From NCBI GenBank assembly GCA_021018995.1, contig CM037584.1, positions 175,602,317 through 175,666,316 on the forward strand: a stretch of 64,000 nt of DNA, written 5' to 3'. The stretch comes from Chloranthus sessilifolius (taxonomy: Eukaryota > Streptophyta > Magnoliopsida > Chloranthales > Chloranthaceae). Shown one piece after another: positions 1 through 64,000 of this stretch. Below the pieces are notes generated by a model. That model made no database searches and was not told where the DNA came from. It saw only the letters and a list, made by a program, of their open reading frames with translations. A program made the translations under genes and the position numbers. The stretch's first letter is position 1. Each line of letters starts with the position of its first letter.

Positions 1-3000
1 TGTAAGCTTTGTGGAAAAAAACTGCTGGGAGGAGGTATCACACGATTAAAGGAGCATCTGGCTCATGTAAAGGGAGAGACAAGAGGGTGTCCCAGTGTAC
101 CCAGAGAGGTAAAAGAAAATATCAGAGCTAGTTTACAAGCGACAAAGGGAAAGAAAAAAGCTGAAGCCGATCGTGATAGGGAAATGTATGAGAGAATCAG
201 GAGGCCAGATCCAGAGTTTACATCAGCTGCACCTGAGGATGATGAGGATGAGCAGATAGCGAGAGCTATGAGAGAGAGTGCCAGGGAAGCACAACAGCGG
301 CGAGATCAGGAAGAAGCCGATTATCGGTTTCGGTCCAGGTTGAGGGGCCCATCCATGCCTGCTACCGGTGGTGGATCTAGTCATAGGCCACATGTTGTTG
401 ATGTTGATGAGGATGTTGAGCAGACTGTCGGGTTGCGTAGGTCAGCATCTGGGAGGGATTATAGGCCGTCTACTAGAGGCCGTACTACAGCCCCCATGGA
501 TCCATTCATGTATCGCACTGAAAGCTCCAAACAAACCAAATTGAGTGCAATCTCACTTACAAAAATGGGGAAGATACTTGAAAAATCCATTGCCAAGTTT
601 TTTATATACAACCACATTCCGAGCCAAGTAGCAGACTATCATTGCATTTCAAAAGCATGATTGATACAAGTGCAGAAGTTGGTCCAGGAGTTAAAAAGCC
701 TTCTCCATATGAGATATCGGGGCCCTTACTAACAGATGAGTACGATGGATGGGATGAGAGAGCTTTGAGGATGTATGGGATAACTAATGAGATAACTGCC
801 TATGTACAGAGCTTTGAGGATGTATGGGATGAGAGAGGTTGCACAATTATGTGCGATGGATGGACTGGTCCCACAAAGAAGAGTTTGATAAACTTTTTGG
901 TTTACAGCGATGCCGGGACAATATTTTTGAAATCAGTTGATGCTTCTAGACACGTAAAGACTGCTGACTACCTCTTTAAACTAATGGATATGGTAGTTCA
1001 TGAGGTTGGAGAGCGTGGGTTGTCTTGGTGGTACGAACAATGCGCAAAACTACAAAGCCATTGGATTAAAACTAATGGCGAAGAGCGTCACTGTCTTGGA
1101 CCCGTGTGTGCCGCATTGCGTGGATCTCATTCTTAAGGATTTAGGAAAGAGAAGCAAGGCATAGACAACTATTCACAAGGGAAGAACGACATTCCTACCG
1201 TATAACAAGGACAAGTGGTCAATTTAATGAGAGCCTTCACGAACAATGAGTTGCTCACCTGCGATTACCGTATTGCAACACGGTTCTTAGCCCTCTGAAG
1301 TTTGGCTAGATATAGGCGTGAGTTTGAAAAGCATGGTGTCGTCGGAAGAATGGAATCAACATGAAAAGAGACTAGCTTGAAGTTCTTGACACGATCTGAC
1401 CTTTGTTTTGGGCGAGATGTCGACCACGATCGTCATACTACCCCGTTGGTGCAAGTGTTGAGATTGGTTGATGGTGATGACAAACCAACGATGGGGTACG
1501 TTTATGAGTCAATAGATAAGGCAAAATTGACTATAAAAACCAAATGCCCTACAAAATATAAATGATACTGGGCGATTATCGACAAGAGGTGGGATGCACA
1601 ATTTCACCAGTACTTGCATGCAGCAGGTATAACATGTTGCACAATTATATAGTGATTTTTATTTATTTATTCATTATTTTCATATACTGATGGAATTGCT
1701 TATATTTGATGTGTAGCACACTACTTAAATCCAGCCTTCCAGTATACGCGACGCTTCGAGCTGAGCGACACTGATGAAGTGTATACCGGTTTGCTCAATG
1801 TAATCCAAAGAATGCTCCCTGAGTTGACGGACCAAGGCCAAGCCATAAGAGATGTGAGTGATCATAGTATCATACCTTATAAGTAATAAGTTAAATGTCA
1901 TGTGATATTATCATCTATTTATTGATATGTGCCTTACTGTGTTTCATCTTTATAGATTGACATGTTTCGCAAGAGACATGGGTCATTTGGGACCCCGTTG
2001 GCGCAATCCCAAATTAAACACGACAAACCCGCTGATTGGTGGATGCATTATGGAGGTGATGGTCCGATATTGAGGCGGGTAGCAATGAGGGTATTGTCGC
2101 AAACGTGTTCCTCGTCCCAATCATGAAGGAATTGGAGCACTTTCTCATTCATACTAAGACAAGGAATAGACTAACTATGGACCGATTGGAAAAGTTAGTC
2201 TACTGCCACTACAACATGCGATTAAGGGTCAGGAATATACAGAGGACCAACCGTGGTAAGCAATTACATGAAGTCTTAGATCCTCAATTATATGAAGTCT
2301 TACTTACATATTATACTAATTCATCTATCATATTCTACCTTGCAGACGGTGATTATTTTGATCTCATCCAGTTGGATTATATATTCGAGGAGGATGACCC
2401 TTTGAATGAATGGATCGAAGAGAGAGAAGAGCCAGTCTTGGATAGTGAGAGCACTGAATGGCTGGACAATGCTGAAAGAGTAGCGGAGCAGCAGGCTTCC
2501 CAACCACCGAGGCGGAAAAGAAGATTGAATCGTCATTCAGTGGTTGGATCTGATGACGAAACGCAGCCTGATAGTGATGATGGGAGTGGTGAGGATGATG
2601 GTGGAGGGCATGATGGTGGAGGGGACGTTGGCACTAGTGGTGGAGGGGAGGAAGCTGGTACCTCTGATCCTTATAGAGATATGGCGGTATGGGACGATGA
2701 CTCGACGTCATTAACACAGTTCGACACTCCTACATTTAGAATGGGAGGGGTTGAAGGAAGAGGAGCGTCGGGATCATATCAAACACCACCACCACCACCA
2801 CCACCACAAGATGATACGGATATGGGTTATATGACTTCTAGCTTCAGGAGATTCAGTTTGCAAAATACCGAAGATTCAGCAACTAGTAACCCATACTACT
2901 AGCCACAACAAACCTATTCGGTGCCATATGACTTCGTTGGTCAGATTTTTGGAGGACCGGCCTTTACGTACTACACTGAGCCTCAGTTTCAAGGGGGCAC

Positions 3001-3118
3001 ATATAATCATGGGTATCAATATGGGCAACATTATAGGCCAAGGCCGGAAAGCTCGCGCACCAATGATGACGATGATCATGAGGGCCAAGAACCACCACGA
3101 AATTCAATGTGGCTCTAA
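1..3118 (+). pseudogene. hAT transposase pseudogene (BED finger, DUF659, dimerisation region)
   Basis: Frame 1 from base 1 reads CKLCGKKLLGG..RLKEHLAHVKG, a partial BED zinc finger (C-x2-C then H-x4-5-H type), then an acidic R/E-rich linker. The DUF659 part reads GCTIMCDGWTGP near 838-870. The RNase H-like core is broken by frameshifts near 640, 1010 and 1180. Three canonical introns remain: 1627-1716, 1854-1955 and 2256-2345. The C-terminal exons carry the hAT dimerisation motif (HAAAHYLNP) and a GCEMA-poor, acidic and Gly/Pro-rich tail. That tail includes a run of seven or more prolines and a KRRLNR basic patch. An in-frame TAG at 2900 interrupts the tail, which otherwise continues to 3118. 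It moved the element by cut-and-paste when intact and is now non-functional. The minus-strand relative at 25158-28235 lacks the 2900 stop. Confidence 0.85.
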
Positions 3119-3614
3119 AGTAAGTTTTTCATGTACAATTAAATTTATTTTTATCAACATAGCTATTATTTTTGACAATATATAATTTATTTTTGTCAAC
3201 ATACATTGTAATTATCATTGCGTGTCTGCGTCGATCAAATTATGAAATATTGTTAATAAAATAGGCATGTGATCAGCTGGTCGAACATAATGTTAGAAGA
3301 TCTATTACATTAAGTCAAAAATGTGATCTTAAGACAAAAATAAGTTACAAAATAGGCATGTGACTTGGGTTAAGTTACAAAATAGGCATCTTACTTATAT
3401 ATTCATCTAAATAATGCATCAAATAAGTCAAAAATAAAAGCAAAAATAGTTGAAATAAATACAAAATAAATAAATATAATTTTTCAGATTTTTTGGGATT
3501 TTTTGGGAATTTTTTTCAAAATACCGATTTTTTGAATGTATCGGACGATACCCGGTACGTATCGTCCTGAAGGTCAAGACGATACGTACCGGAAATCCGG
3601 TATTTTGACCCTTG
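1..3614 (+). mobile_element. hAT-1: hAT DNA transposon, 3' part (5' end outside window)
   Basis: The window opens inside the BED-type zinc finger of a hAT transposase, and the transposase pseudogene runs to 3118. The non-coding 3' tail contains stem-forming sequence around GACGATACSYGGTACGTATCGTC and ends near 3614 with TATTTTGACCCTTG. The reverse complement of that end (CAAGGGTCAAAATACCGG) resembles the termini of hAT-2 at 24862 and 30201. The same tail sequence occurs in hAT-2, which supports the 3' boundary. The target duplication cannot be tested because the 5' end is outside the window. Confidence 0.8.
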
Positions 3615-5757
3615 GTGTGAAGCCAAGGGTGTGAAACCCCCAATCTATCATTTTCTAATATATCTCTTTAATTTTTATTTTCTTTCTCTGCTTGTTTTGA
3701 TCCCGTAAACCTTTAAATCCAACCATTAGCTTATCCCAAAATTCCTAAATCATAGCAATTGATTCGAACCAATCTCATAAATCCTAAACCCCATCAGAAC
3801 CATCGAATCGATTTGATTCGAACCCTAGATCTCATACAAGCAGTTACCCAACCCGATTCAAAAACCCTTAGTGGACTCATGATTCCATCATTGAACCACG
3901 AGTGGAGCCCTAATCTGGAAAAGCTAGAGTTCTACTTCTACACCGATCTACACCGCGAATCTAATGGATCTAGTGCACGGACTGGACCCTACTCGAATCG
4001 AGCACGATTCTCCAATGGAAAACTACGAAGCCCTAAGGTATTCGCCTTATTTTCAAGTTTATGACTTAATTAATTTAGTTTAATTTCGGCAATTAATTAA
4101 ATTATAGCATTCACGTAGTTTAGGGTCCTTGTCAGCATTAATAACCATCTTCATAGTTTATGTTCACATTCACGGTTCTCATTTATGATCATAATTCTCA
4201 TTTGTGTCCATATTTCTCATTCATTTTCATGGATCTTATTTGTGTTCGCAATTCTTGTTCATGTTTTAATGCAATGAATGTTGCACATTATGTCCTTCGT
4301 GTGTGTACGCATCATAACATCTTCCCCCCAAAGTTGAGTGATTCTAGTTACTCTTTGGATCCAAGCTCGTTACTTCCCCCCAAAGTTCAGATCTCTAGTC
4401 ACTCTTTGGATTCAAGCTGGTTACAACATGCAATGATTGAATGCATAGGTTCTTTTCTTGCATGCACATGATGCAAGCATAATTCTTATTCTTTTCATAA
4501 TTGTTCATTCTTGATCTTAACATATACTCTAGAAACGGATAGTCAACATAAAAGTTCATCTTCATAGCATGTTTCATGTCATAAATTTTGTCTTCATAAT
4601 CATGGATCTTTCCACTTCCATGTAATACAATATCATGACACTCATATGATGTAATCAATCATAAATGCAACATCAAAGTTTCATAATTTTTATCACTAAT
4701 TAGATTTATCATTATACATACATGTTCAACATATCCTAATTCAATTGCATGAATAACATGATAATTGCCTCAAGAGAAATAACACAAAAAATAAATATAA
4801 AGAATATAAATATTTATAATATAATCGTTATTTTCATTTAAGGTTCCGTGAATGTCTGCATAAATTATGAACTAGATGCTTAAAAAGTAAAAGTAAAGGA
4901 AAGCATGATTTTACCACCATACCTCAAAATAAAAAGCACTTTTAGAACTTCAGGCTTTCAAAATCTTTCAATCCAATAAAAAAAGGTTAAAGGTAACATC
5001 CCTTAAAAAGCCTTTTTATAAATTTTATAAATAAGTTATTTGAAAATCACCTCTAAAAGAAAAAAAAATTAAAATAATAAGGAAAAAACATTTTTAAAAT
5101 ATTCCTAGAGATTTAGAATATGCTTTAGAGAAATAACCTTTAAAACCCTCAAATGATTAAAATATCCATCTAAATCAATCAAAAAAGTATTCCAACAATT
5201 TTAGAAATCTTTTTAAAAATAACCACCTTCGCTTCTTTATGTATGTATAAAATTAGTAAGTTAAGGGTCCTAAAATCAAAGCCCAAATAAAATACCCTTT
5301 CAAAAATAAAGTCATCGACCCTCTTCAAGTATACATCATAGAGAAGAAATCCCTTAAAGAAAGTCATCTTAACAAAAACCCAAAAGAAAGCAATTATCAT
5401 GACATCAAAATCAAGAATTTAAAACCTTTAATATCCTCTTGTCCTTCTTTTCCAAAAAAAAATTAAAGAAAGCCTAAAATATCTTTCCTCGTACCTCTTT
5501 TACACAAAAAATTTTGAAAAATGCCATAGATCTTTGCTCTTTCGCCATCAATCCTCCATAAATCTTTGAGCACAATCGGTTCTTGATAATCTTGAGCTCT
5601 CGTCTTGAATCTTTTTCTCTCTTCTTGAATTTTTTTCTCTTTTCTTAGTTATATTCTCTCTTCTTGAATTTAGTAAAAGTTCAAACTTTAGGGTTCTACC
5701 CTCCTTAACTAACTAATTCTAACTCAAACTCCTAATCTAACAAGAATTAGTTAGGCT
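3615..5757. other. AT-rich intergenic stretch with one short tandem duplication
   Basis: No gene is recognised. Two adjacent copies of a 51-52-bp unit (4321-4372 and 4373-4423) begin CTTCCCCCCAAAGTT and contain ACTCTTTGGATYCAAGCT. Otherwise the region is low-complexity AT-rich sequence with only short chance ORFs. Confidence 0.6.
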
Positions 5758-6110
5758 CATAGTAACATATTTCGTTTTCAGGAATATTTTGCCAGGGGGT
5801 CATTACGGTTTTTTGGGATGAATTTTGAGAAATTTTCGAAAAAGTTTTGGGAAAATTTCGGGGAGTACAAATCTTATTTATTATTTTTATGATTTAATAT
5901 TTATAAAAATCTTATTTATTATTTTAAAATGGCTGAAATTAAAAACAAAAAAAAAAAAAACAATACATTACTTTCACTGAAATTAATGAAATTTCACCGA
6001 AAGTTTCGTTCGACCTCTATTTCGGTGAATTTTGAAGAACCTTCGAGAAATTTCAGATAAATTTCTCACTAGAGAAACTTCGAGAAATTTCGGATAAATT
6101 TGTCACTATG
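5758..6110. mobile_element. Non-autonomous hAT MITE (353 bp) with perfect 8-bp TSD
   Basis: The left end is CATAGTAACATATTTCG; the reverse complement of the right end is CATAGTGACAAATTTATCC. GTTAGGCT lies immediately outside both ends (5750-5757 and 6111-6118), a perfect 8-bp target duplication as expected of hAT elements. The interior is GAAATTTCG-rich and has no ORF. The termini match hAT-3 (16640-20273), its likely autonomous relative. Confidence 0.9.
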
Positions 6111-6650
6111 GTTAGGCTAGACTTCTTTCCTAAACACCAACATCTAGTTAGATATGTAACTTATGTAAGATTAATTAAAAATATATTTAATTAGAATAAA
6201 TTATTTATTAATGTTCTAAATCCTTACTTATGGTTTTTAAATTAATATTCTCTTTAAACATTTATTAATTCAGTAAATGCAATTAAAATAAAAGAAATTA
6301 ATTCATGTAAAACGCATTAATTAAAATAAAAAAATATTAAATGTCACAAATAAATATAAAAAATTATACCCTACCAAACAAGCCCACGATAATTATCGTA
6401 TATAGGCAATAAAAAAATCAGGTCACTACACTTGGTAACTACTATCACTGTTGTCATAATTGTGTTTTAACATAGAATTAAAGAACTAGTGCTTTTTATA
6501 GCAGTGCTGATCAGCCCTCTGTAGGACTGTTTCCATCGATCTAATACCGAGCTATTAGAGGGATTGTTGAATGTATTCCCATAAAGCAACAGAGAATTAA
6601 GGGGGTTCTTATCTCTTTAATTGTTGAAGGTTGCGATCCTCATCACAAAC
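6111..6650. other. AT-rich spacer, nothing recognised
   Basis: No coding, RNA or repeat structure could be supported here. It lies on the intron-1 side of the dynamin exon at 8756-9124 and may be intron. Confidence 0.4.
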
Positions 6651-6659
6651 TTAAAATAT

Positions 6660-8090
6660 AGTACAAACAACAAAGTAATCATATTATTTGCATCCAACTG
6701 TAAGTTCCAAATATTCAAAAATGCAAATGAGAGAAATAAACGCTAACTTAACATCCAATTCATAAATAAACAACAATCACTACGGCATACAAATTCTTGG
6801 ATCAAAGTGTCAATTTCATAGCAGTCCAGAATCATCGCTCTTCTTCCTACTCCAGCTTTAAAATACAATAATTATTTAACATTGTAAATACGCTATAAGC
6901 ACTACATATTATTTGCATCCAAGCATAAGTTTCAAATACTCATCAATGCAAAGGAGATAAATTAACCCTATCCAAAATGCCAAACTTATATACAAATGAC
7001 AAATGGTACATCATACAAATAGCCTGCATCTAAGCATCAGCTTCATCAATGTTTGAAACAGAATAAAAAAACTGACTCGAATTGGAGTCAGGCTTGGGAA
7101 TTTGTGGATCCACTCGCTATGTTAGGTTATTTGCATCTAAGTTTTAGTTTCAAGGAAAATTCAAACAATAAACTCTAACTTGAATCCTAAATTATAAACA
7201 TAGTACAAACACCAAAATAAACAGATTATTTGCATCCAAGCATAAATTTCAAATATTCAACAATCCAAACGAGAGAAATAAACCTAAATTAAAATCCCAA
7301 ACTCCTAAACAAATCACAAACACTCCGACATGAAGATAGCGTGCATCTAAGTGTAAATTTCATAGTAATTCAGAACCATAATTCTTCTTCCTGCTCCGGT
7401 TTAATGCCCCAAAATCCTAAAATTATCTAACATTCTAAACACTCTATAAGCACTTCCGTATACCTGTTGTTTGCATCTAAGAATCACTTCCAATGAAAAT
7501 TTAAAACAATAAACCCGAAACCGAATTTCAAACTTAAAAACGTAATCCAAACACCAAAGCATACAGATTATTTGCATCCAAGCACAATTTTCAAATACTC
7601 AACAAAGCAACTGAGAGAAATAAACCCTATTATAATTTCCAAAGAATCCAAAGGGTACAGCATACAGACAGCCTGCATCTAATAGTCTAAAACAGAATAA
7701 AAAACCTAATAGGCTTTCAAAAGGCACCAATTTCATGACATTTTGATGTTACTTAGCACAAGAAGATAGGCCAGAATAATGAGTAATGAAAGGCAAAAAG
7801 ACTTAATTTTCCCTATAGAATCTGAAGGTACAAATTCAAGTCCACTTGTGTACTTACACCCTCGGCAGGCATTGTATAGAATCTTAGCAAAACTAAAACC
7901 TCTAACTAGAATTGCAATGACCTCTAAACATGCTACGAGCACTATAGTATAAAGGTCATTTGCATCTACGTGTTAATTTGAATGAAAATTAAAACAATAA
8001 ACCCTAGCCAGAATTCCAAACTTAAAAACAAAGTACAAACACCAAAGCATACAGATTATTTGCATCCAAGCATAAGTTTCACATATCATT
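6660..8090. repeat. Degenerate tandem repeat array, TTATTTGCATCYAAG units, beside dynamin exon 1
   Basis: The motif TTATTTGCATCCAAGCATAA recurs near 6686, 6909, 7122, 7226, 7467, 7568, 7958 and 8056. Each is followed by a diverged block containing GAGAGAAATAAACCCTAA or AACAATAAACCCTA and ACACCAAAGCATACAG. Units of about 100 bp are paired (7122/7226, 7467/7568, 7958/8056), giving a dimeric period of roughly 340-490 bp. A further partial unit (8628-8700) sits beyond an insertion at about 8090-8620. The array is in the position of dynamin intron 1, antisense to the + strand numbering. Confidence 0.7.
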
Positions 8091-8204
8091 CCCTACGGTT
8101 TGGTTGTACTCAGCCAATGTTTAGCCTGGGTAACCGCGAGGGGGCGTGTGCGGGCCTAGTTACGTGAGAGGACGTTTTTAGTGTCCCCTTGTCTCTTTAA
8201 CCCG

Positions 8205-8620
8205 GCTAGGGATGCAAGATTGGATCTGAAAACCAAAACCGACCGAAAAACAGGGAACCCAAACTGGACGGAAACGGAATCAAAACCCACTGGAACCGAT
8301 TCTAAGTTGGTTCGGTTTAAGTTTTGGGTGGCCGAAACCGAAAACCGATTAGATAGGATTAGAAAATTCAGAAGAAGAAAAAATAAAAAATCAAAATCAA
8401 ACAAAAAAAACGAACCGAACCAATTCGTTTCAGCTTGGTTTGGGTTCAGGCTGAACTGAACCCAACGAGTTTTTTTCAATTTCGGTTTCCAAATTTGAAT
8501 AAATAAACAAACTATTCGGTTCGGTTAACCGAATCCCTTCAGTCTGAACCGAACCAAACACCAAACTATTCGGTTCGGTTAACCAGCTGACCTAGTGAGT
8601 CGACTCAAAAGAGCCACCCC
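8205..8620. repeat. AACCGA/TTCGGTT-rich insertion inside the tandem array
   Basis: Dense GGTTCGGTT and AACCGAACC words on both strands give fold-back potential. Two near-identical blocks of TATTCGGTTCGGTTAACC (8513 and 8568) lie about 55 bp apart. It interrupts the TTATTTGCATC array, so it is probably a MITE, but no convincing target duplication was found. ORFs across it are products of the repeat. Confidence 0.5.
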
Positions 8621-8755
8621 ATTACAGAGAAATATAAATAAACCCTAACTTAAATCTCAAACTTACAAACAAATCACAAAACCCTAAAGCACACAAATAA
8701 CATGCATCTCTGTCTCATTCCCATTACACTTCAAAACAAAACCTAAAAATCTCAC

Positions 8756-9124
8756 CTGAATCTCCCTCCGAATAGCCGCGAAATCAAAGAACTTCTTCCC
8801 CGGCAAGTGCAAGAACTCCCCCCACTCGGCCTCATCACCCTCATCAACCTTCTTCCCCCAGTGAACCAGCTGCAAAACCAGCGGCCTCCGCGTACATATA
8901 TCCGAACCCCTCGGCAAGAAATCCCTGCCTACGAGCGCCTCGAGAACGCTCGATTTGCCGCTGCTCTGGCTCCCGACGACAGCGACCTGGGGTAAATCGA
9001 TCGTCGAGGAGCTGCCGAGCTGCGCAAAGATATCTTGGAGCTTGTTAACGATGGGGATCACCGCGTGGCCGAGAGGAGTCGAAGGTTGGGAGGGTTGGGG
9101 ATTGGGGGTTTGATCGTCGCCCAT
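8756..9124 (-). CDS. DRP3: First coding exon of a DRP3-type dynamin-related GTPase (partial gene)
   Basis: The 369-bp exon encodes 123 residues from the ATG at 9124 to a canonical donor (CAG|GTGAGA) in phase 0. A Ser/Pro/Gln-rich N-terminus leads into [18 protein letters not shown] and the dynamin P-loop GSQSSGKS (residues 51-58). [19 protein letters not shown] follows, with the switch-I Thr at residue 78. This N-terminal context is characteristic of plant DRP3 (ADL2-like) proteins, which constrict mitochondria and peroxisomes in fission. The G3 motif DLPG and all later exons should lie at lower coordinates, but none is seen between 8755 and 1. Either intron 1 is very long and repeat-filled, or the gene is truncated. 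The exon is undamaged. The DRP3 subfamily is inferred from the linker and start region; DRP3A and DRP3B cannot be separated. Confidence 0.85.
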
Positions 9125-9330
9125 GGTTGCAGAGATCGAGGGGGTTTGAAGCGACCGAGGTTCCTTGAAGAAGAAGAAGATGGAAAAATATATATATAAG
9201 TAATAATAAGAAGAATTTGTGGGGTTTAAGAGTATCTGTGTAGGGGGATTCTTTGGTGTTGGAGCTTGGAGATAGAGAGAGAAAGAGAGAGAGATAATAA
9301 GCAGGCTTGAGTCTGGGTATGTTAGGTGTG
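9125..9330 (-). other. Putative 5' leader of the dynamin gene
   Basis: On the minus strand the sequence before the ATG is pyrimidine-rich, with a CT-repeat tract (9271-9298), as in many plant 5' UTRs. The same frame stays open upstream to 9355 without conserved sequence. The MGDD start is preferred because DRP3 N-termini begin close before the Pro/Ser stretch. No clear TATA box is visible, and a GGGTCGGGT repeat begins only about 240 bp upstream of the ATG. Confidence 0.45.
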
Positions 9331-9370
9331 GGGTGCGCAAGGATTTCCTACGCACCGTGTCGTGTAGAGG

Positions 9371-9572
9371 TGTTCTAGTTCAGCTGCTCGACATTAGCTA
9401 GTCGGGTCGCGTCGACCCGATAAGACCCGACCTGATACTTTACCGGGTCGGGTCCCTACAACTGGCTGGTCGGGTCGGTTCAGGTACACCATCGTGCCAG
9501 GCCGAGTCGGACATATGCAGATTTCCTGCCGGGCAGCTAAAATTTTGACTCGACCCTTCCGTTGACAGCCCT
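9371..9572. repeat. GGGTCGGGT-type repeat, right-end fragment
   Basis: Rich in GGGTCGGGTC and its complement. It ends CCGTTGACAGCCCTA, the same right terminus as the copies at 9595-10015 and 36026-36231. Confidence 0.55.
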
Positions 9573-9594
9573 AACCATAGAGTTATCAATGGGT

Positions 9595-10015
9595 TAGTGC
9601 TGTCAACGGGTCGGGTTGGTTCAGGTCTGGCCAAAATTTTGGCTGCCCAATTAAAAAATGACATATACCTGATCTGATGGTGCACCCATGGGCTAGGGGA
9701 TTCAATGGGTCGGGTCAACTTAATACACGCCTCGACCGGCCTGATATTTTACCTTGTTGAGCACATAAACTTGACAGTGGAACAGTTTGGGCATGAGACA
9801 TCTTACCGGACCTTAGGGTCAGGTCGGGTCGACCAAGAGGTCAGTTATATGTAAAAAGCACGAAAAAATAGGGGGTTTTTTATCGCGCCGGGTTGGGTCA
9901 GGTTTTTAGGTGGGGTCGGGTCATGGGCATCATCCAGTCATATCGAGCATTTGCAATTTTCGTGCTGGGCAGCCAAATTGTTTATGTAACCCAACCCAAC
10001 CCGTTGACAGCCCTA
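9595..10015. mobile_element. hAT-like MITE with TAGKGCTGTCAACGGG ends
   Basis: The left end is TAGTGCTGTCAACGGGTCGG; the reverse complement of the right end is TAGGGCTGTCAACGGGTTGG. TAGGG starts are typical of Ac-type hAT termini. The interior is GGGTCGGGT/ACCCGACC-rich with no conserved ORF. I found no matching 8-bp flanks here. A related copy at 36026-36231 has better flanks. Confidence 0.55.
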
Positions 10016-10310
10016 AGGGCACATGAACCGACCTGATCCGAACTGATGTGCACCTGACCCGCTCAACTCGAATACCAGACCTTGTAGAAAATCATTTTCT
10101 TCGTGATTTTCCTACATAATATGTTGGATCGGATCGAATCGACTTGAACCAACCTAATTTTTGTCCAACCTGACCTGAAGGCCAGGCCAGATGTCTCATG
10201 CCTTACTAGATCCATGGGTAAAGGCACTATGCCCGACTCAGATAAAAATTTAGGTCGATAGTCAAAGATTAGACCGACTCAACTCGTTCACAGCTCTACA
10301 TTAAACCTTC
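10016..10310. repeat. Decayed GGGTCGGGT/ACCCGACC repeat sequence
   Basis: Contains diverged GACCTGATCCG, CCGACTCGA and TCGGATCGAATCGAC words and ends ACAGCTCTA near 10300. No boundaries can be set. Confidence 0.4.
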
Positions 10311-10598
10311 ATCTTACTATTATCAAAACGCACGAATTTCTTTTATTTCTATCAATTTTAGTCTTTCCATATTTTAGGAACAAAATATCCCTAAGCTACC
10401 TTACTACCCTCTTGTTATTTCATATATATATTCCTATATTTTATAATTTTCTATAATTAAATCAGAATTCTTTAAGTTAAACAAATAAGGAAACTTCTAA
10501 TAACTTCTCTTATTTTTTAGGAACCTTAAATTCTAATGTAAATTAAAAAAGGAAGGCCTCATAATTTCATTGGTGCTCTAAAGGATTATATTCTTAGG

Positions 10599-10995
10599 GT
10601 AGCATTATTTGTACCCATAAAACCTGTGAAAAACACACACATATAGTTGACTGCCTTGAATCAGACTATGGAGATCATTTTTCTTCCCAACTTTTCACAT
10701 AATAGATCTTGGTATCATGGTGCCCCTATCATACGGTCAGATCGTGATTCAATATGACACACTTTCCTAAAACTAATTGTGATTATGGGCGTATCTATCA
10801 GATCGTCACTTTTGGATCTGTGTCATGTGGAATAAACATGCGACCGTCTAATAGGTACGCCATGATATCAAGATCTATTGTGTGAAAAAATGGGATGAAA
10901 AACGATCTCCATTGTCTGATTCAAGGCAATCAATGATTTTTTCTTATGAAAGAAAGTGTGCTCTTCACAGAAAAAATTGGTACAAATAATGCCAC
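10599..10995. mobile_element. Fold-back MULE-type MITE
   Basis: Ends GTAGCATTATTTGTACC and (reverse complement of the right end) GTGGCATTATTTGTACC. The two arms are inverted copies of each other and share family words (ATAGATCTTG, GATCTATTGTGTG, ATCGTC). No target duplication is convincing. Confidence 0.65.
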
Positions 10996-11007
10996 AGTCA
11001 TCTTATA

Positions 11008-11392
11008 GGGTGGCACTATTTGTTGTCATTTTTCCTATGAAAAATACACGCATTTCCATAATAAAAAATCGTTGATTATCTTAAATCGGACGATGGAGAA
11101 CGTTTTTCGTCCCAATCCTCGATACAATAGATCTTGAGATCATGAGTATCTATCAGACAGACAGATCTTGATTCCACGTGGCATACATCTCCAAATGTGA
11201 CACTTGAGAACCCATTCTCATGGTACACCCATGATCACGGTCACTTTCCTTAATTTGTGCCTCATGAAATCAACATCCGACTGTTTAATAGGTGCACCAT
11301 ATTTTCAGGATCTATTGAGCAGAAGATTGACGAAAAATGACCTTCATTGTCTGACTTATATTCATTTGACTTGTGGAACCATTGTTAGTAAA
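11008..11392. mobile_element. Fold-back MULE-type MITE, second copy nearly abutting the first
   Basis: Starts GGGTGGCACTATTTG only 12 bp after the previous copy and has the same inverted-arm words (CAATAGATCTTGAGATCATG, CAGGATCTATTG). The right end is degraded. Confidence 0.6.
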
Positions 11393-11776
11393 AAATTTCA
11401 TAATTTCTCCTACATTAATTGGCTTAGATGGTATGCATTATGGAACTCCATCTAAGCCGTTTTATTTGAAAGCCCTGATATATGCAAAGCTTCACCAGCA
11501 GAGATTATTTCATCAGGCAATCAAATAACTTTTAAAACCTTCATCAAACTTTAGTAACTATGACACTTATAGGATTCATATGACATGATGTCTATCTTTT
11601 TTGGAAGAATGGGGTGTGTACGATCATCTTACATCATTAAAGTTTAATTACGATCGTACACCATTATTGTACATTGTACTTACATTTGTGAACAATTTAA
11701 TAGTCAAACAAATTAAGGACTTATGCCTATAGGCATATGTGAATCATCACATTCCAGGTGCCAAATGACTCGGAAC
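11393..11776. other. No recognised feature
   Basis: AT-rich sequence without coding or repeat structure that I can support. Confidence 0.4.
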
Positions 11777-11979
11777 CATAGTATAAAACTTGGCCGATAC
11801 TGAGACGTATTGGTGATACATATCAATTTCATCGAGAATCAATACCGATACAAGTCTCTATCGGCCAATACTGTCTCGGTATCGATTCACTAATGCAATA
11901 TCTACAACACCAGATCCATATCGACATATCAATTCAAGATGGGTTGATACCTGATACCAATACCGAGTTTAATACCTTG
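11777..11979. mobile_element. Small MITE-like element with CAWRGTATWAAAC ends
   Basis: The left end is CATAGTATAAAACTTGG; the reverse complement of the right end is CAAGGTATTAAACTCGG. The interior is full of GATAC/GTATC words (CGATACTGAGACG, CGGTATCGATT). There is no ORF and no matching flanking duplication. A related fragment lies at 39440-39560. Confidence 0.5.
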
Positions 11980-11989
11980 ACCCCATTAA

Positions 11990-12474
11990 CAAATTTTAAT
12001 ACAAGTCATTAAAAATAAAATCAATTCATATTAGAGTGCACATATCAGGGAATTCAAATCATTAGATCCGAGTGCTTTTTTTTTAGAGAGAGAATTAGAT
12101 CCGAGTACTTAAACATACATTATATATTGTTTATATTAAATGCAACGTTGATAGTAACTTACTTGAATTAGATAGTATATTCACCATATATTAAGAGTGA
12201 TTTTAGTGTAAATGATACGTGACCATTTAGATGATGTGAGTTAATACAAGTAGCACAAATATAGTGAAAGAATTATTTTTTATTCATTTTTTATCATCTA
12301 TAATATTATTTTATTTTATTCAGCTATCTTTAACAAATTTTATTTAATTTTACTTTTCTTTGGATAAGCATAAGTAGATAAGGCTTCAGACCAAAATTTT
12401 TGTTACCATTAGGCTGGTCAATTATAGAGTCGACGAACCTTTTGAAAATGCTACATAAACATTTAATTGATTAA
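11990..12474. other. AT-rich spacer, nothing recognised
   Basis: No coding or repeat structure supported. Confidence 0.4.
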
Positions 12475-12528
12475 ACCATGATTTTAAATATCAGTCATAT
12501 CTGATACATATTGGCTGATATGGTTAGG

Positions 12529-12571
<43 letters not shown>

Positions 12572-12672
12572 ACGATAGTATATAAGATCAAACATCCAGT
12601 TAAGGTGGGGAAACATCGGTCCATATCGGGTCATATTGGCCCATATGTATCGATTTAAATCCGATACAGTAT
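12475..12672. repeat. GATAC-rich MITE-like fragment containing a TA microsatellite
   Basis: Starts near CATGATTTTAAATATCAG and contains a (TA)n run at about 12533-12569. It continues with CATATCGGGTCATATTGG and CCGATACAGTATC. It resembles the GATAC-rich elements at 11777 and 39440. Confidence 0.45.
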
Positions 12673-12783
12673 CAAAAATGCTCTTTGGAAATTTTATTAT
12701 TATTTTAAGATCATATATAAATTTAAAATTATAAAATAAAAAAGTACTTGAATACTATCTTTAAAAGCGTGAAAGCTACCATT

Positions 12784-12960
12784 AAGAGTACGCCCACGAA
12801 TCTGTGAGAGCACGCATGTTAAATCCCATTGAGTACTTTGAATCGGATGATGAGGAACATTTTTCATTCCATTCTTTTACACAGTTAACCTAGAGATCAT
12901 ATGTGTACCATCAAGCCTCCAGACATTGATTTGACTTGACACAGATACCAAAAATATCAT
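12784..12960. repeat. Single arm of the fold-back MITE family
   Basis: Contains GAATCGGATGATGAGGAAC, CTAGAGATCATATGTGTACC and the terminal-type GAGTACGCCCACGAATC. No opposite arm follows, so it is a solo or truncated copy. Confidence 0.5.
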
Positions 12961-15250
12961 TTTTCAATTAATTTTCCATTGCTTGAATCTCTCCTAAAAT
13001 ATCTATAGATAAAAATAGAATTTTATTTGGAAATAAATTTTTAATTATTCTTATCTTTTATTAAAAAAAACTTATATAACAGTTCTCTCAAAAAAATGAA
13101 TTAAACGAATCTCGTTCGAAATAGTAGCCTAGGACACAATACCCACAAATATAGTAACAATATAGGTATGAGAATGAAATGACTCTATAAATATATGAAA
13201 AATAGCGGTAAATTTTAGTAATTTCAAGAAAAAAAAAAAAGATAATTGTAAAAATAAAAAAAATATTAATCATTATAAACAGGAAATGGGTTTACAACGC
13301 GTTTTTTGAAAAAGTTGAGTTTAAAATACAGTTTTTCTGAAAAAAAAAAAAAAAGGAAAATTTTCTTTTTTTTATTTTTTCAAATTTTTTTGTAATTATT
13401 TTTTATATTAATTATAGTGTTACCCAATCCTTTGGTATCTTCTATGAGCTTGTGAGTGACTTTATATACAGTTCTAACGGATTTCTTTCTTATCATGGGT
13501 TTAGGCGAGTTTGTCTTCAGTCTTTCGGGAGGAAATACGAATCTGGAAAATTGTATCAACATCAATATCATGAAACACACAGCAGACCATTTCTTCATTT
13601 CATCTTTGAGGTTCATTCTCTAAAAGCTCGAACATATGGATCACCAAATCGAGTTTTAGGGGCGTAATAAGTTTTTAGTAAACACTCTAGGAATCCACCT
13701 GTCTTCCCACACTTTTATTGAGTTTTCACTGCTCACCCTCCATTTCAACTCATTTTCATTTGTATTTTTTATAGATATGATGTCCGTCCCAGAGTAAGAG
13801 GCATTTCTACCAACCTTTGCGTCAAAGAAATTCGCTATTGAGAAATACTTAGCTTTAAAGATGCGGCTTAGGAGAGAAGTTGGATTAGAGAGAATCCTCG
13901 AATCCTATTTAGCAAGTCTAGCTCCATTAAACGCATATATCTTTTAAAACTCATCCCACCGTGGTCCTTAGGTTTACACATTTGACCCCAATTTTTTCAG
14001 TGTATGCCTTTACCAAAGCTAGCTTAGATCAATTCCCATAATTCCCCTTATCTTTTTATATTTTGCATACAAAATATTTGTCAACCTAACATTCAAAGAT
14101 TCATGCTTGAAATTGATTCGAGGGGTCAAGTTCATGTGCTCGATCTGGTTAAACAATTGAGTCAAACAATGAAATCAAATCAACCTGATAATGTTTTAGT
14201 TGGTGTTACCGGCACATCATTTTATGTTACATCCACTGCATTCAATGAATAAAAGCTGATGAAAAGGAGTGGACATCCACGATCCAAAATGTAGTCAAAC
14301 AATAAAAAATTCAATGTGCTATGATGTGTGAGACAATACCCGAACTTTGGCTGAAGTTTGGACCACAAAATTTTATTTATTTTTTAATAAATGATATGCG
14401 ACGTTGCACACGATCCAAAAAAGACAATATCTTGAAACAGGTGTCGCATAGCATATGATCTGAGGTATGAATGCATAGGTTCATCCATACCTTAGAACTC
14501 ATAAACTTTTTCCATTTTATAAATTTATTATTATTTTTGTGATTTTATAGAGCAGCACGCGCGAAGAACATGCATGTTTACTAGTAAAGTGAAATATGGT
14601 GAAATCCATGAAAGTCAAAATTCCTTAGCATCCATGAGTTATAAAAAAGGGTTGGATTCAACACGGGATTCAATTAGTTGGACCCACGGTTTGAAATCTT
14701 GGATTTCTACGTTGTTTTGGACATCCCTTCTCGCCTCTCGACGAGACGCAATGAAATAAAAATAACCCTTTGGATGATCTCAAACTATTAAAATAGGCGT
14801 TTGATCATACATCATTAAAGAATACTTCACTATTATATTAGCACACCATTCGAACAAAAATCTTCAATATTAGCCGTTGAAAAATAAGAATGATAGTGAT
14901 ATTAGTGTGGATACACAGTGATAACCATTCACCGGATCATCAATAGTATACAAGCCTAACACTATATATAAATTATAATATAAATATAATTTTTTTAATA
15001 TTGCATCTCAGAATGATTCACACCTCAATCTTGTCTCGCTTGAAACGCGAGATGTCTCGTCTGGGGTGAGATTTCAATCCATGGTTGGACCTTACTATTG
15101 CCTTAGATAGGTAAGGAGCTTCCATTGTTAATTTGCCCGATGGTTGAATAACATAGTCTACTTTCGAAGTGCACAACTATTTATGGGCATAATTGCAAAA
15201 GTATTATTTGACTGATTTGATACTAAAAAATATCCATGCTTTTCTCTAAG
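12961..15250. other. AT-rich intergenic sequence, no supported gene
   Basis: Long poly-A/T tracts and short ORFs on both strands at 13380-13667 that overlap each other and match no family I know. 14995-15090 carries GTCTCG-type words that may be repeat-derived. Nothing further can be supported. Confidence 0.4.
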
Positions 15251-15268
15251 GTTACTAAGGCTATATTT

Positions 15269-15554
15269 GGCATTGCTTTTTGACAGAGTAGAAAATAATA
15301 GCTGCTCTTTGTTATTGCAAAGAAATGTGGAGAGAGAGAGAAGGATTGGGAGAAAGATAAAAGGGAGGCTCCTCTTTGAAATGTGAGAAAAAGTTCATCT
15401 CTAAAAGAGCATAATTTTTCATGCTCTTTAAAAAATAATATTTTTCATGTTTCAAAGATCAGCCGCCCATTTTTTCTTCTTCCAATTTTGTTCTCCCCAC
15501 ATTCATTTGCAACAACAAAGAGCACCTCTTTTCTACTCTTCCAAAGAGCAATGG
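15269..15554. mobile_element. Fold-back element, AGAGTAGAAAA / TTTTCTACTCT arms
   Basis: The left arm (CATTGCTTTTTGACAGAGTAG, then TGCTCTTTGTTATTGCAAAG) is inverted on the right (CAACAACAAAGAGCA, TTTTCTACTCTTCCAAAGAG). The inner arms meet at AAAGAGCAT...ATGCTCTTT near 15405-15428. A relative with GAGCAGATAAAATCTGCTC lies at about 46140-46440. No clear target duplication. Confidence 0.6.
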
Positions 15555-15769
15555 TGACACAACCTAATGGAATATACCAACGCACCACTGGCTTTAATAA
15601 GGTACCCTACTACCAACTTATAGATAAAACCATCAAGTTGTAATTTATATCACCTCGAGCACATGGTTAAATGAGCCATTTTCTGTATATAAAAAAATGT
15701 ACACAAAAGTTGTGAAGCATTTGATATGAGTACTATAACATAAATCATTGTTAGCATCTATATTAAAAT

Positions 15770-16175
15770 GAGTACCTTTAAATCCACCCACAAAATCTTT
15801 GAGTTCGCCACGTTGAAACACATTGGTTGTATTGAATCAAATGATGGAGATTGTTTATCATCCTAATCTTTCACACGATGGATCTTGAGATCATGGGTGT
15901 ACCATCAGACGGTCGATTTTTTATTTCATGTGGTACACACGCAAAAAAATGACCTAAAATTCAATTTTGAGCATGCACATGATGTTAAGGTCACTTTTCT
16001 TAGATGTGTGTCATGTGAAATAAAACGCTGACCATCTGATGGTACGCCCATAATCTTAAGATCCATTGTGTGAGAGATTGGGAGGATAAACGATCGCTAT
16101 CGTTTGATTCAACACAGTCAATGTGTTTCAGTATGGGTGAACTCAAAGATTCGGTGGGTGGATTTATAGGTACTC
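15770..16175. mobile_element. Fold-back MULE-type MITE (406 bp) with perfect 9-bp TSD
   Basis: Terminal inverted repeats of about 37 bp start GAGTACCTWTAAATCCACCC. Behind them the arms continue as an inverted repeat of about 190 bp, meeting near 15970. TATTAAAAT lies directly outside both ends (15761-15769 and 16176-16184), a perfect 9-bp target duplication. Long inverted repeats plus a 9-bp duplication point to Mutator-like mobilisation. No ORF. Confidence 0.9.
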
Positions 16176-16392
16176 TATTAAAATACTTGGATTGGATGAA
16201 ACGAATTGGATTCGTGTGAGCATATTTACCCTAGTAGGCACGTACATTTGTTTATGACTTAATCGACACAAATAATTAAATGTGAAAATACATAATTACC
16301 CCTTAGTACACCTACTCAAAATTACGATTAAGGAGTATTTTAGTCTTTAAAAATTATCACAAAAGTCACATGTGTTCTCAAACTTTTATGCG

Positions 16393-16563
16393 AGGTGTTG
16401 GTTGGTTTAAAATTTCAAGTAAATAGGCATTGTAGGGTAATTGCTTTGGTTAAGTAAGATAGCCCAATTGGTACGCTCCCTCCAATATCAGGGAGTAGGT
16501 CATGGGTTCGATTCTCGTACTTTACATTGTTTCCCACCCTTTTCTTTACAAGGTGTTGGTTGG
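16393..16563 (+). repeat. SINE-like tRNA-derived sequence between 13-bp direct repeats
   Basis: Box A-like TAGCCCAATTGG (16460-16471) and box B-like GGTTCGATTCT (16505-16515) have tRNA spacing. AGGTGTTGGTTGG occurs exactly at 16393-16405 and 16551-16563 and brackets this segment. The left repeat is about 55 bp before box A, further than in a typical SINE, so the boundaries are uncertain. It does not fold as a complete tRNA gene. Confidence 0.5.
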
Positions 16564-16639
16564 GTTCTATTAGTTAACCATCACCACTATAGTTGATGTT
16601 TCCTCCTGCTCTGCAATTGTGGCATGTGTATGTGTCTAC

Positions 16640-19600
16640 CATAGTAACAAATTTCGGTTAATTTCACCGAAATTTCGGCGAAATGTGGTTCTAGCGTTAT
16701 TTTTGTCGAAATTTCGGTTATTTCGGTGAAAAAATGGCAAAATCGTAATTTTTGCCAAAATTTCGGTTTATTTCGTACTACCGCAGTTCACACTTCGCAC
16801 GCATCCCCCGAGCGCCCAGCCCTTCTTTTTGTCTTTTTTTTTAGAAAAGCGCCCAGCCCTTTTTAAATATAATATAAAACTTATATTTATAACCTATTAA
16901 CTTCCCAATTCCCAATGTCAAAACTCAAAAGCCTCTCTGGTTCTTTCTTCTTTCCCTAACGTCCCTACTCCCTAGTCTCTGCCTCTCTGGTTCTCTGCCA
17001 TGGCCACCTCCGGCGCTCATCCGACAATCCTCCAACAGCCCTCTGATAATCTTTCGGCCAACATATCTCCAACGCCTAGGTATTTTTTTATTTTTATTTT
17101 ATTTTGCTTCTTCTTCTTCTTCTCCAGTTCTCCTCCTTCTATTTTTTTTTCCTATATGGATAACAGGATAAGGCTTCCAGTATTAGTAATATTATACACT
17201 GGTTTTTTATAATCTTCTTCTACTTTATGAAATTTGGAAGGTTTTGTGAAATTTAAGGGGTTTTTTTAATAAGTTTTGAAACATTGGTACTCTAATTTTA
17301 GGAGTTTTAGAAGTTTATTTTGTAAATAAGCAAGCAAATAAATATGTGAGAATTTTTTTGTACTCACTGGTTTGGTTTTGTGAAATTTAAATGGTTTTTG
17401 AAATGAATTTTGAAACATTGGTACTCTAATTTTAGGGGTTTTAGAAGTTTGTTTTCTAAATGAGCAAGCAAATATGTGAGCATTTTTTGTCCTCACTAGT
17501 TTGGTGAATCAATGAAATTCAAGACCTGCTTTTCTATCCCTTGAAATTCAAGGTTCTTATGGTCTTATAAGTCTATATTCATTACGCCTTGTGAGCATGT
17601 TAGTCTAAAATGCAACCATTAATTTTTCTTTTGTGAGCATACTTATCTTGATTTGTTTCTTGCATCCCATCTGAAATCTATTTATTATATTTATAAAATA
17701 TAATAATATTCCTTTATTTATATATAATTTTTTTAATGTGTAGAATGCCTAGAGAACTAGATAAGATTTGGGATCAAACAATTAAGCTTCCAAATAATAA
17801 AATAAAGTGTATGTATTGTAAAGATGAGTTCCATAGGTCTTCTACAAGGTTTAACTATCATTTGGGAAGGATATGATGTCAAACCTTGTACTTTAGCTCT
17901 CGATTTAGTTCAACAATATGCACGAGAGGAAGCTGAGGCGGTGGGAAAAAAGGGGAAGAAAGAGTGTTATTGAATTAATGCGAAGTGGATCTTCAAATAT
18001 TCCTTCGTCGGTTGGGTTGAGTTCTCAAGGAACTACGTCAACCGCGAATGTTAGAAGAAGTAGTGATCCTAGTGAACCTAATGTTGGTAGTGTTAGTGTA
18101 GGTGCGCATCAAACTCTTTAAATTCTATTTTGAGAAAGAAGGAAAAGGGAGTTGCCGATTTAGCACTTGAAAATTTCTTTGTTGCTAATAATATAGCCTT
18201 TAATGTCACGAGGAGTTCACAATTTATAAGTACTATGTTGGTTGTATCCACCACAGTCCTGATTATATCCCACCTAGCAGTGAAACCATGAGGACCACAT
18301 TGTTGGCAAGCTTAAAAGATGAAGCAAGAGAGTATGTCAATGAGATCAAAGCATCTTGGGCTGAGACCGGTTGCACAATAATGTCAGACGGATGGAAAGT
18401 TAATAGACAAAGGAATCACATAAATTTGTTGGCATCATCCGTCAAGGGCACTATTTTTTTATGCTCAGAATCAACTGAAGGGAAGGAGAAAGATGCTCAA
18501 TTTTTAAGCGATTTTATCTAACGCAGAATTGATGAACATGTAGGAAGACAAAATGTTGTCTAAATTATAACAGACAACGCTTCAAATTATTTAGCTGTAG
18601 GGTATTGTTTGGAGGCCAAGATGCCTTATGTCTTTAAAACAAATTGTGCAACCCACTGCATAGATCTTTTGCTTGAAGATATTGATGAAAAAATTTCAAA
18701 GGTGAAGAATACGATAGGAAAAGTGAGAGACATAAAAAATTTTATTTACAAGTACTCGCATGTTTTGGATTGTATGAGGAATCATACAAATGAAAGATAG
18801 TTAAAGAGACCATCAATCACTCGATTTGCAACTAATTTTTTGATGTTGGAATCTATAGTAAAGCAAGAGGAAGGTCTATGCTTCATGGTTGTATCAAATG
18901 AGTAGAGAAATATACAAGCAACAAAGAGTAGAGAGGGAAAAGAGGTTGGAGAAATCATACAACCTAACACTTTTTGAGAGGATGGAAAAGAAGTGATTAG
19001 TGTTATTTAGCCTCTTGTAAATGTACTAAGAATGGTGGATGGGGAAGGGGCTACGTTGGGGTATTTATATGAATGTATAACTCGAGCGAAGGTGACAATC
19101 GCTAGATCTTACAAGGGATCATTTGAACAATATCATCCCTACTGGGGCATAATAAACTATCGATGGCCTTGCAACTTGCATCACCCTCTTCACGCTTTGG
19201 CTGCTCTTCTCAATCAACACCTCTTTTATGACAAGTTTGTAAATCATGATGAATTTTTTGAAGTGGGAATTTCAGAAGCTATGAAGAAGATGTTTACCAA
19301 TCCCATAAAAAGAGAAACATTTGGCAACCAAATTACAGATTATATCGGTTTAAGGGCCAACTTATTTTCATCTCTTGCAAAAATAATAGTGCATTCTAAA
19401 CTTCTAAGTAAGTCATATTTTAAATTTTTATGATTAATTTTATTTTTTAAGTTCTTAATTTTGTTGTACATATTTATTAATTTGTATTTTACTAAATATC
19501 ATGTGAAGGTGATTGGTGGGGAACTGCGGTTGTCGTTATCAAATTTGCAGAAATTAGAAGAGTCGCGTTGAAATTACTAAGTCAACCATGCAGTTCATCT

Positions 19601-20273
19601 GCTTGCGAAAGAAATTAGAGTGCATTCGAGGCTCTACATATAAAAAAAAAAAACATATTAGATCCAAAAACTATAAATGATCTTGTCTATGTTAGGGTGA
19701 ACCTTCATTTAAAGAAGATAAATGCATGTAAAGATCATTGTTTGAAGCCAATTATTTTAGATCACATCGACGCTTTTCCTGAAGTTGCACAAGATCCCCT
19801 GGTAGTCGTGGATGATGACAATGAAGAAATAGTCAGTGAGGGAAATACAAGTTTAAATTACGATGATATTTAAAGAGACTGTCGGAAATATTACTATTTA
19901 GTGACATTTTTTTTCTTTTACTACTTTTTGTTTGAGAGTTGAAACTTGAAAATATAGTGTTACTGACACTTTTGAAATTTTATTGGTTAGTTTGGAATGT
20001 AATGACTACAAACTTAAGAATTTTGTGAAAATATCAAAAATGAATGCTTGTTGTTTTGACTTTTGTAAATTCCGTCATTTTTATTATAATGATTATTGTT
20101 GCTGATATTGATGTCAATTGTGAATTTGTGATTCATATATATATATATTCTTTTAATTTTTTTTTGCTTAAAAAAAAAATTAAAATATATTTTTTAGATT
20201 TATTTGTAATTCCCGAAATGAATCGAAATGACCCCCCACCGAAATATTGCCGAAAACGAAATTTGTTACTATG
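16640..20273 (+). mobile_element. hAT-3: complete but decayed hAT element
   Basis: The left end CATAGTAACAAATTTCG is matched exactly by the reverse complement of the right end (20257-20273). The next 8 bp outside are GTGTCTAC (16632-16639) and GTGTCTGC (20274-20281), a 7/8 target duplication. The subterminal regions are rich in CCGAAATTTCG words on both strands. It encodes a BED/DUF659 transposase pseudogene (17000-19872). Confidence 0.9.
17000..19872 (+). pseudogene. hAT-3 transposase pseudogene
   Basis: Exon 1 (17000-17079, MATSGAHPTILQQ) splices in frame across a canonical intron (17080-17743) to MPRELDKIWDQTIKLP. The BED finger follows (CMYCKDEFHRSSTRFNYHLG) and is broken by a stop at 17874. 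The Ser-rich linker (17918-18120) is followed by DUF659-type sequence with AETGCTIMSDGWKV, then ITDNASNYLAVG and CATHCIDLLLEDI. These are the usual hAT core motifs. The C-terminal region (19032-19410) reads GYLYECITRAK and contains CNLHHPLHALAALLNQ. It is followed by a small intron (about 19411-19508) and an acidic tail. At least six in-frame stops or frameshifts (e.g. 18519, 18561, 18798, 18901, 18976) make it non-functional. It belongs to a different hAT lineage from hAT-1/2. Confidence 0.85.
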
Positions 20274-20727
20274 GTGTCTGCTCCTCAGTTCTCGAGGTTA
20301 TCTTGGCCGAATGGGTGTATCAAAAAAAAAAAAGCAGGAAAAATTGGAGTACAATGCACCGTAAGAAAACAAAATAAAAGAGAGATTTTAGCCATCAATA
20401 TCAACAAATAGCCTTGCTTTGGTTATGTTTGGATCAATGTTACTTGATTCATTGGTTCCCTAGGTTCGAATTATTCAGAAATCGAGGTTCGCCAGAGCTG
20501 AGTGAACCCCATTCGCTAGGGGTAGGATGAGTTTTCTCTTATATTAAGGGTAGTATATTATATATATCTAAAATGTAGCTTTCATTACAAAAGTGCGATG
20601 TTGGAGCAGTTGGTTTAAGTAGCATCGGTGTTCTTGCAAGTCTGAAGATTGATTCTTCTCTTCATGCTTTTTTAATTTTATTATACTAATAGCATGCACG
20701 TGCCACGTGAGCTCTCTATGCATGTAT
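20274..20727. repeat. Spacer with a weak tRNA-like SINE fragment
   Basis: GGAGCAGTTGG near 20603 followed by AGATTGATTCTTCTC near 20646 resembles box A and a degraded box B of a tRNA-derived SINE. The rest is AT-rich and unassigned. Confidence 0.35.
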
Positions 20728-20980
20728 CATTTTGGGAAATTTTGAAAATTTTCAGGAAAATTTCAAGGAGTAGAAAATTTCTATATTTAAATTATATTTA
20801 ATATTTATAAATGTCTTATTTATTATTTTAAAATATCTAAAATAAAAATAAATCATTAATTTCAGTAAAATTTCATCAAAATTAATGAAATTTCGGCAAC
20901 TTCGGAGGAATTATCGAAATTTCTCTGAAAATTTCGGCTGACCCTTGTTTCGGTTAATTTTTGAGTAATTTGTCACTATG
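20728..20980. mobile_element. 5'-truncated MITE related to 5758-6110
   Basis: The right end TAATTTGTCACTATG matches the right end at 6110. The body aligns with the MITE at 5758-6110 (GGGAAATTTTGAAAATTTTC, AATTTCATCAAAATTAATG). The left terminus is missing, so no target duplication can be tested. Confidence 0.7.
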
Positions 20981-21077
20981 CATATAACCAAGAGGAAAGA
21001 GTGGAAAGTAGAGAGACTATTGGGATTAGTTAACTTTATTTCAACTCAAGATTTATTCTTCTCAAATCAGATATCCT

Positions 21078-21400
21078 GTACTTAAGTCGTTGACTGTTTT
21101 GAATAAGACAATAGAGATCGTTTTTCATTCAAATCTTTGATGCAATAGATTTCTTGGTCATGGTTCTAGCATAAGATGATCTGATTTTTATTTCCCATGA
21201 AACAAATCTCATAAAGTGATCGAGAACTACGTTTGATATACGCTATGATTATGTTTATTTTTCAAGATGTGTGCTACTTTGAATCAAAATCAGACCATTT
21301 GATGGTAGCCCCACCATCTCAAGATACATTATCTCAAAGAATGGAACAAAATAAGATCTTCATCGTCTAATACAAAGCAATCAACCTTTTAAGTAGGTAA
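21078..21400. mobile_element. Fold-back MITE family copy
   Basis: Inverted arms carry AGAGATCGTTTTTCATTC near 21112 and its diverged complement near 21340-21370, with ATCTCAAGATACATTATC. The ends are diverged and no target duplication is seen. Confidence 0.6.
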
Positions 21401-21484
21401 AATCAGGTTGAGATGAAATAATCTGAACATTTTAAGATTTTGAAAGAATATTCTAAAATGGTGATAGTAAGGGTATTCTTGCTA

Positions 21485-21624
21485 TTTTTTTAAAAGAGTT
21501 AGCCTACAATGGGTGTCCACCGATTATGAGCATTGAAGGAGTCCACAGTCCCTGTGACCGTGGACTGCAATGTACACTCATGATGAGTAAACACCCATTG
21601 TAGACTAACACTTAAAAAAAAAAA
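21485..21624. mobile_element. Short fold-back element (about 140 bp) with nested hairpin
   Basis: The left arm TTAGCCTACAATGGGTGTCC is inverted at the right (AAACACCCATTGTAGACTAA). An inner hairpin, AGTCCACAGT...ACCGTGGACT, sits at 21539-21566. T-rich and A-rich tracts flank the arms. Confidence 0.6.
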
Positions 21625-21686
21625 CTACTTTCTTCATCGTCTAAGGGACTCTTCCGTCCAACTCGGCCTTCTCGCATTAAAATAGT

Positions 21687-22787
21687 GAGTTTATTTCCAC
21701 CCACTAAATCTTTGCGTTCACCCACTTATGTGGGTATACCTTTAAAAAAATGAATCTTTAAGTTCATCTACTTATTCGGGTGAATATTTTGTAAAGGATT
21801 CACCTAAGTGAATTCTTTTTGCACACCCACATCTTCTTTCCAGCTTGCCAACAATGATATCGGTGATGACAATGCCTACTGGTGATGCCAATGCCTATAC
21901 CGACGATGTTGAGGAAGAAGAAGCTCATGAAACCTTTTGAAACCCTAAGAAGAAGTCTTGAACTTTTGAAACCTTAAAAAGAAGCAGTCATAAAACCGTT
22001 ATGAAACTTTAAGAAGTCATGAAACTCTCTTGCAACCCTAAAAAAAAGAATAAGGAGGAAAAGAAGAGAGAAAACTTTAAAACTCATATACTCCTTTTGA
22101 AAAATCTCTTAAAAGAAGGAAAAATGTAAGAAGAAGAAAAAAAAAGTGTCTTTGTGTGTAACGATGGGTACCCACTGTCAGTGGCCTGAAATTGACAGTG
22201 GGTACCTACTGTCAGTGTTATAAATTTAAGAGTGGTACCCACTGTCAATGGGTACCCATTGTAGTTTAAAGTTGATGGTGGGTACCCACCGCCATTTTAA
22301 ACCACTTACAATGGCTGCCCACCGTCACGCACACGAACAAGTGTTTTTTTTTTTTTTCTTCTTCTTACGTTTCTCTCTTTTCAGGGTCTCCAAGAGGTTT
22401 TTATAAGTTTAAAGATGAAGGAGAAGATGAAGAAGTGGGTTTCAAGAGTGTTTCACAATGATGTATCACTCACCAGAACGGATGACTCGCCGGAATGAGG
22501 AGAAGAAGTGGGTTTCAAGAGGTTTCATGGGATATACAACTCACCGGACTAAAGGACTCGCTATAATGTATGGAGAAAAAGTAGTGGGTTTCAAAAGGGG
22601 TTTCATGAGGGTGAATGACTCACCAGAACAAAAGACTCGTTAGAACGATGGAGGAAGTGGAAGAAGATGAAAAATAGCACCCAAATAAGTGGGTGAACTT
22701 CAAGATTCACTTACCTCCAACCGAATCTTTGAAGGCGTGTCTACTTGGGTGAACTCAAAGATTCGGTGGGTGGAAATAAAGGTACTC
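21687..22787. mobile_element. Long (1.1 kb) MULE-type element with ends like the 15770 MITE
   Basis: The left end is GAGTTTATTTCCACCCAC; the reverse complement of the right end is GAGTACCTTTATTTCCACCC. The next bases, ATCTTTGMGTTCACCCA, also match. AAATAGT is present directly outside both ends (8 of 9 bp if one indel is allowed). The interior is unlike that of the small copies. It has GAAACC/AAGAAG-rich sequence, a cluster of GGGTACCCACTGTCA words on both strands (22165-22330) and degenerate repeats of about 70 bp containing ACTCACCAGAACGGATGACTC (22460-22650). The 61-codon ORF here has no recognised motif. Confidence 0.65.
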
Positions 22788-22904
22788 AAATAGTAAAGAC
22801 TAGTGTGATGATGTTCTAAGCATGTGAGAAGAAACATGTAAGAGAGAACCAGGGTGTTTTAGAATATACCTTTGAATATTTTTATTTCCAAATAAAGATT
22901 TTGC

Positions 22905-23256
22905 TCTCTCAATTCCAATTCTACTTGCTTGAACTACGATGTAGATAGGTTCTGTCCACACTAGATCTTGAGACCATGTAGATAGGTTTTGTCTCAATCG
23001 TAGACACACCAGATCTTGAGACCATGGTTATATTGTCAAACGGTTAAGTTTATATTTCATGGAGCACACATTTGGAAAAAGTGATCCATGAACCAGGTTG
23101 ATGTATGCCTATGACCATGTTTCCCTTTTGAGACGTGTGCCGTTTGTAATCAAAATCTAACCAGATAGGGTGATGATCTTCAGATCTATTGTGCTGAAAT
23201 TTGGAATAAAAAACTATTGCTATTGCCATGCTCAAAGCAGTCAATGGTCTATTAGT
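22905..23256. mobile_element. Fold-back MITE family copy
   Basis: Contains CACACTAGATCTTGAGACCATG and the inverted arm CTTCAGATCTATTGTGCTG. A short internal duplication repeats the CATGTAGATAGGTT..AGATCTTGAGACCATG block at 22930-23030. Confidence 0.6.
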
Positions 23257-23388
23257 GAGAAATTTGGATAGAGAAGGCAGAAGGTAATGGTTATAAATAA
23301 AAATACTTTTAAAAGAAGCGACTCAAGTAGAGACACAAACTGTCTTTTTTTTTTTCAGTAATGCCATACTGCATAGGACAATCCAGAT

Positions 23389-23554
23389 CAAGGATCAAAT
23401 TTTCGGCCCAAATGATCAAAATTTTGATTTTGGTCCCTCACCGAAACGAAATTTTGGATCGAAATTTCAGTCCTTTTTATATGGGGATCAAAATTTTGGC
23501 CAAATTATCGGTTTTCAGTTTCAGTCATGTCTGAAACCGAAATTTTAATCCCTG
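23389..23554. mobile_element. Small hAT-type MITE (166 bp)
   Basis: Ends CAAGGATCAAATTTTCGG and (reverse complement of the right end) CAGGGATTAAAATTTCGG. Outside lie ATCCAGAT and ATCCAGTT, a 7/8 match. GAAATTT/AAATTTCG words fill the interior. The ends resemble those of hAT-1/hAT-2. Confidence 0.7.
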
Positions 23555-23589
23555 ATCCAGTTGTAGTGCATGTGCAACCTGCACGCAGA

Positions 23590-23690
23590 TATGATCCGTT
23601 GTGAACCCACGACTTCATCCCCAACAAAGAGGGGAGGATACCAACTAAGCTAACGCTCAATCGGTCGAACTGATTGCGACTGCACTTCTT
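23590..23690 (-). repeat. tRNA-derived SINE-like sequence
   Basis: On the minus strand, TAGCTTAGTTGG (23641-23652) fits the box A consensus perfectly and GGTTCACAAC (23599-23608) is a partial box B at tRNA spacing. The cloverleaf is not complete, so this is a SINE or tRNA relic and not a working tRNA gene. Confidence 0.5.
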
Positions 23691-24853
23691 GTTTTATTAT
23701 AAGATAAAGATTTTTAAAACATATAAGTGAATCAGCAGCATTATATATGATTTAAAGATCTTTAGTGCAAAAAATCAGCCCAAATCAAGGTGTACCATAT
23801 GATTCAACGCTAACAAAGGTTTAAAATGTTGTTTTCACGTGGTACAGTTCCCTAAGATAGCAATCGGTACCTCTGTTCGCAGCTATAATGTTACAAGGGT
23901 GCCTACATTTGAATCCCATTCACTGCTTGGCATCGGATGAGAGAGATAATATTTGATCCCAATATATCACACAAAGGATCTTGAGATTATGAGCAGGTCA
24001 TCAGACGGTCAATTTTTTTATGGGACCGGCTCTCATGACCGTCATTTCAACACCAATTTGGTGTTCAAATGATCTCACACCATTAATGGTTGAGTATGCG
24101 AGTAATCAACAATGTTAAAGTGATAGATCATACATCGATGAGAAATGGGACCAAAAATTAAGCTTTCGAATCATCTGATCTGTTGACTATAATACCAACC
24201 ATTATTTTTAGTTTGAATGACAAACATCAAACTTCATCAATCGGATAGTTCATATTGACTTATAGGCATGCTTTTTTAGGCTAAGATATGCTACAACGAT
24301 GAATTGCCATTGGGATAACTTGGATAATTTATATTGGTCAAGACGTGCGTCGCATGGCATAATGATATATCACACTTCAACGTTGTGAGATGAAAGTTAC
24401 AAATTTAATAGTGGTTGATCATGTAAACAAGATCCCAAGAGTATAACCCTTAATTTATGTTTGTGCATGACGTGTGTCATGTGATTTTAGGACACTTTGA
24501 AGCCTAAAAAGGGAAGTAAATAAAGACTTGGTACTTTGGGCACTTGTACCATGTGAAAACGTCATATAAGCTGTCTTGATTTGAAGGTCATTATTTAAAA
24601 ATTTAAAGATTCACATATGTCTCACAAGAAATAAAAAATTAAAAATTAAGAGGTCTGTCATATGTATATTTAATTTTGTTTAGATGGTGCTTTCACGTGT
24701 TAGCTATGTATCATTGAGGGCGCCTACCTTTGAATCCCATTGACAGCTTCAAATCAGACCATCTTCAAATCAGACCATCTTGACTTAGAGCCCAATCTTT
24801 CACTCACCTAAAGTAATATTAATGTCTGTCATTTTAGGCTTCTTTGAAGCCAA
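23691..24853. repeat. Unassigned sequence with single arms of the fold-back family
   Basis: One arm lies at 23896-24060 (CACACAAAGGATCTTGAGATT, CATCAGACGGTCAATTTT) and a short one at about 24715-24800 (GAATCCCATTGACAGC). No genes recognised. Confidence 0.45.
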
Positions 24854-25157
24854 GTAGAAAACATGAATAAAAATCCGGAAAAATGATATGTATTGTTCTG
24901 ACCAATAGGACGATATATATCGGGAATCGTCTGATAGATTTAATTTTTTTTTTTTTAAAATTTCGAAAAATACTAAAAAATTAAGGAAAAATAAATTTAA
25001 TGATTTTTTATTTATTTCAACTTTTTTTTAAATTTATTTAAGACTTATTTAATGCATATTTAATAGATTTATCAACACAAAACCTAAATTATATTGTACA
25101 TTACTCATGATCAAAATTAAAAGGTATATTGTAAATAAAAAACTTACTTTAAAGTCA

Positions 25158-28100
25158 TATTGAATTTCGTGGTGGTTCGTAACCCTCGAGATCATCATTA
25201 TCGGTGCGCGAGTTTTTCCTATAATGTTGATCATATTGATACCCATGATCATATGTACCCCCTTGAAACTGAGGCATTAACGACAAATATGGCTCAGTGT
25301 AATAGGTAAAGGTCGGTCCTCCAAAAATTTTACTAAGGAAGTCATATGGCTCAGGGTAGGTTGGTTGAGAGCAGTAGTATGAGTTATTGGTTGCTAAATC
25401 TTCGGTGTTTTGCAAACTAAATCCTCCGAAGCTAGAAGTTATATAGCCCACATCATCTTGTGGACCTTGTGGTGGTAGTGGTGTTTAGTAAGATTCTGAC
25501 GCTCTTCTTCCTTTAACCCCTTTACCTCTAAATGTATGAGTGTCATACATTGTTACCGGCTCACCATCCCATGAGGCAATACCTGCATAAGAATAAGAGG
25601 GATTAACATCATCCCATCTACCACTAGTGCCAATGTGGGTTTCATCGCCTCCACCATCACCCCCATTATCATCATTATCACTATCGGGCTACGTTTCGTC
25701 ATCAGATCCAATCACTAAATGACGGTTCAATCTTCTTTTTCGCCTCGGTGGTTGGGAAGCCTGCTCATCCACTACTCTTTCAATATTGTCCAACCATGTT
25801 GTGCTTTCAGTATCCAACACTGACTCTTCTCTCTCTTCGATCCACTGATTCAAAGGATTATCCTCCGTGAATATATAATCCAACTAGATGGGATCAAAAT
25901 ATTCACTATTTGTAAGGTAGAGTATGATAGATGAATTAGTATATGCCTCATCAATTATATCAAATAAAAATTATATGAACTAAGACTTCATATAATTGCT
26001 TATCACGGTTGGTCCTCTGCATATTTCTAACCCATAAACGCATGTTGTAGTGGCAGTAGACTAACTTTTCCAATTGTTTCATAGTTAGACTATTGCTTGT
26101 CTTCGTGTGAATGAAAGAGAAGGTGCTCCAATTCCGCTCATAGTTGGACAATGAATATGCTTGTGATAAAACCCTCATTACAATCCGCCTCAGTATCAGA
26201 CCATCACCTCTATAGTGCATCCACTAATTAGCGAGTTTATCGTGCCAACGGGGTCTCAAATGACTCATGTCTCTTGTGAAACATGTTAATTTAGAAAGAT
26301 GAAATATAATAACTCATATATCAATAAACAGATCATATAACATTTGACTTATTAATTACAAGGTATGGTTACTCACATCTCTGATGGCTTGTCCTTAGTC
26401 CGCCAACTCAGGGAGCATTCTTTGGATCACATTTCACATACCGTTGTATACTTCATCAGCCTCACTCAATTCGAAGTGTCACGTATACTAGAAGGTCGGA
26501 TTCAAGTAGTGTGCTATATATAAAATATGAACAATCTCATCAGTATATGAAAATAGTGAATAATATGAAAAATAATAAATAAATAAAAATCACTACATAA
26601 GTAGTTTAACATGTTATACTTATGGCATGTAAATACTGGTGGATTGTGCATCCCATCTCTTGTCTATAATCGTCCAATATCGTTTATATTTTATAAGACA
26701 TTTAGTTTTAATAGCCAATTTTGCCTTATCCATTGACTCGTAAACATACCCCATCGTTGGTTTTTCATCATCATCTACCAACCTCAACACTTGCACTAAC
26801 GGGATAGTGACGACGATCAAGTGGTCAACATCTGCCCAAAACTGGGAGACTGTAGATGAGGTCACCAACTTCATTCAAAGAAGGTCTCTTTGATAGTAGG
26901 GGTTCTAATTCATATTTTCTCCATTCTTCGAAGTTGATCATGTTTTTCAACTCACAACTATATTTAGCCAAGCTCTGTAGGGTCAGAAATTATGTAGCAA
27001 ATCGTGTAATCGCAAGTCGGAGTTGCTCGTTTTTAGTGAAGTCTTTCATTAGATTCACTAAGTTATCACTGTTGTACATGTCCCTTCTAAATAGTTGCTT
27101 ATGCTTTGCTTCTATTTCCCAAATCCTTAAGAATGAGGTACACATAATGAGCAACACACGGAGTCCAGTACAAGTGACGTCTCTCCAACATTAACTATCT
27201 TCATGCGGCTTTGTAATTGGCGGCATTGTCTGTTACCATCAGTATAACCCGCTTCTCTCCAACTTCTTCAACTACCTTATCCATTAGTTAGAAGAGGTAA
27301 TTAGTCGTCTTCGTATATTTATAAGCATCAACTGATTTTAAAAATACTATCCTAACATCGTTATAGACTAAAAAGTTGATCAAACTCTTTCTTGTGGGGC
27401 CGGTCCATCCATCGCACATAATTGTGCAGCCTCTTATCCCATACTTCGTGGAAGTTGTTCACATAAGCTCCTATCTCCTTGTACTCATCATCTAGTAATA
27501 TCCCAGATACCTCGTATGCAATGGACTTTTTAACTCATGGACTAACTTCTGCACTTTTATCAATCATACTTTTGAAGTACGACGACTCCACAACCTGGCT
27601 TGGAATGTCGTTGTGTATCAGGAACTTTGCAATAAATTTTTCAAGCTTCTTCCCCAATTTTTTCAGTGACATTATACTCAATTTAATTTGTTTGGAGCTT
27701 TCTGTCTGATACATGAACGAATCCATAAGACTTGTAGTACGACCTGTAGGAGATGGCCTGATCTCCTTCACGGATGCTGACCTACGCAACCCGACAGTTC
27801 CTGAATATACTCATCATCAACAACATGTGGCCTAGACTAGATCCACACCAGTAGGCATATATGGACCCCTCAACCTGGACCGAAACTGATAATCAACTTC
27901 TTCCTAGTCTCGTCGCTGTCGTGCTTCTCTAATACTCTCCTTCATGACTTTCGTTGTCTGCTCATTCTCATCTCCATCATCCTCAGGTCCAGGTGCGAGA
28001 AATTCTAGATTTTCCCGCCTTATTCTCTCATATATTTCTCTATTTCGGTCGGCTTATGTTTTTTTCTTTCCCTTTGCCACCTTTAAACTAGCACTGACAG

Positions 28101-28235
28101 CTTTTCTCACATCTCTGCGTACATTGGGACATTCTTTTATCTCTCCCTTAACGTGACCCAAATGCTCCTTCAAGCGTGTGATACTTCCTCCCAACAAATT
28201 TTTTTCACAAAGCTTGTATTCAGTTCAGAGTTTAT
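25158..28235 (-). pseudogene. hAT-2 transposase pseudogene
   Basis: Read on the minus strand it follows hAT-1 segment by segment. It has a BED finger (CKLCEKNLLGGSITRLKEHLG near 28210-28150), a charged linker and SYFKSMIDKSAEVSP at 27535-27600. A frameshifted DUF659 core includes VTDNAANYKAA near 27220, and the C-terminal region carries the acidic, basic-patch (PRRKRRLNRH) tail. The last exon stays open past the site of the hAT-1 TAG and ends PPRNSI at 25158. Stops and frameshifts break the central domain. Compared with hAT-1 it lacks the proline run and several Gly-rich segments. Confidence 0.8.
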
Positions 28236-28309
28236 TACTATCTATTGTTGTGCCGTATTGCCAGACTGGATCTTATCCACGTATCATATTTATTTATTTC
28301 ACCTACATG

Positions 28310-28870
28310 AATGAACAAACGATTGGATTAAATTAAAAAGATTACGCTTAAAAATAAAATTTATTTAATATTATTCTAATTTATAAAATTTTTATATTAC
28401 ATTTAAAATTTTATTTCATATTATTGTTATTTTTAAAATATTAGATTATATTTTATCAAATTTATTTGATATTATTCTAATTTTTAAATTCTTAGATTAC
28501 ATTTGAAAATTTATTTGATATTATTCTTATTTTTTAAAATATTAAATTATATTTTATTAAATTTATTTGATATTATTCTTATTTTTAAAATATTAGATTA
28601 TATTTTATCAAATTTATTTGATATTATTCTAATTTTTAAAATTTTATTTGATACTATTCTTATTTTTAAAATATTAGATTATATTTTACCAAATTTATTT
28701 GATATTATTCTAATTTTTAAAAATTTATTTGATATTATTCTTATTTTTAAAATATTAGATCATATTTTACCATATTTATTTTATATTATTTAAATTTTTT
28801 TAAAAATTTTAGATTACATTTGAATATAGTATTTAGTTGATCTTATTCTAATTTCATATTATTATAAATT
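28310..28870. repeat. AT-rich minisatellite in the hAT-2 5' region
   Basis: Imperfect units built from ATATTAGATTATATTTTA and CAAATTTATTTGATATTATT recur every 55-60 bp about eight times. The 96-codon ORF that crosses it is a translation of the repeat (DIILIFKIL units) and is not taken as a gene. Confidence 0.75.
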
Positions 28871-28917
28871 TTAAAATATTTGAAAATGATATTTATTTCA
28901 AAATCATATTTATTTGA

Positions 28918-29278
28918 AATTGATGTGTCACATGTATCATGGGGTATGTGTAACATGTGTCACCTATCCCATGACACATGTGACACGTGTCACATACCCC
29001 ATGACATATGTTGCAAATGTGACACATGTGTAATTGATGTGTCATAGGGTATGTGTCACATGTGATACATCAATTATATGTGTCGCGACACATGTGTAAT
29101 TGATGTGTCATGGGATATGCGTTACATGTGTGGCACATGTGACATATCAATTACATGTGTTATGAGGTATGTGTCACATGCGTGACACGTGACACATCAA
29201 TTACATATGTGACACATGTGTAATTAATGTGTCACATACCCCATAATACATGTGACACATGTAACATATGTATTACTA
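28918..29278. repeat. Palindromic TGTGTCACATGTG array in hAT-2
   Basis: About 360 bp of alternating TGTGTCACATGTG and CACATGTGACACA words with GGGGTATGTG/CACATACCCC and CACATGTGTAATTGATGTGT units. Many overlapping stems are possible. It lies between the AT minisatellite and the element's 5' terminal region. Confidence 0.75.
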
Positions 29279-30229
29279 ACATATATTATTTATTAAATAT
29301 TTATAAATAACTTTATAAAATAAATAAATTAAAATTTTATATTTTAAATAAATTAAGTTTATAATAAATAAATTAATAAGGGTAATTAAATTTTTATATA
29401 ATACAAAAATATTTAATTTATTTTTAAAACTTAAATTACTAACATAATTTATTTTTAAATATTATATAAAAACTTAATTTACTAGCAAAAAAAAAAAGCA
29501 ATTTAAAAAAAAAAAATAAATTCCCAAATATGATAACCCTAAAATATGATAATATAGGTTAAAAAAGGGCGGGTTTAACACAAAGCCCTCAAATTTAGAC
29601 TTAAAATTTTAAGATTTATTATATTTTTAGGTAGATCTACCCATAAATATGGTAAATCAAGTGAAAAAAATTAAAAAAATATAACTAAATAGAGATAAAT
29701 TAAACTATATGATGAAAAATAATACATTTTCTTAAATATACGGCGAAAACGTGACATTCCTGAGCTTTCCGAGGCACGATAGCCAAAATTTTGGTTTCCG
29801 GTGTCTAAAAAAGAAAAAAAAAAATTGAGAAAGAAGGTTGGCTGAGATAGAGGACGAAAATTGTTGGAAAAGAAAAAGAAAAAGGGGAAAGAAAGAAGAA
29901 AAAGGGGGCTGAATTCGCAGGTGAAAAGAAACTGGGGCCCAATCCGATAATTTCAAATTATATATCTTCCGATACAGACGATAATTTGCCCGTATCGTAC
30001 GATAATTTGAAAGTTTTAATTGTACACAAAAAAAATCAAATTATTAGACGATAAATTGAAAGGTTTTCAATTTATCGTTCGATACGGGCGCTAATTTAAA
30101 TTGACTATTTTGGAGGGTATACGATACAAAGCCTTTTTTATCATATCAATCATGTCCAAAACCAATACACATATCAATATCGGACGATATTTTGATCCAT
30201 GGTAGAAAGTACTTTCAATATATAAAATA

Positions 30230-30600
30230 TAGGTCCTGACTCGATCCAACCCGACACAACTTATTGGTTGACCCGACCTGACCCAAAGGTCGGGTCCGAT
30301 GTCTCATGCCCGACCAACCAGACCCGACAGGTCAAGTTATATACCCGACGCTATAAAATGTGGGGTTGGGTATGGGGCCGTCCCTACATGTGCCACATGA
30401 AAACACCACCTGAGCCTTTGAATGCATTGAATCATAGACATTTGTTTTCTGCTAATTTATAGCCCACAAATCAGGCTTAAATGGTGTTATTTATCTAAGG
30501 CTATGGCCATCAAATAGAGGTTTCTAAACAGGTCGGGTTTTCATGTAAGGTCGGATCTGCTTTAGTGCACCATCAGCTTAGATTAGGGCAGGTCAAGCTC
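30230..30600. repeat. GGGTCGGGT-type repeat fragment
   Basis: Contains CCCGACCTGACCC, GGTCGGGTCC and CAGACCCGACAGG words. Boundaries are not definable. Confidence 0.5.
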
Positions 30601-30610
30601 ACCATCCGGT

Positions 30611-31039
30611 GGGTGCTGTTTGTGGTCACTCATTCTCCGAAAGCACCTATGTCCTAGAGCCCTTGAAAACCATTGATTGCTTCTTTGTAGATGATGGAGG
30701 TCATGTTTCACCCCGATACTCCACAAAATAGATCTTGAGATCATGTCACACTTATCAAACGGTTAGTTTTTTATCCCGTGTGTCATAGATTCCCAAAAAA
30801 TGGTCCTTGAATCAAGTGGCACATATCATGCTCAAACATGAATTTAGGGCCATTTTCTGAGGATCTGTGACACACAGAATAAAAAATTGACCATTTGATA
30901 GGCACGTCATGATCTCGAGATCTATTGTGAGGAATATCGGGGTGAAACATGACCTCGATCATCTGATCAATCAATTTTATTCAAGTGATATGAGACGACG
31001 GCGCTTTCATAGAATCCGTGGGCACAGACAGAGGTACCC
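30611..31039. mobile_element. Fold-back MULE-type MITE
   Basis: The left end GGGTGCTGTTTGTGGTCAC aligns with the reverse complement of the right end (GGGTACCTCTGTCTGTGCCC). The arms carry AAATAGATCTTGAGATCATG and its inverse ATGATCTCGAGATCTATT. No 9-bp flank match was found. Confidence 0.65.
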
Positions 31040-31690
31040 TTTAGTTTAAAGTTTCAACTATGTTCAACAGCAATCTTCGTGTGCAAGTAACCCTTCTCTT
31101 TATATATGTTAAAAATAAAATTAATTTTTCTTATAGGCTATCGTTTTCCATTGAACAAGAGTCATCCGATTTGATTAAATTTTAAACATTTAGTAAAAGA
31201 ATGTGTACTTGGACGTGAATTAGAATTTTGCTGCCTAAAGCACACTTCTATTTTGAAATCTCAATTATAAGTAGACGCTCTTCATATTCATCTTTCCAAT
31301 AAGTTAATTTTTCTTCATTGCAGTAGAGTACTTTTATTTTCAATACGAGAACGTCCTAATTTTCTCTAGGTTTCAAGGGATCCTCTTTGCCATCGGGCAA
31401 GGGATCGAACGGGCCAATTGGGTTCCTCATTAATAAACAGAGTACTCCCTGTCGTGCTTTGTGAACCGGAAACGGAGTCATATTATATTTGAAATGAGAA
31501 AAATTTGAAATACTTTCAGACGTATTTTGGAGACAACAAAAATATATCTATAATATTATATTCAACATTCATAATGCAATAGCTATTGTATAGAAGGTTG
31601 GGAGCTAAAATAATCTTCATAGTGTGATTCAAAATAATCAAACAGTTTTAATCGTGAAAATTGGTTGATTACTACAAAAAAAAAAAAAAA
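31040..31690. other. No recognised feature
   Basis: Non-coding sequence ending in a 27-bp poly-A run that precedes the next fold-back element. Confidence 0.4.
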
Positions 31691-31697
31691 AAAAAAA

Positions 31698-32104
31698 GGT
31701 TGCATCATCCGCACCCCATTTTCTTGTGAAGGGCACAAGATTTTTTTATCATATAAAATTGTTGATTGTCTTGAATCAAATGATGAAGATTGTTTTTCAT
31801 CCCAATATATCATACAGTAAATCTTGAGATCATGGCACACCTATCATATGGTCAGATTTTGATTACACGTGGCATACATCCCCAAAAATGACTTTGATCA
31901 TGAGTGTACCATGAGTAATGGTTCTCAAATCACTTTTGGAAATGTGTGTCACATGTGATTAATATCTGACAGTCTGATAGGTGTTTCATGATCTCAAGAT
32001 CTATAGCTTGAAAGATTGGGATGAAAAATATCAACATCTTATAATTCAAAGCCGGTGGAAAATTATGTATCCTTCACAAGTAAAGGGGTTTGAATAACGC
32101 CACC
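31698..32104. mobile_element. Fold-back MULE-type MITE
   Basis: Ends GGTTGCATCATCCGCACCCC and (reverse complement) GGTGGCGTTATTCAAACCCC. The arms contain AGTAAATCTTGAGATCATGG and CATGATCTCAAGATCTATAG. The left flank is poly-A, so the target duplication is ambiguous. Confidence 0.65.
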
Positions 32105-32264
32105 TTTAAAAAACGTTGCACCTACTTATTCTTACGAATCGTTAGTTATCAACACTTTGTTTTTCCAATCGTTCGTTATCAACATTTTGTTTTACGATTT
32201 TGTATACTACGTATTTTATATTACTAATCTTCTTGTATAGACAGTAATATTTCATGAAACCAGG

Positions 32265-32695
32265 ACTGTAAAGAGGATAGGCCAGCCGGGTTCGACCCAG
32301 GCTTTCAGTCGCCCTGATTATTGTTGACTAGAAAAGTTAGGCCCAAATCTGGCTAGGACATGAATTCATGTCAGACTTGGCCTACGTATTTTCGGGCTCG
32401 AAATTTTTATTTAACCCCAACTTGAACTGAACCGGGTTCGACCAAGGCCGATTTGGACCAGCCCAACCTGTTCCTCTACACTAATCGGGCTTGGTCGGGC
32501 TGAGCTGTGTTTGAGCTAGGATTTGAGTGGCCCAATTATTATATAAAATGAAGACCCAAACCCATCCAGGATACAAAATTAGGCAGGGCTCGATCTGAAT
32601 CCATTCAGACTTAGGCTTTTTATTTCAGCCCAAATCAGACCCAAGCTGGAGCCAGGCCGGGTTCAGGCCGAGCCCAGACTGTTGACAGCACTTCC
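32265..32695. repeat. GGGCTGGGC/CCGGGTTC-type repeat
   Basis: Rich in GGCCGGGTTC, GGGCTTGGTCGGGC and AGCCCAGACTGTTGACAGC. It probably belongs to the TGTCAAC-ended MITE group. It adjoins the start of the segmental duplication. Confidence 0.45.
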
Positions 32696-32764
32696 TAAAT
32701 TGACTTCAATACCATTTCATTGATCACTTGTTTACCGAATTCTATCATGACCACTTAATATTAA

Positions 32765-33162
32765 GGGTAGCTCTATTTGCGCCCACGCAATCTCCTAAAT
32801 TGCCCACGTCCCTTCAAAATCATTGATTTCTTCGGATCAAATGATGGAGATCGTGTTTCACTCTGATCTTTCACAAAATGGATCTTGAAATCATGTCTCA
32901 CCTATCAAACGGTAAGTTTTTTATTACACATGTTATAGATCTCCAAAAACTGACCATAAAATTACGTTTGAATATGATGCGTGCCATAGAAGTTTAGGGC
33001 CATTTTTTGGGGACTTGTGACACGTGGAATAAAAAACCGACCGTCTGATAGGTGAGAAATGATCTCAAGATCCATTTTCTATAAGATCGGAGTAAGATAC
33101 AATCTCCATTATTTGATCCGAAGCAATCAATGTTTCTGAAGGTGGGTCCACACTTGGTACCC
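32765..33162. mobile_element. Fold-back MULE-type MITE inside duplication copy 1
   Basis: Starts GGGTAGCTCTATTTGCGCCC and ends CTTGGTACCC. Flanks TAATATTAA and AAACATTAA match at 7 of 9. The same copy, with the same flanks, is at 57338-57741. Confidence 0.7.
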
Positions 33163-33202
33163 AAACATTAATTGACCGAAAAATTATATGTACCGGAAGA
33201 TT

Positions 33203-33345
33203 GGTCATATTTTGATTTCTTCGGGTATACATCTTGAAAGTGATAGTGATTTGAGAACCACATTTGATATATGCCATGATTATATTCATTTTTGGGATGG
33301 GTGCCAGGTGGAATAAAAATTTGACCGTCTTATATGGTGGCCCAA
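33203..33345. repeat. Fold-back family core fragment
   Basis: Contains the central part of the family (GAGAACCACATTTGATATAT, GCCATGATTATATTCATTTT, AAAATTTGACCGTCTTAT) without ends. It is also present in the partner at about 57785-57925. Confidence 0.5.
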
Positions 33346-33954
33346 TCGATGGTCACCATGCTAAGTGGAGTTAAAATTCAGGGTCATCTGAGCCGGACCG
33401 GGGCCGTGTAATGGATCAGACAGACCTGATGAATGCACTAATAACAATAGACAAGTCTTCTAGAAAATGGGGTGAGAGTTGTAGCGGGAGTAGTCTCCTC
33501 CCTCACTTTGATTAGTACATGTATTTGGAGTTGGAACCTAACTATGATGAAGAAATTCATATTATAAATAAAGTAAGTTAAAAAAATTCCATAATATGGT
33601 TATCAATCGTCTGTTTTAACTTCAAACTCTTTTTTTTATTTTTTATCTTCTACTCTTTTGTTCCACAAAGTCACTGTTCTTGTTCAATTTTTAATTGATT
33701 TTAGTTGACATGCTTAGGTTGCTTAGTAGGTACGTACATGGGTAAAATTTTTTATGTCTCTTTAACCCAAAACCTGAACCCCACTTGAAAACCAAGTGAA
33801 TTAAACCAGTCTCAAAATTGATTCCGGTTGAATGGTAATCTAAATATATCTCAAAGTTGTATTGTAATTTTGTATAATTTTTTTAAAAATTTAACTTATA
33901 AAAGAAATAAAAAAAATTTATCAATTTCCTATTATATATTAAAATATATTTTAC

Positions 33955-34995
33955 AGGGCCACGTGTGACGGGATAAATACTCGAGCTTGCAGTATGGTGC
34001 GTGTGGCACGACATATGGTGCCAGGAGGGCACGCGATATGAGGCCAAGTGGGCCTGGCGACGTAGTCGCACTGCGAGGACGCGACACGGTCGCATGAGGG
34101 TAGGACGCGGAGCATCACAGTCGCGACACGGACGCGACATAGCCAAGGTGGGCTAACAATGCAAGAGGCGTTGCGGTATGTCAAACCAAAGGGTTTGAGG
34201 TTCTCCTGCCATTCTGGCTAAATAACTGTTTTACCCTTATATAGGGGAAGGGAGCTAGAGAGCTATTCTCCCGTACACGGGGCCTTGCGTTGTCAGAGGG
34301 GGCGCAAGTGTCTCCTAGGCCTGAAAGGGTGGGCCTAGGACGTCGACGCAGTGATGCCGTGTGAAACCCAAGGGAGGTTGAAGTATGGCTCCGAACTACG
34401 CGTCGCGGTGCATGCGGCTGGGCAACCTCGTGAGAACACTAGCACTGCGTGGGACTCAGTTGAGCACGACAGCACGTGGGCCAAGGATAAACGGTGCTAG
34501 TAAGTCGGAACGCATACGAAGGCAGGCTGTGTGGGACTCGGTTGAGCACGCGAGCCCGAGGCACAAGACTGTGGGCTTGGTTCGGTATGTGAGCGAGACA
34601 TGGTGGCATGTGGAGCTGCTTGCCAAGACTGTTGCGAGCAAGGTACTAGTGCAGTGCACATGGTGAAGCTTGAGCATGCCAAGTTTAGCACAGTGGTGGG
34701 GATTGGCGTGTCGTAAGGGGCACGATGAGTTGGATGGTAGGCCGTGAAACAGAGGTAACCATGTTGGGAGAGTTCTCGTCCTTTAGGCGGGTGGTATCAG
34801 AACTGATGTGTAGATAAGTTGGCTTCGTTGCATGCGGTAGCGAAGCACCGCGCGGGTTGTAAGTGTGTCGAAGGACGCCCCGCGACTGTTGGTATCAGAA
34901 GTAGGCTGACCTAGCGAAGCGTGCGTTAGGTGCCGCACGGGACTGAGGTTGCGGAAGTGCGACCCCGTGACACACGGCCCACAAGCTTAATTTCA
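33955..34995 (+). repeat. GC-rich LTR-retroelement-like block inserted in duplication copy 1
   Basis: Much richer in G+C than its surroundings, with ACGCGACACGG-type words. A TATA-like TTATATAGGGGAAGGG is at about 34238. Two primer-binding-site-like sequences occur: TGGTATCAGAAC near 34791 (11 of 12 to the initiator-Met-type site) and TTGGTATCAGAAG near 34890. Open frames here are by-products of base composition; no gag or pol sequence is seen. It may be an LTR plus leader relic. No boundaries or target duplication could be fixed. Confidence 0.4.
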
Positions 34996-35486
34996 CCTTT
35001 TAATTTATTTGATTTTTTGTTCGAAAAGGTAACCAAAAAGATGGATTGGGTAAAAGATATGGTGAATGCTAACTTTCCTCATCATTGCAAGATGCATGCA
35101 ACAAAATTTTGTAGTAAGATTTAAGGTTAGTATTTATTTTATTTAGTTTTTTGCATTTTTTTTGTTTAAAATAATAATTTGTTGTAATTTTTATTGGGTA
35201 GCTTTAAAAGCACCCGCCGAATCTTGTTGGGCTCCTACTCTAAAAACTATTGATTGCTTTAAATCAGACGATTTAGATCGCCTTACGCTCCAATCTTCCA
35301 CACAAGGGATCTTGAGATCATGATGCACTTATCTAAAGTGCTTTCTGATTTTTTTCAAATTTTCCCTCAATTTTTTCTTCTTTTTTTTGCCTCACCCATT
35401 TTTTCCCAAATTCCGACTTAGTAATTATGGTTGTATCACCGATATGTATCAGTCTCGATTGAGTTTTAATACAATAGTAAGGATAC
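34996..35486. repeat. Rest of the insertion: unassigned sequence and a fold-back arm
   Basis: A solo arm of the fold-back family lies at about 35212-35345 (AATCTTCCACACAAGGGATC, TTGAGATCATG). 34996-35200 is unassigned. Confidence 0.4.
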
Positions 35487-35638
35487 CATGGTTCAAAATT
35501 TCGGTCGAAATTTGAAAATTTCAGCGTTTCGGTTTCGGTCACCACCGAAAATGAATATTATCGGTCATTTTCGATCTATGGGAAGATTTTGGCCGAAAAA
35601 TTTCGGTTTCGGTACAAAAACCGAAATTTTGATCTTTG
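35487..35638. mobile_element. Small hAT-type MITE (152 bp) with perfect 8-bp TSD
   Basis: Ends CATGGTTCAAAATTTCGG and (reverse complement) CAAAGATCAAAATTTCGG. AAGGATAC lies immediately outside both ends (35479-35486 and 35639-35646), and one further C also matches. GAAATTT words fill the interior. The CATGG start resembles the hAT-2 terminus. Confidence 0.85.
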
Positions 35639-36025
35639 AAGGATACCATTCGAATTGAGTCTTTCCATCACTAAAGTCAATATTAATGATTTTGGCAGAT
35701 TTGGAGAAGCACCTTCCAGGAAGCCAATCGGATAAGTGATATCGAAACATTGGTAGACATCAGCAACATTCAAACCACTATGAACAACAGCCATGAGTCT
35801 GTATAACTTAAACGGAGGATACGCATAAGTGGGATCGAATCAAAGTGGTCTACACACAAAAATCCCACATGCCGAATTTGCAAATGGAGATTATCTGGAG
35901 ATTCCCAATTTTGCTCACTAAGTTGTAAAGTAAGACACTCATCTCATGCACAATTTGTAGGGTTTTTAATGGGCCCGGTCAGCCTAGGTTGACCTCAATC
36001 CATCGGGTTGGATCGGGTATGAGAC

Positions 36026-36231
36026 GAGGGCTGTCAACGGATCGACCTGATATCCGACACCATCCGACCCAGGTCAAGGTACATAAAATTGGCTTGTAGG
36101 GTTTTCAGGTCAGGTCGGCTTGAGTGGGCTATCGGCTCAGGTTGGTTCGGGTGTACCATCAGGTCAGACATATATATATTTCTTGTCAGGAAGCCAAAAT
36201 TTTGACCCGGCCCGACCCGTTGAAAGCCCTA
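36026..36231. mobile_element. hAT-like MITE with TAGGGCTGTCAACGG ends (206 bp)
   Basis: The left end is GAGGGCTGTCAACGGATCG and the right end is CCGTTGAAAGCCCTA. Flanks TATGAGAC and CATGAAAC match at 6 of 8. In duplication copy 2 the left end is TAGGGCTGTC preceded by TATGAAAC, 7 of 8 to the right flank here, which supports an 8-bp target duplication. Confidence 0.65.
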
Positions 36232-36384
36232 CATGAAACATCAGACTTGACCTGTTTTGGTTGGGCAAAGTGAGGGGATTTTGAATTGGGTTGAACCGAC
36301 TCGACCCAACTCGGGTCCAAGGGCTAAAAGGTCAGGCAAACCTATATTCAACACGATTCAACTTATTCCTATTTATTAGAACAT

Positions 36385-36778
36385 TTTTCCTGACGCACCT
36401 ATTTTTGCTAATGCTAGACCCCACAAACAAAGGAAAATTTATTGACTATTTTGAATCAGATGTTCCCAATTTTCTACACAGTAGATCTTAAGATTGTGGG
36501 CCTACCATCAGATGGTAAAATGTTTATTGTCTCCGACACACATTCTAAAATGTGAACGATCACAACATATCATAAAAAATGTCTCACGTTCACATTTTGG
36601 AGTGTGTGCTACATGGAATTAACATGTGGCTATATGATGGGAGGACCATGACCTCAACTTTTCTTACCAACAAGGTTGGGACCATAAATAATTTTCATCA
36701 CCTGATTCAAAGCCGCCAATGGTTTTTCTTCTGTTTAAGTGGCGTGGCAGCACAAAAATGAGTGTAGCAGTAACAATG
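36385..36778. mobile_element. Fold-back family copy (partner in copy 2 at about 59335-59690)
   Basis: Arms with CAGTAGATCTTAAGATTGTG and CATGACCTCAACTTTTCTTA meet at CACATTCTAAAATGTGAACG...CGTTCACATTTTGGAGTGTG. The copy-2 version has lost about 85 bp of the right arm. Confidence 0.6.
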
Positions 36779-36829
36779 CTCTTAATATAATATTTTAAAA
36801 TTGAGTACCAGTCATTCACACCCATGGAA

Positions 36830-37145
36830 CTGGGTTCTCCCTAATCTCCTCCGATGCATTGACCAACTATGAATCAGACGATGGAGACCATTTTTCATCT
36901 CAATCAATCACATAATGGATTTTTTTATCATTGGCGTGTCACCAGGCAGTCAATTTTCTATTACACGTGGCACACATCTCAGAATGTGACCCTAAAACTA
37001 TAGTTGAGCGTGATGTGTGTCAAGTAATTTTAGTACTACTTTTCTGGGGTGTGTGAGGACCGCCCATAATCTCCAAATCCATTTAGTGGAAGATTGAGAT
37101 AAAAAACGATCTCCAATTTGATTCAAAAGCGATCAATGCATTGCC
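36830..37145. mobile_element. Fold-back family copy (partner at about 59740-60040)
   Basis: Contains GACGATGGAGACCATTTTTC and the inverted GATAAAAAACGATCTCC, with a GCGTGTCACCAGGCAGTC core. Confidence 0.6.
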
Positions 37146-37679
37146 CGCTGGTGGAGATGGAGACAGATTACTATTTGACGGGATAAGATTAATGATACCT
37201 CTAAAATTTTTAGAAAGTTTTAAAAGATAATATGATTATCTATTACTTATGATATTTAAATTAAATTGGTTGCAGTTGAAATGGGTGAAGGTGGATAACA
37301 AGTATTCTCTTTTTCCCAAGAGAGAAGAGCCATTCAAGGGCGTGGACTCAAATTCTACCGAAATCTCCAAACCAAAACACAGAAGGAAAGGGATACCAAA
37401 CAGAGCACCTTTTTATTAAGCTGTAAATCTCTATGATTAGTCTAATTAAAGCGATATTTCTAGTAATATATATTGTGTTTTGCATGGTTTCTAACAAATT
37501 AGAATCCCTTTGAGTACGTATGAAAAAAAAAAAAAAAAAAGTATGATTAATTTCAATAAAGTCAACTTTAGACCACAGGTGATTGTTATAGATATTTATT
37601 GCTTGGTTAGATGCGTCTACTTAAATTTCAATTTGATTTTCGTGCCAATAAGATTATGAAAGGCTCACGTCTAAAGTCC

Positions 37680-37930
37680 ATCAAAACCGTGACTGCTTGG
37701 AGACAGACGATTTAGATCATTTTCACCCCAACTCCAATCTTCTACACAGTGGATCTTCATACTATAATCGTATCATCAGCCAGACAGTTTTTAACTATAA
37801 GGGACACATATCCATAAAAATAACCCTAAAGTCACCTTTGAGTACGATGTGAGCCATGCAATTATGGCCACGTGTTTTTTTAAATCTGAGCAACGTGGGA
37901 AAAATTGACCAGTCACAAGATCCACTGGCC
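37680..37930. repeat. Fold-back family fragment
   Basis: Contains CAATCTTCTACACAGTGGATC, CAGCCAGACAGTTTTTAAC and a degraded second arm. Confidence 0.5.
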
Positions 37931-37943
37931 CCCTCCCAATTTT

Positions 37944-38101
37944 CACTGCAAAAAATAAAACTATTAGTTGCAGTCATAAATTGCCATTATTAATCAAAAA
38001 AATGCTGCTAATACCTTTGACGCTAATTTGACGCTAATAGTTATAATAGTCTTTTTGTTAATAGTAAAAAACTGTCGCTAATAATAATACTTTTTGTAGT
38101 A
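37944..38101. mobile_element. CACTA-like MITE (158 bp) with 3-bp TSD
   Basis: The left end is CACTGCAAAAAATAAAACTA; the reverse complement of the right end is TACTACAAAAAGTATTATTA. TATTAGYKRCAG follows on both sides. TTT flanks both ends, although this is a weak test in a T-rich site. CACTA-type ends with a 3-bp duplication fit the En/Spm group. Confidence 0.7.
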
Positions 38102-38299
38102 TTTATTAAAAAAAAGCCCTCACTTGTGGCGGAGGAATACCGTAATAACAAGCATGACACATGGGAATTATAGATAGACCAATAAACAAACTCTCATTTG
38201 TTGAAAAATCAGACAAGAAAAAAACTAAGGACCCTCAAACAAACACACAAACAAAAACCAAAAACCACGACCCTCAAACAGAAACAAAGAAATTAATGC

Positions 38300-39170
38300 C
38301 GTAAAGTAGGGAGGCCAATTTTATCAAGTCTAACCATTCCTCTTGTATCCTACAGTAATCTGTCACCTTTTCCATATACTTTATTAATACCAGCCTCACC
38401 ATCACGAGCTAGTGAATCAACAACTTGGTTGCCTTCTCGAAAAATATGAGAAACTGTAAATCTCATTCCTCTAAGGCCTTCAAGTAATTGTTCCCAATAG
38501 TCCGACAAATACCACACATTACATGCGCTTTTGGTCAACCAATTCATAGTATAGCTGAATCAAACTCAATTTCCACTTGATAATAACCATGCTCCTTACA
38601 TGCCTCAATGCCCCTCGCCAATGCTCTTTGTTCGACAATATTATTGGTGCCAAACCCAAGAGAGTCCGAAAAGGCAGCTTTAGCATTCCCTAATTGATCT
38701 CTAATCACACCACCAATACCACAAGTCCTCAGGTTTCCCCTACAGCTCCCATCAACATTTAATTTCATCCATCCTGGACTCGGTTTGGACCATATTATCA
38801 TACGAATCAAACGACTAACAACTTGCTTAATGGGCACATTGATAGTTGACATAATATATAGTTTGATCACTTGATGCCAGACTTCTACATTTCACTATAT
38901 TCTCATATATATGGTAAAGCCAAAACTTCACTGCAAGCCAGATGGCCTCAACCATTTCATACTTCGACTCCATTCTCGCTTTGCATCTGCGTAACCACAA
39001 CCACCAAGTGATGATACTTGGAATTAATCCTACAAGTGTACCTTGCTGTGAAGCCCGTTTCTGGCTGAAACTCGAGATCGCCAAGTCGAGAAAGTCATGT
39101 AACGAACACCTAGTGCACATGCAGCATATTCCCAGTTTGCCTTAGCAATTTCCCCCGTACATAATAATTT
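38300..39170 (-). pseudogene. LINE (L1-type) 3' fragment with RNase H domain
   Basis: On the minus strand 39120-38827 encodes a linker with TWWLWLRRCKARME-type sequence as seen before the RNase H of plant LINE reverse transcriptases. After a frameshift, 38870-38544 encodes KLNVDGSCRGN, NNIVEQRALARGIEA and VEIEFDSA. A second frameshift near 38546 leads to MNWLTKSACNVW and EGNQVVDSLAR. The four acidic residues of an RNase H site (D, E, D, D) are present across the two frames. There is no upstream reverse transcriptase or poly-A tail, so this is a dead fragment. Confidence 0.8.
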
Positions 39171-39184
39171 CGCTCCAAATTATT

Positions 39185-39294
39185 ATGGAGGGAAAATTAT
39201 CGGCCAAAATTTAAATTTTCAGCAGAAATTTCAGTTCAAATTTTCGATTTTGGTATGCCTGAAATCGGAAGCGAAACCGCTATTTTAATCCTTG
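39185..39294. mobile_element. Fragment of a hAT-type GAAATTT MITE
   Basis: Begins near TATGGAGGGAAAATTATCGG and ends CGCTATTTTAATCCTTG, similar to the ends at 23389 and 23554. No matching flanks. Confidence 0.5.
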
Positions 39295-39439
39295 GGTGAT
39301 AGTGATGGCAATGCCAAAGCTTTTAGAACCTAAAATCTAGTTTTTCTTGTCATCAATTTGTGTATCTATATCTGTGCCTCCTCTTTTAGTTTTTAATGAA
39401 AAGGGCGGTCCCTAGAACCTCAAGAGCTTATGTATAACC

Positions 39440-39560
39440 AAGGTATAAAAAATCGGCCGATACTGATATGTATCAGCACCGATACATATGGTCCTCCAAC
39501 TCGGTATCGGTATATGTATCTGTTTGAGCCGAGACGTGGTATTTTTTTTTTAAAGGGCCG
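39440..39560. repeat. GATAC-rich MITE-like fragment
   Basis: CAAGGTATAAAAAATCGGCC, then GATACTGATATGTATCAG palindromes. It resembles the element at 11777-11979. Confidence 0.5.
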
Positions 39561-39787
39561 ATCGATATTTGTCACACCCCTGGTCCCTGGCCTCGCTCAT
39601 ACTGATCAATAGGTTGGGTTGGTGCGACACACGTTGCGCCGATCAAACTTCGATTTCGATTTCATTTCTCAAAAATCATGATTCGGTTAACTTCTTTTTA
39701 CCATATATATATATTTTTTCTAAAATATTGGGGAAAATATTTTTGAAGGAAATTCGATGATTGCGGAAGTGTTTTGCAGAAGACTTA

Positions 39788-42308
39788 TAATACAAAAAAT
39801 AAGACTATTTGTGTGACAACCCGGATTTCTGCACCCGAAAACCCGCGCCGTTAGATCGGTCATTAAGGCCGATCCCTTTATACGAACGAAACACTCGATA
39901 CATCCACACACAAAGCGGAATAAAGAATATACCTAAATAAACAGATAGAGTCATCATAAAGAAAAATAAATCTCCATTACTGTATAATGACGAACTAAAC
40001 AAAATGATCCCAAAAGACGGTTCTAATCCCATGCCAATCGCATGAGCAAAAGAATCGAACCGAACTATCAGTGACAAACAATTGTCACCAAGGATAGTTC
40101 ACAAAAGAAATACCATATCGTGATATTACATCAATTCTATCTTAACATGCCTGGACGTATCAAGCCTTACACACGAAATTTCAAAATAAGCGCAGCTATG
40201 TTTGCCAAAAGAAATCCTCAAAAGGGGGCTCAGTACTCTCCTCTAAAGGCACGCATAAAGGGTCCTCCAAATCTAGATCTTCTGTACCCGCAGCAACCTC
40301 AGAATCTGTGACGTATAGTCGAAGCGTGACCTACATTATAGCTCAATAGGAAAAAGTAATAGCATGCATATCTTTCACATCTCACATATCTTTTATTACA
40401 TAATTCAAAACATATTTTCTATAATAAAAATCACAACTAAAAGGAATAGAAATGGACAAGATGAATAACTGATGCGTGTTTCAAAACCACATTTAACGTA
40501 ATTTTAAAAGCTTATTCTTGTTTCACATACATAAACCATTTGCAAAGGAAGAACTTTAATTGGATAACTTAAATAGTCCCTCGAGCATGTATAGCATCGA
40601 GCCCCGATGGGAATACCCACCATCGTTGTTCACATGAACCTTTTTGCACAAAAATGCTCAAGCTCCTTCGAACTAGGAGACTTGTGCCGAATAAAGTATT
40701 TTCACAGATTGAAAACTAAAAAACGGATATTTCGCCGTACTGGAGCACAATTTGTATGGATATCCTGTCGTACCGGTCACGGATATCCCGCTGCGTCGGT
40801 CACGGATATCCTGTTGTATCGGTTGGGTATCACACATAACCTTAAATCAAAGTGCAATATTCACTTATAGCTATCCACCGCGAGTTTTTAATAATTATAA
40901 TAGTTCAAAGTTCTCAAGAGTTCACACACGTACTTACATTCCTTTGATGTTACATTCATATTTCTCATGACACACACACACACATCTTTCTTCTTAGTGC
41001 TCATGCTTATGAAGTTCATATTTTAAAGCTACGAACAAAAACCTTGTTACCACACTGACAAAGTCCCAAAACACATACACACTTTTATCATATTATTACG
41101 CACATGCTAGTTGAAATCAGATATACATGTTTTGGAGTTTCCCTACCTCATACGAAGTCCACACGAAATCCCCAATCCGAGCTAGCTTCTTAACTCAATA
41201 TCATTCTCACCTAACATATACAAATTTAAAGTCCCTACGTCAGAAGTGACGTAAAACAGAAAGGTACAAAGTCTCCCCAAAGTCTACAAAGAATTTCAAA
41301 ACAAAATCCGAAATCTGTCCAAACCGATTGATCGATTCCAAATCGATCGATCATTTTCAGCAAATCGTTCCATCGGTTCCAAAATGATCGAATGGTTTAC
41401 AGAGAAAACAACCTTACTCAGGTGCCACATTCCGATTGATCGATTCCAAACCGCTCGATCGGTTCTACAATTCGTTCGATCGGAATTAATTTCGATCAAA
41501 CGGTTTCCTCGGAACTCACACTCCTTTCATTCTCTGACAAAACCGATCGAACGGTCACTTATTTCGATCAAACGGTTTTGTCAAACTCTGTACATTCTCT
41601 GGTTTTAACTTTTTTTAAACTTATTTTCCTTGAAACAGACTCCCAATTCTTCAAAATTTCACACCACATACTACCAAATTCCTAACACATATGAAAAACA
41701 CAGCTTAATCATAATTCTTACCTTTTTGTTGATCAATTTTCTCGATCCATGTACTCAGCTCAAACTAGGTATCATGATTGAAGCCTCGGATTCTTCATGA
41801 TTTGAATTCCACAATCTCACGAATAGTCTTAACTCCCCATATGCATGATCATATGCATTCAAAGCTTCTTTCCTTTTCTTTCTCTCTTAATAACTCCACA
41901 ACAATCAAGCAAGAGAATTTATTTCTCTTAACACCTTGTCTTTTATACTCAAAGCCTCTAACACAAGTGTTAAGCACATACACCGCACTTCGGTGTACGC
42001 TACCCTACTAATGGTTCATACACACCCTAATCTTCTCCTTCTCATCCACAACTAAGTTACTAACTCACATCAACATTTTAATGTTCTATCTATTTCGGTG
42101 TGTGACCAGTCGGGTATGTACATCGAGATTTATTGTTCAAGGTCCAAAATTTCGAGACATTACAATTAGGGGCAATTTTTTATTGCTAAAAACTACTGCT
42201 ATTAACAAAAAAACTATTAAGACTATTAGCGGAAAGGGTATTAACGACATTTTTTTTGTTAATAGCGACAATTAATGGTTGTCGCTAATAATCTTATTTT
42301 TTGTAGTA
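39788..42308. mobile_element. CACTA-like MITE split by a nested solo LTR
   Basis: Left piece 39788-39811 starts TAATACAAAAAATAAGACTA; the right piece (42165-42308) ends with TTATTTTTTGTAGTA. The reverse complement of that end is TACTACAAAAAATAAGATTA, so the terminal repeats match closely. TTA lies directly outside both ends (39785-39787 and 42309-42311). Joining the pieces across the LTR restores a MITE of about 165 bp of the same family as 37944-38101. Confidence 0.85.
39812..42164 (-). mobile_element. Solo LTR (2.35 kb) of a retrotransposon
   Basis: On the minus strand it starts TGTAATGTCTCGAAATTTTG and ends CCGGGTTGTCACA, i.e. TG...CA. Flanks ATTTG and ATTAG match at 4 of 5 and the host MITE is interrupted exactly there. 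The start resembles LTRs of Ty3-type plant elements, but no internal region exists to classify it. It holds short degenerate repeats: GGTCACGGATATCCTG near 40750-40830 and CGATCGATTCC/CGATCAAACGGTTT near 41310-41580. Confidence 0.75.
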
Positions 42309-44656
42309 TTACTTTTCTTTTATTTTTCAATAACTGTAGAAGCATTTTCATTTGTTTTTCAATTCTTGATAATATGATCGGGAAAATTCGATTTTCAAGC
42401 TTTTAATGTAAAAATGATCATACTTATTACGAAATTATAAGTAAGACGATTAGAAACGTAGTTCCAAAAAGTTTAACTTCCAAAACAAATATTTGCAAAA
42501 AAAAATCCAAATACAAAGATACATCTATGATTTTTCAAAAACAAAGAAAGGAGAAAGCTCATGTCAAAATCAACATGCGAACCAGCTACATGTGTGCAAG
42601 TGTTGGTAGCTCTATAGGCAAAATGAGGTCAAACTATCAACTATGTGGTCGCTCCTGAATCTCTCATCGTACAACTCCCTTAGCTCTGACTGGGTGGCTG
42701 CTGACTGACTTATGAAATTTTTGGGTCAAGAAATGACTGTAAGCAGTGAAGCTTAATAAAGTCTTAATCATTTAAGTTATGGTTTCAAATATAATTAATA
42801 AAAGAGGATTTCATATGTGATTGTGCAAGTGAGGTTTCGAGCATAATGTGATATCAGTAGAGTAATTAAGATTAAACTATCTCTAAAAAGAAGAATTCTA
42901 AGTGCAATACAATTTCTATGAACATAGGCATTCACAGTACAATGATGAGAATAACACTTTATAATGTAAGAATTACACTTATAACATGAAAATGACATTC
43001 TACAAGACAACAACTTAGCACAATTAAAATATTAACATGCTTAAAAGATTTACAAGGTACTTCAAAATTTTACGAACTTATTTAAGTGTAAGTTTACTGG
43101 TTCATTAAATCTTCTTTATTTATTACTTTCTTTATTATTAAACGAGTTAATAGTTTAATTAACATCGTTTAATTAATTCAGTGTAATATCAAACACCAAT
43201 CATGGTCCAATAATCAATATTCAATTGTCAATGTCGCGCAAATATAGGCTGACACTCTTCGCCATTTAGTCAATCAAGACAAGGATAAATGACCCCGTTT
43301 GTCTAACGAGACTCAGTCCTTAGCTGATATTTTAAAAACTCGTTTGAATACGAGGTGCTCATACGAGCTTGTCGCAAGAACAACGATCAACTATGCGAGA
43401 TTCAACATTCAATACAGTATATCGCCTTTTCATTTTCAAAGTTTCAATATTCGTTATCATTAAATTTATATTCTAGTTTTGTAACTCATACTTCGTATTT
43501 AATTCCATATTGAATATTCGATACCCAATATTCGATGTTCGATATTTGATAAATTCAATATTCAACGTTTCATATTCGAGAAACATTTTTTAATATGCGG
43601 TAACTTAATTTCCCTTTTTCAATCATTCAGTATGTCTCATATTCAGGTTTAATATTCATGTAGGCTTTTATTACACATGCCTTTAAGGGTTCAATAATCA
43701 ATTTAGGTTATAGTTTCATATCAATTTTGATGACTTCATCTTTTAAAGTCTGCCAATCATTTCTCAATTTATTCAAGATTAATACCAAATATCACACATC
43801 ATTCAATCTATCACTGATATATATATATATATATATATAAGTTCCATCAATATCAACCAATTATTGTCAATCAATCAATCAAATATTGTTATCAATCAAT
43901 TATTCTTGGTCAATCCATCAGTCAGGGTTTAATCCTAAAAATTCAAGACTTCATCCTTAGAGAGGATTTCTTCAGTTCACACTATAAGTGTTACCTCAGT
44001 TTAGAGTCCCTATTGGATTTGTGTTTGTTGTTATTGATAAGAAGAACCAATAATCTTGAATCGTTATTAAGGCACAGGGTGAATGTTTCAAGTTATTCTA
44101 CGAGTTCTCTCCATCACTCTATTCCTACTAACACTCGACCATTTGACTTTTCATCGGTTTATAAATTTTAGTTTATTGGGGAAAATTCCTGACATTCATT
44201 GTGGATATCCCCTCCTAATGTTCATACTACCTTATTTTCAATTTCTCGATAAATTTTCGGATTTATCGGTTTAAGTTCAAGTTACATCCTAAGGTTTCGA
44301 TCATTTTCTCATTGAGCATCGTAAAAACTCGTTTGAGGATCTAGAGAGGTATTTATTGGGAAGGAGCCTTAGGTCCATTCCCTTCAATTGAAGACTCATC
44401 AATCATTTACCTTGGGCCTTAGGCCCAACGGGCTACGATCTTAATTATGGTCTAACTCGATTATCTTAGTAGCTAGGCATAAGGATGCCCACGACTTTAT
44501 ATCTATACCAGGTTTTCGGGCTTGATAGTTGGACTTAATTCAATACAAACTCGCAACTTAAGAGGTCCATGGGTCATTTCCTAGATTGCTTGGACCTTCA
44601 CTAGATCCAAATCTAAGTGTACGGGCCATTTCGAGGTCCGAGTCCTATAAGTGGGT
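42309..44656. other. Unassigned, probably LTR-derived sequence
   Basis: No coding capacity recognised. It has AT-rich repeats around ATATTCGATGTTCGATATTTG (43510-43580), CAATCAATCAATC near 43870 and a TA run at 43818-43839. It may belong with the repeat that follows. Confidence 0.35.
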
Positions 44657-45240
44657 GCATACCATTTTAAGGGGTGCGTTTATCAGTTCCTTCAAAAAGA
44701 GTTTTGGGCTGGGCCATAGCTTGAAAATTTATTTAAGGCTTACCGAGCCATGGGCCGGGTATTGGGTCTTTTCAATCTTACTTAGAAATTTCCAGTGTTC
44801 TACTTCTTGGGCCATCAAGAGGTCCAGTCCAAGGCTTAGTTGTTCAAGTCAACTTTATCCAAGCTCCACAATACTTTCACAGTGGTCCTTGTGATCTGGT
44901 ATTGTTCAGATGATCACGAGTCTTTGGGGAAAAGTCTAGATTTTGACTAAATCCCTCATTTTGCAGATTTTTTTACAAGTGTAATGGAAACTTTGCGGTA
45001 AAACGTTCATCATTTTCATCTCCGATCGAATTTTCAAATCCTAAAAAAATTGGGTGAAAGAGTATCAATAATCGCATCTTTCTCAGGTGGTGGTACTCAA
45101 AAATAGGAACAGGTTTAATCATGGCCGTCAAATTATAGAGATCTGTCTTTTCTTAACAGGTCATCGGACCAGACTAAATGGTCCTCAATGCTGGGTATCG
45201 AAATCGGACACACACTGGCTTGTTGGAAAGCTATATGAGT
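44657..45240. repeat. Dispersed repeat, copy A (about 585 bp)
   Basis: Starts ATACCATTTTAAGGGGTGCG and contains AGAGTTTTGGGCTGGGCCAT, TGTGATCTGGTATTGTTCAG and CGCATCTTTCTCAGGTGGTG. Copies B and C at 47239 and 47710 are in the same orientation. Probably part of an LTR or its flanking sequence. Confidence 0.7.
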
Positions 45241-45482
45241 TAGCTTTATTTTCTTTATACATTTTTAGGGCTAATTATTCATAGATCATGATGGAATCTG
45301 CTCCTTCTGATCAGGTGTCAATTCTGGATGCTGATTGTGTGCCACTTGACACAGTTTCGTGCTATGATTTTCCGGATTTTCTAGCTGTTAAGGTAAGTTA
45401 AAGTTTCATGTGAAATTTCACTAAGGCCTGAGAAATAGGTCAAGGTTTGACCCTAAATTTTTACGGATTTTTCAGAGGAGTT

Positions 45483-45695
45483 CTTGTTCATAAAATTTCG
45501 GTGCACTTTAAAAAAAAAAAAAAAAATTAAATTACAGAAGAAAAAAAATATCGGCCGATAATTCAAATTACCAAAGAACAAAAATTATCGGCCGATAATA
45601 TGCCATTTTGAATCCGATACTGATAATATGTATATTTCGTTTTGGGGGCCACTGAAACCGATGAGTTTTGATTTCGGCCGAAATTATGAACCATG
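45483..45695. mobile_element. hAT-type MITE, degraded
   Basis: The right end, reverse-complemented, is CATGGTTCATAATTTCGG, and the left end is near CTTGTTCATAAAATTTCGG. TATCGGCCGATA palindromes occur twice inside. The flanks do not match. Confidence 0.55.
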
Positions 45696-45699
45696 GTCC

Positions 45700-46139
45700 T
45701 ATTGATCTAACGGCACGAAATACCGTCGCCACTATCCTATTCATCAAACACAAATTTAGTCATATGTCGGGCAATTTTGGTCTAGCCTCTTCGGCCATCC
45801 GATCGAATCGAAATTTCGGGCTTATTTTCGATTTGAAAACATTATTATTTCAGTAATCAGTTTTTTAAAATTTAATTTATTCAAGATTACTATTTGATTA
45901 AATCTTAATCAAGTTATCAATTTCCCTATGGTCTATCAGTCTATCTTACTCAATTTTTCGGGTGACCGTCGGATGATGACGGATCACTGGGTTCAGTCTA
46001 GCATCGGGTCAATGGTCTTTTCCGATTGATTTGGGCCCATACAACACGACCCATTGACAATGTAGAAACCTTATTGCAGGTACTTCAGTGTTGTGCCATG
46101 TTAGCTAAAATACACATGGGATCTCATGTTATCTACTAC
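45700..46139. other. No recognised feature
   Basis: Unassigned; TCGGGC-type words near 45955-46050 hint at the GGGTCGGG repeat group. Confidence 0.35.
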
Positions 46140-46440
46140 CACAGTTTTACGATTTTGCATATAAATTACTTCCGCTAATACCATTTATAAAATTATTTTT
46201 TATCATTCAAATTATAAGAGCAGAAGCAGTTCTATGCCAGCTTTATGTTAGAGCAGATAAAATCTGCTCTTACAGAGAATAGATAAAGAATAGTTTTGTC
46301 ACTTAAAACAGCTCCCTATCAGAGCAAATAAGGAGAAGAGCTGTGTTACCAAACATGAAAGCAATTCTCTCTCCGAACCAAAGAGTAAAAGAGCTTTTTG
46401 GGGCCATAAAAGAGCTAACCCAAACACAGTCTTATTCTCA
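46140..46440. repeat. Fold-back element related to 15269-15554
   Basis: Contains AGAGCAGATAAAATCTGCTC, a near-perfect palindrome, and AGAGTAAAAGAGCTTTTTGG near its right end. Confidence 0.5.
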
Positions 46441-46834
46441 AGTTTTGACCATCGCTTTGACTAAGACGATTGAGATGGATTTTCTATCTTAAAATCTTCT
46501 ACCAATTGACAGGCATATTTTGATTTCCCATTCAAATCCCGAAAATTAACTTTTACATATAATTCATAACGCTGGGTCAGAGGCCTTATAAGACCAAAAC
46601 TCTAATGAACTCTTGTTTTAACATTTATTTATTTATATTTTTTTACTTTTTTTTTGAATAAATTGATAGTTCTAACCTCAACAACACTTATGTACCATTA
46701 AATATCTTGTTTAAAAAATAAAAATCATGTACTTATTCCAAATACATTTTGAGATTAGAATTTCTTGTCAAAAAAAATAAAAAAAAACATTTTAGATGAG
46801 AAGGGTTCTAGGTTACTTTTGAGGATGCATGTGT

Positions 46835-46950
46835 TTCATGTGGAACATATGACACTCAGATAGGTGCGCATGATCTCAAGATCTATTATATGAAAGATTG
46901 CAACTAAAAAAGATCTTCATGGTGCTTTCGAAGCCTGAGACGATTGCATG
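46835..46950. repeat. Right arm of a fold-back MITE
   Basis: CATGATCTCAAGATCTATTA and AAAAAAGATCTTCATGG match the family right arm. The left arm is absent. Confidence 0.5.
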
Positions 46951-47238
46951 CAAATATTATATTCAAACATTCAATGAATAAATCGAATTGACGATAACAT
47001 TTATAATTAAATTGATTGAGGCGTGATGAATTATACTCATTTTCAATCAAACGCGTGAGAAATTTTTTTTCCTCTGGATTAATTTTTACATGGGCTTTGC
47101 CAAAAAGTTTTTTAATTTGCTCCGTTTGTGACCACTATTTATTTTTATTTTTATTTTTAACCTTTTTTGGTCCGTGAGATTGCTACATTACATAGGTTTT
47201 CAGGAATTATTAGACAACCATAATTTTGGCCCAATTGG

Positions 47239-48290
47239 ATACCATTTTAAGGGGTGCTTTTATCAGTTCCTTTAAAAAGAGTTTTGGGCTGGGCCATAAC
47301 TTGAAAATTTATTTAAGGCTTAATCGGGCGGTTATTGGGTCTTTTCAATCTTACTTAGAGATTTCTAATATTAGGGCTTTTGGGACATCAAGAGGTCTAG
47401 TCAAAGGCTTAGTTGACCAGGTACTTCCACAGTGGTCACTATGATCTGGTATTGTTCAGATGATCATGGGTCTCTTAGGAAAAGTCCAAATTTTGACTAA
47501 ATCCCTCATTTTGCAAATTCTTTCACAAGTGTACCGAGCACTTTACGGTAAAATGCACGCCATTTTCATCTCCGATTGAATTTCTGAGTCCTAAAAAAAT
47601 GGGAGAAAGAGTATTAATAACCGCATCTTTCTCAAGTGGTGACACTCAAAAATATGAATAAGTTTGATCATAGCCGTCAAGTTAATATCCAATATGAATT
47701 ATTAGATTGCATACCATTTTAAGCCTTTATCAATTCCTTTAAAAAGAGTTTTGGGCTGGACCATAGCTTGGAAATTTATTAAAGGCTTAACCAGCCATGG
47801 GCCGGGTATTAGGTCTTTTCAATTTTACTTAGAGATTTCCAATATTCGGGCTTTTGGGCCATCAAGAGGTCCAGTCCAAGGCTTAGTTGACCAGGTCAAC
47901 TTTATCCAACCTCCACAATACTTCCACAGTGGTCACTGTGATCTGGTATTATTCAGATGATCACGGGTCTCTCGGAAAAAGTCTAAATTTTGACTAAATC
48001 CCTCATTTTGCAATTTTTTTTCACAAGTGTACCGGACAATTTGCGATAAAATGTACGCCATTTACATCTCCGATCGAATTTCTGAGTCCTAAAAAAATTG
48101 GGAGAAAGAGTATCAATAACCGCATCTTTCTCAGGTGGTGGCACTAAAAAATATGAACAAGTTTGATCATAGTCATCAGATTATAGAGATCTGTCTTTTC
48201 TTAACAGGTCATCGAACCAAATTAAATCATGCACAATGCTGGGAATCGAAATTGAATACACAGTGGCTTGTTGGACAGCCAACGATATGT
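47239..48290. repeat. Dispersed repeat, copies B and C in tandem
   Basis: Copy B (47239-47709) and copy C (47710-48290) each begin ATACCATTTTAAG and follow the order of copy A, with small deletions. The join falls at ATTAGATTGC|ATACC. Copy C matches further into copy A's 3' part (TGGCTTGTTGGA). Confidence 0.75.
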
Positions 48291-49405
48291 TAAGTTCAAA
48301 ACCCGAATTACCTTTTTTTTTGTGTTTCTTTCAAATACATGGAACAGTGAATCAAATAATAAAGATGCAGAGTCAGAAGTCAAGGGACCTTTTTCTACTG
48401 AGATACAGCTCAGTTAGTTGTTGATTGCCAGAGAACCAATGTACTATTTCCTGACTTGTGTGGTACCATTTACCATATATATCACCATTGCAATTCTCTC
48501 TTGTTTTTACTACAAAATAAGATATCCAATCCCAAGATAAAAATTAAAAAAGTAATATAAAATGATACAACACTCATCAGATGGTGCACAGGTGACATGA
48601 AAGATCAAAGCGATTGATAACACTTTTAAAAAGCGATTTCTTTTTCCAAAAAAAATTGTATTTTTTTTGCATTTTAATTAAAAATTTCCTTATTTTTGTC
48701 CAAAGAATATTTATTTTAATATTTTAGAATACCTACATTACTTTTTCCATGCTACCCTTTTTTCCATTTTTTTTAAAAAATATTTACTTTTGCCCATATT
48801 TTTTGTTTACTATGTCCATATTTTCCGAGGACTTGGTAAGTGGTAACCATGCTAATGCAAATGCAGGGTTGGAGTAACAAGAAAGAATAGTATAAGGTGC
48901 CCGACGTGAGTGCTAATGCCCGACAAAAAGTCAGAGTACATGTAACTAAGATGTGCATATGCTAACGTGAATGCAGAGTACAACAACAAAAAAGACGCTA
49001 TAAGTTGCCTGACCCAAGCGCCAACGGTGGCACTTAGACCAATCTAAAACCATAAATCTGATAATCTTTTTTAGAACCAAATCAGTTAATGGTCAAAAGT
49101 GAACTTTTACTGATTTGCATGCCCATTCTGTGAGACTCCGGGGGCTTGACCATTTGGACAAAGGAGATTGACCTGAGTGCCGTCACGGGTGACTAAAACA
49201 TTCGGAAGTAAATCGGAATACGAACAATTGCTGTGATTCAAGCTTTCGGAAGTAAAATAGAAAGGGGACTAATGAGCATTATTGAGTGTGCAGAGGGAAG
49301 TAGTGTGTGAGTTTAGCCCTAAAAAAAACTGAAACGAGATCATAAGAGTAAAAAAATTGACCCCAAATGGATTGAGCAAGGTGATGATGATGATGGCGGC
49401 TATAG
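48291..49405. other. No recognised feature
   Basis: AT-rich, short ORFs only. CATGCTAATGCAAATGCAG near 48848 and ATGCTAACGTGAATGCAG near 48960 form a short imperfect repeat spaced about 110 bp. Confidence 0.4.
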
Positions 49406-50003
49406 GTTCTACCTAAAATCATCTCATTTGTGAATGGATGCGAACAACGGTATCTGATGACCAACCAACATAGTTTTTATGAGTAGCCAAACATGCCGGG
49501 TTCCCAAATTCACAAATGAAATGATTTAAGCATTTGATCCGCCACCCCAATTAATGAATGTGATTGTTGAAGTAATTCCCTGATTTGTGACTTTCTATGC
49601 TTTGATAGCAAAACAAACAAAAAATGGTTAAAAATATTGACCCAACAATTAATCAGTGCTTTCTAATGATAATTAAGTCTGCAATGGAGACTTTGTTTCA
49701 AGACGTTCTACCTAAAATCATCTCATTTGTGAATGGATGCGAACAACGGTATCTGATGACCAACCAGCATAGTTTTTATGAGTAGCCAAACATGCCGGGT
49801 TCCCAAATTCACAAATGAAATGATTTAAGCATTTGATCCGCCACCCCAATTAATGAATGTGATTGTTGAAGTAATTCCCTGATTTGTGACTTTCTATGCT
49901 TCGATAGCAAAACAAACAAAAAATGGTTAAAAATACTGACCCAACAATTAATCAGTGCTTTCTAATGATAATTAAGTCTGCAATGGAGACTTTGTTTCAA
50001 GAC
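49406..50003. repeat. Recent tandem duplication, 2 x 299 bp
   Basis: Copies 49406-49704 and 49705-50003 differ at only about three positions (CCAACCAACA/CCAACCAGCA, GCTTTGATAG/GCTTCGATAG, AATATTGACC/AATACTGACC). No gene is recognised inside. Confidence 0.9.
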
Positions 50004-50473
50004 GTTCGTATAATTCTCAGATAAAATAAATGGAGAAATGAATATAAAAAATGGAAAATAAAACAAAATTTTCAGTCATTGATATAACTCTTGAAAAAGA
50101 TAACCAATTGACCTTTTCTTTTTTCTATTACTTTTTTGGTTTCCTATCTGGATATCTAACTAATTCATTAATCAACCAATTCAAAGTAGTATCCACAAAG
50201 TCATCTCATTTGGAAACAAGGCCATTAACTAAACAGGCACATTGGCCAATTCTCATATTAGTCAATTTAAGTATTGCTTAATTTTCAATTCACATATCAA
50301 GAGAAGACGAAGACTGTTGAAGACCAAGAGGGAAGCAAGACAAAAAGGTCTGCAAAGTTACGGGGAGCTTAGCGCTGATTGGAAACAAGCGGACAAAGAG
50401 GAGTTCAAAAAGCAGACCCCAAATAGATGGGATAAGGTTGTGATGATAATGGGTTGTCCACATAAGGCTAGGT

Positions 50474-50477
<4 letters not shown>
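50004..50477. other. Spacer with an unrecognised short ORF
   Basis: An ORF at 50242-50475 (+) reads SYGELSADWKQADKEEFKKQ near its end; I do not recognise it. Its DNA around 50410-50460 resembles 49360-49400 (ACCCCAAATRGATKG.., GATGATGATGG), so it is more likely a repeat than a gene. Confidence 0.3.

Positions 50478-50542
<65 letters not shown>
50478..50542. repeat. (TA)n microsatellite
   Basis: About 32 uninterrupted TA units. Confidence 0.95.
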
Positions 50543-50547
<5 letters not shown>

Positions 50548-52749
50548 TGAAGCCTGACCCAACAATAAAATCACTTTGTTTCAGAGTCTAGTTTTTATCA
50601 CAGTTTTTATCACAGTTTTCACATGAATTAAAAAATAGATAACACAAATCAAATTTGCTTTACAAATTAGATAAATTAAGATTTACATCATACCCATCAA
50701 CAATTTCCTTACAAAAGTCCTTTGCTAACAGCATCAATGTTTGGTTCCATTAATCCCAATACAAAAACAACAGTGAAAGCAACCTAAATAGGCATTCCCA
50801 AACATTCAAACAAATCCAATCCCAACTCACTTTTATTTACTTTTTGATGGCCAACATGCAACACAAGTGCATCAAATCACACCAATACTAGGCATCCCAA
50901 GCACCCCCAATAAAAAACAATAAAAAAAAGGATGTAAAAAGGAATACAAATAATTTAGAGGAAAAAAAAAAAAAAGACTTAAAACTCCATTTACGACTTC
51001 TCCATCAAAGAACCCTGAGTAATACAATAAGTGAATAATTGGGTATGTGATCATGGATGAAAGAGACATAAACCCAAAAGGCCAGCTTAAATGACTATTT
51101 ATAAACAGTCATTCATGGCTTCTTTGAGCTCCCCGAAGTTTTTTTGAATGAATCCAAATCTGATTCAAAAAACACTCATTAGAACAATAATCTGATTCAA
51201 AAAACAAATCATCTACCCATAAAAAAGTTCAAGATACTTAATGGTTTTCTTGAATGGATCCAAATCATCTACCCATAAAAAAAGTTCAATATCCTTAATA
51301 GGTTTTCTTGAATGGATTCAATTATTATCAGATTCAATTACACCATGATCACTAAAGCCTAGAGCTCAATATCAATAACAAGTTGTCGGAAGAAATCAAA
51401 ATTTTGGATGCTTTCAACTTCCCATTATCGAACTTTCGCATTCGATTATAGCACGAAAATACATGTTCCTGAAAATGAAATATCAAAAAGAGAGAGTTCA
51501 TACCAATCAAAATAACTATTTGTTATCTTTTTCTCCTCCGAACCAGTATTGATAGAGGACAACTTACAGTTTCAGGGTATCCACATAAAGACATCATGAT
51601 ATCTTGAATTCATAAAAATAAAATTACTACAATAGAACAAAATCTCAACTAAAATTAAAACTACCCAATAGAAAATCAACTTCAATTTGTTTTAATTTAC
51701 CTTCTGTTATAACCAAGATACAGGACAATAAAGCTTTTGGTCTAGTTTCTTCGCTAAACTTAGTAACAAAGTAATTCAGATAATAAAATAGAGTAACTAA
51801 ATTCATCCCCATTGTAATGTATTCAAACTCCCTTCTCTGAAAATCTATATTCTTCCATCTTGTCAGCTAGAGATAAACAAGCTACTGAGATCAATGGAAT
51901 CACCAATACTTCACATTCTGTAATCCACAAAACAGATTAAATCAACATTAAAAATACTAATTTTTAAAAATTAAAAAAAAAATTTTGATCATCCAGATCA
52001 AGTTCCACGTACATCTACTTTACGTCTTGCGAGAAATCGATCGAAAAAAGTGATTGAAAGATAGGCAGTCTGGTAATCAAAGCCGAAAAATGCTCTAGTC
52101 TGATTCAAAAACAAAAAATACTAAATCAATAAAACGAAAGTTAATGGTTCTCAATCTTTGATTAGTACATGTATTTGGAGTTCGGACATGCACTTATGGT
52201 TATCAATCGTACGTGTAACGTTGCTCATTAACTACGAGTGTTTCAATTGGGTAGGGTTTGATATTGCTATGGAATAACTAGGGTTTAAAAATTAAAAGAG
52301 GTAAAAATTCTAAAGTCTCTAACCCTATGATTGAAGAAAAAATTTTCCATTTATAGGAAATTGGGTAGATATGGCTATATGAGAAGCTCCTATATATTGG
52401 CTCATTCAATAGCTTATATTTTTCTCCTCTATATACAACCCTTGATTAGATAAATGATAGAGTTGTGCTAGTAATGAAAATGAGTTCATTGAAGTTTGTT
52501 AAGTGTGAGGCATTTTACAAGCTCCAATTGGGTCATATAAAATTCACAAGGAATTGTGTTAATTTACTAAGAAAATAACTCTCGTATGTGACAAGTGTCT
52601 AGCTTCTAAGAATTATTCTAGAAGGAAGGAGAAGAAATCACATGGGTCTTGCATGTGGGAATACAAATGTCAAACCATAATTAGCCACAAATAGTGTACA
52701 ATAATTATGCAAATTTCCTCTAAGAATAAACCTTGTATTGAGACACTTG
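50543..52749. other. AT-rich sequence without supported genes
   Basis: Contains a 56-bp tandem pair at 51205-51316 (CAAATCATCTACCCATAAAA, GGTTTTCTTGAATGGATYCA). A short fragment at 52155-52212 is shared with the segmental duplication (TAGTACATGTATTTGGAGTT then GGTTATCAATCGT). No exon is recognised. Confidence 0.45.
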
Positions 52750-53225
52750 TATTGTGTTATAAAGTCAAAGTTTGATCAAATATCAAACTTTGATGTTAAG
52801 ATATACTTCTCAAATTTTGACCAAAGTCAAGCTTTTACCAATGAAAATGAGGCAATATATTTTCAAGTTACACATTAAAACAATGATAGATATTTTTAAT
52901 TACAATATTTCACTAATTAAAATTTATAACTTTTTATAAAAAAATTAAACTTTGACCAATGAAAAATTGTAACGATACGTTCTAAATTTATGTAGTAGTA
53001 ATGTAGTATACTTTTTTCGCCATCAAATTATTGGAGTCAAAGTTTAATAAAATGTAAATTTTTGATTAAAAGCCAACCTTTGACCACTAAGTATATTACT
53101 TACAAATTATTATCATGTTTCGATAGTCAAAGTTTGATCAAAAGTCAAAACTTTAAATAACTTATAAATCATATTAAAGTTTGATTAAAATTCAAACTTT
53201 GACCAAAGTCAAATATTAGCTAAAA
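52750..53225. repeat. AAAGTTTGATCAAA / TCAAACTTTGA repeat cluster
   Basis: CAAAGTTTGATCAAA, ATCAAACTTTGA and TTGACCAAAGTCAA recur in both orientations near 52767, 52810, 52950, 53038, 53090, 53128 and 53180. Such words are common in AT-rich MITE remnants. No termini can be assigned. Confidence 0.5.
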
Positions 53226-54422
53226 AAACTATGATGTAGATTATATGGTGGTCATTGTGATCATACTGGTATGATGGTCATAGAAATGGGATTTACTTTT
53301 TAAAAGTCAAATTTTTTTTTTTTTGCTTTTATTTTAAGATAATTTTTTATTTTCTTTACAAGTAACTTTAGATTTAAAATGACAGAAAATTATTATTTTG
53401 TTAGTGGGAAACTCAATTTCAACCACTTAAAAGATTGAAATAGTTTCCTCCTAATTTCAAACAACAACAATTGAAAACTAAATTTCATTTCCTCTTATGT
53501 AATTACATTTTCATGTTATCAAACAGGGGCAAAACTACAAGTGTAGTAACAATATATTCAATGTATAAGTACTCTTTAAAATTAAATCCTAAATATAAAG
53601 CTTTCTATTTTTTAATGAATAAATATAGAACTTTCTTTATCCGTTAAACCCCACTATACAATTTCTTTATCCGTTCAACTGAATTTATGAGTTTGTTACT
53701 TGTTATAACCCCTGCTATAGAATTTCTTCTATCTTCTTCTCTCTTAATTAATACTCTCTTTCTCAGTGCAAAGAGTGGTTGAAGGTACCTTCCATCCATT
53801 ATCATACCACTAAATTGCCAATTCGTTTCATCTACACCAATGTGTGCAAGCAATCACATCGCGCCACAATAGCGGTTGAAAAAATCGTCGGTAAAGAATT
53901 GTCCACTATATAACACTTCAATTTTTAATTGTTCTTTTAGCCTGTAACTAAACTTTGAAACGTTCCTTGGTGGATAAATGGCATGGTGGAATTGTGGAAA
54001 TTGATTTTTTTTTATTTTGTATTGTTTATTTTTTGGGATTTTAAGTCAGGTTCTTCATTAGATGGTTGAGAATTTTCATTGGGTTGTCAGTGGGTCTAGT
54101 TGGGCTAATATCATCAATGGCGGAACCAAGATTTTCATCTAGCCAGGGTGCAAGTCATAGATACAACTTTCGATGAAATTCTCCAGAATTTGCTGAAAGA
54201 GGAGTCGGACGAAACTTTTAACGATATTTTGGTGATTTCTCCGAAATTGCAAAAATTTCAACTAATTTAACAAAATTTTGCCAAAATTGTGGGACCACGA
54301 TCTTAAGATCTGTTGTGTCGAAAATTCGGACGGAAGATAATTTCCATTATTTTATTTAAAAAGTCAACGGTATTAGCACTTAAATGCATGTGTGAAGAGA
54401 ACTACTTTTGGAGATGAGAGAT
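53226..54422. other. No recognised gene; CGAAATT-rich patch at 54180-54300
   Basis: 54180-54300 has CTCCGAAATTGCAAAAATTT-type sequence resembling the hAT-3 MITE interior, but no ends. A 69-codon minus ORF at 53644-53853 matches nothing I know. Confidence 0.35.
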
Positions 54423-54876
54423 GGGCACCTCTATCTCTGCTCACGCATTCTTTGAAAGCGATTACGTCTCAGACTCCTTGAAAACCAATGATTGCTTCAG
54501 ATTTGACGATAGAGATCGTTTTTCACCCCAATCTTCCACACAATAGATCTTGAGATTATGTCTCATTTATCAGATGGTCTGTTTTTTATTCCATGTGTTA
54601 CAGATACCAAAAATATGACTCTAATTCACGTTTGAGTGTGATGTGTGTCATATGATACCAAAAAATTGCCATATGATTCAAGGATTTTTTGAGAATTTGT
54701 GATACATGGAATGAAAACAGACCGTCTGATAGGTGAAACATGATCTCAAGATCTATTATGTGGAAGATCCGGTTGAAAAATGGTCTTCATCATCTGATCT
54801 GAAGTAATCAATGACTTTCAAGGGATCTGAGGCGTGGGCGCTTTTGGAGAATGTATGGGCGCAAACAAAGGTATCA
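54423..54876. mobile_element. Fold-back MULE-type MITE (454 bp) with perfect 9-bp TSD
   Basis: Ends GGGCACCTCTATCTCTGCTC and (reverse complement) TGATACCTTTGTTTGCGCCC. Long inverted arms carry CAATAGATCTTGAGATTATG and CATGATCTCAAGATCTATTA. ATGAGAGAT lies directly outside both ends (54414-54422 and 54877-54885). Confidence 0.9.
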
Positions 54877-54885
54877 ATGAGAGAT

Positions 54886-57271
54886 TTAGGGAGCAAAAAT
54901 AGGTGTTTAGTTAAGTAATTATGAGCTTTGTTATTTGCAACTGTAAATTTACTCTTTATAAATAATTGTAGATAATAATTCCCTTACTATTTTAAGACAC
55001 TACAATTCATCTTTCTTCTTATATGTTTTTTTGATTTTTGTACCTTTCATAAACTCAATGCGGGCAGACTCCCACACTGGTTCCTTGGTTCCGCCACTGA
55101 CTATCATGGCGGCTTGATGGGTAAGGGGCATATGCCCGACCTGACTTGATCCGACTGAATGATGCACCATAACTCGACTCGATGGGCCAAACATATGTGC
55201 CGGAACCGAGCCAATGCGCGACCCGAAAATTCAACTCGATCCAATAAAAAGTCGTTATTTTCTTTTATTATTCATATATATTTTTAACTTTTTATAATTA
55301 TTAATATTTTTTAATTTTCCAACTTTTTTCTTGGAATTACCGAAATCTACCATTTTTTCGTATATTTCTGGAGCCCTTATACTCCCATAGGTATACTTGG
55401 TCATTGTGGTCAAACCTAATCTGACATGAAGGTCAGGTCTGATGCTTCATGCTCGACCTAACTTGACATGTGAAGTTTTGATAAAAAAATTGGAGTCAGC
55501 AAGCTCCTGTTATAAGATCTGGAGCCTCTCCACTCTTAAGAGCGAGGAGACCCATGGTTTCATGTGGGTCATATGGCTCAGCTGACTAACTTGGAATCCG
55601 TGAGTTAGCATGCTGCACCAACTAGCCCAGCCAAGAGAGCTAAGCCACTCATTCCTCCCCTTGAAGCCCCCGCTTCGGTTATAAGCTCGTGTCACTGAGC
55701 TCAGTTGATTTCTTCACTCCACGTTATGATATTAGAGTAGACCTTTCTCCACTCCACGTCACCCAATTCGTTTCTCTATGTGGTAGTTGGCTCCGTTTCA
55801 GCAACATGTGCAAGGGCATCTTTAGCTTAGTTCCACATGGCCAATGATATCTTTGTCTCGACACTCATAAGATCAGGCATGAAACATTTGACCCAACCTT
55901 CTGAATAGGAGATTTTGTACTAAGGTGGGTAAGATCGATTTTTAGAGTCGATCTGGGTAGGTTTGTCATATGCCCTTGAATTATTAGACAACCAAAATTC
56001 TGGCACCACTCAACCCATAGATAACTTTGGCTATGGTACCAACTACCAAGTTTCCCAAGAGGGAACAATAAGTGATATCTTGGCAAGAGGTTTGAAGTTA
56101 TATAATCTCTTTTTTATATTCTTAATTTATTTTTTATCTTTTGACAAGTTGCCCAAGTTTGTTCAATCCCATTATAAATAAAAATAAAAGTAAAAAATAT
56201 TAACTCTTATATTTTTCACTTGTTATTTTTTTTTTTTTTTGAAAGGCACTTTTTAAGTAGTATAATGTAGACAAATTCTAATGAATGGAGATTATATAAT
56301 ACTAACTTTTATAAGAGTACCTACATTTACAATCAAAGATTCTTCCCTCTCAACTCACATTTCACAGCTTAAACTGTTTGAATTTTTCAAATCAAATGAT
56401 AGAAATTATGAGTAATTAAGGTCAGGTCGGATTGACTAAGATGTTGGTTCTGGTTGGGCAAAAATCAGATCAGGTTGCACAAAATCTGGAAAATATGGGT
56501 ATTTAACCCGTTCGGAGGCATTTTTCAGTTCCAAATTGGGCAGCCAAAATTTTGGCCGTATCCATAATTATCTACTAGTAATCTATGAAATCGTCACTTT
56601 TATATATTTTTTTGGACTCCCTAAATTTTTTTCTGAAAATTTTACAATATTTTTTAATTTTTTTTCAGAAATGAACGAAAAATAAAATTTATAATTATGC
56701 TATCAGTGGTAACATAATTATAAACTTATGACACAATAGTTCTTGAGCTTACGACCCATCTATAAGAGGCTCATACAATGATTGCACGTGGAATACATTC
56801 CCAAAAGTGACCCGAGAACCTTCTTATGTGAAATCAATAGTTCCCAGAGATTTGCGTCGTATCGAATCAACATCTCAACGTTTGATTGGTAGGAAATAAT
56901 CTCAAGTTCTACTGTGTGAAATATTGGAACAAAAAACAATCTCCGTTGTCAAATTCTAATCGCAATCACAATGTTACGGCTGATTATACTAGTATCTTTA
57001 TGATATAGTGACATACATGTGGAATAGTATAAAAAAACAATGAAGTGAGCCTAAGGGCTGGCTCTACACCAATTCGGCACGGAAAATTTGACCTGAGCTG
57101 ACCCAACTTGACCCGATGGTGCACTCAAGCCGATGCAACCCTACCCAGAAACTTCACCTGATGCTTGACCTGAAAATTCGACTCGACCTAGTAAAAAACT
57201 CTTATTTTTTTTTACTTTTTACCTAGCAAATATCGGGTCTGATCGGGCGAACCTGACCTCCTGGCATATAC
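54886..57271. repeat. Mixed repeats: GGGTCGGGT-type and a fold-back copy
   Basis: GGGTCGG-type patches at about 55110-55260, 55400-55470, 56405-56575 and 57055-57260 have CGACCTGACC-like words. A fold-back copy at about 56720-56985 has CAATAGTTCTTGAGCTTACG and ATAATCTCAAGTTCTACTGT. The rest is AT-rich and unassigned. Confidence 0.5.
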
Positions 57272-57337
57272 TTCACTACCATTTCTTTGATCACTTGTTT
57301 ACCGAATTCTATTATGACCACAAACCCTTAATATTAA

Positions 57338-57741
57338 GGGCACCTCTATTTGCACTCACGCAATCTCGTAAAGCGCCTATATCAGAAACTCCTTCAAAAT
57401 CATTGATTGCTTGAGATCAAGTGATGGATATCGTGTTTCACTCCGATCTTCCACAAAATGGATCTTGAAATCATGTCTCTCCGGTTAGACGATCAATTTT
57501 TTATTACACATATCATAAATCCCAAAACAATGGCCCTAAAGTTACGTTTGAGCGTGATGCGTGCCATAGGATTTTAGGGCCATTTTTTGGAGACCTGTGA
57601 CATGTGGAATAAAAAATTGACTGTCTAATAGGTGTGAAATAATCTCAAGATCCATTGTCTGTAAGATTAGTGTAAAACACAATCTCTATTATTTGATCCG
57701 AAGCAATCAATGTTTCTAAAGGGGTTCCACACGTGGTACCC
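57338..57741. mobile_element. Fold-back MULE-type MITE inside duplication copy 2
   Basis: Starts GGGCACCTCTATTTGCACTC and ends CACGTGGTACCC. Flanks TAATATTAA/AAACATTAA are the same as in copy 1, so insertion preceded duplication. Confidence 0.7.
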
Positions 57742-59164
57742 AAACATTAATTGACCAAAAAATTGACCAAAATAAGATTGGTCATATTTTGATTTCTTGT
57801 GGCACATGTCTCGAAAGTGAGAAAGTGATATGAGAGCCACATTTGATGTATGCCATGATTATATTTATTTTTGGGATGGGTGCCACGTGAAATAAAAATT
57901 TGACCGTCTTATGGTGGGCCTATCGATGGTCACCATGCTTGGTGAAGTTAAAATTCAGAGTCATCTGAGTAAGGCCGTGTAATGGGTCACACAGACCTAT
58001 TGACAGCACTAAGTACTAACAATAGATAGGTCTTCTAGAAAATGGCATGAGAGTTGTAGAGGGGGTGGGAGTCTCTAGCCACACTTTGATTAGTACATGT
58101 ATTTGGAGTTCGGACTTAAACTATGATTAAGAAATTGGGCACTTTAGAGTTATGTCCGGACATAACTCTAATTATACCTAAGAAATTCATATCATAAACA
58201 AAGTAAGTTAAAAAAATTCCATCATATGGTTATCAATCGTCTGTTTTATCTTCTATTACAGGACTTGTTCTATCTTTTTCTTATATTCCATCATCTCACA
58301 GTCACAGGTAAAATGAAAAGTTTCTTTTTTTAATTGATTTAGTAAATTGACAAAAATTTATATATTTTTTTTACCCAAAACCTGAACCCCACCTGAAAAC
58401 CAAGCGAATTAAACCAGTCACAAAATTGATTCTGGCTGAAATGATTAGGTCTTGGTTTGGTTGGGTTTCAGTTTTGGGTGATAAAAAACTGAAAATTGAA
58501 AAATCTGATAAAACATAAAAATGTTAAAACATGATTATTATGTGCCCAATTAGGACTAGAAGCATGCTTTTGGATGGGCTAAGATATATGAATGAATCCT
58601 AATCTAAATACATCTCAGAGTTGTATTGTAATTTTGCATAATTTTTTTGAAAATTTAACTTATAAAAGAAATAAAAAAAAGATTACCAATATTCTATTGT
58701 ATATTAATAATGGACACTTTAGAAAACGATGTCAGAAAAATAAACTTTTTATCAAAAATGACCCGACTTCAAACATTTTAAAAAAATGGTGATTTAGAGA
58801 GGAAACGCAGAAGCGGTATCGAATCAAAGGGGTCTACACATAAAAATCCTACATGCCGAATTTGCAATTGGAGATTATATGGAGATTCCCAATTTTGCTC
58901 ACTAAGTTGTACAGTAACACACTCATCTCATGCACAATTTCTAGGGTTTTTAATGAGTCTGGTCGGCCTAGGTTGACCTCAATACTTGATCCGTCGGGCT
59001 GGATCGGGTATGAAACTAGGGCTGTCAACGGATCGACCTGATATCCGACACCATCCGACCCAATATTTTCCTAGGTCAAGGTACATAAAATTGCCTTGTA
59101 GGGTTTTCAGGTCTGGTCGACTTGAGTGGGCTATCGGGTCAGGTTAGTTCGGGTGTACCATCGG

Positions 59165-59211
59165 GTCAAACATATACATATTTCTTGTCAGGAAATATGT
59201 ATATGTCTGAC
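59165..59211. repeat. Hairpin created in duplication copy 2
   Basis: The 20-bp arms 59165-59184 and 59192-59211 are reverse complements with one mismatch, separated by TTGTCAG. Copy 1 has only the left arm (around 36163-36184), then continues differently. Confidence 0.8.
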
Positions 59212-60491
59212 AAAACGGTCAAGCCTGAGTAAGGGGATTTTGAATTGGGTCAAACGGACTTGACCTGACTAGGGTCGAAGGGCTAAAAGGTCACGCAAAC
59301 CTATATTTCAACATGATTCGACTTGTTTCTATTTATTAGAACATTTGTACTGATGCACCTATTTTGTTAATGCTAGATCACATAAACAAAGGAAAATTTA
59401 TTGACTACTTTGAACTAGATGTAGAAAATTGTTCTCAATTTTCCACACAATAGATCTTAAGATTGTGGGGCTACCATCAGATGGTCAAATGTTGATCGTC
59501 TCTGACACACATTTTAAAATATGGATGATCACAACATATCATAAAAAATGTCTCATGTTCACCTTTTGGGATGTGAGCTACATGAAACTAATATGTGGCT
59601 GTCTGATGGGAGGACCATGACCTCAACTTTTCTTACGAACAAGATTTTGACCGGCAGTACAAAAATGGGTGTGACAGTAACATTGCTCTTATTATAATAT
59701 TTTAAAATTGAGTACCACCAATTCACACCCATGGAACTGGGTTCTCACCTCATCCCCTCCGATGCATTGACCAATTATGAATCAAACGATGGAGATCATA
59801 TCAATCACATAATTGATTCTTTATCATTGGCGTGTCACCAGGCAGTCCGTTTTCTATTTCACGCGGCACACATCTAGAACGTGACCCTAAAGCTACAGTT
59901 GAGCGTGATGTGTGTCAAGTAATTTTAGGACTACTTTTTGTGGTGTGTGAGGAAATCTCATGATCTCTATATCCATTTAATAGAAGATTGAGATGAAAAA
60001 ATGATCTCCAACGTTTGATTCAATGCATTGCCGACTGGAAAAGATAAGGTGAGATCACTATTTGACGGGATAAGAATAATGATACCTCTAAAATTTTTAG
60101 AAAGTTCTAAAAGATAATATGAGTATCTATTAATTATGATATTTAAATTAAATTGGTTGCAGTTGAGATGGGTGAAGGTGGATAACAATTTCTCTCTTTT
60201 CCCAAAATAGAAGAGCCACTCAAGGGCGTGGACTCATATTCTACCGAAAACTCCCAACCAAAACACAGAAGGAAAGGGATACCAGAAAGAGCACCTTTTT
60301 ATTAAGTTGTAAATCTCTATGATTAGTCTAATTAATGAGATATTTCTATTAATATATATTGTATTTTGCATGGTTTCTAACAAATTAGAATACCTTTGAG
60401 TTTTTCTCAAAAAAATAAAACAAAATCCCTTTGAGTACGTATAAAAAAAAACCAACCCCTTTGAGCATGATTAATTTTAATGCCGTCAACT

Positions 60492-60845
60492 CACTATGCC
60501 AAAATAGACGAAAACAGACAATCTAAAGCCGTCTTTTGTAAAAAATCAGACGGCTCAAAACCATCCTCACGGTCGTTCTTTTCGTTGGCGTCTTAAAAAT
60601 AGGAGAAGGTCCTAAACTGTTTTATATTTCATAAATAAAACGAAAGGAAATGACTGTTTTCCACAATCTTAATATAAGACGGTTTGAAGCCGTCTCATAA
60701 TAACCAACCGTCATTTATCAAATGCTCTGTTAGAGACAGTCATGAGCTGTCTTATTTATCATATTAGACAGTCCTTTATGAACCATCCTATTTAAAAGAT
60801 AATCGAAATAAGACGGCCTTAGGCAATACTTTTTTAAAAATCGTA
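60492..60845. mobile_element. CACTA-type transposon terminus (fragment)
   Basis: Starts CACTATGCCAAAATAGACG. It is followed by subterminal repeats of AGACGGTTTGAAGCCGTCT type on both strands (near 60528, 60680, 60735, 60815). CACTA ends plus short inverted subterminal repeats are typical of En/Spm elements. No opposite end is seen, so it is a truncated or very degraded copy. Confidence 0.7.
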
Positions 60846-60964
60846 ATAAAAAAAATATTAATAATTCTGGATAGGGCTTGTTCCCCAAAATACCCTGGTT
60901 AGACATAAAAATAAGCGGGAATATTGAACCACTAATATAAAAAAGTAATATATATATATATATA

Positions 60965-61340
60965 GGGAGCCGATTAGGTCCTCCAATGGAGGACGGTGAC
61001 CGTCCTCCAAGATCCACATGGAGCTCCATGTGGCACTCAAAACACTTTTTTAGTGTCACGTACAGCACAAGTGGACAGTTTAGATCAATATTAAAAAAAA
61101 AAAAAAGAATTTTTTTTTTAATCTACAAGTCAAAGTTTGATGATTTTCATTGATCCATAATTCACGGTTCAAAATAAACACGGTGGAGATGAGTTTTTAA
61201 TTTTTTTTTTCAAAGATAATCTAAGCAATGCACCCAAGCTCCATGCGGCACCCAAAAAATGTTTTGAGTGCCACGTGGAGTTCCACGTGGAAGGTTGGAG
61301 GACGGTCACCGTCCTCCCATGAAGGACGGAGGCCTTTTCC
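60965..61340. mobile_element. Fold-back MITE (376 bp) with nested palindromes in each arm
   Basis: The arms of about 80-100 bp share GGAGGACGGTGACCGTCCTC, itself a palindrome with a 3-base centre. They continue with CACTCAAAACA. Both ends lie in TA runs (60950-60964 and 61341-61367), so the target duplication is TA or longer and cannot be read. No ORF. Confidence 0.75.
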
Positions 61341-61367
61341 ATATATATATATATGTATATATATATT

Positions 61368-61716
61368 ACGTCTGAATTAAGGCATTGAACCAATCATCAT
61401 TTCATTTAATCAGCCTTTAAGTGACCACCTGTCTCATGAGAAAGAAAAGTTCCATCCATGATTAAGACCCATTTGATTCAAACATCAAATTAGTAAATAT
61501 ATTCTATCCAATTTAGATAGAGAAGGTACAACAACCAAAACATTGAAAAATAGATTTCATAATACACAAGATGATGAAATCACATCACAACCATTTAAAA
61601 AAACAAAGATCAAAGGAAAAAAAAACTCACTAAAATCCTCTAACCAAACAATGACACTAAAGCCAACAACCAAAGATTAAAAAAATAAAATAAATAAAGG
61701 GGTCGTGGTCATTTGC
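61368..61716. other. AT-rich spacer before the gene-fragment cluster
   Basis: No element end is recognised here; a CTRR/hairpin Helitron terminus was looked for on the minus strand without success. Confidence 0.4.
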
Positions 61717-61836
61717 TCAGTTGTTTTGGCTGCAGTAGAAGGATCCCAAAGTTTTAATGGCTGCTGCTCTAAGTATGTATTGAAGGTAAGTAGCTGCTGC
61801 CAAAGCACCAACAAAAGGACCAACCCAGAAAATCCA
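61717..61836 (-). pseudogene. Last exon of a PIP2-type aquaporin (orphan fragment)
   Basis: A canonical acceptor (TTTATTGTGCAG|TGG) opens a 120-bp exon that ends in TGA at 61717. It encodes 39 residues: [20 protein letters not shown], then the [13 protein letters not shown] tail. This is transmembrane helix 6 and the C-terminus of plant plasma-membrane intrinsic proteins, water channels. The tail fits the PIP2 group. The intron before WIFWVGP is at the position usual in PIP genes. No upstream PIP exon follows at higher coordinates: a katanin fragment is found instead. The exon is therefore an isolated capture. The C-terminal GSFRS phosphorylation context of PIP2 is altered to GSFYC. Intact frame; no evidence of expression. 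Confidence 0.8.
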
Positions 61837-62190
61837 CTGCACAATAAACCAAGCCATTAACTCAATAATTCAATATAATAAAAACAAAACACTCTTCAAG
61901 GCTAATTAAAGTATAAGAGTCTTATAATATCTAAAAATTCTTATTTGTTTAACATATTGGTTCTCCTCAACAGTAGTCAAACAGAAAAGGAGTTTCTTTT
62001 TTTACATTTTACATTTCACTTTTTCAAGAAATAGACTAATTTTATCACAACTTGGAACCATGTGTTGGGAACAACCGAGTGAATGCACAACTACAGACTT
62101 GCTCCTGGCCTCATACTCAGCATCACCAGCTTTGGTATGATAGCCAAATTTTCCTCTTTAAAAATAAAAATAGACAGAAAAATAAATTAC

Positions 62191-62469
62191 CTCTCAATCT
62201 TGTTATCTAGTAAGCATGTAAGAAGAGGCAGCAAACGAGAGAAGAGATCAAGGGTCATAATGTCGATTTTCTCCAGAAGTACACTGATTACATTAGCCTG
62301 CACCTGTTTTTTCAATGGATGATCTATTAATATTCACATATAAGGGGACAAAACAAAATGCTAATACCAATTAGTGACTGACATCAATAGCTTGAATAGG
62401 ATACCTACAGAATGGTCAAGAAATTGTCCCACTGCATTGATACCACCCATAATGTCATCGCGTACCCAA
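62191..62469 (-). pseudogene. Katanin p80 (KTN80) con80-domain fragment, two exons
   Basis: The first piece (about 62469-62409) reads RDDIMGGINAVGQFLDHS and ends at a GTAGGT donor. The intron runs to an ACAG acceptor at 62304. The second exon (62303-62191) reads VQANVISVLLEKIDIMTLD, then LLPLLTCLLDNKIER, and ends at a GTAATT donor in phase 2. The spliced sequence is collinear with the C-terminal con80 region of plant katanin p80, the regulatory subunit of the microtubule-severing enzyme. No WD40 part and no later exons are present. The 5' edge joins directly to the SirB1-like fragment near 62469, in a different reading frame. Family assignment is from recalled motif similarity. Confidence 0.7.
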
Positions 62470-62598
62470 CTTGAGATCCCACAATGGTAATACCAAGTCT
62501 TTGACAAGCTTCCATATAAATGGTGCTAATCATAATTGATGTCAATAGGATGGTCATAAGTGGATAACTAAATAAATTAAAATACTCAAAAGAGAGGG

Positions 62599-62654
<56 letters not shown>

Positions 62655-63427
62655 GAAGCTCCCAAGTCCTGACTGATATTGTTATCAATAAGCAAGCTGT
62701 CATACATACATACACACAAAGGATGAAGTTTTACCACTGCCACATCTAGAGCTTAGGACTGTATGCAAGTACGAAAATTTTCAATCTACAAGTAGAGGAA
62801 ACCTCTTCAAGCCTCTTGATTTGAAAAGAACTACATTCATTGTCTCCATATAAATGGGAATACCAAGTCTTTGATAAGCTTCCATATAAATGGTGCTAAT
62901 CATAATTGCTGTCAATAGGATGGTCCTCAGTGGATAACTAAATAAATTAAAATACTCAAAAGAGAGGGAAATATATATATGAAGCTCCTAAGTCCTGACT
63001 AATATTGTTATCAATAAGCAAGCTGCCATACATACATACACACAAGGGATGAAGTTTTACCACTGCCACATCTAGAGCTTAGGAATGTATGCGAGTACGA
63101 AAATTTTGAATCTACAAGTAGAGGAAACCTCTTCAAGCCTCTTGATTCGAAAAGAACTACATTCACTGCCTCCAAAACTTCCACCAAATGGAAACATATA
63201 TCTCTTGAAGCCAGCACTGCTTCCACTTCTTTTGTAATTGAATCCAACTCATTTAACCACTCGGATATGCTCTTTCCAGCCAAAAGAATAATTTCTAAAC
63301 AATTCCATTTAGGATTATTCTCGAAGGATGATGGGCCATCTCTCCTTTCAGTTAGAAATGAATGAGCATCCATATCTCTATTGAAAGTCGTAAAAGCTTC
63401 ATCTTCAGCTGCAACAAATAACCAAGC
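62470..63427 (-). pseudogene. SirB1/transglutaminase-like (Transglut_core2) protein, partial gene with duplicated exons
   Basis: Exon X (63427-63061, after a GTGTTGCAG acceptor) encodes AWLFVAAEDEAFTTFNRDMD, NPKWNCLEIILLAGKS, EVEAVLASRDICFHLVEVLE and SSRCGS, ending in phase 1 at a GTAAAA donor. A fused exon follows (62908-62735, 174 bp = 58 codons). It starts AIMISTIYMEAYQRLGI and runs in frame into a second copy of the end of exon X. A third block near 62538-62470 reads AIMISTIYMEACQRLG, then TIVGSQVG. Its acceptor is AT and not AG. This order matches plant SirB1 N-terminal/Transglut_core2 proteins. The N-terminal exons may lie beyond the window. The gene is broken downstream, where katanin sequence begins. 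The biochemical role of the plant family is not established to my knowledge. Confidence 0.65.
62484..63173. repeat. Tandem duplication (about 326-370 bp units) inside the SirB1-like fragment
   Basis: Unit A 62484-62847 and unit B 62854-63173 are about 95% identical. They differ mainly by a (TA)n run at 62600-62653 in unit A against about 6 units in B. Shared blocks include GAAGCTCCYAAGTCCTGACT and TACCACTGCCACATCTAGAG. Confidence 0.9.
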
Positions 63428-63430
63428 CTG

Positions 63431-64000
63431 CAACACATGAAAAAAGAAAATAAATGATTATTATGCCACACCATTCTTAAAAAGTTGGTGCATACAGATT
63501 CAAACGAACTACAATTTTTGTTAAATTTTTTCTGTGTATGTGAGGGTAACCTGAAACCTGGGTAAGAAGGTACTAGTTAGCATTCCAAACTGGTAAACAG
63601 AGATCATATTGTTTAGTGCCATTCATTTTTACTTAAAGTACTTCAGATAAAGGCCTTCAAATCAAACGGCTTAGATGGTGTTTTCACATGGCGTAGGTCC
63701 TCAAAATACCAAGTCTTTCTTTTAAAGCATGTGAAGGGCTAAGTATAGAGTATAGTTTTAGTTTAATACAATACAAAAAGGTATAAAAAATGTTGCCATG
63801 TGTCTCAAATCAAAGACCTGTTCAAAATCTGGTAGGAAAAATATAAAAAAAAAGTTACTTCTTGGCACGTAAAACTTTCTAAAATGTTTCAAAAAGCCAC
63901 TAATTAAATATGATGGTACCAAAAGAAGTAATATCTCATCAAATCAACCCTAAAGAGGGACTCATCCAGAGAACTATAAACTAACAAATGAAAAACAGAA
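63431..64000. other. Probable intron or flank of the SirB1-like fragment
   Basis: AT-rich sequence upstream (minus strand) of the GTGTTGCAG acceptor; no further exon was recognised before the window end. Confidence 0.4.

Follow-up and report, generated by a model that had tools for sequence, protein, structure and literature searches.

Pieces of three unrelated host genes next to a CACTA-type transposon end in Chloranthus sessilifolius

Results

Three gene pieces in sense order

The window analysed here is a stretch of 64,000 nucleotides from Chloranthus sessilifolius. A first-pass annotation had described pieces of a SirB1-like, a katanin p80 and a PIP2 aquaporin gene lying within 1.7 kb on the minus strand, in this order and with their introns kept. 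We tested the pieces one by one from the minus-strand sequence 64000-60500, and matches in Pfam and PDB agree with that description. The features are as follows:

63061-63427, minus: SirB1-like exon 1, with a Transglut_core2 match once joined to exon 2; followed by GT
62483-63174, minus: tandem duplication in the SirB1 piece (62853-63174 and 62483-62848)
62465-62538, minus: SirB1-like exon 2 piece, second copy; the acceptor reads AT
62409-62468, minus: first katanin exon, its 5' part cut off at the SirB1 joint; followed by GT
62191-62303, minus: second katanin p80 exon (con80, PF13925); AG and GT at its edges
61717-61836, minus: terminal coding exon of an aquaporin of the PIP2 type, including the stop codon; preceded by AG

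Joining SirB1 exon 1 (63427-63061) to the exon-2 piece gave a match to the Pfam family Transglut_core2 (PF13369) at E=3.9e-9 (36.6 bits, cut-off 23.5), while the exon 1 part 63427-63137 searched alone against Pfam had no transglutaminase match. Similarly, the two katanin exons joined (62468-62409 and 62303-62191) gave a match to Katanin_con80 (PF13925), residues 1-58, at E=1e-10 (42.4 bits, cut-off 27). Searched alone, the second katanin exon remained under the Pfam cut-off for this family (E=4.2e-5) and matched none of the PDB chains at E up to 1. For the PIP2 exon (query 61839-61717), the best PDB chain found by phmmer was 1z98 (E=2e-13), and the Pfam MIP match was under the cut-off (E=7.8e-4). 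The exon edges presumably fit those of the intact SirB1, katanin p80 and PIP2 genes of plants, similarity having been computed with Pfam and PDB alone. Between katanin and PIP2, an open frame of 51 residues (62002-62157, minus) may belong to another captured piece; it had no Pfam match up to E=5 and was rejected as a fourth one.

GT follows SirB1 exon 1 and both katanin exons, and AG precedes the second katanin exon and the PIP2 exon. The splice sites had been described as intact, which is true of these edges but not of the second copy of SirB1 exon 2, where the acceptor AG seen in the first copy has become AT and is lost. The retained introns had also been taken to exclude retrocopies; they do speak against such an origin, and the pieces were thus captured as DNA and not via mRNA. 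The common orientation carries little information by itself, since randomly oriented pieces would all fall on one strand with a chance of 1 in 4.

The tandem duplication within the SirB1 piece and the lost acceptor were overlooked in the first-pass annotation. Over two ungapped blocks (204 and 128 nt), the copies share 95% identity; in a wider alignment, 309 positions are identical, 21 are mismatched and 47 are gaps, the gap being mostly an AT tract (62601-62653) expanded in one copy. Another tandem repeat is found at 49406-50007, where two copies of a 299-bp unit are 99% identical, so that this duplication is recent.

Joints between the pieces and reading frames

SirB1 and katanin meet within exon sequence, at about 62468-62465, and the frames on the two sides of this joint disagree. 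Homology to SirB1 extends to about 62465 and that to katanin begins at 62468, leaving a TGGG compatible with both; this overlap suggests that the two pieces may have been joined via short homology. The katanin/PIP2 joint falls in non-coding sequence, within 62190-61838. An assembly error that brought unrelated stretches together appears extremely unlikely: the window is free of N, one joint interrupts an exon while the other is non-coding, and the pieces are decayed, with a lost acceptor and diverged tandem copies.

Five splice forms were tested, and none (0/5) offers a stop-free passage from the SirB1 frame to the native frame of katanin or PIP2. If the second katanin exon is skipped, katanin and PIP2 come to be in frame, but stops occur within the SirB1 portion of that frame. 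A full SirB1-katanin-PIP2 fusion protein was rejected on the basis of these five forms. The sense order of the three pieces, the last of which supplies a native terminal exon and a stop codon, also raises the idea of a real chimeric gene, in which a promoter beyond 64000 would drive spliced SirB1-katanin-PIP2 RNAs acting on the donor genes via small RNAs or as truncated proteins; we regard this as improbable.

A CACTA-type terminus and its subterminal repeats

The carrier of the pieces had been left as unknown. We found a likely CACTA-type carrier end at 60492, 1.2 kb left of the gene pieces, with the following features around it:

57270-60491: left flank; 32703-37567 is a diverged copy of it and lacks CACTA at the corresponding position
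60492-60510, plus: CACTA-type left terminal sequence CACTATGCCAAAATAGACG, single match in the window
60511-60830, both orientations: subterminal repeat region with 8 motifs (AGACGGY/RCCGTCT/AGACAGY/RCTGTCT)
60965-61340: nested palindromic MITE in a TA tract, ends read by eye

Allowing up to 3 mismatches, 60492 is the sole place in the window that matches CACTATGCCAAAATAGACG. CACTA words number 115 on both strands of the window; the one at 60492 has 8 subterminal-type motifs within 350 nt, the next best (minus 61055) has 4 and the other words listed have 1. The word at minus 61055 was discounted, as it is situated inside the MITE and looks back over this same cluster. The 8 motifs occupy about 320 bp after 60492, compared to a mean of 0.084 and a maximum of 2 in 5000 first-order Markov sequences with the same make-up, a figure that is optimistic because the motif set was picked after the region had been seen. 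The uniqueness of the cluster across the window is firmer: no 320-bp window elsewhere in the stretch attains 8 motifs. With one mismatch allowed, AAGCCGTCT occurs 10 times in the whole window against a shuffle mean of 6.09, which is not unusual since 13 of 100 shuffles reach this count; half of these matches (5/10) fall in 60526-60819.

We also looked for CACTATGCCAAAATAGACG outside the window. A search of literature text, partly judged by title, returned no plant CACTA paper, and viral contigs gave 0 matches. The 2 matches in a prokaryote genome collection are close to the 1.9 expected by our own arithmetic and are thus uninformative. The accessible text of PMC8978399 gives the CACTA signature as a terminal CACTA with subterminal units of 10-20 bp in direct and inverted orientation. 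Here the terminal CACTA was found at the left end alone (60492-60510), and at this end membership of the CACTA superfamily is supported.

The left flank and a probable insertion point

BLAST aligned 57270-60425 with 32703-37539 in four blocks of 77-90% identity, the 32703-37567 copy being longer by about 1.9 kb (33943-35814). This copy was used as the empty site for comparison. The 28 nt preceding the CACTA match 37540-37567 at 23 of 28 positions, and the next best place on either strand reaches 19. This comparison was made without gaps; a global alignment followed a different route through an A-rich run, which is why we relied on the ungapped one. From 37568 onward the sequence reads TTAGACCACAGG and differs from the element side, and a plus-strand BLAST of the sequence after 37540 against everything up to 64000 gave no colinear match. 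The similarity hence stops at the base where the CACTA element would begin, and this break at 60492 looks like an insertion point. The bases directly to its left are CAACT; in the parts of the sources at hand, the target-site duplication of CACTA elements is given as 3 bp (PMC8978399) or, in rice and maize, as 5 nt (PMC8903248).

Extent of the proposed element and candidate right ends

The repeat cluster is located right of the terminal word, so that the element reaches in the direction of the gene pieces. The MITE and some unassigned sequence come between this cluster and the PIP2 exon. The MITE has inverted arms at 60978-61103 and 61201-61327 and a self-inverted BLAST match over 60948-61358. 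Elsewhere, six foldback elements align with their own reverse complements (10661-11354, 15759-16185, 30616-31031, 32811-33142, 54446-54853 and 57387-57726); several of them match one another at about 66-77%, and the six are likely one MITE family.

No right CACTA end was found in the window, up to 64000. There are three TAGTG words in 60600-64000; over the 19 positions of the left end, the one at 61055 agrees at 7 and those at 62376 and 63618 at 9 each, compared to up to 11/19 for TAGTG words elsewhere in the window. A short CACTA derivative ending within the window was rejected on the basis of these 7-9/19 matches. ACT comes directly after the word at 62376 and likewise directly before 60492; this word sits in the katanin intron, between two katanin exons, and we took it as a coincidence and not as a right end.

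The longest stop-to-stop frame in 60000-64000 (148 residues) is SirB1 exon 1, and a transposase gene could lie past 64000. Grapevine CACTA elements are 10 to 25 kb long according to the available part of PMC2528002, and at such lengths a right end far beyond 64000 would be nothing unusual. Scans of the window with Rfam and for tRNAs both gave 0 hits.

Other protein-coding traces were seen far from the gene pieces. Two inverted copies (1-3156 and 28215-25108) are 75.6% identical over 3.2 kb, and the 1-3156 copy has a weak zf-BED match under the cut-off (E=0.0059). The zf-BED domain is typical of hAT transposases. On the minus strand, an open frame at 8687-9379 matches the beginning of a GTPase domain of the dynamin type (Dynamin_N, E=4.2e-21), and an RNase H-like retroelement piece is present at 38547-38891 (RVT_3, E=1.6e-11).

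Helitron and Pack-MULE termini near the gene pieces

A Helitron or a Pack-MULE had been suggested as carrier. Multi-gene, intron-bearing cargo is known for both, as stated in the part of PMC1947982 consulted, and such a carrier could have its ends between 61345 and beyond 64000, in which case the CACTA end at 60492 would belong to a separate or truncated element nearby. The missing right CACTA end in the window and the MITE between the repeat cluster and the gene pieces would agree with this arrangement. The termini themselves argue against it. A search for CTRR-T with a hairpin, run over the entire window in both orientations, yielded six matches, none of them in 61345-64000, a region thus devoid of a Helitron-like 3' end; the nearest (minus 60974) belongs to the palindromic MITE. 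Among inverted pairs in 59500-64000, the 25 longest of 108 consist of the MITE and AT tracts alone, with no MULE-like repeat. Neither carrier was found in the surroundings of the gene pieces, where ends were looked for up to 64000, and we consider a separate carrier of this kind, with an end past 64000, unlikely overall. Multi-gene capture of DNA by a transposon, as first suggested, is upheld; the Helitron or Pack-MULE is left unsupported, neither type of terminus being found near the pieces.

Discussion

We propose that the locus probably represents the left portion of an element of the CACTA (En/Spm) type with pieces of at least three host genes as cargo, that is a Pack-CACTA, which would run from 60492 to beyond 64000. 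We infer that the gene pieces are situated inside this element and that it is non-autonomous. An old rearrangement by non-homologous end joining beside a CACTA fragment, with no transposon as carrier, would also account for the TGGG overlap and the internal tandem duplication, as both fit repair events. It seems very unlikely to us, given that three unrelated pieces share 1.7 kb and that a CACTA repeat cluster 0.9 kb away is directed at them.

The proposed Pack-CACTA most likely belongs to an already described kind of transposon that captures genes, and not to a new type. As far as the consulted part of PMC1947982 describes it, Tgm-Express1 is a soybean CACTA element of 5.7 kb with both ends known, which carries exon and intron sequence from five unrelated genes; these pieces are spliced as extra exons of the gene in which the element resides, and chimeric transcripts were cloned. 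The CACTA superfamily, exon and intron pieces of several genes and the keeping of GT/AG (mostly, at our locus) are common to the two in that account. In contrast to Tgm-Express1, with its two ends and its transcripts, the element described here holds other gene pieces, is seen at one end and is known from DNA alone. Pack-CACTA and more generally Pack-TYPE elements are presented, in the portions available of PMC8903248 and PMC13317346, as DNA transposon ends with captured host DNA, for which cargo gain via fusion of neighbouring insertions has been proposed. The locus resembles them, as portrayed there, in combining a transposon end with host gene pieces, the left end alone being seen here. With the CACTA elements of Chenopodium and grapevine (PMC8978399; PMC2528002, in the text accessible) it shares a CACTA end, direct and inverted subterminal units and gene fragments; unlike in these accounts, the terminal sequence after CACTA differs and no transposase is seen in 60000-64000. 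Helitrons and Pack-MULEs resemble it as multi-gene, intron-bearing chimeras, but their termini were not found around the pieces.

In published models, a transposase would act on both ends and move all the sequence between them, and cargo would be gained by fusion of neighbouring insertions through aberrant excision. A joining of SirB1 to katanin by short homology would fit the TGGG overlap. The cargo reads toward the left end and, if it is transcribed, the retained splice sites could yield chimeric RNAs.

If the proposed Pack-CACTA is correct, its right end past 64000 should read ...TAGTG, followed by ACT (or CAACT) and then by sequence like that starting at 37568. The locus constitutes a further case of gene-fragment capture, one that points to a CACTA element, and its sense-ordered exons, with splice sites predicted to be mostly working, are raw material for exon shuffling.
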